From positions 1 to 40,055 of the forward strand of contig JAUIKF010000066.1 in NCBI GenBank assembly GCA_030430575.1: DNA of 40,055 nucleotides. The letters are read 5' to 3'. Both the position numbers and the translations under genes were made by a program. Source of the stretch: Bacteroidia bacterium. GTDB taxonomy: Bacteria > Bacteroidota > Bacteroidia > J057. Below the pieces are notes generated by a model. That model made no database searches, had not been told where the DNA came from, and saw nothing but the letters and a program-made list of their open reading frames with translations. This document shows, one piece after another, positions 1-40,055 of this stretch. Position 1 is the first letter of the stretch. Each line of letters opens with the position of its first letter.

Positions 1-42
1 AGCCTCGAAGGACACCCTTGACAAGAACCTCATGCCAGCTAA

Positions 43-492
43 GAAGAGGCCCAAGACTTCACCCAACCTGAAACCCTATCCACCTTAAACCCCACCAAAG
101 GTGGTCCTAAAATTGGGGGTAGGCGCACACCTCTAACTAAGGTTAACTTATCCGTTGGGATTCCATTATTTCTGAGTGCATTATTAATATTATTTATAGG
201 AGCTGATAGTATTTTAAAAAGAATTGGCAGTTCTGGATATATTGAACCTACCACGAGTTTTGATTGGAAAGATATTGATTTCTTATTTGGATTATTGATG
301 GGGCTTATTCTCGCCACTACAAGCTTTTTATTTCAAAGATTAAAAGTATATTTATTCCCTAAAATTTTCATTGCCATTGGAAAACAAAAAAAAGAATATG
401 CAAGAAAAAAGGTGATAAGACATATTGTATTTGGGGTGATGGGCCTTGGTATTTTAATCAACCTAATTTCAACTTGGATCTACAATATTTGA
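43..492 (+). pseudogene. C-terminal part of a small membrane protein, 5' end unclear
   Basis: The reading frame is open from just after a TAA at 40-42 to the stop at 490-492. It encodes about three hydrophobic segments (around 151-204, 271-330 and 421-489), with a Lys/Arg-rich loop before the last one. No ATG occurs in frame before 298, which would leave only two segments. The first 130 bases look different from the rest: they are richer in G/C and contain CCACC/GGTGG and CCTAAAATTGGGGGTAGG motifs of the kind common in Bacteroidota intergenic repeats. I infer that the 5' end of the gene has been replaced by repeat sequence, or that translation starts at a non-ATG codon near 150. The A/T-rich body differs from the gene that follows. 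I do not recognise a family. Confidence 0.4.
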
Positions 493-588
493 AAAAATCA
501 CATAACACGAGTCCGTAAATTTCTCTCTCCCTGTAATATCCCCTCCCCCCGTTGATACATACTGTTACAAAAACAGAAAAAATCAACC

Positions 589-1572
589 ATGAAAGCCATT
601 GTCTGCACCCAGTACGGCCCACCCTCAAACCTCCAGCTCCAAGAAGTCCCCAAACCATCGCCCAAGGCGAATGAAGTCCTCGTAAAAGTCCACGCCACGG
701 CGGTGAATGACTATGAGTGGAGCTTTGTGCGGGGCAAACCCTATGTGTATCGCTTGATGTTTGGGCTGAGGAAGCCTAAAAACCCGATCCCTGGGATGGA
801 GGTGGCGGGGACGGTAGAAGCATTGGGGGTGGATGCGACAAAGTTTTCCGTAGGAGATGCCGTGTATGGTGACTTGTCGGATCATGGCTTTGGCAGTTTT
901 GCAGAGTATATCTGTGTAAAGGAAGAGGTGCTCACTTTGAAGCCCGAACGGATGACTTTTGAAGAGGCGACGGCCATTCCGCACGCTTCTATGCTAGCGG
1001 TGCAAGGCTTGATCGATATAGGGCAGATTCAGCAAAATCAGCGCATTTTGGTGAATGGGGCAGGCGGCGGCGTAGGCACTTTTGCCCTACAGATTGCGAA
1101 GCAATATGGGGCGGAAGTGACCGGGGTAGATACAGGTGAGAAGCTGCAAATGATGCTGGACCTCGGCTTTGACCACGTCATCGATTATAAGCAAACTGAT
1201 TTTACCCGAACAGGTCAGCAATACGACCTGGTCCTCGATGCCAAGACCAATCGGTCTCCTTTCAGATACTTGCGCGCCTTGAAGCCGCAAGGCAAATACG
1301 TCACTGTGGGTGGACATTTAAGCCGTCTGTTTCAGGTACTTTTCTGGAAACCATGGATTTCCTGGTTCAGCCAAAAAAGCGTGCATATTTTAGCACTTAA
1401 AGCCAATAAGGACTTGGGCTATATCCACGAGCTGTTTGAAGCAGGGAAAATCAGGCCCGTCATCGATGGGCCATATCCTTTGGAAGAAGCGCCGCAGGCG
1501 ATTCAGCGCTTTGGGGAGGGAAAGCATGGGGGGAAAGTGGTGATTGGAATAAATTCTGGACAAATCGCGTAG
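589..1572 (+). CDS. Medium-chain dehydrogenase/reductase, zinc-free NAD(P)-dependent oxidoreductase
   Basis: The 327-residue product has the MDR layout: an N-terminal GroES-like substrate domain (about 1-120) and a Rossmann domain with the dinucleotide motif GAGGGVG at residues 157-163, followed by an acidic residue at the end of the next strand (GVD). The catalytic zinc ligands of alcohol dehydrogenases are absent, which fits the quinone oxidoreductase/enoyl reductase branch. The substrate cannot be told from sequence. Length is normal. The ATG at 589 is preceded by A-rich sequence without a Shine-Dalgarno, as usual in this phylum. The stop codon (GCG TAG) lies inside the conserved CGTAGC block of a family A repeat element, so the last residues may have been changed by repeat insertion. 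It appears to be a single-gene unit. Confidence 0.9.
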   Translation: MKAIVCTQYGPPSNLQLQEVPKPSPKANEVLVKVHATAVNDYEWSFVRGKPYVYRLMFGLRKPKNPIPGMEVAGTVEALGVDATKFSVGDAVYGDLSDHGFGSFAEYICVKEEVLTLKPERMTFEEATAIPHASMLAVQGLIDIGQIQQNQRILVNGAGGGVGTFALQIAKQYGAEVTGVDTGEKLQMMLDLGFDHVIDYKQTDFTRTGQQYDLVLDAKTNRSPFRYLRALKPQGKYVTVGGHLSRLFQVLFWKPWISWFSQKSVHILALKANKDLGYIHELFEAGKIRPVIDGPYPLEEAPQAIQRFGEGKHGGKVVIGINSGQIA

Positions 1573-1658
1573 CTTGGACATCTAACAGATTGATTCAACT
1601 CTGTTAGATGCCGATGGCCTCAAAGACGTACCAGATTTTCTCCAATCTGGTACGTCTT
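1567..1658. repeat. Family A paired hairpins, copy 1
   Basis: Two palindromes stand side by side. The first has 11-bp arms at 1579-1589 and 1600-1610 (CATCTAACAGA and its complement). The second has 15-bp arms at 1623-1637 and 1644-1658 with loop TTCTCC. The core AACAGATT/AATCTGTT type and the 36-nt design (15+6+15) recur at 15.1-15.2 kb and 35.8-36.0 kb. The first hairpin is a diverged member: the inner 22 bases align without gaps to the GAAGAA-loop copies, and the upstream CGTAGC block has the same spacing as in those copies. It begins immediately after the oxidoreductase stop and may act as a transcript 3' end, although no T-tract follows. Confidence 0.75.
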
Positions 1659-1735
1659 CAGCCGCCATCTAACGATCATCATTCTCGCATTTTTGCCCAG
1701 CGTTTTCATGTTCATCTTAAAGACTTGGGAGTTAT

Positions 1736-1838
1736 TATAAATGGAGAAATCTCACATAAAAATGGCGATTTCTCCATTTATACATTTTTATATTTGGAGA
1801 AATCTATTTATTCTTACCTAGATTTCTCCAAATATAAA
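1736..1838. promoter_or_regulatory. Two tandem perfect palindromes upstream of the ATPase gene
   Basis: The first palindrome has 16-bp perfect arms at 1736-1751 and 1767-1782 with a 15-nt loop. The second has 19-bp perfect arms at 1787-1805 and 1820-1838 with a 14-nt loop, ending 7 bases before the ATG at 1846. Both carry the same inner block GGAGAAATC and its complement, so there are four copies of this block in alternating orientation within 103 bases. It could be an operator array, an mRNA structure masking the start codon, or an element end. The position next to a single ATPase gene suggests a regulatory role, but this is inference. Confidence 0.65.
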
Positions 1839-1845
1839 CTAAAAA

Positions 1846-3288
1846 ATGGAACAACTGATAGGTAGAGAAACAGAAAAAGTCATCCTCAAAAAAGCCCTTC
1901 AAAGTAAAAGCGCTGAGATGGTATCGGTCATTGGCAGAAGGCGAGTGGGGAAGACATTCCTCATCAATCACACCTATAAAAAGCATCTTGTCTTCTCCAT
2001 TTCTGGCACGCAAAATACCCCCCTAAAAGAACAGTTGGGCAATTTCGCTTACCTGCTAAATGAATATGCCCATGCTGACATTGCTTATAAAACCCCAAGC
2101 TCTTGGCAGGAAGCTTTTCAGATGCTGATTACTTATCTCAAAGGAAAGGTAGGCGCTTCAAAAAAGAAAGCGGTTGTGTTTTTTGATGAGTTGCCTTGGT
2201 TGGCTACGCCAAAATCTGGTTTTTTGAGAGGCTTCAGCTTTTTTTGGAATAATTGGGCCATGCATCAACATATCGTCATAGTGGTCTGTGGCTCAGCTGC
2301 CTCTTGGATGATACAAAAAGTCGTACATCATCGGGGCGGGCTTTATAATCGAATTACCCAACGTATTTTCCTAGATCCTTTCAATTTGGCGGAAACAGAA
2401 GCCTATCTGAGAAGCCGCAATATGCGCTTCGAAAAGTACCATATTGTCCAATTATATATGGCGATGGGAGGCATCCCACATTATCTGAAAGAAATCACTA
2501 AAGGAAAAAGTGCTACAGAAAACATTAACGAAATCTGTTTTTCAAAAGGGGGGTTATTAAGGGATGAATTTCTCAATTTATACCCTTCTCTTTTTGCCAA
2601 TGCTGATAGACACATCAGCGTTATTCGTGCCTTAGCTAGCGTCAAACAAGGTATGACGCGTCAACAAATCTTAGCAACTGCCAACATCTCCGAAAGTGGT
2701 ACAAGCCAAAGGGTTTTGCAAGAATTGGAACAATCAGGATTTATAGCCACCTATCGTCCTTATAAGAAGAAAAAGAAGGAAAAACTATATCGACTGGTGG
2801 ATGAATACTCGCTGTTTTATTTACAATTTATTGAACCTAACGACTTTGAAGGAGCAGATACTTGGAATTTACTTAGTCAAACGCCAGCCATTAAAGCTTG
2901 GAGCGGTTATGCTTTTGAAAGCATATGTCTGAAACATCTTCCTCAAATCAAACAAGCGTTGAAGATTGCTGGCATTCAAAGTGTGCCTTCCTCATTTGTT
3001 AAAAAGGGAACAAAACATGAACAAGGCGCCCAAATTGACTTATTGCTAGACAGAAGCGACCAAGTCATCAATATTTTTGAAATAAAATTCAGCAACCAAA
3101 TATTCAGTATTTCTAAGACTTATTTTGAAAATTTGAGCCAAAAATTGACGGTTTTTAAAACGACTACAAAAACCAAGAAGCAATTATTTCTGGTTTTTAT
3201 CAGCACGTTTGGGGTAAAGGAAAATGAATACAGTAGTGGAATCGTTTCTCGCTCCCTGACTTTGGCGGACTTGTTCACCATGGCTTAG
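1846..3288 (+). CDS. ATP-binding protein of the archaeal-type ATPase/DUF234 family, with nuclease-like C-terminus
   Basis: The 480-residue protein starts with a P-loop ATPase domain: Walker A GRRRVGKT at 30-37 and Walker B VVFFDE near 110-115, followed by the ELPWL motif typical of this family (PF01637-type). A winged-helix region around 255-310 follows. The C-terminus matches the DUF234-type PD-(D/E)xK fold, with D398 and E412-I-K414 in the arrangement expected for metal-dependent nucleases. Family members are widespread in archaea and Bacteroidota, usually as lone genes, and their function is not established. The gene is lone here too, flanked by a palindrome array upstream and a family B element downstream. 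The catalytic-looking residues are intact, so a DNA-linked role such as mobility or defence is possible but unproven. Confidence 0.85.
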   Translation: MEQLIGRETEKVILKKALQSKSAEMVSVIGRRRVGKTFLINHTYKKHLVFSISGTQNTPLKEQLGNFAYLLNEYAHADIAYKTPSSWQEAFQMLITYLKGKVGASKKKAVVFFDELPWLATPKSGFLRGFSFFWNNWAMHQHIVIVVCGSAASWMIQKVVHHRGGLYNRITQRIFLDPFNLAETEAYLRSRNMRFEKYHIVQLYMAMGGIPHYLKEITKGKSATENINEICFSKGGLLRDEFLNLYPSLFANADRHISVIRALASVKQGMTRQQILATANISESGTSQRVLQELEQSGFIATYRPYKKKKKEKLYRLVDEYSLFYLQFIEPNDFEGADTWNLLSQTPAIKAWSGYAFESICLKHLPQIKQALKIAGIQSVPSSFVKKGTKHEQGAQIDLLLDRSDQVINIFEIKFSNQIFSISKTYFENLSQKLTVFKTTTKTKKQLFLVFISTFGVKENEYSSGIVSRSLTLADLFTMA

Positions 3289-3314
3289 CGCCCTGAAATT
3301 AGGTTTTTGACCCT

Positions 3315-3462
3315 AACAACGAAGTTGTCATTTCGACCATCGGGAGAAATCCAACACTTTCTTTTGTTTTGGCTTGACATCATGGGTTCCACACGCTTTG
3401 CCTAAGCTGCTAGACGATATTGTTAGATTTCTCCCTGCGGTCGAAATGACAGCTACGCTGCT
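3315..3462. repeat. Family B inverted-repeat element, copy 1 (MITE-like)
   Basis: Terminal inverted repeats at about 3327-3352 and 3425-3450 begin GTCATTTCGACC and end GGGAGAAATC, matching each other at all but a few positions. The match extends weakly outwards (GAAGTT/AGCTACG). The centre is unrelated single-copy sequence. A second copy lies at 11760-11921. The element sits between convergent genes and has no coding capacity, so it resembles a non-autonomous mobile element or a bidirectional transcript end. This motif is, to my knowledge, common between genes in Bacteroidota. Confidence 0.75.
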
Positions 3463-3506
3463 ATAATTATAAATGTGAATTGTAGATATTCTCCTAAGTT
3501 TACTTT

Positions 3507-3854
3507 TCACCCAATAATCTCCCGCTTCACCTTCGCAGGCAATTTCCCAAATACCAAGTCATAAGACTGTTGAATCAGCTGCGTCCATTCCGCTTTCCCC
3601 ATCCGGCTAATATCGTCGATTTGCACCCATTTATACCGCGCCATATAAGGTGCGGGGATAAAGCCTTCCCGCTCACAGAGCGCTTCGAAGGCTTCAGGCA
3701 TCGCCTTGAAGGAGGCAGAATGTGGCACCTTGTCCGGTGAGGTAATGAGGTACATCTTGCTACCTACGTTGAAGCACAAATGGTCTTCCCATTTGATGTC
3801 TTCCGTGGTGCCTGGGAGTTGTTGGCAAATGGTTTGAAGGTCTTCTATGTGCAT
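3507..3854 (-). CDS. MmcQ/YjbR family protein
   Basis: The 115-residue product has the YjbR fold signature (PF04237): an N-terminal helix ending in a conserved LPGTTEDIKW block, a WEDHLCFNVGSKMY strand region, the KAMPEAFEAL helix, and the conserved APYMARYKWVQID segment near residues 67-80. Length is normal for the family (about 110-120). The fold is cyclophilin- or DNA-binding-like and the molecular function is undefined. It is a single gene, convergent with the ATPase gene, with the family B element between them. Confidence 0.88.
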   Translation of the reverse strand: MHIEDLQTICQQLPGTTEDIKWEDHLCFNVGSKMYLITSPDKVPHSASFKAMPEAFEALCEREGFIPAPYMARYKWVQIDDISRMGKAEWTQLIQQSYDLVFGKLPAKVKREIIG

Positions 3855-3927
3855 GGAAATGATTAATTGAATTGATTGATTATTAATTGGGGTTCTTCGA
3901 GTCCTTTAGTGGAAGACAAAGAATAAG

Positions 3928-3956
3928 CCACGGATTACACGGATTTTCACGGATTC
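3928..3956. repeat. Short ACGGATT tandem motif in intergenic DNA
   Basis: The 147-bp gap between two minus-strand genes holds three spaced copies of ACGGATT (positions 3930-3955). I recall this as a recurring intergenic motif in Bacteroidota genomes, though I cannot verify that here. Nothing else was recognised in the gap apart from A/T-rich direct repeats (TTGATT) at 3862-3885. Confidence 0.35.
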
Positions 3957-4001
3957 TTTTCTTGCACTTGAGTTTCAATTTGAATTTGCACTTTTCTTCT
4001 T

Positions 4002-6254
4002 CTAATGAGCCATTTTCACCCGATACATCCTTTCCCCCGCCACAAATACCAGTACATAATTGCCTGAAGGTAGGTTAGCAGGAATATCGAGGCGGATGTT
4101 GGATGTTAAAAAAGGCCCTTCCCATGAAATCACCGTACGCCCCAAGGCATCCATCAAACGAATGTCCGATACAGTTGTCAGATCGGCATAAGCATCCAGA
4201 TGGATGATCTGCTCAAAAGGATTGGGATACACCTCAAAAACGCCTTCCACCGCGCTTCCCTTTTCCCAGTCCTCCTCCCCTATTCCCAAAGGAATTTCCC
4301 ATTCATAGGCCCCAATGTCTGGGGCAGAACCAACTGGACGGCTAACGCCTCGCTGATCTGTGACGAGAGATGACATGCCTGCGTCGATGGCTGGGCTGAG
4401 TGGCAGGAGGGCCACCGTATTTGTAGGGCCGCCGTAGGCAGCGTAGGGGCCAATTCCCGCGGTCTGAGGCGCACCTGCATTCCCAAGCAAATCACCCGTA
4501 GTTGCTACCATTTCTCCCCCCGTAGAATCACTCACTAAATTGTACCCAAGGGAAATAATGGCCCCACTGGTGCCCAACGAGAGTTCCTCCTCGCTCGAAC
4601 CTGTATTCCCTGTAAATAGGCAATTGGACAAGCGAGCCGTATCACTTGGCACACGCAGGCCGCCCCCTAGGCTCCCCGATTGGTTATCGACCAGGGTACA
4701 ATGGGTGAGTTGAATAGTTGCAATGCTGCTAACGCCTCCCCCACGATTGCCTGCCAGGTTTTCGACGAGGGTGGCATTGGTGAGGTGTACTTGTCCATCT
4801 GACAAACGCATGCCACCGCCATTGCCTACGGCCGTGTTCTGATAAAAGCTAGAAGCATTGACTACCGTACTAGGTCCTAAGGTATGTATCCCTCCTCCGT
4901 CATCATTGGCAGTATTTCTGTCAAATGTGGTGTTGTACACCTCAAGGGTCGCGGTATCGCTACAAGCTATGCCTCCCCCGTCGTCTCCCGACTCGTTGTC
5001 ATACAAGCGGCAATCCTCCACTGTGAGGACTCCTTCATTCATAATCGCTCCCCCGTCACGTCGGGAATTTGTCTTCCCTGCCATCAGGTGCAATTTTTTG
5101 AGGTAGATTCGCTGTAAAGGGGCCATCCCAAAAGCGCGGCTATTGTTGTTCGCATGGATAACTGCGGGCGTACTACCTCCTTCGATCACAAGGTCGTGAC
5201 ATAGGCAAAGTTCCCTGTCTTGAGAGAGCTGTAAGGTATCTCCAGCCAGCAGGCCGTCAAGTCGCACCGTATCGCCCGCTCGTGAGCGGTCAATGGCATC
5301 TCTCAGGCTGCCTGCACCTCCATCTGTCAGAATCGTCACCCCTGCAGCCCGCGGCGGTGGAGCGGTATAAAACGTATCGATAAATCGATCAATAGCGCAT
5401 GACAAGCTGCGCGCAAAGCGCTCGCGGTGAGCACGAGAATCGCGAACCCCATCATAATTGCACTCGATCTGAAGGCCGCTGATGCGGCCAGAGTCGCGGG
5501 ACGCGTGGCGTCTGGTATTATAGCCGCCTATGAAATAGGGTTCACCTACCATGGGAGCGGTATCGCTAGGGGAAGGAACAGCAGGATAGCCATATTCCTC
5601 CAATAATCCTCCCATACTGCTAGGGCCTCTGAGCAAATCAGAAAACGACACCTTGGAGGCCAAAGAGTCCGCCAACTCATGCAAGGAAGATTCATCAGCC
5701 ATATTGTCCAAGGCGGCGTCAGAGAGCCTGAGTTCTATGCTAGTCAGCAGATACCCCAGTTCCAATCGCTGGATGCTGTGTCCATGGGCATGCAGATCTA
5801 TGTAAAATCCGCGCGGATAGTGGGCCTCAACAGTGTCTCGCGCAGTTTGGATAAAGGCGTGGAATTCATGCCAGGCTTGCTCTGCTTCGGGATTGCCTTG
5901 GGCAGCTTCAACGATCTCTCGATTAGGATCGAGCTTTTTCCGACCCAGCTGGGAGATGATGATATGGGCCCGCCTGCCAAACTGCTGATATATAGCAGAA
6001 TCTAACTCCTGCGCAATCTCCAGAGTATAGAGGTCACGCCCTGTAACACAATTGGCGCAGGTGCGGTCGGGGATGCTTGCTGGCTCTAGGTAGCCTCCGT
6101 GAGGGGCGGAGATGATAATGGGCAGATCGCCCGCTCGGTATTCGACGTAGTTGTTTGTGCCCCAATAGACTTGACCTGGGGTGTAGGTCTGGGCGAGGGT
6201 GGATACTGTCCAAAAAGAAAATAGGAGGAGTAAGGAAATGGGGAATCGTTTCAT
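4002..6254 (-). CDS. Secreted N-formylglutamate amidohydrolase-like enzyme fused to beta-helix domain and T9SS sorting tail
   Basis: The start at 6254 gives a clean signal peptide (MKRF, hydrophobic core, cleavage near VSTLAQ). The frame also extends upstream to 6332, but that would bury the signal. Residues about 35-300 resemble N-formylglutamate amidohydrolase (PF05013): SAPHGG at 49-54, GRDLYT at 72-77, an N-R-E at 111-113, DLHAHGH at 153-159, and the IECN plus RERFA ending at 263-281. Residues about 305-655 form a parallel beta-helix of the choice-of-anchor-Q type, with repeated GGG(I/M)-N/D turns (opening motif GAGSLRDAI). The last 75 residues are a T9SS type A sorting domain beginning YPNP and ending in a K-M-A-H strand. 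The protein is probably exported by T9SS and kept on the surface. The substrate could be a peptide or an N-acylated compound rather than formylglutamate. It is a single gene, divergent from the next. Confidence 0.85.
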   Translation of the reverse strand: MKRFPISLLLLFSFWTVSTLAQTYTPGQVYWGTNNYVEYRAGDLPIIISAPHGGYLEPASIPDRTCANCVTGRDLYTLEIAQELDSAIYQQFGRRAHIIISQLGRKKLDPNREIVEAAQGNPEAEQAWHEFHAFIQTARDTVEAHYPRGFYIDLHAHGHSIQRLELGYLLTSIELRLSDAALDNMADESSLHELADSLASKVSFSDLLRGPSSMGGLLEEYGYPAVPSPSDTAPMVGEPYFIGGYNTRRHASRDSGRISGLQIECNYDGVRDSRAHRERFARSLSCAIDRFIDTFYTAPPPRAAGVTILTDGGAGSLRDAIDRSRAGDTVRLDGLLAGDTLQLSQDRELCLCHDLVIEGGSTPAVIHANNNSRAFGMAPLQRIYLKKLHLMAGKTNSRRDGGAIMNEGVLTVEDCRLYDNESGDDGGGIACSDTATLEVYNTTFDRNTANDDGGGIHTLGPSTVVNASSFYQNTAVGNGGGMRLSDGQVHLTNATLVENLAGNRGGGVSSIATIQLTHCTLVDNQSGSLGGGLRVPSDTARLSNCLFTGNTGSSEEELSLGTSGAIISLGYNLVSDSTGGEMVATTGDLLGNAGAPQTAGIGPYAAYGGPTNTVALLPLSPAIDAGMSSLVTDQRGVSRPVGSAPDIGAYEWEIPLGIGEEDWEKGSAVEGVFEVYPNPFEQIIHLDAYADLTTVSDIRLMDALGRTVISWEGPFLTSNIRLDIPANLPSGNYVLVFVAGERMYRVKMAH

Positions 6255-6411
6255 AATCCTAAGGTAAACAATATCTCGCAGGGCTAAACTTAGCTGGCTA
6301 GAAACAATTGTATTTTTAGCCATTTTTGACAAGTTTTAGGAAACGGATGATTTTGCCCCATTCATTCTTCAGTCTTTTAGATAGACTTTATTACCCTGAA
6401 ATCGGAATCCC

Positions 6412-7455
6412 ATGCAAACAACCATTCACATAACCCAAGGGCAAAATATCATCAAGCTGCTATTTGATGATTTTGCGAGCTGTCTGGTAGTGAAAGAAGC
6501 TTTGTCGGTCAATTGGCCTGATTGTGAGGGAAGTGTGGGAGAGTATTACGCGATTTCTGATTATCCGAGTGAAGATAGACACAGGCTGACAAACGCATTA
6601 AATGATGAACTGAGTCAAGGTTCAGAAGCGCAAATAATTACATCGCTTCGTCCTTTTTTAACCCTTTTTTCCAATGGAGAATACAGAATTGGCTTCCTAA
6701 CGCTACGCCTAGGAAAATCCTGGTTTCATAAACAGACTGATGTAATCTATCCTGATGACACCCCAAAAGATGAAAAATTTTCTGGCTGGTTTTTTCCCAC
6801 TGATCATGGCACATCAAATTATTTTTATACCATCCCTACTCAAGCACTTATCCCCCAAAGGATCGAATATTATATTGCCCTAATCAAACAGGGCAGCAGG
6901 CCTAAAATTCTGGTGTATGATGTTCAAAATCTAGATTCTGGTGAAGTCAGCGCCTCTTTTATTCTGGATGGGCATCATAAACTAGAAGCCTATCTTTCTT
7001 TAAAGATGGAAGTTCCAGCCGTTTTCATCCATCAAAAAGTAACTGGTCAAAATGCTACTGGCGAACTATTAAAGTTAGCCCATCCCATGTTGAAGGATCA
7101 CGAGTTCAGGCATCTTTTTGTGCATAATGACGAAAATACCTCATCCATTGACTTTGTTGCTGATGACTTGCTAACAGGATTGTTAGACGAGCTGCTCATT
7201 TCGGGAAAAGGGCTATCTGTGGGAATTGTTGAACTATTTATCCAAAAAGCCAATTCCTCAAACGAGCGTGACAAGGCTTGGCTAAATGATCGTTTAGAAA
7301 AACTCGCCAAAAATGAATTCATTGGTAAAGGGCTGCACTTGAGCTATAAAGGATTTGATGACAAAGGCAATCATTTATATTGGTTCTCTATGGAAATAAA
7401 AAGTAGGAAAGGGTTAAATCGTTGGATAAAAAACCTTAGGAAAGAATTAGTATGA
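6412..7455 (+). CDS. Uncharacterised protein with ParB-like DGHHK motif
   Basis: I do not recognise a family for the whole 347-residue product. It has no signal peptide or membrane segment. Residues 183-205 (FILDGHHKLEA, then VPAVFI) match the core of the ParB/sulfiredoxin-like nuclease fold, where D/N-G-H-H/N-R is the nucleotide-handling motif. K190 replaces the usual arginine. Regions on both sides are unassigned; the C-terminal third is rich in Lys and Glu. The gene is clearly A/T-richer than its neighbours, which suggests acquisition by transfer. Its stop overlaps the ATG of a truncated gene by 4 bases (ATGA). Confidence 0.75.
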   Translation: MQTTIHITQGQNIIKLLFDDFASCLVVKEALSVNWPDCEGSVGEYYAISDYPSEDRHRLTNALNDELSQGSEAQIITSLRPFLTLFSNGEYRIGFLTLRLGKSWFHKQTDVIYPDDTPKDEKFSGWFFPTDHGTSNYFYTIPTQALIPQRIEYYIALIKQGSRPKILVYDVQNLDSGEVSASFILDGHHKLEAYLSLKMEVPAVFIHQKVTGQNATGELLKLAHPMLKDHEFRHLFVHNDENTSSIDFVADDLLTGLLDELLISGKGLSVGIVELFIQKANSSNERDKAWLNDRLEKLAKNEFIGKGLHLSYKGFDDKGNHLYWFSMEIKSRKGLNRWIKNLRKELV

Positions 7456-7637
7456 AAAGACTTCTAGCCTTATGTATCCTCGCCCTCACCCTCCACTCCG
7501 CCTTCGGCGCAGTCCCCTACACCGTCGGCGACACTCTCTACATCTGGGCCAAGTCTGGCCTCAACATCCGCTCCGCCCCCAGCATCAAAGGCCAGAAACT
7601 TGAGAGATTTGTCATTGATAGCTATTTGCTGAAGTAG
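7452..7637 (+). pseudogene. 5' fragment of a secreted SH3-domain protein
   Basis: Residues 1-20 are a signal peptide (MKRL, hydrophobic core, FGA). They are followed by YTVGDTLYIWAKSGLNIRSAPS, the hallmark start of a bacterial SH3 domain (GLNIRSAP). The reading frame then turns into unrelated A/T-rich sequence after about residue 48 and stops at residue 61, far short of a complete SH3 domain. G/C-rich host-like codon use ends at the same point, near 7600. I read this as a gene cut by a deletion or insertion. It begins inside the stop of the preceding gene, so that gene was probably joined on by the same kind of rearrangement. Confidence 0.6.
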
Positions 7638-7675
7638 GCAACCCTTTTTGATTGATTTGCTTCTTATCCTTGAGT

Positions 7676-8614
7676 ATGCTCAAATCAATCTTCTTGAACC
7701 CTCATCAGCAGCGTATCCGCGCTTTTTGGCGGCTGATCATCTTTTTCCTGATCATCGCCGTCATCGCCAATCCGCTTGTGCTTTTATTGGATGCGACCGA
7801 CAATCCCTTATTGGAGAAATCATTCGAAAATCTGCTCGTAGCGATTGCCTTTTTTGTGGCGATTTGGATAAATGCCAAATACATTGACCGCCGCCCATGG
7901 AAGGACTTTGGCCTTCAGGTTTCCGCCACTTGGTGGCGAGATCTGGGGATAGGCTTTGCCATTGGTGGAGTGATCATGTCGCTCTTCTTCTTGGTCGCTT
8001 ATGCTATGGGATGGATAGCCATTCGGGGCGTTATGTCTACGGAAATCGCAGCGCCATTTGCGCTGGTGTTTCTAGGGCAAGTCTGTCGATACGCCGCAGG
8101 CAGTTTTTTCGAAGAAGTAATGTCGCGAAGCTATCTCTTGCGGATCATCGCAGAGGGACTTGCGGGTGCCAAAGTGACACGAAAACAAGCCCTGATGATC
8201 AGTTGGCTCCTTACTTCTCTCCTATTTGGCGCCTTGCACCTAGTGAATCCCAACGCCACGATATGGGGGGCGCTCAATGTCAGCCTCCTCGGCATGCTCT
8301 TTGGCCTGAGCATGGTGTACACAGGAAGACTTGCTTTGTCTATCGGCCTTCACATGGCCTGGAATATCTTCCAGAACAATATCTTTGGGTTACCTAATAG
8401 CGGAAAACCTGCCGTTGCGGCTTGGTTGATTACAGAAAACACAGGCCCTGCCATGTGGACGGGAGGCGAATTTGGGCCTGAGGGCGGATTGCTAGCGCTT
8501 GGGGCGATTATTTTGGGGATGCTGCTTGTCTGGGGATGGTTGAGGTATTTGTATAAAAAACCTACCTTAGTACTTGAGCTTTCCGATCCCCCTGAGGACA
8601 GCGGCAACATGTAA
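7676..8614 (+). CDS. CPBP (CaaX protease/bacteriocin-processing) family intramembrane metalloprotease
   Basis: The start at ATG 7676 gives 312 residues. The product has about eight membrane segments and the CPBP/ABI motifs (PF02517): EE at 146-147 followed by R (FFEEVMSR), the second motif with H188 (FGALH), and the third with H226 and N230 (GLHMAWN). All catalytic-type residues are present, so an active glutamate-type intramembrane protease is plausible. In bacteria the family works in protein maturation, bacteriocin self-immunity or signalling, and the target here is unknown. The gene stands between two broken secreted-protein genes and has its own short leader. A second, diverged CPBP gene lies at 19.7 kb. 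Confidence 0.88.
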   Translation: MLKSIFLNPHQQRIRAFWRLIIFFLIIAVIANPLVLLLDATDNPLLEKSFENLLVAIAFFVAIWINAKYIDRRPWKDFGLQVSATWWRDLGIGFAIGGVIMSLFFLVAYAMGWIAIRGVMSTEIAAPFALVFLGQVCRYAAGSFFEEVMSRSYLLRIIAEGLAGAKVTRKQALMISWLLTSLLFGALHLVNPNATIWGALNVSLLGMLFGLSMVYTGRLALSIGLHMAWNIFQNNIFGLPNSGKPAVAAWLITENTGPAMWTGGEFGPEGGLLALGAIILGMLLVWGWLRYLYKKPTLVLELSDPPEDSGNM

Positions 8615-8628
8615 GAACCACAGGCCAA

Positions 8629-9035
8629 ATGAAAATTATCCCCTCCGTTTTTCTCCTAGCCCTCACATTATGGTATGTTCCTAGCTTCTCCCAATGTCCC
8701 GTTGCCCTGGCAGACTCCAGTTTCGAAAACGGAACCCTCGCCTACGGCGGCACGCCCGATCTCATCGGCCGCTGGTACACAGATGACGGAGTGTTACTCG
8801 AATCCAGAAATGCCTACCACGGAGATACGATGGCTTGCAGCAATGGCGGCGGCGCCTATCAATTCTTTAAAGTGGATTCTCAATCGAAATCATCGATTTG
8901 CAAGGCCGAGTTATTTCGCACTGGGAAGCGGATATTGGGACAAATGAGTGGGGAGAAAATTTGCTAGCTGCGCCTTACATATTGCGCATCACATCGGCAG
9001 GGCAGGTGTGGGTGGTAAAGGTGATGAAATACTGA
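8629..9035 (+). pseudogene. Internally deleted, frameshifted secreted protein with T9SS tail remnant
   Basis: From 8629 a signal peptide (MKII, hydrophobic core, SFSQ) is followed by the start of an extracellular domain (CPVALADSSFENG). The frame stops at 8967 in unrelated residues. In a different frame from about 8871 to the TGA at 9033-9035, the sequence reads IEIIDLQGRVISHW and ends in SAGQVWVVKVMKY, which is the second half of a T9SS type A sorting domain. So the head and tail of one secreted protein have been joined near 8860-8885 with the middle deleted and the frame lost. A sequencing error cannot be ruled out, but the missing middle argues for true decay. Confidence 0.7.
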
Positions 9036-9037
9036 TT

Positions 9038-10090
9038 ATGAACGAACAAGCACAACGTTTCCAAGCCCACATCCGCTTACGCCCCGCCATGTATCTGGGA
9101 AAAGTTGAGTTGAAAGGGTTTGTGGAATTATTACTACAAATATTATCTGGAACCATATCCAAAACCCAAGCATCTCAAATCACCTTTAACTTTCATGATA
9201 AAAATAAGGGAAGATTAACCATTGGAAATATTAGGAAAGAAATGATCGATAATTGGGCTGTTTTTCATGATGAAGATCCTACCCTCCCATTGTTCATGGA
9301 GCCATTAGTCTTAAATTCCTTGAGCCAGTATTTTCACATGATTTTCTATGATAAAAAGAGGAAGGAAATATTGGCACAGCGATTTGAAAAAGGAGAATTA
9401 GCAGAAGGAAAAATTGAAGATAAACCCTTAGCCTGTCATTCAATAGTCATTGACTTTCAGTTAGATGAGGAAATATGGGGGGATAATTTTGCATGGGATG
9501 AAAATTATATCACCCATAGATTCCGTGAATTTGCCTACCTACATAAAGAAGCCAGATTCACCCTCAACTACCTACATGCCCACGAACCTTGTCATATAAC
9601 CTATCATTTCAACAATGGCTTAAAAGATAGACTTGATATCGAGAAATTTAATGGCCTGGGAGGGGCCTATTTCGAAACAGCTTTTGATAAACAAATGAAT
9701 GGCTTTTCCCTTGAAATGGCATTCGCCTTTAGAGAATACACGGTTGACAAATCATTCCTTGAATCCTATGTTAACGACCATTACACTCATGAAAATGGAA
9801 CCCATGTAGATGGGCTATTAAAAGGCTTGACCTACGGGGTCATGAAATATTTCCAAAAGCATCAACTCACCGAGACTTACAAAATCTCTGAAAAAGGTAT
9901 CCGAGAATCGCTCATTGCTATCCTACATATTCGCATGACAGCCCCTAATTTTAGTGGGTGCGTGAGAAATAAATTGGCCAATCCAGAAATCATACAGCCA
10001 ATTGCAGATTATGTAGCAGGATTGCTTTTTGAGAAGATGGAGGCAGATGAAGTTGCTACCGAAAAGTTGATCAGGAAGTTTGAAATGTAA
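9038..10090 (+). CDS. Stand-alone GyrB-like protein without ATP-site motifs (pseudo-GHKL plus transducer)
   Basis: The ATG at 9038 gives a 350-residue protein that aligns by eye along the 43-kDa N-terminal half of DNA gyrase B. RLRPAMYLG matches the RKRPGMYIG start. LVLNSLSQYF matches SVVNALSQKL. RFREFAYL matches RLRELSFL. THENGTHVDGLL matches the GGTH transducer block. GIRESLIAIL, followed by FSGCVRNKL, matches the REGLIAV and QTK-loop regions. The ATP residues are gone: no E-x-x-D-N at the first helix, no DDGRGIP, no GGLHGVG lid, and the QTK lysine is replaced. Toprim and C-terminal domains are absent. It is A/T-rich and only 2 bases downstream of a decayed gene. It is probably non-catalytic; a role as gyrase modulator or immunity-type factor is speculation. 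Confidence 0.72.
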   Translation: MNEQAQRFQAHIRLRPAMYLGKVELKGFVELLLQILSGTISKTQASQITFNFHDKNKGRLTIGNIRKEMIDNWAVFHDEDPTLPLFMEPLVLNSLSQYFHMIFYDKKRKEILAQRFEKGELAEGKIEDKPLACHSIVIDFQLDEEIWGDNFAWDENYITHRFREFAYLHKEARFTLNYLHAHEPCHITYHFNNGLKDRLDIEKFNGLGGAYFETAFDKQMNGFSLEMAFAFREYTVDKSFLESYVNDHYTHENGTHVDGLLKGLTYGVMKYFQKHQLTETYKISEKGIRESLIAILHIRMTAPNFSGCVRNKLANPEIIQPIADYVAGLLFEKMEADEVATEKLIRKFEM

Positions 10091-10108
10091 TACTAATAAA
10101 TCTAAATC

Positions 10109-10603
10109 ATGAAATTACTCCTTTTAGCCATAAGTTTTTCAACTGCATTAGGTTGTCTAGTACAAACTGAAATTGCCAAAAAAGCTGATGAAGACCATCA
10201 GAGTTTTAACCTAACTTATCTGTATGCTGGTTTAGGATCTGGAATGGGAACTATACAACCTGTTTTTCGCGTAAAGGGGCCCCAATTCGTTTATACCCTC
10301 GAACAGAATAGTTTTTATGGCAAAAAAACGGTTAAACCTGATACGATACACACAGGAAAATTTTCTCATCAATCCATCAAAATGATCCTTGATATTATCA
10401 AGCCGATAGAAGACACATTGATTTATAAATTAAACCCTAATGTCATGAGCGGAGGAATACACGAAATTGGCATAACGAACGATTCAAAAAAACTTACTTT
10501 TAGGCTCCATAATGCACCTGATTCTACTGCAAAAAAGATTGTCGATATATTGAATGTCTATATCCCCGATGGAGAAAGAAAATTATGGCTTTTTCCCTTT
10601 TAA
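10109..10603 (+). CDS. Small exported protein, unknown
   Basis: This 164-residue product has a hydrophobic N-terminal signal (MKLLLLAISFSTALG) followed by cysteine at residue 16. It may be a lipoprotein, although the lipobox is not ideal. The remainder contains alternating strands (FRVKG, FVYTLEQN, KLTFRLHN) and no family I recognise. It starts 18 bases after the pseudo-GyrB stop in the same orientation and shares its A/T-rich codon use, so the two are probably co-transcribed and co-acquired. It ends 6 bases before the convergent end-healing enzyme gene, leaving no room for a separate terminator. Confidence 0.6.
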   Translation: MKLLLLAISFSTALGCLVQTEIAKKADEDHQSFNLTYLYAGLGSGMGTIQPVFRVKGPQFVYTLEQNSFYGKKTVKPDTIHTGKFSHQSIKMILDIIKPIEDTLIYKLNPNVMSGGIHEIGITNDSKKLTFRLHNAPDSTAKKIVDILNVYIPDGERKLWLFPF

Positions 10604-10609
10604 AATCTA

Positions 10610-11734
10610 TCAATCTTTAATCTCATACCTTACCTCATGCGCCTCCCATGCCTCCGGCAGGTCCATGCGTGAAATAAAATTTCGGATCACCTTTTCACTC
10701 ACCACCGCCTCGCGCTGGCGGTTTTGGGCGAAGACCGTGGCGTACGGCGGTTCCAGATAGACGATGCGCACACGCGCCTTATAAGTCATCGCCAGGTCGA
10801 GGAGCTGTCGCCTGCGGCTCCGTATGATATTGGTGGCGTTCCACACAAAGTCCGTCTGACTGCGCAGGTACTCCTTGGCGCGCTCTTTGGCGAGTTGCAG
10901 GACACGGCCCTGGTTGTCGCGTGGTTTGACGCCTAGCTCTTTGCGAATGGCGTCGAGAGAGATCACAGGGAGGTCAGGACAGTTTTGCTGAATCCAATGG
11001 TCTTTGCCCGCGCCTGGCACCCCCACCATCATCGTGACGTTCAGCAGGCTATCGTCAAACGGCTCGTAGCTGGGATGCGCATCGTCTTTGTAGAAATAAT
11101 GAAATCGAGCCAAATCAGAGGGAAAAGCAAAGGGTTGCTGGTAGCAATTGCGTTCTTGGCAATATTCACGGAAGTAATCGATCCGATCCAATAAGCCTTG
11201 CTGGTCTTCACAGATCCGCCCCCGCACATCTGCCTCCGCCAGCAGGGCCAAATGGTCCATTCGCACATGCTGGCTAGCGCGCAGCACCATTTTCTCTCCA
11301 TCCCTTTTGTCCCAAAGTACCAGCGGCAGTCCATGAAATCTCACCAACTTGGCAATCCGCTCACGCTGGGCAAAGGAAGTGAAGGCAGCCATGGCTTCCC
11401 ACATATACTGCCGCGCCATGCGTTCGCCTTTCACCGAGTGATTGCGGGAAGTGACACGTCCGTCGGGCTGCACCTCGGTACAAGCAGGCTTCGCCATGTC
11501 ATGCATCAGTGCCGCCCAGAAGAGTTCCTCTCTGGCTTCAGAAGCCAGTTCCCGCCACGCAGGAAGCTCAGTCAACGCCTCCAGTACCATACGCGTATGA
11601 ATCCACACATCGCCTTCGGCGTGGTATATCGGGTCTTGCGGGACGCCTTTTAGCGTCTGCACCCAATCGTAGGCTGCATTGATTTCATCCCAGTTGAGGG
11701 AAAATGAGGGGGAAAGCGGGACGAGAGGTAGCAT
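10610..11734 (-). CDS. HD-Pnk: HD phosphoesterase fused to polynucleotide 5'-kinase
   Basis: The 374-residue product has an N-terminal HD domain (H46, the H78-D79 pair in LMHDMAKP, and a later D near 169) and a C-terminal P-loop kinase domain (GVPGAGKD at 238-245, then SLDAIRKE with D261 and R264). This order matches the characterised Runella slithyformis HD-Pnk, whose HD domain removes 2',3'-cyclic or 3' phosphates and whose kinase phosphorylates 5'-OH ends, together healing broken RNA or DNA for ligation. No ligase gene is nearby, so the joining partner must be elsewhere. Length is close to the family's. It is convergent with the gene before it, and the start is followed upstream by a family B element. 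Confidence 0.82.
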   Translation of the reverse strand: MLPLVPLSPSFSLNWDEINAAYDWVQTLKGVPQDPIYHAEGDVWIHTRMVLEALTELPAWRELASEAREELFWAALMHDMAKPACTEVQPDGRVTSRNHSVKGERMARQYMWEAMAAFTSFAQRERIAKLVRFHGLPLVLWDKRDGEKMVLRASQHVRMDHLALLAEADVRGRICEDQQGLLDRIDYFREYCQERNCYQQPFAFPSDLARFHYFYKDDAHPSYEPFDDSLLNVTMMVGVPGAGKDHWIQQNCPDLPVISLDAIRKELGVKPRDNQGRVLQLAKERAKEYLRSQTDFVWNATNIIRSRRRQLLDLAMTYKARVRIVYLEPPYATVFAQNRQREAVVSEKVIRNFISRMDLPEAWEAHEVRYEIKD

Positions 11735-11759
11735 ATACCCTCAAAAATAGTTTTTTTTT

Positions 11760-11921
11760 ACAGCAAAGCTGTCATTTCGACCAAAGGGAGAAATCTAACT
11801 ATCCGGTCTAATAGTCCATTCGAAGCATGTTGACCAAGTGTAGATAACCAGCATAAAAGGGAGTTTTAGATTTCTCCTCCCTTCGCAAAGCCTCCAGTCG
11901 TCGAAATGACAGGCATGCTGT
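11760..11921. repeat. Family B inverted-repeat element, copy 2 (MITE-like)
   Basis: The left end has ACAGC...GCTGTCATTTCGACC then GGGAGAAATCT (11760-11796). The right end is the complement (11868-11921) with about 17 extra bases inserted between AGATTTCTCC and the terminal GTCGAAATGAC. The centre differs from copy 1 at 3315-3462. It fills the gap upstream of the HD-Pnk start and downstream of the M56 gene. Confidence 0.75.
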
Positions 11922-11989
11922 AGGAGCAAGAATATGACTCCTTGACAAGATGGATAGCAAATTAACCATTTACCCTTAACAATTAACCA

Positions 11990-14620
11990 TTATCTCTCCC
12001 TCAGCTTCTCCCGATACTTCTTCACCTTCTCAGGCGACACCCGATCCAGGATAAATTCTTGATGTTTATCAATGTCCAATCCCGCCTTTTCATAGGACTT
12101 CAAAAAATCTGCGCTGATATAGCTATGGACAAATTTCTTATACTTTTCCAACGAATATCCCGCATCCAAATACCCTTTCAAGAATTCAGGATTCATATGA
12201 CTGTGGATATACGACTTGTGTTTTTCAAAGTCTAATCCTAGCGCCTTATACTTGCTCAACAGCTCAGGACTGACATGGCTATGAATGAAGTTCTTATGTT
12301 TTTCGAAATCAAAGCCAGCAGCCTTATATTTCTTCAGTAATTCAGGACTGACATGACTGTGGATGAAGTTTTTAGTTTCTTCAAAATCAAAACCGGCAGC
12401 CTTATATTTCTTCAATAATTCGGGACTGACATGACTGTGAATGAAGTTTTTGGTTTCCTCGAAATCAAAGCCTGCGGCCTTGTACTTGCTCAGCAGCTCA
12501 GGACTGACATGACTGTGAATGAAATTCTTGTGCTGTTCAAAATCGAAGCCAGCAGCCTTATACTTACTCAGCAGTTCAGGACTGACATGACTGTGAATGA
12601 AGTTTTTGGTTTCCTCAAAATCAAAACCGGCAGCCTTGTACTTCTTCAGTAACTCCGGACTCACATGGCTGTGAATGAAATTTTTATGCTCCTCGAAATC
12701 AAGGCCTGCGGCTTGATATCCTTTCAAAATATCTGGATTCACATGGCTATGGATGAAATTCTTATTTGCTTCCAAATCAAAGCCTGCGGCTTTGTATTTG
12801 CTCAGCAATTCGGGGTTGACATGGCTGTGGATGAAGTTCTTATGCTCTTCCAAATCAAAGCCTGCGGCTTTATATTTCTTCAGCAATTCAGGATTCACAT
12901 GGCTGTGAATGAAGTTCTTATGTTTCTCAAAGTCTAACCCCGCAGCTTTATATTTACTCAGCAACTTGGGGCTCACATGGCTTCGCACAAAATTTAGATG
13001 GTCTTCAACCGCAAAGCCTTCGGCTAAATAATCTTTTACCAAATCGGCTTTCACGCCCTCAGGAAGCAAGATTCTTAACGTCTGAGGCGGCAAGTCCAGG
13101 GCAGAGAGTGCGACCATATTTTGCACATATGCCTCTTGGTCATCTACAAAAAAGAGCCTGAACATCAGCTCTTCGGAGATTTCCTTCACGCCTTTGCGCG
13201 TCAACTGCTGGCGATAGGTGGCACTTTCCAAAAACTCAAAAGTCCCTTCCCCTTTATTCCCTACAAATGCGCCCGACATCACTAATTCCCCTGCTTGTTT
13301 TTTCAAGGAAAAAGTAGATTCACGGGTAAAATTTCGGGGACTAAATTCGTCCAGTGCATAACAGCGGTGGCTGATCCAATTCCAGTCTTTCTCTGACAGG
13401 GAGCGGATCACTCGAAGACACATCTCGCCTTCTTTCTGAATGCCTTCCCACGTGCCTGAGATACCGTCTGCAGCCAACAATTGGGGCGGCATAGCATCTG
13501 TCAAAGGGGATTCTGGCATATTTTCTTGAGGAATAAGATCAACATCTTGCGCAAGTTCTTCAGGCAGGGTTATCTCTGTTTGCGCCATCAGTATGGGGCT
13601 AGGTTCAATATCAGAGACGGGAAAGGCTGTCAGAGCTGGGACGATAGCCTTTGCGTTGAATAGGGGAATAGAAAGGGCAAGTAGGGTAATTAGGAAGAAA
13701 TATTTCCATCCAGCAAATAGGGAGGATTTTTTAGTCTGCATCATGAGAATTCTTTTTTTGAGCAATGATTGGTTGTAATTAGCTACAAGCGAATAAGCGT
13801 ACTTCGGCGCAGCGACCTGTAGGAGGCTCATTTGGTAAGCCGTCAGGTCGGTGCCACGCTGGACCATGAGGTCATCGGTCAGGTACTCGAGATTTTGCCG
13901 CAGGGCCTTGCGATAAGCCCAGGCAAAGGGATTGAACCACAGCACGATCAGCAGCAGCTCCGCCAGCAAAATGTCCAAGCTATGCCATTGGTCGGCATGG
14001 ATCTTTTCGTGGGACAGAATTTGGCGGAAAGTTGACAAATCAAGCGGAGCAGAATTGATGAAGATATAGCGAAAAAAAGAATAGGAAGCCTTTTCGTCAG
14101 CAGGTTCCAGCAAAATATACTTCCCCTCACGCGTCCGTGGGAGCAAGCGTATCTGCCGAAACAGAGAAGCCATCTGGCGTAGCAAGCGCATCGCAAAGAA
14201 GGCCACGCCGAGCAAGTACAATGCAAGCAGTGCCTGCGGGGTATAGTCTTTGGCCACTTGCCAAAAAGAGATAGCAGGCGTAGCCTCAGTAGCTGTCCTA
14301 TCGGCAGCGTTGAGGGAAGTCACCGGCGGTTCGGAGGTCATATAGACTTCCTCCTCAGTAAATGACTGAATATCAGGCGTATAAGCAAACCCCACATCCA
14401 ACACAGGCGCAGCCTTTTCTTCAACCTGTGGAGCCTCCAAAAGCGCAGAAACCGAATACTCGGCCGGCACCAAAAACGTGGGCAGCACAAAGGCCAAGCC
14501 CATTGCCCCCAACAACACCCATCGGTTCCATCTATAATGGGTTTCCTTTTCCAATACCCCTTTATAAAAGACCACCACCAAGGTGATCAGCACAGCTACA
14601 TGAAGGATATATGGCATCAT
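11990..14620 (-). CDS. BlaR1/MecR1-like M56 membrane metalloprotease with C-terminal 26-residue repeats
   Basis: The 876-residue protein begins with the BlaR1/M56 membrane module: four hydrophobic segments in the first ~330 residues and the zinc motif HEKIH at 204-208. Instead of a penicillin-binding sensor domain, the extracytoplasmic part has a linker, a unit of about 130 residues (starting GTWEGIQKEGEMCLRV), and thirteen tandem 26-residue repeats. In BlaR1 systems, sensing activates the cytoplasmic protease, which relieves repression by BlaI. The gene starts inside the blaI stop (ATGA overlap), so the two are translationally coupled. The signal is unknown; the repeat region is the likely ligand- or partner-binding part. 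Confidence 0.85.
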   Translation of the reverse strand: MMPYILHVAVLITLVVVFYKGVLEKETHYRWNRWVLLGAMGLAFVLPTFLVPAEYSVSALLEAPQVEEKAAPVLDVGFAYTPDIQSFTEEEVYMTSEPPVTSLNAADRTATEATPAISFWQVAKDYTPQALLALYLLGVAFFAMRLLRQMASLFRQIRLLPRTREGKYILLEPADEKASYSFFRYIFINSAPLDLSTFRQILSHEKIHADQWHSLDILLAELLLIVLWFNPFAWAYRKALRQNLEYLTDDLMVQRGTDLTAYQMSLLQVAAPKYAYSLVANYNQSLLKKRILMMQTKKSSLFAGWKYFFLITLLALSIPLFNAKAIVPALTAFPVSDIEPSPILMAQTEITLPEELAQDVDLIPQENMPESPLTDAMPPQLLAADGISGTWEGIQKEGEMCLRVIRSLSEKDWNWISHRCYALDEFSPRNFTRESTFSLKKQAGELVMSGAFVGNKGEGTFEFLESATYRQQLTRKGVKEISEELMFRLFFVDDQEAYVQNMVALSALDLPPQTLRILLPEGVKADLVKDYLAEGFAVEDHLNFVRSHVSPKLLSKYKAAGLDFEKHKNFIHSHVNPELLKKYKAAGFDLEEHKNFIHSHVNPELLSKYKAAGFDLEANKNFIHSHVNPDILKGYQAAGLDFEEHKNFIHSHVSPELLKKYKAAGFDFEETKNFIHSHVSPELLSKYKAAGFDFEQHKNFIHSHVSPELLSKYKAAGFDFEETKNFIHSHVSPELLKKYKAAGFDFEETKNFIHSHVSPELLKKYKAAGFDFEKHKNFIHSHVSPELLSKYKALGLDFEKHKSYIHSHMNPEFLKGYLDAGYSLEKYKKFVHSYISADFLKSYEKAGLDIDKHQEFILDRVSPEKVKKYREKLRER
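11993..12991 (-). repeat. Thirteen in-frame 78-bp repeats in the M56 gene
   Basis: The protein repeat is 26 residues: F-I-H-S-H-V-[SN]-P-E-L-L-[SK]-K-Y-K-A-A-G-F-D, then [FL]-E-x-x-K-N. Twelve full units plus one of 21 residues fill 999 bases exactly. Central units are nearly identical, while the first and the last three are more diverged, as expected if new copies arise by unequal exchange in the middle. The repeat is predicted helical with a conserved HSH and a Pro-Glu-Leu turn. There is no spacer between units. Confidence 0.95.
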
Positions 14621-14979
14621 GACTTATTTTTTTTGATCAACTCAATGATTTCTTTCAACTCTGCTTCGTCGATATTCTCCTCCTCCGCAAAAAAGGCCAC
14701 CAGGTTCTTGGGCGAATTATTGAAATACTGCTTCACAAAGTCGCCTAAGGCCTGTTTCTGGTACTTCTTTTTGGAAATCAAAGGATAATATCGGTGGGCA
14801 TTTCCAAAAGTCTCGTGGGCTACAAAGCCCTTTTTCTGCAAGATCTTAATGATCGTCGCCACCGTGTTATAGTGCAAGTCATCCGCCGACAACTCCTCCG
14901 TGATCTCCTTGATAAAGGCTTTTTTCAAGCGCCAAAGCGCCTGCATGATTTGCTCTTCTCTTTTTGCTAGTTTCTGCAT
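14617..14979 (-). CDS. BlaI/MecI/CopY-type transcriptional repressor
   Basis: With the ATG at 14979 the product is 120 residues, normal for BlaI. The N-terminal winged helix (REEQIMQALWRLKKAF, then YNTVATIIKILQKKGFV, then a beta-wing with HRYYP) is followed by a helical dimer region. In this family the repressor is inactivated by proteolysis triggered by its M56 partner, which is the next gene. The frame continues to a TTG at 15000, but the ATG is preferred for length and alignment. Autoregulation through the repeats at 15005-15060 is likely. Confidence 0.9.
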   Translation of the reverse strand: MQKLAKREEQIMQALWRLKKAFIKEITEELSADDLHYNTVATIIKILQKKGFVAHETFGNAHRYYPLISKKKYQKQALGDFVKQYFNNSPKNLVAFFAEEENIDEAELKEIIELIKKNKS

Positions 14980-15004
14980 CTTTTTGATTTGTAAACGCAA
15001 GGTA

Positions 15005-15060
15005 CTACTAATTTATTCGGAGATCAACTAATTTTTTCGGATTTCTACTAATTTATTGGT
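15005..15060. promoter_or_regulatory. Three 20-bp-spaced direct repeats, probable BlaI-type operator
   Basis: TACTAATTTATTCGG (15006-15020), AACTAATTTTTTCGG (15026-15040) and TACTAATTTATTGGT (15046-15060) repeat with an exact 20-base period, about two helical turns. They lie 27-81 bases upstream of the repressor ATG. This spacing would put three dimers on the same face of the DNA. The assignment as the repressor's binding site is inference from position. Confidence 0.6.
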
Positions 15061-15083
15061 AGAAAAGCCCAAATGACTCCCCC

Positions 15084-15230
15084 AATACCTAACAGATTTT
15101 CCTCAATCTGTTAGGTATTCAAGCCCACAAAAACGATTAGCAGAGCTATTTTCTCCCTGAATTAGATGTGCTGATTTACCACGCACGTAGCACAGAGGCG
15201 TAACAGATTGAAGAAAATCTGTTACGCCTC
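15084..15230. repeat. Family A paired hairpins, copy 2
   Basis: Hairpin one has perfect 15-bp arms at 15084-15098 and 15105-15119 with loop TTCCTC. Hairpin two has perfect 15-bp arms at 15195-15209 and 15216-15230 with loop GAAGAA. Both have the AACAGATT inner arm but different outer seven bases (AATACCT and GAGGCGT), each matched by its partner arm. The two are in opposite orientation, and CGTAGC precedes the second at the same distance as in the other pairs. They separate the carB 3' end from the blaI promoter. Confidence 0.8.
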
Positions 15231-15264
15231 ATCAAACGCTAAACCCAAAACTCAAAACCTTCCC

Positions 15265-18078
15265 CTACCTCGCCAAATACATATTCCTTTCATTATACGC
15301 CTTGACAAAAAACGGGTCTTGCAGGTCTTTGATAAAGTAGATCATTTCGCCCGTAGACTTCATCTCTGGGCCTAGTTCCTTATTGACATCTGGGAATTTG
15401 TCGAAGGAGAAGACAGGCACTTTGATGGCGTAACCTTGGAGTTTGGGTTTGAAGGTAAAGTCCTTGAGCTTGTGGGTTCCAAGCATCACTTTGGTGGCGT
15501 AATTCACATAGGGGATGTGGTGGGCCTTGGCGATAAATGGCACCGTTCGCGAAGCGCGTGGGTTGGCTTCGATGACATAAACTTCTTCATCTTTGATCGC
15601 AAATTGGATGTTGATCAATCCCTTGATATTCATCGCTAGCGCGAGTTTGCGCGTGTAGGCTTCCATTTTACCTACGACCTCATCACTCAAATCGAAGGTC
15701 GGCAATACCGCCGTGGAGTCGCCAGAGTGGATTCCCGCAGGCTCGATATGCTCCATCATCCCGATGATTTGCACATCTTCGCCATCACAGATGGCGTCTG
15801 CCTCTGTCTCGATCCCTTGATCGAGGAAGTGGTCGATCAATACTTTATTACCTGGAACGAGGTTCAGGATTTTGATGACGTGCTTGGTGAGTTCGTCATC
15901 GTTGATGACGATACGCATGTTCTGGCCACCAAGGACATAAGATGGGCGTACGAGAACGGGATAGCCTACTTCTTTGGCGATGGCAATGGCCTCTTCGGCA
16001 TTTTCGGCAATGCCAAAGCGCGGATAGGGTATGTCCAGGTCGCGCAGCAGATTGGAAAAGCGTCCGCGATCTTCGGCCATGTCCAGCATGTCATAAGACG
16101 TCCCCAAAATCGGGATTCCGTAGCGGTCCAGCTTTTCTGCCAGTTTGAGGGCCGTCTGCCCACCTAGCTGCACGATGACGCCTTCGGGCTTCTCATGCTC
16201 GATGATGTCGTAGATATGCTCCCAGAAGACAGGCTCGAAGTAGAGCTTGTCGGATATGTTAAAGTCAGTAGAGACCGTCTCGGGATTGCAATTAATCATG
16301 ACTGTCTCGAAGTCTTCCTCCTTGGCTGCCAGCACGCCGTGCACGCAGCAGTAGTCAAATTCGATCCCTTGACCGATCCGGTTCGGTCCTGCCCCAAAAA
16401 TGACCACCTTTTTGCGATCACTGGTGATGCTCTCGTTCTCTTCGTCGAAGGTTGAGTAGTAATAAGGCGTCTCTGCCTTAAACTCTGCTGCGCAGGTATC
16501 CACCAATTTGTATACTCGATTGATTTTCAGGGCTTTGCGTCGTTTATACACATCACTCTCCAAGCACCTCAAGAGGTGGGCGATCTGACGGTCGGCATAG
16601 CCGTTTTTCTTCGCTTCCAGCATCAAATCCTTGGGAATGTCCTTGATCGTACAGCGAGACATTTCTTTTTCGAGGGCCACGAGGTACTCGATTTCGCGGA
16701 GGTACCAAGGGTCTATTTTGGTGGCTTCGAAGATGGCACTCAGCGGTACACCAAGGTGCATGGCATCTTTGACATGGAAGATGCGGTCCCAAGAGGGATT
16801 GCGCAGGCTGTCCATAATTTTGCTGAGGTCGGTCAGCTCTTTGCCATCAGCGCCCATGCCATTGCGGCGTATCTCTAGCGACTGCGCAGCTTTTTGTAGC
16901 GCCTCATTGAAGGAACGGCCGATGCCCATCACCTCCCCTACGGCCTTCATCTGAAGGCCGAGTTGCTGATCCGAGCCATAGAATTTGTCAAAATTCCAGC
17001 GAGGGATTTTGACGATGACGTAGTCGAGGGTAGGCTCAAAGAAGGCGGAGGTGTTTTTAGTAATCTGGTTGGGGAGTTCATCCAGGTTATAGCCTACGGC
17101 CAGTTTAGCGGCGATTCGGGCGATGGGATAGCCTGTGGCTTTGGAAGCCAAAGCGGAGGAGCGCGATACGCGTGGATTGATCTCAATCACGATCATTCGC
17201 CCCGTTACGGGATCAATGGAGAACTGCACATTACAGCCTCCTGCAAACTCTCCCAACGCATCCATCACACGAAAAGCGGTATCTCGCATGAGTTGCATCT
17301 CGGTATCTGGCAAGGTCATGGCAGGCGCCACGGTGATGGAATCTCCTGTGTGAATGCCCGTCGGATCGAGGTTCTCGACCGAGCAGATGACAATTTTATT
17401 TCCAGCCCCATCTCGCATGACTTCCAACTCGTATTCTTTCCACCCAAAGATACTCTCTTCAATCAGCACCTGATGCACAGGGCTGGCGTTGAGGCCCCGT
17501 TTGAGCAGTTGATCATAGTCTTTCTCTTCCTGGACAAATGCGCCCCCTGTGCCGCCCAAGGTATAGGACGGGCGAATCACCAGCGGAAAACCAATCCGCT
17601 GGGCGATCTCTTTTCCTTTCAAATAGGAATTGGCGATTTGTGATTTTGGGACGTCGATGCCCATCTCTTCCATCAACGCGCGGAACAGTTCGCGGTCCTC
17701 TGCCTTGTCGATGGCATCGATATTGGCACCGATGATTTTTACCCCATATTTTTCCCAAATACCTGCTTTTTGGCACTCTACGGCCAGGTTGAGGGCTGTC
17801 TGACCTCCCATAGTAGGTAGGACAGCATCGATCTTCTGCTTTTCCAGTATATGGACAATAGAAGCTGGTTCCAAAGGCAGCAGGTAGATGTCATCCGCTG
17901 TGACGGGATCCGTCATGATGGTGGCGGGATTGGAGTTGATGAGGGCCACGCGGATGCCTTCTTCCTTCAACGCAAGCGATGCCTGCGAACCAGAATAGTC
18001 AAATTCACAGGCCTGGCCGATGATGATCGGTCCACTTCCAATAATCAGAACGGATTTGATGCTAGGATCTAAAGGCAT
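15265..18078 (-). CDS. carB: Carbamoyl-phosphate synthase large subunit, lacking the C-terminal allosteric domain
   Basis: The 937-residue protein has two homologous ATP-grasp halves. The first begins KSVLIIGSGPIIIGQACEFDYSG, broken here as KSVLIIGSGP plus the ACEFDYSG motif, and carries the Q-V/R-P-S-Y-x-L-G-G-T-G-G motif. The second begins near residue 550 (VVIFGAGPNRIGQGIEFDYC) with RPSYVLGGQNM. It makes carbamoyl phosphate from bicarbonate and ammonia supplied by CarA for pyrimidine and arginine synthesis. It ends soon after GPEMKSTGE, where the E. coli enzyme continues into a ~130-residue MGS-like allosteric domain, so that regulatory domain is missing. carA is not in the window. It is a single gene. 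Confidence 0.95.
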   Translation of the reverse strand: MPLDPSIKSVLIIGSGPIIIGQACEFDYSGSQASLALKEEGIRVALINSNPATIMTDPVTADDIYLLPLEPASIVHILEKQKIDAVLPTMGGQTALNLAVECQKAGIWEKYGVKIIGANIDAIDKAEDRELFRALMEEMGIDVPKSQIANSYLKGKEIAQRIGFPLVIRPSYTLGGTGGAFVQEEKDYDQLLKRGLNASPVHQVLIEESIFGWKEYELEVMRDGAGNKIVICSVENLDPTGIHTGDSITVAPAMTLPDTEMQLMRDTAFRVMDALGEFAGGCNVQFSIDPVTGRMIVIEINPRVSRSSALASKATGYPIARIAAKLAVGYNLDELPNQITKNTSAFFEPTLDYVIVKIPRWNFDKFYGSDQQLGLQMKAVGEVMGIGRSFNEALQKAAQSLEIRRNGMGADGKELTDLSKIMDSLRNPSWDRIFHVKDAMHLGVPLSAIFEATKIDPWYLREIEYLVALEKEMSRCTIKDIPKDLMLEAKKNGYADRQIAHLLRCLESDVYKRRKALKINRVYKLVDTCAAEFKAETPYYYSTFDEENESITSDRKKVVIFGAGPNRIGQGIEFDYCCVHGVLAAKEEDFETVMINCNPETVSTDFNISDKLYFEPVFWEHIYDIIEHEKPEGVIVQLGGQTALKLAEKLDRYGIPILGTSYDMLDMAEDRGRFSNLLRDLDIPYPRFGIAENAEEAIAIAKEVGYPVLVRPSYVLGGQNMRIVINDDELTKHVIKILNLVPGNKVLIDHFLDQGIETEADAICDGEDVQIIGMMEHIEPAGIHSGDSTAVLPTFDLSDEVVGKMEAYTRKLALAMNIKGLINIQFAIKDEEVYVIEANPRASRTVPFIAKAHHIPYVNYATKVMLGTHKLKDFTFKPKLQGYAIKVPVFSFDKFPDVNKELGPEMKSTGEMIYFIKDLQDPFFVKAYNERNMYLAR

Positions 18079-18121
18079 ATAAGAGAATTGTCAATGGTGA
18101 ATGGTTAATGGTCAATAGGAG

Positions 18122-18203
18122 TAATTTTGAATTTTGAATTTTAAATTTTGAATAGGGCATAACTTTCATTCAAAATTCACCATTCAATCATTCAAAATTA
18201 ATT
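18122..18203. repeat. A/T-rich inverted repeat in the carB leader
   Basis: Left arm 18122-18153 is built from ATTTTGAATT units. Right arm 18168-18203 is the complementary ATTCAAAATT type, with CACCATTCAATC interposed. The adjacent 18091-18118 holds GTCAATGGTGAATGG-like direct repeats. Such ATTCAAAATTC arrays are low-complexity and would fold in the carB leader RNA if transcription starts near 18219. Confidence 0.45.
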
Positions 18204-18224
18204 ACACTTCCCAGTAAATTGGCG

Positions 18225-18232
18225 CAAAGTTA
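18225..18232 (-). promoter_or_regulatory. Candidate -7 element for carB (TAACTTTG)
   Basis: The minus strand has TAACTTTG, an exact match to the Bacteroidota -7 consensus TAnnTTTG, about 145 bases upstream of the carB ATG. No clear TTTG -33 element lies at the usual spacing, so the call is tentative. Confidence 0.35.
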
Positions 18233-18357
18233 AGGGAAATTGTGGAAGTGGAAAATCTTAGGGATTTATCTACATCCCAAGCGCTTAATTCAGTTCCCAT
18301 TTTTTGCACTTTTTCACAAAAATTACCGTTATTGCAAAAAACTCTAAGTGTCTGACT

Positions 18358-19350
18358 ATGAAACTCTTTAGCCAAATGACTTACACCAAAGCTTTTATAC
18401 TTTTCCTCTCCCTTGGCATAGGCATTTCTTCCTATGCACAAGTCAGCCTTCAGATCACTGAAGAATCTCCCGTGACAGCACGCGCTGTTGGAGACAAGAT
18501 TCACATTGTGACCAAAGGCGAAACGCTCTACGGCATTTCCCAAAAATACCATGTGACGGTAAACAACATCATTGCTGCCAATAGCCTTGGCAATAGCAAT
18601 ATCCAGCCGGGCCAACGCTTGCTGATCAGCAAGGCGGATATGCCTGCCCAGACCAGTCGGTCGCTAGGGGGAAATGCAACGGCCCGAAGAGCTTCTGCTG
18701 CAGGTACGGTGACAAAGGAAAAACCTGTGTATTATACCGTTCAGCGTGGGGATGACATTTTCTCTATCTCTGATACCAAAGAAGTCACCGTCAAGCAACT
18801 AGAAGTGTGGAATCCTACTGCAAGGTTCCAACCTGGGGAGCGCGTCATCGTCGGGAAGACCTATGAAGAGGTGTCCGTCGCTCAACCAGCGACGAACGCA
18901 CGTATGGCCCAGCGCTCGCGGGGGCTGGAGGATTTAAGCACGCCAGCGACTACTGGCAACATTTCAGCGCCTATCGTTTCTTCTTCTGTTCCTGCTGCTA
19001 GTGCCCAGCCACAGCTGAAGCCTAAAGCCGTACATCGGACGACTTCGACTGACGGCAAAACGTATGAGTTGCCTGCTTTTAATGTATTTGGGCAGGTAGC
19101 CCAGCAAATGCGCTATGGAGAAGTCCTCGATGAGCGTATCCAGAGTACGCGCTTCTATGCATACCATAAGACATTGCCTTTGAACACAAAGGTGAACCTC
19201 TTAATGCCCGATAATGGCGGCTTCATAGAGGTGGAAATCGTGGGGCGCCTCGCCAATAACAGCACTGCTGATATTGCCCTTTCGCCTGCTTGTGTTCGAG
19301 TTTTGAATGGGGCGAAGGCAGATGGCGTGGTGACGATTACGTATAATTAA
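18358..19350 (+). CDS. Exported LysM protein with RlpA-like double-psi beta-barrel C-terminus
   Basis: The start at ATG 18358 gives 330 residues with a signal peptide ending near SSYAQ (residue 28). Two LysM peptidoglycan-binding domains follow: about 48-92 (TKGETLYGISQKY, N-x-L-x-x-x-N, PGQRLLI) and about 123-167 (QRGDDIFSIS, WNP, PGERVIV). A Pro/Ala/Ser-rich linker leads to a C-terminal domain at about 237-330 (FYAYHKTLPLNTKV, VEIVGRLANNSTADIALSPA), which resembles the double-psi barrel of RlpA lytic transglycosylases. The catalytic-type Asp is not obvious. It probably acts in or on the periplasmic cell wall. A further in-frame ATG at 18304 exists but would spoil the signal peptide. Confidence 0.82.
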   Translation: MKLFSQMTYTKAFILFLSLGIGISSYAQVSLQITEESPVTARAVGDKIHIVTKGETLYGISQKYHVTVNNIIAANSLGNSNIQPGQRLLISKADMPAQTSRSLGGNATARRASAAGTVTKEKPVYYTVQRGDDIFSISDTKEVTVKQLEVWNPTARFQPGERVIVGKTYEEVSVAQPATNARMAQRSRGLEDLSTPATTGNISAPIVSSSVPAASAQPQLKPKAVHRTTSTDGKTYELPAFNVFGQVAQQMRYGEVLDERIQSTRFYAYHKTLPLNTKVNLLMPDNGGFIEVEIVGRLANNSTADIALSPACVRVLNGAKADGVVTITYN

Positions 19351-19661
19351 TTATTGATAATTGATTAATCTTAGGTTGTTCAACCTATAAGTAATAAAGC
19401 CTTTCTTATAGGGGCTGGATTACGCAAAAGCCAACGCACCATCTGGAAATCCAGCCCAGCGCATAAAAGATGCGCAAATAGTGCGTTTTTAACGTGCTGT
19501 CGTGGATTTCGGCTTGTGCGGTCCCTGAGCGTTCGACTGAGCTCACGCCGAAGTCCTGTCGAAGGGGGCTTGTGGGTAATCCGCGACTGTGTCATAAAAA
19601 AGGCTATACTAGATTAATAACAGAACAATCAGTCAATCAATAATCTATAATTCCTCTCGAA
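19351..19661. other. Intergenic region with nested small hairpins and a dispersed-repeat-like block
   Basis: No gene was found in these 311 bases. A palindrome TAGGTTG-TT-CAACCTA lies at 19372-19387. It overlaps a second, mutually exclusive stem, CCTATAAG (19384-19391) with CTTATAGG (19405-19412). GGCTGGATT (near 19414) pairs with AATCCAGCC (near 19448). The stretch 19525-19568 contains CCTGAGCGTTCGACTGAGCTC and TCGAAGGGG, a palindromic type I recall from other Bacteroidota intergenic repeats. AAGCCTTTCTTAT near 19396 and its near-complement near 19595-19607 could be the ends of a small decayed element. Confidence 0.4.
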
Positions 19662-20498
19662 ATGTTTGACCAGCTTAGGGACCTGTTTTATGAAGACTCA
19701 AGCCATCCAGCCTATTGGCGGATTCACTTGCTCTTCCTACTGGTTACCTATGAACTGCTACTCTTGCCTTCTCAGACGGCAAGAGTAGCCATTTTTAATG
19801 GAGCAGATTTCTGGTTTGCCCTATCTCATCGCTTTCTCCCATTTGGCACGCTGCTTATTTCAGGAATTCTTTTCTTCGTATACTTTTTGCCCTTGCGCCG
19901 AGATTGGTTGGGACAAAAGAACCGTGATGAACAAGAGCTTGATGCTCAGCTATTTGCGACAGGGAAGCCTCCCATGCCGAAGATTCCTTTCAGCAGTGAA
20001 TTCAGCTTATGGGCCTGTATCCGGGTACTGCTAGAAGGGCTTTTCTTTGCCCTTACCCTCTTTATTTTCCTGAAATACATCATCTTCAACATGGCCTCCT
20101 GGATCCTGGATGGTGATGTATTTATCCCACGAGCATTGGACGATAACCCCGCTATGGCAGGGATTCACACCAATTGGGGCCAAAATATTGCGCTAGCTTT
20201 GGGAACGGCCGTCTATGAAGAATTGATTTTCAGAAAAGGATTATTCGAATGGCTTCAAGATCGCGCAGATCGGTTTGTCCGATTGCCAGTCCTTCAACTG
20301 ATCGCATCAGCAGTGGTATGTGCATTGGTTTACGCCCTTTCGCATTACCTTTATCCGTTTGGAGACAACTTTAGCACCTATTCCATCCTCTTCCGATTTT
20401 TCTTTGGGCTCATCCTTTGCTACATATATGCTGCAAGAGGCTTGGCCGTAGCAGCTTGGACCAATGCCATTTATCAGTTATTTTATTTTATTTTTTAA
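19662..20498 (+). CDS. CPBP-family membrane protein, possibly with degenerate last motif
   Basis: The 278-residue product has about seven hydrophobic segments and the CPBP motifs EE at 186-187 with R191 (YEELIFRKG) and H228 (YALSH). In the last motif the usual Thr-His-Ala-x-Tyr-Asp appears as WTNAIYQ, with Asn in place of His, so protease activity is less certain than for the 7.7-kb paralogue. The C-terminus is an unusually abrupt hydrophobic FYFIF. It sits alone between the LysM gene and cystathionine beta-synthase. Start at ATG 19662. Confidence 0.78.
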   Translation: MFDQLRDLFYEDSSHPAYWRIHLLFLLVTYELLLLPSQTARVAIFNGADFWFALSHRFLPFGTLLISGILFFVYFLPLRRDWLGQKNRDEQELDAQLFATGKPPMPKIPFSSEFSLWACIRVLLEGLFFALTLFIFLKYIIFNMASWILDGDVFIPRALDDNPAMAGIHTNWGQNIALALGTAVYEELIFRKGLFEWLQDRADRFVRLPVLQLIASAVVCALVYALSHYLYPFGDNFSTYSILFRFFFGLILCYIYAARGLAVAAWTNAIYQLFYFIF

Positions 20499-20560
20499 GA
20501 GATTGATAGGGCTAAATCGTAATTTGCGGGTAGGAACAACTACGCTATCAATCACATGTG

Positions 20561-21928
20561 ATGTACTACAACAACATTATTGAAACAATCGGCAACACCC
20601 CTCTTGTAAAACTCAACAACGTCTCTGCTCATCTCAAGCCTACCATTTTAGCAAAGGTTGAATACTTCAACCCTGGCAATAGCATCAAGGACCGTATGGC
20701 GCTCAAGATGCTCGATGACGCAGAACGTCAAGGCAAACTCCGACCCGGAGGTACCATCATAGAAAGTACTTCTGGCAACACAGGAATGGGCTTGGCCCTC
20801 GCTGCAGCTGTCAAGGGGTATCGGTGTATTTTCACGATGGCAGACAAGCAGTCCCAGGCCAAGATTGACATCCTTCGGGCCGTAGGGGCAGAAGTCATCG
20901 TCTGTCCTACGAATGTACCTTCTGAAGATCCGCGATCCTATTATTCCGTCGCCAACAGGTTGGAGAAGGAAATTCCTAACTCTATGTACATGAACCAGTA
21001 CGACAATATGAGCAATACACAAGCCCATATTGAGACGACAGGGCCTGAAATCTGGGAACAAACAGAAGGAAAAATCACTCACTTTGTAGCGGGCATGGGA
21101 ACCTGTGGAACGATCTCAGGCGTCTCTAGCTACCTCAAATCACAAAATCCTGATATTCAGGTAATTGGCATCGATGTATTTGGGTCTGTTTTCCAAAAAC
21201 TACATAGAACAGGTGAGTTTGATGAAGCTGAAATTTACCCTTATTTGACGGAAGGCATAGGGGAAGATATCATCCCCGATAATTGCAATATGGAGCTGGT
21301 GGATCATATCATAAAGGTATCAGATAAAGATGCTGCGCTCATGGCACGCAAGCTCTCCAGAGCTGAAGGCATCTTTGCAGGCTGGTCTTGTGGCTCTGCT
21401 GTACATGGTGCCCTTGAGTATGCCAAACAACTCAGCAAGGATGACATGATGGTCGTCATTCTCCCCGACCACGGGACCAGGTATCTGGGCAAGATCTTCA
21501 ATGACAATTGGATGTCAGACCACAATTTCCTAGACAAGGATGCCCAACTCACCGCTGGAGAAATCATTGAAGTAAAAAGTTCCAAGACTCCACTAGTGAC
21601 AATGAAATTGGAAGATCCTTTAGGAGATGCGCTCAAAATCATGCGTACCCAAGGAATCTCCCAGATCCCTGTCCTCAGCAATGGAGACATTGTAGGGAGC
21701 CTCAAGGAGAACCGCGTACTCGGTGCCATTTTGGATGACCCTTCGTTGAAGGATGCTCCCGTAAGAAATGCGATGAGTGATCCATTGCCATTTGTCCTTC
21801 CCTCAACCCGCATAGATGTACTTTCCAAAATGATCAATAAAGATAATCCTGCAGTACTTGTAAGTATGAAAGATGGGGCCCTTGATATTATCACCCAATA
21901 TGACTTGATCAATATCTTGGCGATGTAG
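20561..21928 (+). CDS. Cystathionine beta-synthase
   Basis: The 455-residue protein has a PLP fold type II catalytic domain with lysine K43 (NSIKDRM), the substrate loop TSGNTG near 67-72 and the phosphate-binding glycine loop GMGTCGT near 180. The C-terminal ~120 residues contain two CBS domains (PLVTMKLEDPLGDAL and SDPLPFVLPSTRIDVL). It condenses homocysteine or O-acetylserine-type substrates with serine or sulfide in cysteine synthesis. The CBS tandem separates it from plain cysteine synthase. A GTG directly precedes the ATG at 20561, and I prefer the ATG. No partner gene for transsulfuration is adjacent. Confidence 0.9.
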   Translation: MYYNNIIETIGNTPLVKLNNVSAHLKPTILAKVEYFNPGNSIKDRMALKMLDDAERQGKLRPGGTIIESTSGNTGMGLALAAAVKGYRCIFTMADKQSQAKIDILRAVGAEVIVCPTNVPSEDPRSYYSVANRLEKEIPNSMYMNQYDNMSNTQAHIETTGPEIWEQTEGKITHFVAGMGTCGTISGVSSYLKSQNPDIQVIGIDVFGSVFQKLHRTGEFDEAEIYPYLTEGIGEDIIPDNCNMELVDHIIKVSDKDAALMARKLSRAEGIFAGWSCGSAVHGALEYAKQLSKDDMMVVILPDHGTRYLGKIFNDNWMSDHNFLDKDAQLTAGEIIEVKSSKTPLVTMKLEDPLGDALKIMRTQGISQIPVLSNGDIVGSLKENRVLGAILDDPSLKDAPVRNAMSDPLPFVLPSTRIDVLSKMINKDNPAVLVSMKDGALDIITQYDLINILAM

Positions 21929-21948
21929 CTTGGTACGTATCTGATTTC

Positions 21949-21978
21949 TTTGAATATTCGGATTAACGTTTACTTTCG
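21949..21978 (+). promoter_or_regulatory. Bacteroidota-type promoter for the hybrid histidine kinase
   Basis: TTTG at 21949-21952 and TACTTTCG at 21971-21978 are separated by 18 bases, close to the TTTG-N19-TAnnTTTG consensus (one mismatch in the -7 box). Transcription would begin about 45 bases before the ATG at 22029. Confidence 0.5.
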
Positions 21979-22028
21979 TCAAAAACTCATTTTTATATCC
22001 CCGAGTTTATCCTTAGAATTATGGAATC

Positions 22029-24191
22029 ATGCTTCGGTTTCTTAGAAGGCTGACATATGTAGACCCAAATGCCTTTGATGAAGAAGGATATGCGATTGTG
22101 AAACTTATCACAATGGTCATGGCGATCGTGGTGCCTGTTTCATTAGTCTCAGTTCCTGTGTACATGTATATGGGGCATTATTCCATGGTGCTCTTTTTCT
22201 CCCCAGTCTATGTCCTTTCTATTTGGGTGATTTTTGCGGTAAAAAGGACCCAAAACCCTAAAAAGCTCGCCTTAATCTTTTGCTGGTTGAGTATGCTGAT
22301 CATCATCGGCCTGATAGTCGTTTTCGGATTTGGGGAAGCGCACAATTTTTTCTCCATCCACTTTATCCTCACCTGCCTCTTCTCGGGATTTATGCTCAAT
22401 ACGCGGTGGACGGTCATCTTTGCCAGTATTAGTGCCATCACCTCTATCATCACTTACGGATCTGACTTTCTTGGCCTTGCTTTGCAACCCATTGTGGTCA
22501 TAGATGAAGCTTTAGCCAACTATTTTATCCTGATCAATATCCTTGCAGCACTTGCCATTTCTACTGCTACCTGTGTCTTTTATCTCCGCATCAGAAAAAA
22601 ATACTATAGTCAACTGAAGGAAAAAACACTGACGCTGAATGCCTTATTGGAACATCTTCCCATTATCCTCTATCGCATTGATGCGAAAGGTAATATGCTA
22701 GAGATGAATGGAAAAGGCTTAACCAGGCCAACGACTTTTTCAAGGGCACATATGGCAAACTCTCTCCAAAACATTTTTGACCTTTTCCCTGAAAAAGAGC
22801 CAGAATTCCTTCAAGCCCTAAGAGGTGGCAATGTAGAGTTTCCCATCAGTGGGCAAGAAAATGGCAGTCTCTGGAATTTTTCTAACTATCTGTTTTTTGA
22901 TAAATTAAGACAAAAAGGAGCGATAGGGTTAGCGACGGACCTCACCCCAGAAACGATGGAGCAAGCAATTTTTGAAGCAAATCTCCACCGGGCTATTCAT
23001 CATGCACAGCGTGCCAACCAAGCCAAGACGAAATTTCTGGCGACTATGAGCCATGAAATTCGTACTCCTTTGAATGCCATCAACGGATTTGCTGAAGTAT
23101 TGCTGGGACAGGAACTTGACAAGAGCAGCCAAGAATATATCCGCCTGATCTACGATTCAGGTACCGCATTGCTTAGCCTCCTCAATGACATCCTTGATCT
23201 CAATAAGATCGAAGAAGGTAAGCTCCAAATAGAATCCATTCCTTTCGAACTGAGGCCAGAGTTGGAAAACACTATTAAGCCCTATCTATATATTATGAAG
23301 GAAAAAGGGCTTGTATTTGATTTAAAAGTAGATAATAAATTACCTCAATGGGTAAAAGGGGACCCGCTCCGTTTGCGTCAGATTTTGATCAATCTCCTGA
23401 GCAATGCGATCAAATTTACGCATAAAGGTATGATCAGAGTCGTCGTTGTACAAAAAGCTAGCGCAGCGGATCGCCTTACCCTTACCCTCACAGTCTCTGA
23501 TACAGGGATCGGTATTTCTAAAGAGAAGCAATCCCATGTATTCAATACCTTCTCGCAAGCAGATGAAAGCATCACACGCCAATTTGGGGGGACAGGCTTG
23601 GGCCTTCCCATTGTTCGTCAACTCACAGAATTGATGGGGGGAAATACAGGGCTCAACAGTCCTTCAGCCCTTCTCCAAGCCGATGAAGGGGGGCCAGGAA
23701 CGGATGTTTGGGCTTCGTTTTCACTAGGAGTAACAGAAGACACACCTCCTGCTGACTCTTATCCTTTGATACAAAATAATAAAGGTCAAACTTTTCCAAA
23801 TCCCGTCCATATTTTGGTAGTTGAAGACAATAAAGTCAATCAATTGCTTTTCCAGAAAATGCTGCAAAAAATGGGAGCTACTATTTCTCTGGCTAATAAT
23901 GGGCAAGAAGCTGTTCTCTTTTTAGAAAACAACCCCCAGGTTGACATCATCATCATGGATGTACAGATGCCTGTCATGGATGGCTATGAAGCCACTGGCG
24001 CTATACGGAAAATTCTAGGCCTCAAGACCCCAATTATCGCCGCCACTGCAAGCGCCTATCAAGAAGACATAGATCGGTCCAGAGCGGCTGGAATGGACGA
24101 TTTTATTGCCAAACCCTTCAAGCACCAAGACTTGTATATCGTTGTCAGTAGGTGGATACCCCATCCCACTTATGGCATAGATCAGAAATAA
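22029..24191 (+). CDS. Hybrid sensor histidine kinase/response regulator
   Basis: The 720-residue protein has six membrane segments in the first ~190 residues with very short loops, suggesting sensing within the membrane. A PAS-like segment follows at about 200-310. The kinase core has the phospho-acceptor H342 (MSHEIRTPLN), N box (LINLLSNAIKF), G1 (DTGIGIS), F box and G2 (GGTGLGL). A receiver domain at the C-terminus has D644 (IIMDVQMPVMDG) and the conserved Lys in AKPF. There is no output domain or separate regulator beside it, so signal is probably passed to an Hpt or regulator protein elsewhere. It is a single gene with its own promoter. Confidence 0.93.
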   Translation: MLRFLRRLTYVDPNAFDEEGYAIVKLITMVMAIVVPVSLVSVPVYMYMGHYSMVLFFSPVYVLSIWVIFAVKRTQNPKKLALIFCWLSMLIIIGLIVVFGFGEAHNFFSIHFILTCLFSGFMLNTRWTVIFASISAITSIITYGSDFLGLALQPIVVIDEALANYFILINILAALAISTATCVFYLRIRKKYYSQLKEKTLTLNALLEHLPIILYRIDAKGNMLEMNGKGLTRPTTFSRAHMANSLQNIFDLFPEKEPEFLQALRGGNVEFPISGQENGSLWNFSNYLFFDKLRQKGAIGLATDLTPETMEQAIFEANLHRAIHHAQRANQAKTKFLATMSHEIRTPLNAINGFAEVLLGQELDKSSQEYIRLIYDSGTALLSLLNDILDLNKIEEGKLQIESIPFELRPELENTIKPYLYIMKEKGLVFDLKVDNKLPQWVKGDPLRLRQILINLLSNAIKFTHKGMIRVVVVQKASAADRLTLTLTVSDTGIGISKEKQSHVFNTFSQADESITRQFGGTGLGLPIVRQLTELMGGNTGLNSPSALLQADEGGPGTDVWASFSLGVTEDTPPADSYPLIQNNKGQTFPNPVHILVVEDNKVNQLLFQKMLQKMGATISLANNGQEAVLFLENNPQVDIIIMDVQMPVMDGYEATGAIRKILGLKTPIIAATASAYQEDIDRSRAAGMDDFIAKPFKHQDLYIVVSRWIPHPTYGIDQK

Positions 24192-24240
24192 TCCTATTTT
24201 TAGGAAAATTTGGCTCCGTTTGGCTTAACCCAATTATTGT

Positions 24241-24954
24241 ATGAAAAACCTGTACTTTCTGCTTTTGCTTATTCCCTTGGCATCTTGCGAAATGCAACCT
24301 ACTACCCCAGATCCCGCTGAAGCACGCCAACAGGCGTTTACTCAGTTTTCATCCTATTTTGATGCACTCCCTATCGACAGTTCTGATAAGCTAGCCTGTT
24401 CTTCCCTCACCCCAACTGGAAAACAGTTGTCTGACAGTTTAATGCAAGTCGTTTTTACTGAAAACTTGCTGAAAAAGGCCAACTTTATCAGAGAGGTGGA
24501 AGGAAGTGACAGCACAACACAAATGGTATTTGATAGCGATAAAAAATATAGTGCTATCGGTTGGTTTGGGTTTGCAGCAGACCTAGATGCCTATCTGGTC
24601 AATGCTTATACTGATGATAATCAGCATAGCAATCACCTGTTCTTGTATGACAGAACTGCCAAAGATTTTACGCATGTGCAATCGTTGAACTACAAATTTG
24701 CTGGCGGGCATTTCGAAAGTGATCGCGAAGCCTGGCTTTATGACCTCAACGCTGACCAAGTCCGTGACATCGTCTTTCTGCTCAATATGAGTTATCAGTC
24801 AGAAGAAGATAGCCTGAACAATTTTGCCATCACCGATAGCATCCGCGCAGAGGCATGGGATGGAAGTAATTTCACCCAATACTGGATTGAAGATGAAGAG
24901 ATGATGAAAGCGGACTTTGGTGTAGGTGAAGAAGAGGCGTCCGATGCTTTATAA
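24241..24954 (+). CDS. Uncharacterised lipoprotein
   Basis: The signal MKNLYFLLLLIPLASC has a good lipobox (LASC, Cys16), so the 237-residue product should be anchored in the inner or outer membrane. The mature part is acidic, with a loop rich in Asp/Ser and a repeated-strand pattern (YSAIGWFGFAADLDAYLVNAY). It resembles FG-GAP-like or VCBS-like secreted proteins in the segment LYDLNADQVRDIVFLLN, where D-x-N-x-D resembles a calcium loop. No family is certain. The stop is immediately followed by the ATG of the glycosyltransferase gene, so the two are translationally coupled. Confidence 0.75.
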   Translation: MKNLYFLLLLIPLASCEMQPTTPDPAEARQQAFTQFSSYFDALPIDSSDKLACSSLTPTGKQLSDSLMQVVFTENLLKKANFIREVEGSDSTTQMVFDSDKKYSAIGWFGFAADLDAYLVNAYTDDNQHSNHLFLYDRTAKDFTHVQSLNYKFAGGHFESDREAWLYDLNADQVRDIVFLLNMSYQSEEDSLNNFAITDSIRAEAWDGSNFTQYWIEDEEMMKADFGVGEEEASDAL

Positions 24955-26190
24955 ATGACGATCTACTCTCATCGCACGTATCTCCAAAAACAGCGATTTG
25001 CCCCAAGGCAGATCCTTGCCCCTCCCAATCCCGACTTACGTCTTGTTGTGGTCATTCCCTCCCATGTGGAGCCTGACCTCTGCCAGCCGCTACGCGCGCT
25101 GGAAGCTTGTCATCTCCCCAAAGGAGCTGTAGAAGTCATTGTCGTCGTCAATGCATCCCGATCGGCTGATGCTGCTACGCATCAGAAGAATAAAGAGTCG
25201 CTGGAAGCTGTAAACCGTTGGCTACGGGAAGCCCCCCGACACCATAAGTACTTCGTATTGGATTTCCCTGACTTACCTCCCAAACACGCAGGCGTAGGCC
25301 TAGCGAGAAAGGTAGGCATGGATGAGGCGGTGGACCGCCTGGAACAGGTAGATGCCGCGGATGGGGTCATCATATGCCTGGATGCAGATTCTTCTGTTGC
25401 CCCCAATTATTTGACAGAAATTGAGGCACTTTTTCAGCACCAGCCCAGACTAGAAGCTTGCAGTATCCACTTTGAGCATCCCTTATCAGGAGATGCATTT
25501 CCGCCAGAAGTATATACAGGCATTATCCATTACGAATTATTTTTGCGCTATTATATTCAGGCATTGCGCTTTGCGGGGTATCCTTATGCCTATCATACCA
25601 TAGGTTCATCTATGGCTGTCAGGAGCAGTGCGTACCAGGCGCAAGGTGGCATGAACCGCCGTAAGGCAGGGGAAGACTTTTATTTCCTCCATAAATTCAT
25701 CCCACATGGAGGGTTCGCAGAATTGGGCAGTACCACGGTTTATCCCTCTCCCAGAGCATCTGAGAAAGTCCCATTTGGGACGGGAAGAGCTATCAGTGCT
25801 TGGCTGAAGCGAGGGGATGGCAAGCTCCCAGCCTATGCTTTGCAGTCCTTTGAAGAACTGAAAGCGTGGCATCAGCAGATTCCTGATCTATACGAACAAC
25901 CGCTAAAACCGCTTCCACCTGCCATTTCTGCTTTCTTGGAAGCTGAAGGCGTCGAAGCTGCTATTGTCGATACCCGATTTCATGTGCGTTCTCACAAAGG
26001 GTTTATCAAACGCATGTACCAATGGTGGCATCCGCTCCGTGTACTCAAATACGTGCATTATGCACGAGAGCATTTTTACCCAGACAGTGAAGTTACCGCT
26101 GTTGCTGCTCAATTATTCAAAAGGGAAAAAGGAGAAAATATCCCCAAGGCTAGGGATTTATTGCTTCAATACCGAATTTGGCAGCGGTAA
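24955..26190 (+). CDS. Family 2-type glycosyltransferase
   Basis: The 411-residue product has the GT-A beginning (LRLVVVIPSHVEPD, residues 28-41), a strand with VIVVVNAS, and a DxD metal site at D143-D145 (CLDADSS). A later GEDFYFLHKF acceptor-side motif resembles the ED-x-x-x of GT2 enzymes. No membrane segment is seen, so it is soluble or peripheral. The donor and acceptor are unknown. It begins directly after the lipoprotein stop. The TAA stop at 26188-26190 is also the first triplet of a family C element, so the 3' end may have been set by the repeat. Confidence 0.82.
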   Translation: MTIYSHRTYLQKQRFAPRQILAPPNPDLRLVVVIPSHVEPDLCQPLRALEACHLPKGAVEVIVVVNASRSADAATHQKNKESLEAVNRWLREAPRHHKYFVLDFPDLPPKHAGVGLARKVGMDEAVDRLEQVDAADGVIICLDADSSVAPNYLTEIEALFQHQPRLEACSIHFEHPLSGDAFPPEVYTGIIHYELFLRYYIQALRFAGYPYAYHTIGSSMAVRSSAYQAQGGMNRRKAGEDFYFLHKFIPHGGFAELGSTTVYPSPRASEKVPFGTGRAISAWLKRGDGKLPAYALQSFEELKAWHQQIPDLYEQPLKPLPPAISAFLEAEGVEAAIVDTRFHVRSHKGFIKRMYQWWHPLRVLKYVHYAREHFYPDSEVTAVAAQLFKREKGENIPKARDLLLQYRIWQR

Positions 26191-26400
26191 AAGACCGCTC
26201 GCTTTGGTCGCTCCGAGACCGGTCGGGCTTCGACAAGCTCAGCCCTCCCTGCGAGATCGCTCAGCTCGAAGACTCGCCTCGCTACGAGACAAGAAGAGAA
26301 TGATGCCTTTAGTCTCGCAGCGAGTCTTCGAGCGATCTCGCAGTGAGCGCCAGCGAACGATCTCGCCTCTCGCAGCGAGCCCGCAGGGCGAGCGGTCTCC
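26188..26400. repeat. Family C palindromic repeat element, copy 1
   Basis: It starts TAAAAGACCGCTCG and ends GAGCGGTCTCC. The centre is an imperfect inverted repeat: CTCGAAGACTCGCCTCGCTA then CGAGAC on one side, and GTCTCGCAGCGAGTCTTCGA on the other, around a short A/T-rich turn (AAGAAGAGAATGATGCCTTTA type). Related copies lie at 31867-32100 and 37895-38133. It fills the whole gap between the glycosyltransferase stop and the next gene and encodes no plausible protein in any frame. Confidence 0.8.
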
Positions 26401-26412
26401 AACTTCAAAACT

Positions 26413-26781
26413 ATGCTAAACAATATATCGCGAATCAATACCCTTTACGCCTTTGCCTTGATAGCCTTTGGGCTATTGGGGACAGCCTGGCAATACATGT
26501 CTCATGGGGATATAGATGGAATCCGGACCTTGATCCCAGCCATATTTGGACTCATCTTTTACCCCTTATCAGATCAAATGAAGGACGGTGCCAAGTTCCT
26601 CCGGCATATGACAATAGGGTTGACGGCCTTGATAGCCGCAGCGATGCTGATGTTGTATTTGCGGATTGATGCCGCCGATGCGATGGCTTCCCAAAAACGA
26701 ATCACTTATGGCAGTGTTATGATCCTTTCGTTTATCGTGCTGGGGCTGTATGGAAGAATTCTGATTCGGGGGCAAGAATAG
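26413..26781 (+). CDS. Small four-segment membrane protein
   Basis: The 122-residue product has four hydrophobic segments (about 9-27, 38-54, 66-84, 97-115), separated by short charged loops, and no recognised motif. It begins 13 bases after the end of a family C repeat and has no clear promoter, so its expression may depend on read-through from the glycosyltransferase gene. Codon use is host-like. Confidence 0.65.
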   Translation: MLNNISRINTLYAFALIAFGLLGTAWQYMSHGDIDGIRTLIPAIFGLIFYPLSDQMKDGAKFLRHMTIGLTALIAAAMLMLYLRIDAADAMASQKRITYGSVMILSFIVLGLYGRILIRGQE

Positions 26782-26875
26782 GTGGAAATACAAATTGGCA
26801 CTTATTCTTTGATTCCCCATCCTTCCATTTACAATAGGCCCAACCTAAAACCCAGAACCTAAAACTCAAAACTTC

Positions 26876-29800
26876 CTACGGAACTTGAGAACTCCGCCCA
26901 GAATTGGGCGTCCAATAGTCGAGGAAATCGTCGTTTTGCACATTGCCATCCAGGTCCCAATCAGACTCCAAATAGCCGGTAGCTCCTACTTGAACGAACC
27001 AGAAACCTGTGAGGTCCAGGACCTGGATTTCTCCATCAAAATTGGCGTCGCCCGCGTATAGGAAGGCCATGCCGTTTACAATCTTTCTGGGTAGGAAACC
27101 AAATGTCCCTGTATTAGGATCACGGAAGTCCACAGGCACACCAGGGGTGGCCGCCAAGGCGATCGGTGAGTCAGTCATGATGCCCAGATGATTGCGGTGC
27201 CTCAGGGTGATATAATAGTTGTCTGGCGAAATGAACGGGAAAGCGGGCGCTGAACTTCCATCTACGTCGACGATATCCCCGTCGCGTTGGATCAGAAAGG
27301 CCTTAGACGCCATTATTTGAGAAGAATCATTGGCATTGCGCAGTTCCACTGCTACCCAGTCCACAATGGCATTGGGACCTGTGACTTGTAGCACGGTAGT
27401 GTCTATGGTCTCTCCTCCTCCAGTCACAAATTTATATCCGATGGCCGAGAATGGCTCAGTAAGAGGGATGAGTCCTTTTTTCCGCAAATCATCCCGCATC
27501 AACCCCACCGAGTCCACAAATGGGCCTTCTAGCCACGCCCCTAGCCTCGCACGGATGGCAGGCACAGGTCTTACGGATACATGGGTCGTATCTGAGGCTT
27601 GACAACCGCCAGCATTAGTGACGGTCACCATATAGTTTCCGCTGTCTGCTGCCGTAACGCCAAATAGGATAAGACTAGGATCCGTTGAGGTAAAATTATT
27701 GGGACCTGTCCATAAATAGGAAGTGCCGCCAGTAGCTGAAAGAATAAGGTCGTCCCCTTCAAATATAGGCGCATTGGTCAATATCGAGGCTGTAGGAATC
27801 GGAAATGAATTGAGGGTCACAGTGGTTGAAACTACTTGGGTACAAGGTCCTTGGGGAAGAATCGAATAGGTATATACTCCAGGAGTCATCGTCGCAGGAT
27901 CAAAAGTCCCCAAATAGCCATTGGCGAGGCCACTAGGTCCAGACCAGTCACCGCCAGCATCGGGTGTGCCTCCTAGCCTGTCAAACAGGTTGAAAACCGC
28001 ATCTCCATCGCAATAATTCAGGGTACTGCTTTTCCCAGCATCTCCTAAGGGTACGACCACCAAAGAGACAGAATCTTGTACCGAACAATTAGCACTAGAA
28101 GTAGCAGTCAAATAATAGGTACCTGCGGCTGATGGACTCACTTGAGTCAGGAGTTCCGAAGCATTGGAACCAGAAAATTGATTCGGCCCAGTCCATGCAA
28201 AGGCACTGGCGCCTGTAGCGCTAGCGGATAGAAGCAAATCTTGCCCTTCACATAATGGGCCATTGGCTAGGACTTGTAGATTCGTGGGGTTAGGAAAAAT
28301 GGTTACTGTCACCTTTTCAGCCGGGCTTTCACAGTTGCCATTGTCAGCTGTGACCCATATTTCGACGGGACTGTTTGCTGCAAATGCAGGAATCCCATAT
28401 CCTGTACTATTGGCAGACAATAGTTGGGCGGAGCCACTAGCAGGGTCTGCATCATAGAAATTAAAAGTCTGTCCAGGGACAGGCACAGGAGTGATTCTAA
28501 GCTTCCCTCCTTCACATAATGCGGTATCTGATACAATAGGCGCTGCTGGCAAAGGCAGGATGATCAAATCGATCGCAGTCCTAAGTGGGCAAGTCCCATT
28601 TCCCGTTGTTTTAGCATATACTACACCTCCATTGCTTAGAAAATTTGTAGAATTAGCGATAGGGGCTTGTAAAAAGGGGTCTAGAAAATAAGTAACATTG
28701 GGCCCACCACGAATCATGCTATCGAGTTCCGTCAGGTCAACAGTTGCGGAGCCACTTCCCAACGACTGCTCACAAACAGGAAAAGGCATTTGTGGGGTAA
28801 ATGCTAATGGTAAGACTTCGACAATTACATCTTTTTCATCTCCCGAACAGCCATTCTGGTCTGTAGGTGTCACTTTGTAGGTCACGTCAATCGCAGTCGT
28901 CGTCAGGTTGAGAAAAACATCCTGGATGGAAGAACCTGGACCCGCAGATGGCCCACCTAGCTGACTCACAAGACCTACAGGCACGGTAGGCGAAGCCCAA
29001 TTGAAGGTTGGGTTAGGCAATCCATTGGAAATATTCAGCACCAAGTTTGAGGCATTTCCACTACACACGACTTCAGTCAACCCTGTTGTCAATACGGGTT
29101 CGGGCAAAATATCCAACGTCACTTGGCCACCCGTTCCAGGGCACCCTTTAGCACTGACTGGGTCTACCCAGTAAGTAGCGGGAAGGGATGTATTGGTTTG
29201 ATTGGTAAAATGATCCGTGAGGAGGGTTCCACTACCTGCTATGGCGATCCCGCCTAAGCCAGGAGCCAACACAGGAGCTGACCAGTTGAATTGGACACCG
29301 CTAAGGCCATTGGCCGTAGCAAGGGTGAGGTTTGCCGGGGCATCACTACATACTGACTGCCCGAGCCCAGGAGCCATCACAGGCGCTGGGTTTACAATGA
29401 CTTGGATCGTATCGGTATTGTAACAACTACCTGCGGTAACGGTGATATAGACCTCCGACGTGATAGGACTAGCCCCTACATTAATAGGCGTTGTAAACGA
29501 AGGGAGATGGCCTTTACCAGCCACAGGAAGCCCTACATTGGGGTTCGTATTTTGCCAGGAGATCGTTCCTGGGTAAGGTGTTGTTCGAATAATGGCTGGT
29601 GAAAGGGTACCTCCTGAACAGGTTTCTAAATTTTGGAGGTTGTTGAATACGGGAATATCCCGGATGATCACCATCACCTGTGTAGTGTCAGAACACGAGT
29701 TAAAAGAGGTCAAGTTATGTCCCACCACCCAATATGGCGTATTCACAACTGGTGAAATATCCCCACGAGGTTGGTTCGGATCTATCACCCCATTGGAAGC

Positions 29801-30385
29801 AGAAGCTATCGCAAAGGGGGTAGCGTTTGGCAGGGAAGGATCTACATCAAAAAACTCATATCGTTCGGTTAATTTGTGAATATCAACCAAGATGTCCGCC
29901 AAAGCCATGGAACTGCCTCTACAGAGGCCACAGGAAAAACCAAGGCTCAACAGAGGGCGCTTCTCGACAATGATTTGAACGCGCTGTACAGGGCTTTCAT
30001 TTCCCCCAATAGACTGAGATACCCAGAAGGTGTGCGTATTGTCTACCCCCACATTTGGCACAGGGGTACTTCCCACTGGTGCCCCTTGTATACCTTTGAA
30101 ATCATAGTACCAGTGGATCGTGGCTCCAGAGATATAATTGGTATTGGCCTGAATATATGCATCAGGAGAAACAGGGGCAGGATCCCCCTGACAGTAAAAA
30201 AGCTGAATATCAGTACAGCCAATACATTGGAAAGGGGCCAATTTGGGAGGGGGCGTTGCCTGCACAGTCGTCGCGCCCATCAAACCTGATAGTAAAACAA
30301 ATAGCAAGACTACTGGCTGAATAACTCTCACAAGTGAGTCGAAAAAATGCGAGAAGTTTTTCAGATAGGGGAAAGATTGTATCAT
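26876..30385 (-). CDS. Large secreted adhesin-like protein with Ig/PKD-like modules and C-terminal dockerin-like calcium loops
   Basis: The ATG at 30385 gives 1169 residues (a TTG 18 bases upstream is in frame). A signal peptide ends near TTVQA, followed by a Pro-rich junction. The bulk consists of repeated Ig/PKD-like modules rich in Cys-Ser-Gly (for example LCEGQDLLLSASATGASAF and the similar FEGDDLILSATGGTSY), typical of Saprospirales gliding or adhesion proteins. The end lacks a T9SS sorting tail. It has two EF-hand/dockerin loops, D-A-N-F-D-G-E-I-Q-V-L-D and D-W-D-L-D-G-N-V-Q-N-D-D, and finishes with N-S-G-R-S-S-Q-V-P. How the protein leaves the cell or attaches is therefore unclear. It is a single gene. 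Confidence 0.82.
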   Translation of the reverse strand: MIQSFPYLKNFSHFFDSLVRVIQPVVLLFVLLSGLMGATTVQATPPPKLAPFQCIGCTDIQLFYCQGDPAPVSPDAYIQANTNYISGATIHWYYDFKGIQGAPVGSTPVPNVGVDNTHTFWVSQSIGGNESPVQRVQIIVEKRPLLSLGFSCGLCRGSSMALADILVDIHKLTERYEFFDVDPSLPNATPFAIASASNGVIDPNQPRGDISPVVNTPYWVVGHNLTSFNSCSDTTQVMVIIRDIPVFNNLQNLETCSGGTLSPAIIRTTPYPGTISWQNTNPNVGLPVAGKGHLPSFTTPINVGASPITSEVYITVTAGSCYNTDTIQVIVNPAPVMAPGLGQSVCSDAPANLTLATANGLSGVQFNWSAPVLAPGLGGIAIAGSGTLLTDHFTNQTNTSLPATYWVDPVSAKGCPGTGGQVTLDILPEPVLTTGLTEVVCSGNASNLVLNISNGLPNPTFNWASPTVPVGLVSQLGGPSAGPGSSIQDVFLNLTTTAIDVTYKVTPTDQNGCSGDEKDVIVEVLPLAFTPQMPFPVCEQSLGSGSATVDLTELDSMIRGGPNVTYFLDPFLQAPIANSTNFLSNGGVVYAKTTGNGTCPLRTAIDLIILPLPAAPIVSDTALCEGGKLRITPVPVPGQTFNFYDADPASGSAQLLSANSTGYGIPAFAANSPVEIWVTADNGNCESPAEKVTVTIFPNPTNLQVLANGPLCEGQDLLLSASATGASAFAWTGPNQFSGSNASELLTQVSPSAAGTYYLTATSSANCSVQDSVSLVVVPLGDAGKSSTLNYCDGDAVFNLFDRLGGTPDAGGDWSGPSGLANGYLGTFDPATMTPGVYTYSILPQGPCTQVVSTTVTLNSFPIPTASILTNAPIFEGDDLILSATGGTSYLWTGPNNFTSTDPSLILFGVTAADSGNYMVTVTNAGGCQASDTTHVSVRPVPAIRARLGAWLEGPFVDSVGLMRDDLRKKGLIPLTEPFSAIGYKFVTGGGETIDTTVLQVTGPNAIVDWVAVELRNANDSSQIMASKAFLIQRDGDIVDVDGSSAPAFPFISPDNYYITLRHRNHLGIMTDSPIALAATPGVPVDFRDPNTGTFGFLPRKIVNGMAFLYAGDANFDGEIQVLDLTGFWFVQVGATGYLESDWDLDGNVQNDDFLDYWTPNSGRSSQVP

Positions 30386-30415
30386 ATTAGAAAGGAAGCT
30401 CAATTATTGCTGTTT

Positions 30416-30474
30416 TTACTAAAAACATCCTCGCCGCTGCACATTCATTATCTGGCTTGATCTTTTTTTAGTAA
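30416..30474. other. 10-bp perfect inverted repeat in the leader of the adhesin gene
   Basis: TTACTAAAAA (30416-30425) and TTTTTAGTAA (30465-30474) flank 39 bases that include GCCGCTGC. The repeat lies 31-89 bases upstream of the ATG on the minus strand. It could be an operator or leader hairpin. Nothing else was seen in the 30386-30566 gap except A/T-rich sequence. Confidence 0.35.
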
Positions 30475-30566
30475 TAATATCCGAAATTTAGCAATAAGTA
30501 TGCCTTTCTAGTGGAGAAAATGACCTTTTTGTACGATTATATAACAGACTAATCAATTGGCGCCCA

Positions 30567-31625
30567 TCACCTATTTTCTGCCGTACTTTCTTTCTTATTC
30601 AAGTTTAAAATAAGGCTAAATTGATGCGTGTTAAATTCGCTTGAGGCACCAAAGCTGGAGTAGCCATAATCAAAGGCAAATTTGCTGACTCGCAGTCCAA
30701 AGCCCAGCGAAAAGCCCGACATGCCTGCCCGGCGGTCAGATCGCAATTCTTGACGGCGAATATGGTTATATCCGCCGCGAAGGCGCAACCCTTTTCCTAG
30801 CAGGAATTCCCCTCCAAAGATGAAATGACGCGCTATTTTGTCGAGGAGTGGGTCTTTTTTCTTGATGGGATTTCCGCTCAAATCAAATTCTTGTTCGGCG
30901 TTTGGGTCTTCAAATATGAGATTGGGGTGTTCCAGATTTGAAGTGGTAATTGAAAAGCGCAAGGGCATGTATTTGAGTTTATTGGTGATGCCCATTTGCA
31001 GCTCAAATGGAAGGCCTTCCCGTTCCCCGCCAACCGGAGGAGTCGTCAGAGACAAGCCTACATTTTTCACCGTAATTCCCGCCATAAATAACTTGCTCTT
31101 ACTTTCATAAGCTCCTCCAAAGTCACCTGCGATCCCTACAAACTGAGAACTGTACCCCGAGGCCAGGGTCGAGTAAATAAATTTAAGGCTAGCACCGTAG
31201 CGAAACTGTTGGAATCGTCGCGATAAGCCCACCACAAGTGCCAAATTACTAGCCCCAAATTCACCGGTAAGGTTGCCTCGCTCGTCGGCCCCTTGCATAG
31301 TGCCATAGGTCACGTAGTGTAGTCCTGCATGGAAGCTCCCGATTTTATCATAGGTCTTACTAAATGCCGTATAGCCGTACCCCACATCGGAAATGTAATT
31401 TGCATAGGAAAGCGCCAGGCGGTTGTTCATCGAGTCATTGACGAGGGCTGGGTTTTGGTAACCAAAATTGACGTCATCGTCCATCGTCGAGACATTGATA
31501 CCGCCCATAGAGGCGATACGGGCTGACGGCGTCAGGCGCAAAAAGTCAAATAAGGCCCTGCCACCGATTTGTGCTTGTAGCACAAGTGGCAGACACATGA
31601 GAAGAGAAAGAATGTATTTTAGCAT
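30567..31625 (-). CDS. porQ: Type IX secretion system protein PorQ
   Basis: The 352-residue product has a signal peptide (MLKY, hydrophobic core, LQAQ). It begins the mature part with IGGRALFDFLRLTPSARIASMGG, here seen as GRALFDFL plus SARIASMGG, the family's opening motif. It continues as a beta-barrel with NPALVND, alternating strands such as FHAGLHYVTYG, and a C-terminal outer-membrane strand pattern (FSLILNLN). In T9SS organisms PorQ is an outer-membrane barrel that helps deliver cargo, probably with PorZ. The presence of T9SS cargo in this window agrees with it. It is a single gene; the ~490 bases upstream are repeats. Confidence 0.9.
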   Translation of the reverse strand: MLKYILSLLMCLPLVLQAQIGGRALFDFLRLTPSARIASMGGINVSTMDDDVNFGYQNPALVNDSMNNRLALSYANYISDVGYGYTAFSKTYDKIGSFHAGLHYVTYGTMQGADERGNLTGEFGASNLALVVGLSRRFQQFRYGASLKFIYSTLASGYSSQFVGIAGDFGGAYESKSKLFMAGITVKNVGLSLTTPPVGGEREGLPFELQMGITNKLKYMPLRFSITTSNLEHPNLIFEDPNAEQEFDLSGNPIKKKDPLLDKIARHFIFGGEFLLGKGLRLRGGYNHIRRQELRSDRRAGMSGFSLGFGLRVSKFAFDYGYSSFGASSEFNTHQFSLILNLNKKESTAENR

Positions 31626-31710
31626 AAAAAATAAAAGCGTTCATGAATGAAAGGGCTAAAATAAAGGATTTTTCGATGGAAAGTATAGGTAAAAATTAAT
31701 GGGGAGAATC

Positions 31711-31802
31711 AATGATAGAATGAGAGATTGATAGAATGATAGAATGAGGGAATGGGAAGAGAATGATAAGATGAATAAATGATAAAATGAGTAGATGAGT
31801 AA
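31711..31802. repeat. GATAGAATGA-type microsatellite
   Basis: A run of degenerate AATGATAGAATGAG units lies upstream of porQ between its start and a family C element. It belongs to the 494-base stretch (31626-32119) that has no gene. The rest of that stretch holds the family C copy at 31867-32100 and, at 31803-31866, nothing that I recognise. Confidence 0.7.
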
Positions 31803-31866
31803 ACTGTGAATTGAAATTCCATCTTTTCCTCCTCGTTGTGTATCTTTCGAGAACTTTTGCATTAAG

Positions 31867-32100
31867 AGAGAGACCGCTCTCCCTTCGGGCTCGCTACGAG
31901 AGGCGAGATCGTTCGGCCTAAAGGCCTCACTGCGAGACCGCTCGGCTCGAAGACTCACCTCGCTCCGAGACAAGAGACAAAATGATCTGCCTTTAGTCTC
32001 GTAGCAAGTCTTCGAGCGGTCTCGGTTCTCGCAGTGAGGAGCTCCGCGACGAACGATCTCGCAGCGAGGGCTGAGTCTTCGAAGCCCGAGCGGTCTTTTA
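31867..32100. repeat. Family C palindromic repeat element, copy 2
   Basis: It starts GAGACCGCTC and ends GAAGCCCGAGCGGTCTTTTA. The end is the complement of the start of copies 1 and 3, so this copy lies in the opposite orientation at that end. Internal modules are CTCGAAGACTCACCTCGCT and the matching GTCTCGTAGCAAGTCTTCGA, with the turn containing AAATGATCTGCCTTTA. It lies between porQ and the next gene and supplies no stop codon here. Confidence 0.8.
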
Positions 32101-32119
32101 ACCCAATACTTCTTCCTTC

Positions 32120-32728
32120 ATGCCTGAAAACCTCATCCTCAGCCCCGCCGAACTGTCAGTGTTCACTGACCCCAACTTCATGCCCCTCAAGCACAGCGCC
32201 TTGGGCAAGATTGAAAAGCTTCTTACTACGCTTCGCAGTGAAATCGCTCGGGAGATACATCCCATTGCCAAGCGCTTTCCCAAAGGCTTTGACATCCAAA
32301 GTGGAAAACTTTCCCGTGGAGAAAACTACAAGATGTATCCCTACAGGGTGCTTGACTTTCCGAGGGCGCTAAGTGGAAAGAATATTTTTACTTTTCGTTC
32401 CCTAGTGATCTGGGCACACCATTGTACCTTCCACCTGATCCTAGCAGGCGAGTATAAGGCTTTTTTTCAAGACCATATCATCGCTCACGCCAAGGAACTC
32501 CCAGAGGCATTTTCTCTCTCCTGCCAGAAATCTCCCTGGGACTGGTCCTTCAAGCCTGAAGAGTTCATCCAAGCACGCGCCATGCAAGAAGCGCCCATCG
32601 CTCAGGCAGTGCGCGAAAGCGAATTCATCAAAATCACCTTCATGATGCCTCTCATCCAGTATCTGGACTTACCCATCACGGGTCGCGATGTCTGGAAACT
32701 GTGGCAGATGATTCTATTCGGAGAATAG
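32120..32728 (+). CDS. Uncharacterised Bacteroidota-type protein
   Basis: The 202-residue protein has no signal peptide or membrane segment. Recognisable blocks are KLSRGENYKMYPYRVLDFPR (about 61-80) followed by NIFTFRSLVIWAHHCTFHL, a pattern I recall in hypothetical proteins limited to Bacteroidota. The HH pair and surrounding aromatics may bind a ligand. The function is unknown. It starts 19 bases after a family C element. Divergent from porQ, with no evidence of a shared role. Confidence 0.7.
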   Translation: MPENLILSPAELSVFTDPNFMPLKHSALGKIEKLLTTLRSEIAREIHPIAKRFPKGFDIQSGKLSRGENYKMYPYRVLDFPRALSGKNIFTFRSLVIWAHHCTFHLILAGEYKAFFQDHIIAHAKELPEAFSLSCQKSPWDWSFKPEEFIQARAMQEAPIAQAVRESEFIKITFMMPLIQYLDLPITGRDVWKLWQMILFGE

Positions 32729-32736
32729 GGGAAAAA

Positions 32737-32816
32737 TAAGTTCTAGGTTCTAGGTTTTATGTTTTAAGTTCTGAGTAAAAACGACTTAGAACCTAGAACA
32801 TAAAACCTAGAACCTT
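32737..32816. repeat. AGAACCTAAAAC-type inverted repeat
   Basis: Left arm 32737-32772 (TTCTAGGTTCTAGG, TTTTATG) and right arm 32784-32816 (the complement, CATAAAACCTAGAACC) pair with a few mismatches around the ACGAC turn. It follows directly after the preceding stop and precedes a promoter, so it may serve as a transcript end. Similar AACCTAAAAC runs occur at 26837-26876 before the adhesin gene's 3' end. Confidence 0.6.
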
Positions 32817-32823
32817 CTTCTTC

Positions 32824-32850
32824 TTGAGTTTGAACTTTTCCTTACCTTTG
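32824..32850 (+). promoter_or_regulatory. Bacteroidota-type promoter for the D-aminoacylase-like gene
   Basis: TTG at 32824-32826 and a perfect TAnnTTTG (TACCTTTG, 32843-32850) are 16 bases apart. Transcription would start near 32857, giving a leader of about 22 bases before the ATG at 32879. Confidence 0.55.
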
Positions 32851-32878
32851 TGGACATTTTCCCAAAAACCACGCTTAC

Positions 32879-34438
32879 ATGTTTGACACGCTGATTGCCA
32901 ATGCAACTGTTTTTTCTGGACGTAACGAGCCTCCTACCCAAACCAATGTCGCCCTTATAGGGGATAAGATCGCTGCCATAGACGCATCGTTAAGCCCTGA
33001 TCAGGCCAAGCAAACGATAGATGCTACAGGCCTCTACCTGGCGCCTGGATTTATCGATCCGCATGCCTCCACCGGTTTTGGCTATTATTTCCCAAATGCT
33101 GCTGACCATAAACTCCATCAAGGCATCACGACTGAGATCTTTGGTAACTGTGGGACCTCTCCCGCACCGATCGGGCCGCGCCTCGATGAGACCATGGAAC
33201 GCCTCTCCGATGAGATCGGATTTCCATTCACATGGCATGGCTTGACGGAATACTTTGGTACCATTCAAGACAACTTACAATTCAATATTGCCACATTGGT
33301 GGGGCATAGCACCTTAAGGGCAGGGCATGTTGAAGAATGGCCAGCCCCTACTGCCGCTGAGCAAGTGACCATGCGCGAGGCCTTGGCAACGGCGATGGAT
33401 GAAGGCGCTTTGGGCTTTTCTTCAGGGCTGATCTATGCGCCAGGCTGCTTTGCAGATACGGAGGAACTGATTGAATTGGCGAAGGTGACAAAGGAAAAAG
33501 GAGGCGTCTATGCCTCCCATATCCGCAATGAGCGGGACGAATTGTTGGAAGCGGTAGAGGAGGCGTTGACCATCGGGCAAGGGGCTGGGATCAAGGTACT
33601 GGTCAGTCACCTCAAGGCGGCGGAGAAGCCTAATTGGGGGAAGATCCCCAAGGTATTGGAGCGCCTGGAGCGCTACAATCGGGAGAGTGGACTGGAAGCA
33701 CGGGTAGACGTTTACCCCTACACCGCTGTCTCTACGAAGCTGCGCGCATTTATCCCGAAACACTACCTCCAAGACGGCATGAAAGCCTTGCCTGCCAAGC
33801 TTCGGGAGGATTCGGCTGTGAAAGAAATTGAAGCATATATTCAGCAGCAAGAATATGGCCTCGAAAACATGATGGTCATTTCCAATGATATTCCCCTTTA
33901 CCATAACAAAACCGTCCGTGAAATCGCTACTGAACTCAATATCAGTGAAGCCGCTGCCATGGCAAAGATCATTGCGGATAATACAGAAACGTGGATCGTC
34001 TACCACTGCATCAGCGAGGAGGACATGGACCTGGCCGTGACGTGGGACAAAGCCATGATTTGTACTGACTCATGGAGCTATCCCATCAATGCGCCGACTG
34101 TCATCGGACAGCCGCATCCACGGTCCTATGGGGCGTTTACGACCTTTTTGGAGCGGTATGTATTGGATAAAAAATTGCTGGGATGGGCTGAGGCGCTTCA
34201 CAAGATCACAGATATGCCCGCCACTTTCTTTCAATTGAAGAAAAGAGGCCAGATCAAGGAAGGCTACTTTGCTGACCTGGTAGCGTTTGCGCCGGATGAG
34301 ATCAAAGCCAATGCGACCTATTTGGCACCCAAGGAACTCTCAGAAGGGATGAAGCATGTATGGGTCAATGGGCAATTGACCATTGAAGAGGGGACCATTA
34401 TAAATAATGCCAAAAATGGAAGGGTATTAACCTTGTAA
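32879..34438 (+). CDS. N-acyl-D-amino-acid deacylase (D-aminoacylase) family amidohydrolase
   Basis: The 519-residue protein has the amidohydrolase layout: an N-terminal beta sandwich strand, TIM barrel, and return strand near the end. The D-aminoacylase signature is present: GNCG with C91, SHIRNE with H214, SHLKAA with H244, and CTDSW with D397. The first metal motif, usually H-x-H after PGFID, reads PHASTG (H62, S64), so one alpha-site ligand is lost while the Cys-His-His site used as the main zinc site in the characterised enzyme is intact. It probably hydrolyses an N-acyl-D-amino acid or a related amide. It has its own promoter and is a single gene. Confidence 0.85.
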   Translation: MFDTLIANATVFSGRNEPPTQTNVALIGDKIAAIDASLSPDQAKQTIDATGLYLAPGFIDPHASTGFGYYFPNAADHKLHQGITTEIFGNCGTSPAPIGPRLDETMERLSDEIGFPFTWHGLTEYFGTIQDNLQFNIATLVGHSTLRAGHVEEWPAPTAAEQVTMREALATAMDEGALGFSSGLIYAPGCFADTEELIELAKVTKEKGGVYASHIRNERDELLEAVEEALTIGQGAGIKVLVSHLKAAEKPNWGKIPKVLERLERYNRESGLEARVDVYPYTAVSTKLRAFIPKHYLQDGMKALPAKLREDSAVKEIEAYIQQQEYGLENMMVISNDIPLYHNKTVREIATELNISEAAAMAKIIADNTETWIVYHCISEEDMDLAVTWDKAMICTDSWSYPINAPTVIGQPHPRSYGAFTTFLERYVLDKKLLGWAEALHKITDMPATFFQLKKRGQIKEGYFADLVAFAPDEIKANATYLAPKELSEGMKHVWVNGQLTIEEGTIINNAKNGRVLTL

Positions 34439-34481
34439 TATTGTCATAATTATCGTATCTTCTTTTCCTTTTTCAAAAACT

Positions 34482-34976
34482 ATGTCAATTTCCTTTGAAC
34501 CTTCATTACCCACTGACTATCAAGACATCGCGGACATCTACAATATTTACATCCGCAAGGGAAATGCCACCATGGAAGAGCGGATTCACGCCGCAGAAGA
34601 TGTAGCCCAATGGGTAGCAGCATTCAACGACCGAGAAAGATTGTATGTACTGAAGAAAGATGGAGAAAATCTGGGGTATGGAATTCTGAAAAAATATAGT
34701 CCCAGGGAAGGGTATCGGTTTGCGTGCGAAACGGCTATTTACCTGCGTGAAGATGCCTTGCGCAAAGGCTACGGAAGTTATATGAAGCGGGAGTTGATTC
34801 GAATGGCCAAAGACCTAAACTACCGGCATTTGGTGGCCAAGATCTTTGCTACCAATACAGCTAGCATCGAATACAACCTCAAACTAGGCTACGAAATCGT
34901 AGGACGGCAGCGAGAGATTGGCTTCAAAAACGGCCAATGGATGGACATCGTCATCATGCAGTATATCATCAATTAA
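34482..34976 (+). CDS. GNAT-family N-acetyltransferase
   Basis: The 164-residue product has the GNAT fold of the phosphinothricin acetyltransferase type: IADIYNIYIRKGNATMEE near the N-terminus, the acetyl-CoA-binding R-K-G-Y-G-S loop near 95-101 and the NTASIEYNLKLGYE motif near 125-138. It transfers acetyl from acetyl-CoA to a primary amine, and the substrate is unknown. It is located 43 bases after the D-aminoacylase gene in the same orientation and may be co-transcribed, though an A/T-rich upstream sequence could carry a weak promoter. Confidence 0.88.
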   Translation: MSISFEPSLPTDYQDIADIYNIYIRKGNATMEERIHAAEDVAQWVAAFNDRERLYVLKKDGENLGYGILKKYSPREGYRFACETAIYLREDALRKGYGSYMKRELIRMAKDLNYRHLVAKIFATNTASIEYNLKLGYEIVGRQREIGFKNGQWMDIVIMQYIIN

Positions 34977-34977
34977 A

Positions 34978-35061
34978 ATGAAAATCGAAATAAAAATTAA
35001 AATAAGAAAGAGCCTCATATTTTGATTTTCATTTTAACTTTCATTTTCATTCAAAATCACT
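34978..35061. repeat. A/T-rich inverted repeat between the acetyltransferase and cupin genes
   Basis: GAAAATCGAAATAAAAATTAA type sequence on the left and its near-complement (TTTTGATTTTCATTTTAACT) on the right flank AGAAAGAGCC. It could form a strong hairpin at the end of the acetyltransferase transcript and before the cupin start. Confidence 0.5.
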
Positions 35062-35067
35062 AGTCAT

Positions 35068-35799
35068 ATGCAATACAATGTTTCTACCTTGCCCACTACC
35101 CTACAGCGGTTAGTGGACCTCTTAAAAAATGCTTCCCAAACAGAAGCCCTTTCTCCTCAACGTGTCAAGGCCCTTGTCGAACAAGCCGCTATTTCTGAGG
35201 ATGACCTCATGCACTATGCAGACTTTGACCATCCAGTCGAGGACTGCTATGGGCGCAAACTCGTCTTTGACAATGGCACATTCGAAGTCATGGTCATGTC
35301 CTGGAATCCAGGTGATTACTCCTCCGTCCACAACCACGGCTACACGGAATGGGGCGTCGTACAAGTGTTTGGGCACGCCCAAAACATCAATTTCTGCGTC
35401 AAGCAGGATCGCCTGACCATCTCTGCCAAGCAGATCCTCAGCCCTGGTGACATCGTCAAAGTCAATAACGCCCTCATCCACCAGATGGGCAATCCTTCCT
35501 CGAAACGCTATGTCTCCTTGCACGTCTACGGGTCCAATACCCGTGACCATGAAGTGACGGCTGACGCCAAAAACTTCGAATTGGAGTTTGACCGCATCTC
35601 ACACACCACAGGTGGAGCCTTTTTTAATCTACCGGATGGCGTCGTTTATGATTTCCTTCCAGGAATTCCCCCTGATGCAGACACCTTTCTTCACTATGCT
35701 TTTGTCCTCCTCGCCTACTACAATCGTCAGGAACAAACAGATGAGATCGTGGCACTTAAGCAAAATCTGCTAGCCAAGATGGGCCAGATGATGAATTAA
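35068..35799 (+). CDS. Cysteine dioxygenase-family cupin
   Basis: The 243-residue protein carries the cysteine dioxygenase cupin pattern (PF05995): PGDYSSVHNHG with H88 and H90, a long turn, SPGDIVKVNNALIHQMGN, and the third iron ligand H152 in SLHVYG. These three His ligands fit a type I cysteine dioxygenase, which oxidises cysteine to its sulfinate with iron and oxygen. The C-terminal ~85 residues extend past the usual cupin and are unassigned. The cysteine/Tyr cross-link pair seen in mammalian enzymes cannot be judged here. Start ATG 35068. It ends 11 bases before a family A hairpin. Confidence 0.82.
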   Translation: MQYNVSTLPTTLQRLVDLLKNASQTEALSPQRVKALVEQAAISEDDLMHYADFDHPVEDCYGRKLVFDNGTFEVMVMSWNPGDYSSVHNHGYTEWGVVQVFGHAQNINFCVKQDRLTISAKQILSPGDIVKVNNALIHQMGNPSSKRYVSLHVYGSNTRDHEVTADAKNFELEFDRISHTTGGAFFNLPDGVVYDFLPGIPPDADTFLHYAFVLLAYYNRQEQTDEIVALKQNLLAKMGQMMN

Positions 35800-35809
35800 A
35801 TACCCCTAC

Positions 35810-35979
35810 AATACCCAACAGATTTTCTTCAATCTGTTTGGTATTCTGCTCCCACCATGGTATAAAAACTTCGCTTGTTTTGCCTAGAAAATCAGAGTTG
35901 CAGGCCTTTATTTAGGAGAATTCTGAGTAAAGCGCGTAGCAAGGACACGCAACAGGTTGAAGAAAACCTGTTGCGTGTC
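35810..35979. repeat. Family A paired hairpins, copy 3
   Basis: Hairpin one has 15-bp arms at 35810-35824 and 35831-35845 with loop TTCTTC and one mismatch. Hairpin two has perfect 15-bp arms at 35944-35958 and 35965-35979 with loop GAAGAA. They lie 11 bases after the cupin stop and 10 bases before the end of the convergent TPR gene, that is, one at each transcript's 3' end. Outer arms (AATACCC and GACACGC) differ between the two but pair internally. Confidence 0.82.
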
Positions 35980-35988
35980 TGGAGATTT

Positions 35989-37884
35989 TTACTCTCCCAT
36001 TATCTGCCGATAATTCGCATCGATAGTCGCGCCTAGCTGCTTGGCCTTCTGATAGTCGGCACGCGCCTTTTGCACGTTTTGAAGCTGGTAAAAAGCCTTG
36101 GAGCGATTGAGGTAATAGCCTGCATTATTGGGGGAAAGTCTGAGGGCATTGTCATAGGCCTCTGTAGCTTTCTGGTAGTTCTTTAACCCAAAATAGCTAA
36201 CTGCCATCCCATTATAAGCAAAGTCATCGCGGGGATTCAGGCGACTATAGGCCTGGAAGTCAGCCAAGGCTTTTTGGTGCTGATTGAGGGCCAAATGGCT
36301 CCGTCCGCGATTTTTGAAAGCATTGGTGTATTGAGGGTTTAGTTCAATGGCTTTGTTGAAATCTTCTATCGCGGAAGCGTGTTGTTTTTGGTTGTATTTG
36401 TAAACCCCTCGGTTCTGATAAGCTTCGTGGTAGTCTTGCTTGATCTGAATGGCTATGTCCCAATCTTTGACAGCCTCATCCCCTCGGTTTTCTCGAAAGC
36501 GGAAGTTGCCACGGTTGAGGTAAGAAACTGGCACTTCTCGTGGAAATTTTTCAATAACATCTGTCCACAACGTCTCCGAATTCTTCCACACCTTCGTCCG
36601 TTCGAACGACAGGTAGCTGAAGCCCAGCCCCATCAAAATCAGGGCAATGGTCGCCACTTGCGCCCAGGGTTTCACCTCTCGATGAAGCAAATGGCTAAAG
36701 CCCATTCCCAGGATAAAAAACAGGCCGATATAGGCCACATAGGTATAGCGGTCCGCCATGATGGCACTCCCTACTTGCAGGAACTGCAAGACGAGGATGA
36801 TATTGATCAGGTAAAAAGCCAAGCCAAAGGCGATCAGGCGCGTTTTGCGAATGCTCCAAACGGCTATGCCTGCAATGGCCAATGCAAGGACGGGCATTAT
36901 ATAGAAAGTCGCAGGGGCATTGCCCGCGCTATCGGGATAGGGATAGAAAGCCGAAAGGTTGACTGGAGCGACCAGCTTCACAATGTACATCACAAAACCA
37001 TAACAGGCGTAAAGAAACTTCTCGCCTAACGATGAAGCACCGATGTCTTCAATCGCAGTAGCGGATTGCATCTTGATCGTCACGAGGCCCATAATCAGGG
37101 AAATGACAAAAAACGGTACCGTGAACAGTAGCCCTTTCACCTCCAATTTTTCCCCTTTGTACCAATAAATCGCTACCAACACCAGCGGAAATATCACGGC
37201 AGCCGGTTTGCTCAACACCGACAACACAAATAAGCCCAAAGTATAGAGCAAAAATTTCATCTCCTTGTTATCCAAATACCGCAGGTAAGTGATCAATCCC
37301 CCCATAAAAAAAAACGTATACAGCACGTCCTTCCTTTCCGAAATCCAACTCACCGACTCCACATGCATGGGATGCACCCCAAACAGCAAGGCCACCAGCA
37401 AGGCCACCTCTATCCTGCGCATGCTCAGCATATACACAAAGTAAAATACCAGCACCGTGTTGAGCACGTGCAAGAGGATATTCACCAGAATATAACTAAA
37501 TGGCTTATCGCCAGAAATAGCATAGTTCAGCGAGAGGGAAAGCACCGCAACCGGCTGATAGTTAGACACATAGGCTTGTGAAAAGATATTCTCCAATTGC
37601 TCACCGCCAAACCCTCTGATGTCGGGGTTATTGACGACATAGCGGTCGTCGTCCCAGTTGGTGAAGGTATTTTGAAGCGATGGGCTGAAGACCACAAAGG
37701 TCAGCAGCGCCAGCCCAATAGCCACGAACAACTTTTGCTGTTCAAGCATCGCCCAGAGGCTACCGGGAGGCGTGAGGGCATTCGTCGCCTGTGGTGCGGG
37801 GCGGGGCGTTTTTGCGGCCTTTCGCTTACGAGCAGGTGACTGCTTCTGGGAGGCGTATCGACTGGAGGGTTTCTTTTTTGCCAT
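35989..37884 (-). CDS. TMTC-like membrane protein with C-terminal TPR repeats
   Basis: The 631-residue protein starts with a basic tail (MAKKKPSSRYASQKQSPARKRKA) and about ten membrane segments up to residue ~420. The first extracytoplasmic loop contains FTNWDDDRYV with the Asp-Asp of polyprenyl-sugar-dependent glycosyltransferases, and the second has FGVHPMHVESVSWISERKDV, the strongest TMTC/DUF1736-type signature. The last ~190 residues hold five or so TPR units (for example AYQNRGVYKYNQKQHASAIEDFNKAIELNP). By analogy it could glycosylate exported proteins, with the TPR part binding substrate. The start lies 11 bases from a family C element, so no promoter is visible in the usual place. Confidence 0.85.
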   Translation of the reverse strand: MAKKKPSSRYASQKQSPARKRKAAKTPRPAPQATNALTPPGSLWAMLEQQKLFVAIGLALLTFVVFSPSLQNTFTNWDDDRYVVNNPDIRGFGGEQLENIFSQAYVSNYQPVAVLSLSLNYAISGDKPFSYILVNILLHVLNTVLVFYFVYMLSMRRIEVALLVALLFGVHPMHVESVSWISERKDVLYTFFFMGGLITYLRYLDNKEMKFLLYTLGLFVLSVLSKPAAVIFPLVLVAIYWYKGEKLEVKGLLFTVPFFVISLIMGLVTIKMQSATAIEDIGASSLGEKFLYACYGFVMYIVKLVAPVNLSAFYPYPDSAGNAPATFYIMPVLALAIAGIAVWSIRKTRLIAFGLAFYLINIILVLQFLQVGSAIMADRYTYVAYIGLFFILGMGFSHLLHREVKPWAQVATIALILMGLGFSYLSFERTKVWKNSETLWTDVIEKFPREVPVSYLNRGNFRFRENRGDEAVKDWDIAIQIKQDYHEAYQNRGVYKYNQKQHASAIEDFNKAIELNPQYTNAFKNRGRSHLALNQHQKALADFQAYSRLNPRDDFAYNGMAVSYFGLKNYQKATEAYDNALRLSPNNAGYYLNRSKAFYQLQNVQKARADYQKAKQLGATIDANYRQIMGE

Positions 37885-37894
37885 GAGGTTAGTG

Positions 37895-38133
37895 TTAAAA
37901 GACCGCTCGGGCTTCGAAGACTCAGCCCTCGCTGCGAGAGGCGAGACCGTTCAGGGCTAAAGCCCTTCACTGCGAGACCGCTCGGCTCGAAGACTCGCCT
38001 CGCTACGAGACTAAAGGCAGGCCGTCTCTTGTCTCGTAGCGAGTCTTCGAGCGGTCTCGCAGTGAGGAGCAAAGCGACGAACGGTCTCGCCTCTCGTAGT
38101 TAGCGACAGCGAACGGTCTCTAAGCGAACGGTC
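37895..38133. repeat. Family C palindromic repeat element, copy 3
   Basis: It begins TTAAAAGACCGCTCGGGCTT, followed by CGAAGACTCAGCC, and ends with repeated GAACGGTCTC blocks at 38109-38132. The internal arms GCGAGACCGCTCGG plus CTCGAAGACTCGCCTCGCTA and GTCTCGTAGCGAGTCTTCGA form a long imperfect hairpin around a turn with CTAAAGGCAGGCCG. It fills the complete gap between the TMTC-like start and the DUF4301 stop. The DUF4301 TGA is read from the terminal GTCTCA of the repeat. Confidence 0.8.
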
Positions 38134-39615
38134 TCACTGATGGTTTTCCCTGAGCAAGTCATTGATCGTCTTGACGGGATTAAAGGTCACAATAGGTACT
38201 TCTACAAAGACCGTGAGCCAGTCAGCCATGGCGCCATTCCAGAGGCCAGGAAGTTCCTGGGCCTTGAGTTCTCGGCCGCTGAGCGACTTTTCAGAGATAA
38301 ACCCCGTTTGGGGATCGGTATAGTTGAGTAGGTTAAAGGCTTTGCCATTGCGGTCGCGGGTGGCGCAGACAAGGTCCACGGGATTGAAGTGGGTGGCGTT
38401 TTGCATGATGGCTTGCTGGGAAGCCTCGTTGGGATCGATCTGAGCAGATTCTACGATCTGCAAAGACTTGCTGCCGTCGGCATTTGCCACCCAAAACGGG
38501 CCGCCGCCCGGTTCGCCTTCGTTCTTCACCATCCCACATACGCGCATGGGGCGATTGAGCTTGGTGTGCAGGAACTGCGCTTGCGCTACGAGTCCCATAT
38601 CCATGAAGGTATCGGGCAGTTTGGTACCTAAATCATCATTCAAGAAGGTCGCTATTTCACCGATCAATTCCTTTGTCACTTCCCCTTCTAATTGATCCAA
38701 ATACTTAAAGACTAGCCCTTGGTAGGCCAGTAACGTACCTGCGAGCACTTGCTTATAGCGATAAGTTTCTCCCTTGAGGCGGTCGGGAACTACGTTGTCT
38801 ATATTTTTGATAAAAATGACGTCTGCGTCTAGTTCATTGAGGTTTTCGATCAATGCGCCGTGCCCCGCTGGACGGAACAGCAGGGTGCCATCATCGAGGC
38901 GAAATGGATTATTCTCCAAATCCACTGCGATGGTATCCGTACTCGGCTTTTGCTCCGAAAAACCGACCTCAAACTTCACTTCATGGCTGCTTTGGTACGC
39001 ATCCAAGACCGATTCTAACAACCTGATAAACAGGTGTCTATGAGCGGGGGAAATCGTAAAATGCAGGCGAGATACGCCGTCAGCGTCTTTCACATAATTA
39101 GCTCCTTCCACCAAATGCTCTTCAAAAGGTGTTCGTGCTCCTGCGTCATAACGGTGAAACTTCAACAGCCCTTTGGGCAGTTCAGCATAGTTGAGGCCGT
39201 CGGCCAAGAGGAGTGCTTCCAAGATTTCCTTAGGAGAGGCCGTGTCGACATCCACCAAAGCTTTGAGGTCTTCATAGAAAGCAAAGTCTGTCAAGTGGTC
39301 GACTACTTGTTGCACGGCTTCCGAGGGAGTTCCTCCCTTGTCAATATGTGCAAACATCGCTTTGAACATGCGGCTGGCCGCGCCTGATGCTGGAACAAAC
39401 TTAATCGAAATCAAGTCCGCCATGCGCGCTTGGTAATTACTGATGGCCGTTTCGACTTCGGCCTCGTTGAGCTTCAGGATGCCATCACCGATGGTAGCAG
39501 CCGCTTCCAACTTGAGGTAAGGGAATCCCGCCTCAAAATTACTGATTTGTTGCTTGACGCCTTCTTGCGTACTGCCTCGCTTGGCGATCTGTAAAGTATC
39601 TGCAGGTGTGAACAC
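38134..39615 (-). CDS. DUF4301 family protein
   Basis: The frame runs upstream to a TTG at 39648 but contains no ATG before the conserved start. The GTG at 39615 gives V/M-FTPADTLQIAKRG, which matches the usual DUF4301 N-terminus, and a protein of 493 residues. Conserved blocks are GFPYLKLEAAATIGDGI, FVPASGAASRMFKAM at about 73-87 (a loop like that of nucleotidyltransferases), and later YRYKQVLAGTLLAYQG and NEGEPGGGPFWV. The family is Bacteroidota-restricted with unknown activity, possibly sugar-nucleotide-related by the SGAASR loop. The stop codon is supplied by the family C repeat. Confidence 0.85.
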   Translation of the reverse strand: MFTPADTLQIAKRGSTQEGVKQQISNFEAGFPYLKLEAAATIGDGILKLNEAEVETAISNYQARMADLISIKFVPASGAASRMFKAMFAHIDKGGTPSEAVQQVVDHLTDFAFYEDLKALVDVDTASPKEILEALLLADGLNYAELPKGLLKFHRYDAGARTPFEEHLVEGANYVKDADGVSRLHFTISPAHRHLFIRLLESVLDAYQSSHEVKFEVGFSEQKPSTDTIAVDLENNPFRLDDGTLLFRPAGHGALIENLNELDADVIFIKNIDNVVPDRLKGETYRYKQVLAGTLLAYQGLVFKYLDQLEGEVTKELIGEIATFLNDDLGTKLPDTFMDMGLVAQAQFLHTKLNRPMRVCGMVKNEGEPGGGPFWVANADGSKSLQIVESAQIDPNEASQQAIMQNATHFNPVDLVCATRDRNGKAFNLLNYTDPQTGFISEKSLSGRELKAQELPGLWNGAMADWLTVFVEVPIVTFNPVKTINDLLRENHQ

Positions 39616-39797
39616 GTGAGAATGGGGGATGATAGGGAAAAAAATCAAAATTAAAATGGAAATCTAAATTAAAGTATGAGCTGTTGATCTGTCAGTTCCA
39701 TACTTAATGAATCTATGTGTTTTGAAGTTTTCCTTAGTGTGACAATTAGATGAATAAAGGGACGAATTGCTGTTGTAGGGCAAAACTAGCAAAAGAT

Positions 39798-39971
39798 ATG
39801 AAAATACCGCTCATTCTGGTTTTGAGCCTTACATTTTGCATCGTTTTATTTCCAAAATTCCCACCATTCTTTTTTGGGGTCACCCTGTCTCTTGGAATTC
39901 TTTTTCCCCTCCAATCGTTCAACCTCCAAGGTAGGGAGTTCAAAAGTTTAAAAAGTTGGTTCAATTTTTAA
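39798..39971 (+). CDS. Possible small membrane protein
   Basis: The frame from ATG 39798 encodes 57 residues with two hydrophobic segments (IPLILVLSLTFCIVLF and FFFGVTLSLGILFPL) and a short basic tail. No family is recognised, and A/T-rich sequence produces such frames by chance, so this is a weak call. The end would overlap by 11 bases a possible gene on the other strand. Confidence 0.22.
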   Translation: MKIPLILVLSLTFCIVLFPKFPPFFFGVTLSLGILFPLQSFNLQGREFKSLKSWFNF

Positions 39972-40055
39972 GGAACTGCATTCGTTTAGTTGCCTGATTA
40001 TCAGTTGATTGTTTTCTGGCCCATTGCACTAAATCGGTCATTTTTACCTCTTCTA
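39961..40055 (-). CDS. Possible C-terminus of a gene running off the window
   Basis: On the minus strand the frame from the window edge reads E-E-V-K-M-T-D-L-V-Q-W-A-R-K-Q, continues S-T-D-N-Q-A-T-K-R, then MQFLKN and a TGA (39961-39963). The amphipathic, charged composition looks like a protein end, but only 30 residues are visible. Confidence 0.3.
   Translation of the reverse strand, partial: EEVKMTDLVQWARKQSTDNQATKRMQFLKN

Follow-up and report, generated by a model that had tools for sequence, protein, structure and literature searches.

What does a bacterium that keeps intact gyrB and parE genes do with a third, short gyrB-like gene whose product has lost the parts that handle ATP? The question is raised by a stand-alone, Toprim-less gene (9038..10090, + strand) encoding a pseudo-GHKL region and a transducer domain in the 40,055-nucleotide stretch of Bacteroidia DNA analyzed here (the window), which is a whole contig of an 8.16 Mb genome. 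Because the short protein is without the ATP parts yet has stayed intact in several different bacteria, it probably has a new job around gyrase rather than the old role.

A GyrB-like protein that ends after the transducer domain

The open reading frame begins with an ATG at 9038, its stop codon ends at 10090, and the product is 350 aa long. An upstream in-frame GTG at 8948 provides an alternative start that would add 30 residues, but the alignment with a relative from Aureisphaera galaxeae (described below) begins inside the 9038 product.

The sole Pfam domain of the 350-aa protein was DNA_gyraseB (PF00204; E = 6.5e-20, 71.8 bits vs. a curated cut-off of 27), which covered residues 219-346, numbered without the initial Met (9695..10081, + strand). 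A preliminary description, made from the letters of the window, had claimed both a GyrB transducer block and a missing Toprim domain. The first claim is borne out by this match, and the second by an open reading frame that stops where the transducer ends and contains no Pfam match to Toprim. The protein scored far under the cut-offs of the NCBIfam GyrB and ParE models, and a PDB sequence search (E ≤ 1) returned GyrB and ParE chains with a best E-value of 2.1e-15. Given the PF00204 and PDB E-values and the existence of a full-length relative at 53% identity, the resemblance to GyrB is not due to chance. There are three PF00204 matches in the same genome at E ≤ 0.001, namely a 651-aa GyrB (66% identical to the Aureisphaera GyrB), a 630-aa ParE, and the 350-aa GyrB-like protein. 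We are almost certain that the last of these is related to the 43-kDa N-terminal part of the B subunits of type IIA topoisomerases (GyrB/ParE) and that the known nucleotide-site motifs are missing from it.

Loss of the ATP-site motifs

The protein retains the N-terminal GyrB block as RLRPAMYLG (9074..9100, + strand; residues 13-21), in which R15, P16, and G21 are invariant in all five members of the family described below. When it was aligned to the GyrB of its own genome, the N-box EVVDNSIDEA was replaced by QILSGTISKT, DDGRGIP fell opposite a gap, TRLGAGGKF and SGGLHGVG stood opposite unrelated, partly deleted letters, and QTK was replaced by CVR (9959..9967, + strand). The segment that in GyrB carries DxGRGIP, the loop with AGGKF, and the lid with GLHGVG is shortened, and these motifs are missing from it (9209..9313, + strand; approximately residues 58-92). 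A hairpin located approximately at 9734..9751 (+ strand) is two residues longer than in GyrB/ParE in five of the five members and in none of 14 comparison rows; in another alignment, two phage-like GyrB rows (L036 and L037) were also longer at this hairpin.

We then counted five motif patterns (N-box, D.GRG, xG[GA]K, GLHGVG-like, and QTK) across 29 rows, comprising five family members, 17 GyrB/ParE sequences, and seven Streptomycetaceae plasmid proteins; the pattern for AGGKF also admitted AGGKV, TGGKY, and TGAKY. None of the five family members had any of the motifs, and all 17 GyrB/ParE rows had every one. The loss of E-x-x-D-N, DDGRG, and GGLHGVG that had been claimed for the window protein is therefore evident both against its own GyrB and throughout the family. 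Among 49 GyrB loci on viral contigs, the N-box pattern was missing in seven, DxGRG in two, and QTK in three (one of them incomplete), and these three patterns were never all missing together.

The QTK lysine had likewise been described as gone. The motif is indeed lost, but the charge stays: the five members read CVR, CVK, SQR, STK, and SFK at this position, so that a basic residue (K or R) occupies the lysine place in 5/5. This residue, along with the E and N of the N-box that one member (L080) retains, would fit a rebuilt site that still binds ATP or another nucleotide. We consider such a site very improbable, as the DxGRG, AGGKF, GLHGVG, and QTK patterns are missing in all five members. The motif loss predicts that the 350-aa protein does not hydrolyze ATP.

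Forty-one alignment columns are alike in at least four of the five members. Twenty-three of these are common to GyrB/ParE and are probably fold residues, and 15 are different; the columns revealed no kept interface. The stretch ahead of RxRP is short in the family. Since the N-terminal arm of GyrB swaps between protomers, a GyrB-type dimer may not form with so short an N-terminal part. Overall, the family shares with the 43-kDa part of GyrB/ParE the transducer, the GHKL-transducer fold (predicted here), the RxRPxMYxG block, and a similar end point, whereas GyrB/ParE possess the N-box, DxGRG, AGGKF, GLHGVG, and QTK motifs, the Toprim domain, and the tail, and have a hairpin that is two residues shorter.

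Predicted fold

AlphaFold2, supplied with a 27-row alignment (two family members and 25 GyrB sequences), produced a model of the window protein with a mean pLDDT of 89 and a pTM of 0.85. Model confidence was low at residues ~71-90 (<50 at 77-84), near the missing lid. The two family rows alone gave a poor model (pLDDT 41), indicating that the good model leans on GyrB, which supplied 25 of the 27 rows. All 50 Foldseek matches listed were GyrB or ParE (best E = 7.1e-27, to GyrB 43K; TMq 0.74-0.83), and the best 30 VIA rows had Z scores of 28.3-30.6 over 309-333 residues. The GHKL/transducer fold proposed in the preliminary description is thus what structure prediction returned, albeit from a GyrB-rich alignment. 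We infer that the protein folds as a GHKL plus transducer module that would be unable to bind ATP in the manner of GyrB.

The first VIA row was 3cwv (Z 30.6, rmsd 2.6, 322 aligned residues; tied with E. coli GyrB rows), a 369-aa Myxococcus xanthus protein entered as 'DNA gyrase, B subunit, truncated' that is similar to the window model in length and fold. Its link to the family by sequence is weak. A five-member profile found it at E = 2.8e-10, below many active GyrB/ParE chains in the profile searches, and it was absent from the 55 matches of a two-member profile. No mention of the entry name was found in the open-licence PMC literature.

Among the viral-library fold matches listed, the named ones were mostly topoisomerases, followed by HSP90-like, RIIA, and HATPase proteins, and many were nameless. 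One weaker fold match (BFVD Q070G5; E = 3.4e-9, TMq 0.51, 11% identity) came from Nile crocodilepox virus: a protein of 392 aa entered as 'GyrB-like ATPase domain protein' which, judged by its name, is another short GyrB-like protein.

A rare family intact in five genomes

Six exact peptide patterns, run against the contigs of 84,980 species, yielded one relative, a 354-aa protein of Aureisphaera galaxeae NBRC 110018 (Flavobacteriaceae). It is 53% identical to the window protein over the full length, also matches PF00204, and has the same losses but carries a K at the QTK lysine place. A survey of PF00204 matches in 296 genomes of the class found six genomes with three matches, the others having one or two. 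Besides the window's genome, three of the three-match genomes encode short, intact stand-alone proteins of 330-351 aa, and in the remaining two (G1150 and G1181) the extra matches were fragments of gyrB located at the end of a contig or close to it. The three proteins (L079, 913-1905, 330 aa; L077, 1486-2541, - strand, 351 aa with a TTG start; and L080, 925-1926, 333 aa) score above the PF00204 cut-off, at 53-68 bits. With the window genome included and per-genome counts read by eye, at least four of the 296 genomes are carriers; this is a lower bound because only the three-match genomes were inspected for short proteins. The four carriers fall under four different family codes (f1, f11, f18, and f27), and Aureisphaera came via the pattern scan. 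Homologs with the same loss pattern, which the preliminary description had suggested seeking with a transducer profile, thus exist in Aureisphaera and in the three surveyed genomes.

L079 and L080 are 32% identical over 318 residues (E = 3e-52). The window protein is 16-23% identical to L077, L079, and L080 (E = 1e-20 with L077 and 2e-17 with L079), and because it also matches its own GyrB at E = 3e-17, pairwise scores alone cannot separate the family from GyrB. In a tree with long branches present, the five family rows lay on one side with support of 100/99, which does set them apart from GyrB/ParE and agrees with their longer hairpin; another tree placed the family with three Bacteroidota-type GyrBs with support of only 54/91. 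Very long stems were seen in the trees. A total of 52 viral-contig GyrB loci were drawn on, 25 in alignment A4, 17 in the 54/91 tree, and four in the later trees and the motif count, with some near-copy and insert-bearing loci omitted. Strict searches of sampled genomes (E ≤ 1e-20 to 1e-30), at which only near relatives are detectable and L077, L079, and L080 would be too distant, returned no further member. Among 22 genomes of the order searched at E ≤ 0.001 there was no further full-length short protein, some frames being short at incomplete contigs. These results show a rare, patchily spread family that is intact in five genomes.

Over 349 codons, the window and Aureisphaera genes differ at 60% of third, 40% of first, and 27% of second positions. 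The synonymous sites are saturated (pS 0.756), and dN is 0.44. Residues 241-290 (9758..9907, + strand) are 88% identical between the two proteins (dN 0.08, pS 0.74), and residues 251-275 are 96% identical to Aureisphaera vs. 44% to the window genome's own GyrB. Judged by this pattern of substitution, the family gene is shown to be under purifying selection in the window/Aureisphaera comparison, the one pair testable.

A decaying, functionless gyrB fragment could also have lost its catalytic motifs, and the adjoining upstream gene (8629-9035) looks broken. Such an origin is extremely improbable, however, in light of five intact open reading frames in five genomes, a dN well under the saturated dS, a lid motif present in 0/5 members, and a single group in the tree. 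For the family as a whole, we ruled out decay on the basis of the intact frames, the common motif loss, the purifying selection (one pair), and the tree.

Genomic surroundings and base composition

In the window, a CAAX protease and then a broken-looking gene precede the GyrB-like gene, after which come a small exported protein and an HD+AAA_33 protein. The broken-looking gene (8629-9035) has an exported N-terminus in one frame and a T9SS-like sorting tail in another (8871-9035, by eye), and stops two bases short of the GyrB-like start codon. This T9SS-like tail, a T9SS sorting-tail match just under the cut-off, the Flavobacteriaceae relative, and the similarity of the two GyrBs (66%) all point to a Bacteroidota host. 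As the preliminary description had it, a small exported protein follows after a gap of 18 bases: the next gene (10109..10603, + strand) encodes 164 aa with a lipoprotein-like N-terminus (MKLLLLAISFSTALGC, by eye) and no Pfam match. We considered an operon with an exported downstream gene. The next gene is exported-looking in all four loci having one (the fifth ends ~100 bases past the gene), by a crude signal-peptide rule that includes membrane proteins. The operon was rejected, as the genes that follow differ in kind among the four loci and 44 of 106 picked ORFs across the five loci look exported by the same rule. The exported character of the downstream gene probably carries no meaning.

The Aureisphaera gene has a DUF4272 gene upstream and a cytochrome c gene downstream, the G1177 locus has a cupin-like gene and a TPR protein, and the G968 locus has two genes, neither of which scored over the cut-off for any family, and then the contig end. 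No common neighbor was seen across the five loci among the neighbors scanned. The phylogeny that had been suggested as a check consequently gave one family group (100/99) but not the conserved neighbors. In G906 (L084 5314-16286, - strand), the GyrB-like gene is surrounded by a run of small co-directional genes, 11 of 13 of which were without a Pfam match over the cut-off when scanned; eight of the 11 were also scanned against NCBIfam, and none scored over the cut-off. This run looks like an accessory gene array.

The GC content of the gene is below that of gyrB in all five members (gene/gyrB: 0.384/0.497, 0.379/0.453, 0.346/0.466, 0.335/0.384, and 0.348/0.495, the gyrB figure in the last three pairs being that of the whole gyrB locus). 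In the window genome, a GC3 of 0.39 vs. 0.56 in its own gyrB suggests lateral arrival. The genes at 6412-7455 and 10109-10603 are likewise low in GC, and this low-GC stretch agrees with the accessory-region setting that had been proposed for the stand-alone gene. A second low-GC patch, at 6200-7500 of the window (~0.38-0.43), encodes a 347-aa protein without a Pfam or NCBIfam match, along with a short exported-looking ORF (7452-7637).

A search for mobile-element boundaries at the locus found only weak short repeats, with no tRNA and no Rfam match at the gathering score. Promoter-like sites numbered 8 vs. 5.6 +/- 2.6 in shuffled sequence, which is near the shuffle level. In a search for an empty site, window positions 4000-14600 were compared with four relatives by blastn; the three matches came from a single genome, and each lay outside the gene. 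A phage or plasmid origin was rejected, since viral contigs, phage records, and plasmids held no close relative and identities were <30% among the matches listed. Many of the plasmid matches fall under genes annotated gyrB or parE, and the listed phage matches carry no annotation. A known defense gene was also rejected, with PADLOC giving no matches for seven window proteins (E ≤ 0.01).

Possible roles of the protein

Our tentative proposal is that the protein contacts GyrB/ParE, or else a usual binding partner of that surface, and shifts the response of type II topoisomerases to a stress. It would be an ATP-independent mimic of the GyrB N-gate that works in trans, with type II topoisomerases or their attackers as its targets, and the stress would most likely be a bacterial-conflict agent or a gyrase poison. 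Against this proposal count the lack of a common neighbor among those scanned at the five loci, alike columns that revealed no kept interface, the short N-terminal part, and a fold model that leans on GyrB. A conditional protective role would suit an accessory, low-GC gene better than a housekeeping role, as accessory carriage and low GC suggest lateral transfer.

Other accessory proteins work on the same module. QnrB1 and MfpA, which are gyrase-protecting pentapeptide-repeat proteins, have a fold unrelated to that of GyrB. They are not GyrB paralogs but accessory proteins on the GyrB 43K/47K module: QnrB1 binds to GyrB43 and raises its ATPase activity (passages cited from PMC7897471), and MfpA was crystallized with a GyrB 47K fragment (6zt5, entry title). 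In both GyrB and ParE, the LHAGGKF loop is cleaved by Cpe1, an interbacterial protease (excerpted text of PMC12136450). That all three act on the GyrB N-terminal module would fit an action of the family protein in trans.

The existence of such toxins also raises the idea that the protein is an immunity protein or decoy against an interbacterial toxin directed at GyrB/ParE, one that holds the toxin instead of the target and is itself proof against damage. The patchy spread, low GC, and fast divergence of the genes are in keeping with immunity genes, the G906 member lies in a run of small co-directional genes mostly without a Pfam match, and Cpe1 is paired with an immunity protein that competes for its substrate site; the same excerpts report, against a decoy, that cut-resistant GyrB/ParE variants gave no protection from Cpe1 (PMC12136450). 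Moreover, the AGGKF loop is missing in all five members, as is the lid after it, and loop-directed toxins would thus find little to hold: a loop-less protein should resist Cpe1-like attack, yet be poor bait. The neighbors scanned, which are a part of all neighbors, included no clear toxin gene; neither an HNH-domain gene 8 kb away in L084 nor an FG-GAP-repeat protein in L006 (second overlapping match PF12256, 28.7 vs. 24.8 bits) was judged a toxin, and PADLOC likewise found nothing in the window proteins. Stand-alone immunity genes do exist. On balance, we regard immunity or decoy action as unlikely.

The fold may instead have been put to a use that has nothing to do with topoisomerases, as a scaffold or as a binding protein for another ligand. 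The very long stems and the low identity to the three distant members fit such a change, as do the lack of common neighbors seen and losses that strip what makes GyrB a gyrase subunit. A precedent is Arabidopsis AtGYRB3, which combines a GyrB-like transducer with a SANT/Myb-like putative DNA-binding domain and putative nuclear signals and has K337 changed to Q; the excerpted account states that the partially purified protein did not bind E. coli GyrA and that the gene did not complement gyrB (PMC2845627). AtGYRB3 differs from the family in being a plant protein and in having the SANT/Myb-like domain and the putative nuclear signals (same excerpts). The strong constraint on the GyrB-matching transducer segment (residues 251-275) speaks against re-use, which we consider possible but rather doubtful. 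We therefore rank a general N-gate mimic ahead of a re-used fold, and both ahead of a toxin decoy or immunity protein, which comes third because the Cpe1 loop is missing from the family and cut-resistant GyrB/ParE are unprotective.

Among the open-licence PMC papers listed, none described a bacterial family of stand-alone GyrB proteins that lack the ATP site; AtGYRB3 was the nearest idea, and gyrase-derived pseudoenzymes seem hardly described. If the general N-gate mimic does act on type II topoisomerases, it would represent a natural, ATP-free means of tuning or shielding a major antibiotic and toxin target, and would offer a tool for studying N-gate contacts apart from ATP hydrolysis.

A parallel set on Streptomycetaceae plasmids

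A tblastn match on a Streptomyces cavourensis plasmid led to stand-alone GyrB43-like proteins of 383-396 aa encoded by plasmids of Streptomyces and Kitasatospora, where they bear the annotation 'DNA gyrase subunit B' or 'ATP-binding protein'. In the seven that we examined (L086 2500-3663, L087 4001-5176, L088 4001-5164, L089 3980-5152, L090 3956-5146, L091 4016-5167, and L092 3956-5131), the N-box, xG[GA]K, GLHGVG, and QTK patterns were each found in 0/7 and DNGRG in 2/7. These proteins are like the family in being stand-alone and GyrB43-like, with degenerate ATP motifs and a similar C-terminal boundary. Unlike the family, they have an undeleted lid region and, in the two cases, DNGRG, and in the tree they stand beside the Streptomyces atratus GyrB (97/95), apart from the five-member family.

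Two origins are favored by the starred tree branches that separate the plasmid set from the family; when the two were forced into one clade, p-AU was 0.07, which is not rejected at 5%, with long branches. GyrB N-terminal modules without ATP-site motifs thus probably arose more than once, and the parallel Streptomycetaceae set suggests that a module of this kind has been of use repeatedly. A broader and decidedly speculative idea is that bacteria have more than once made ATP-dead, free-standing GyrB N-gates that act in trans on type II topoisomerases, protecting them or serving as a rheostat in the face of toxins, phages, or gyrase poisons; candidate instances are this family, the Streptomycetaceae plasmid set, and perhaps Myxococcus 3cwv. 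If this were true, gyrase-directed pseudoenzymes would form a class. The annotations also carry a warning, in that a protein recorded as 'DNA gyrase subunit B' or 'ATP-binding protein' may turn out to be a paralog without ATP-site motifs. On a Streptomyces atratus plasmid (L094 1426-4194), we observed a 683-aa gyrB with the ATP motifs; the gene after it carries the annotation 'DNA topoisomerase IV subunit B'.
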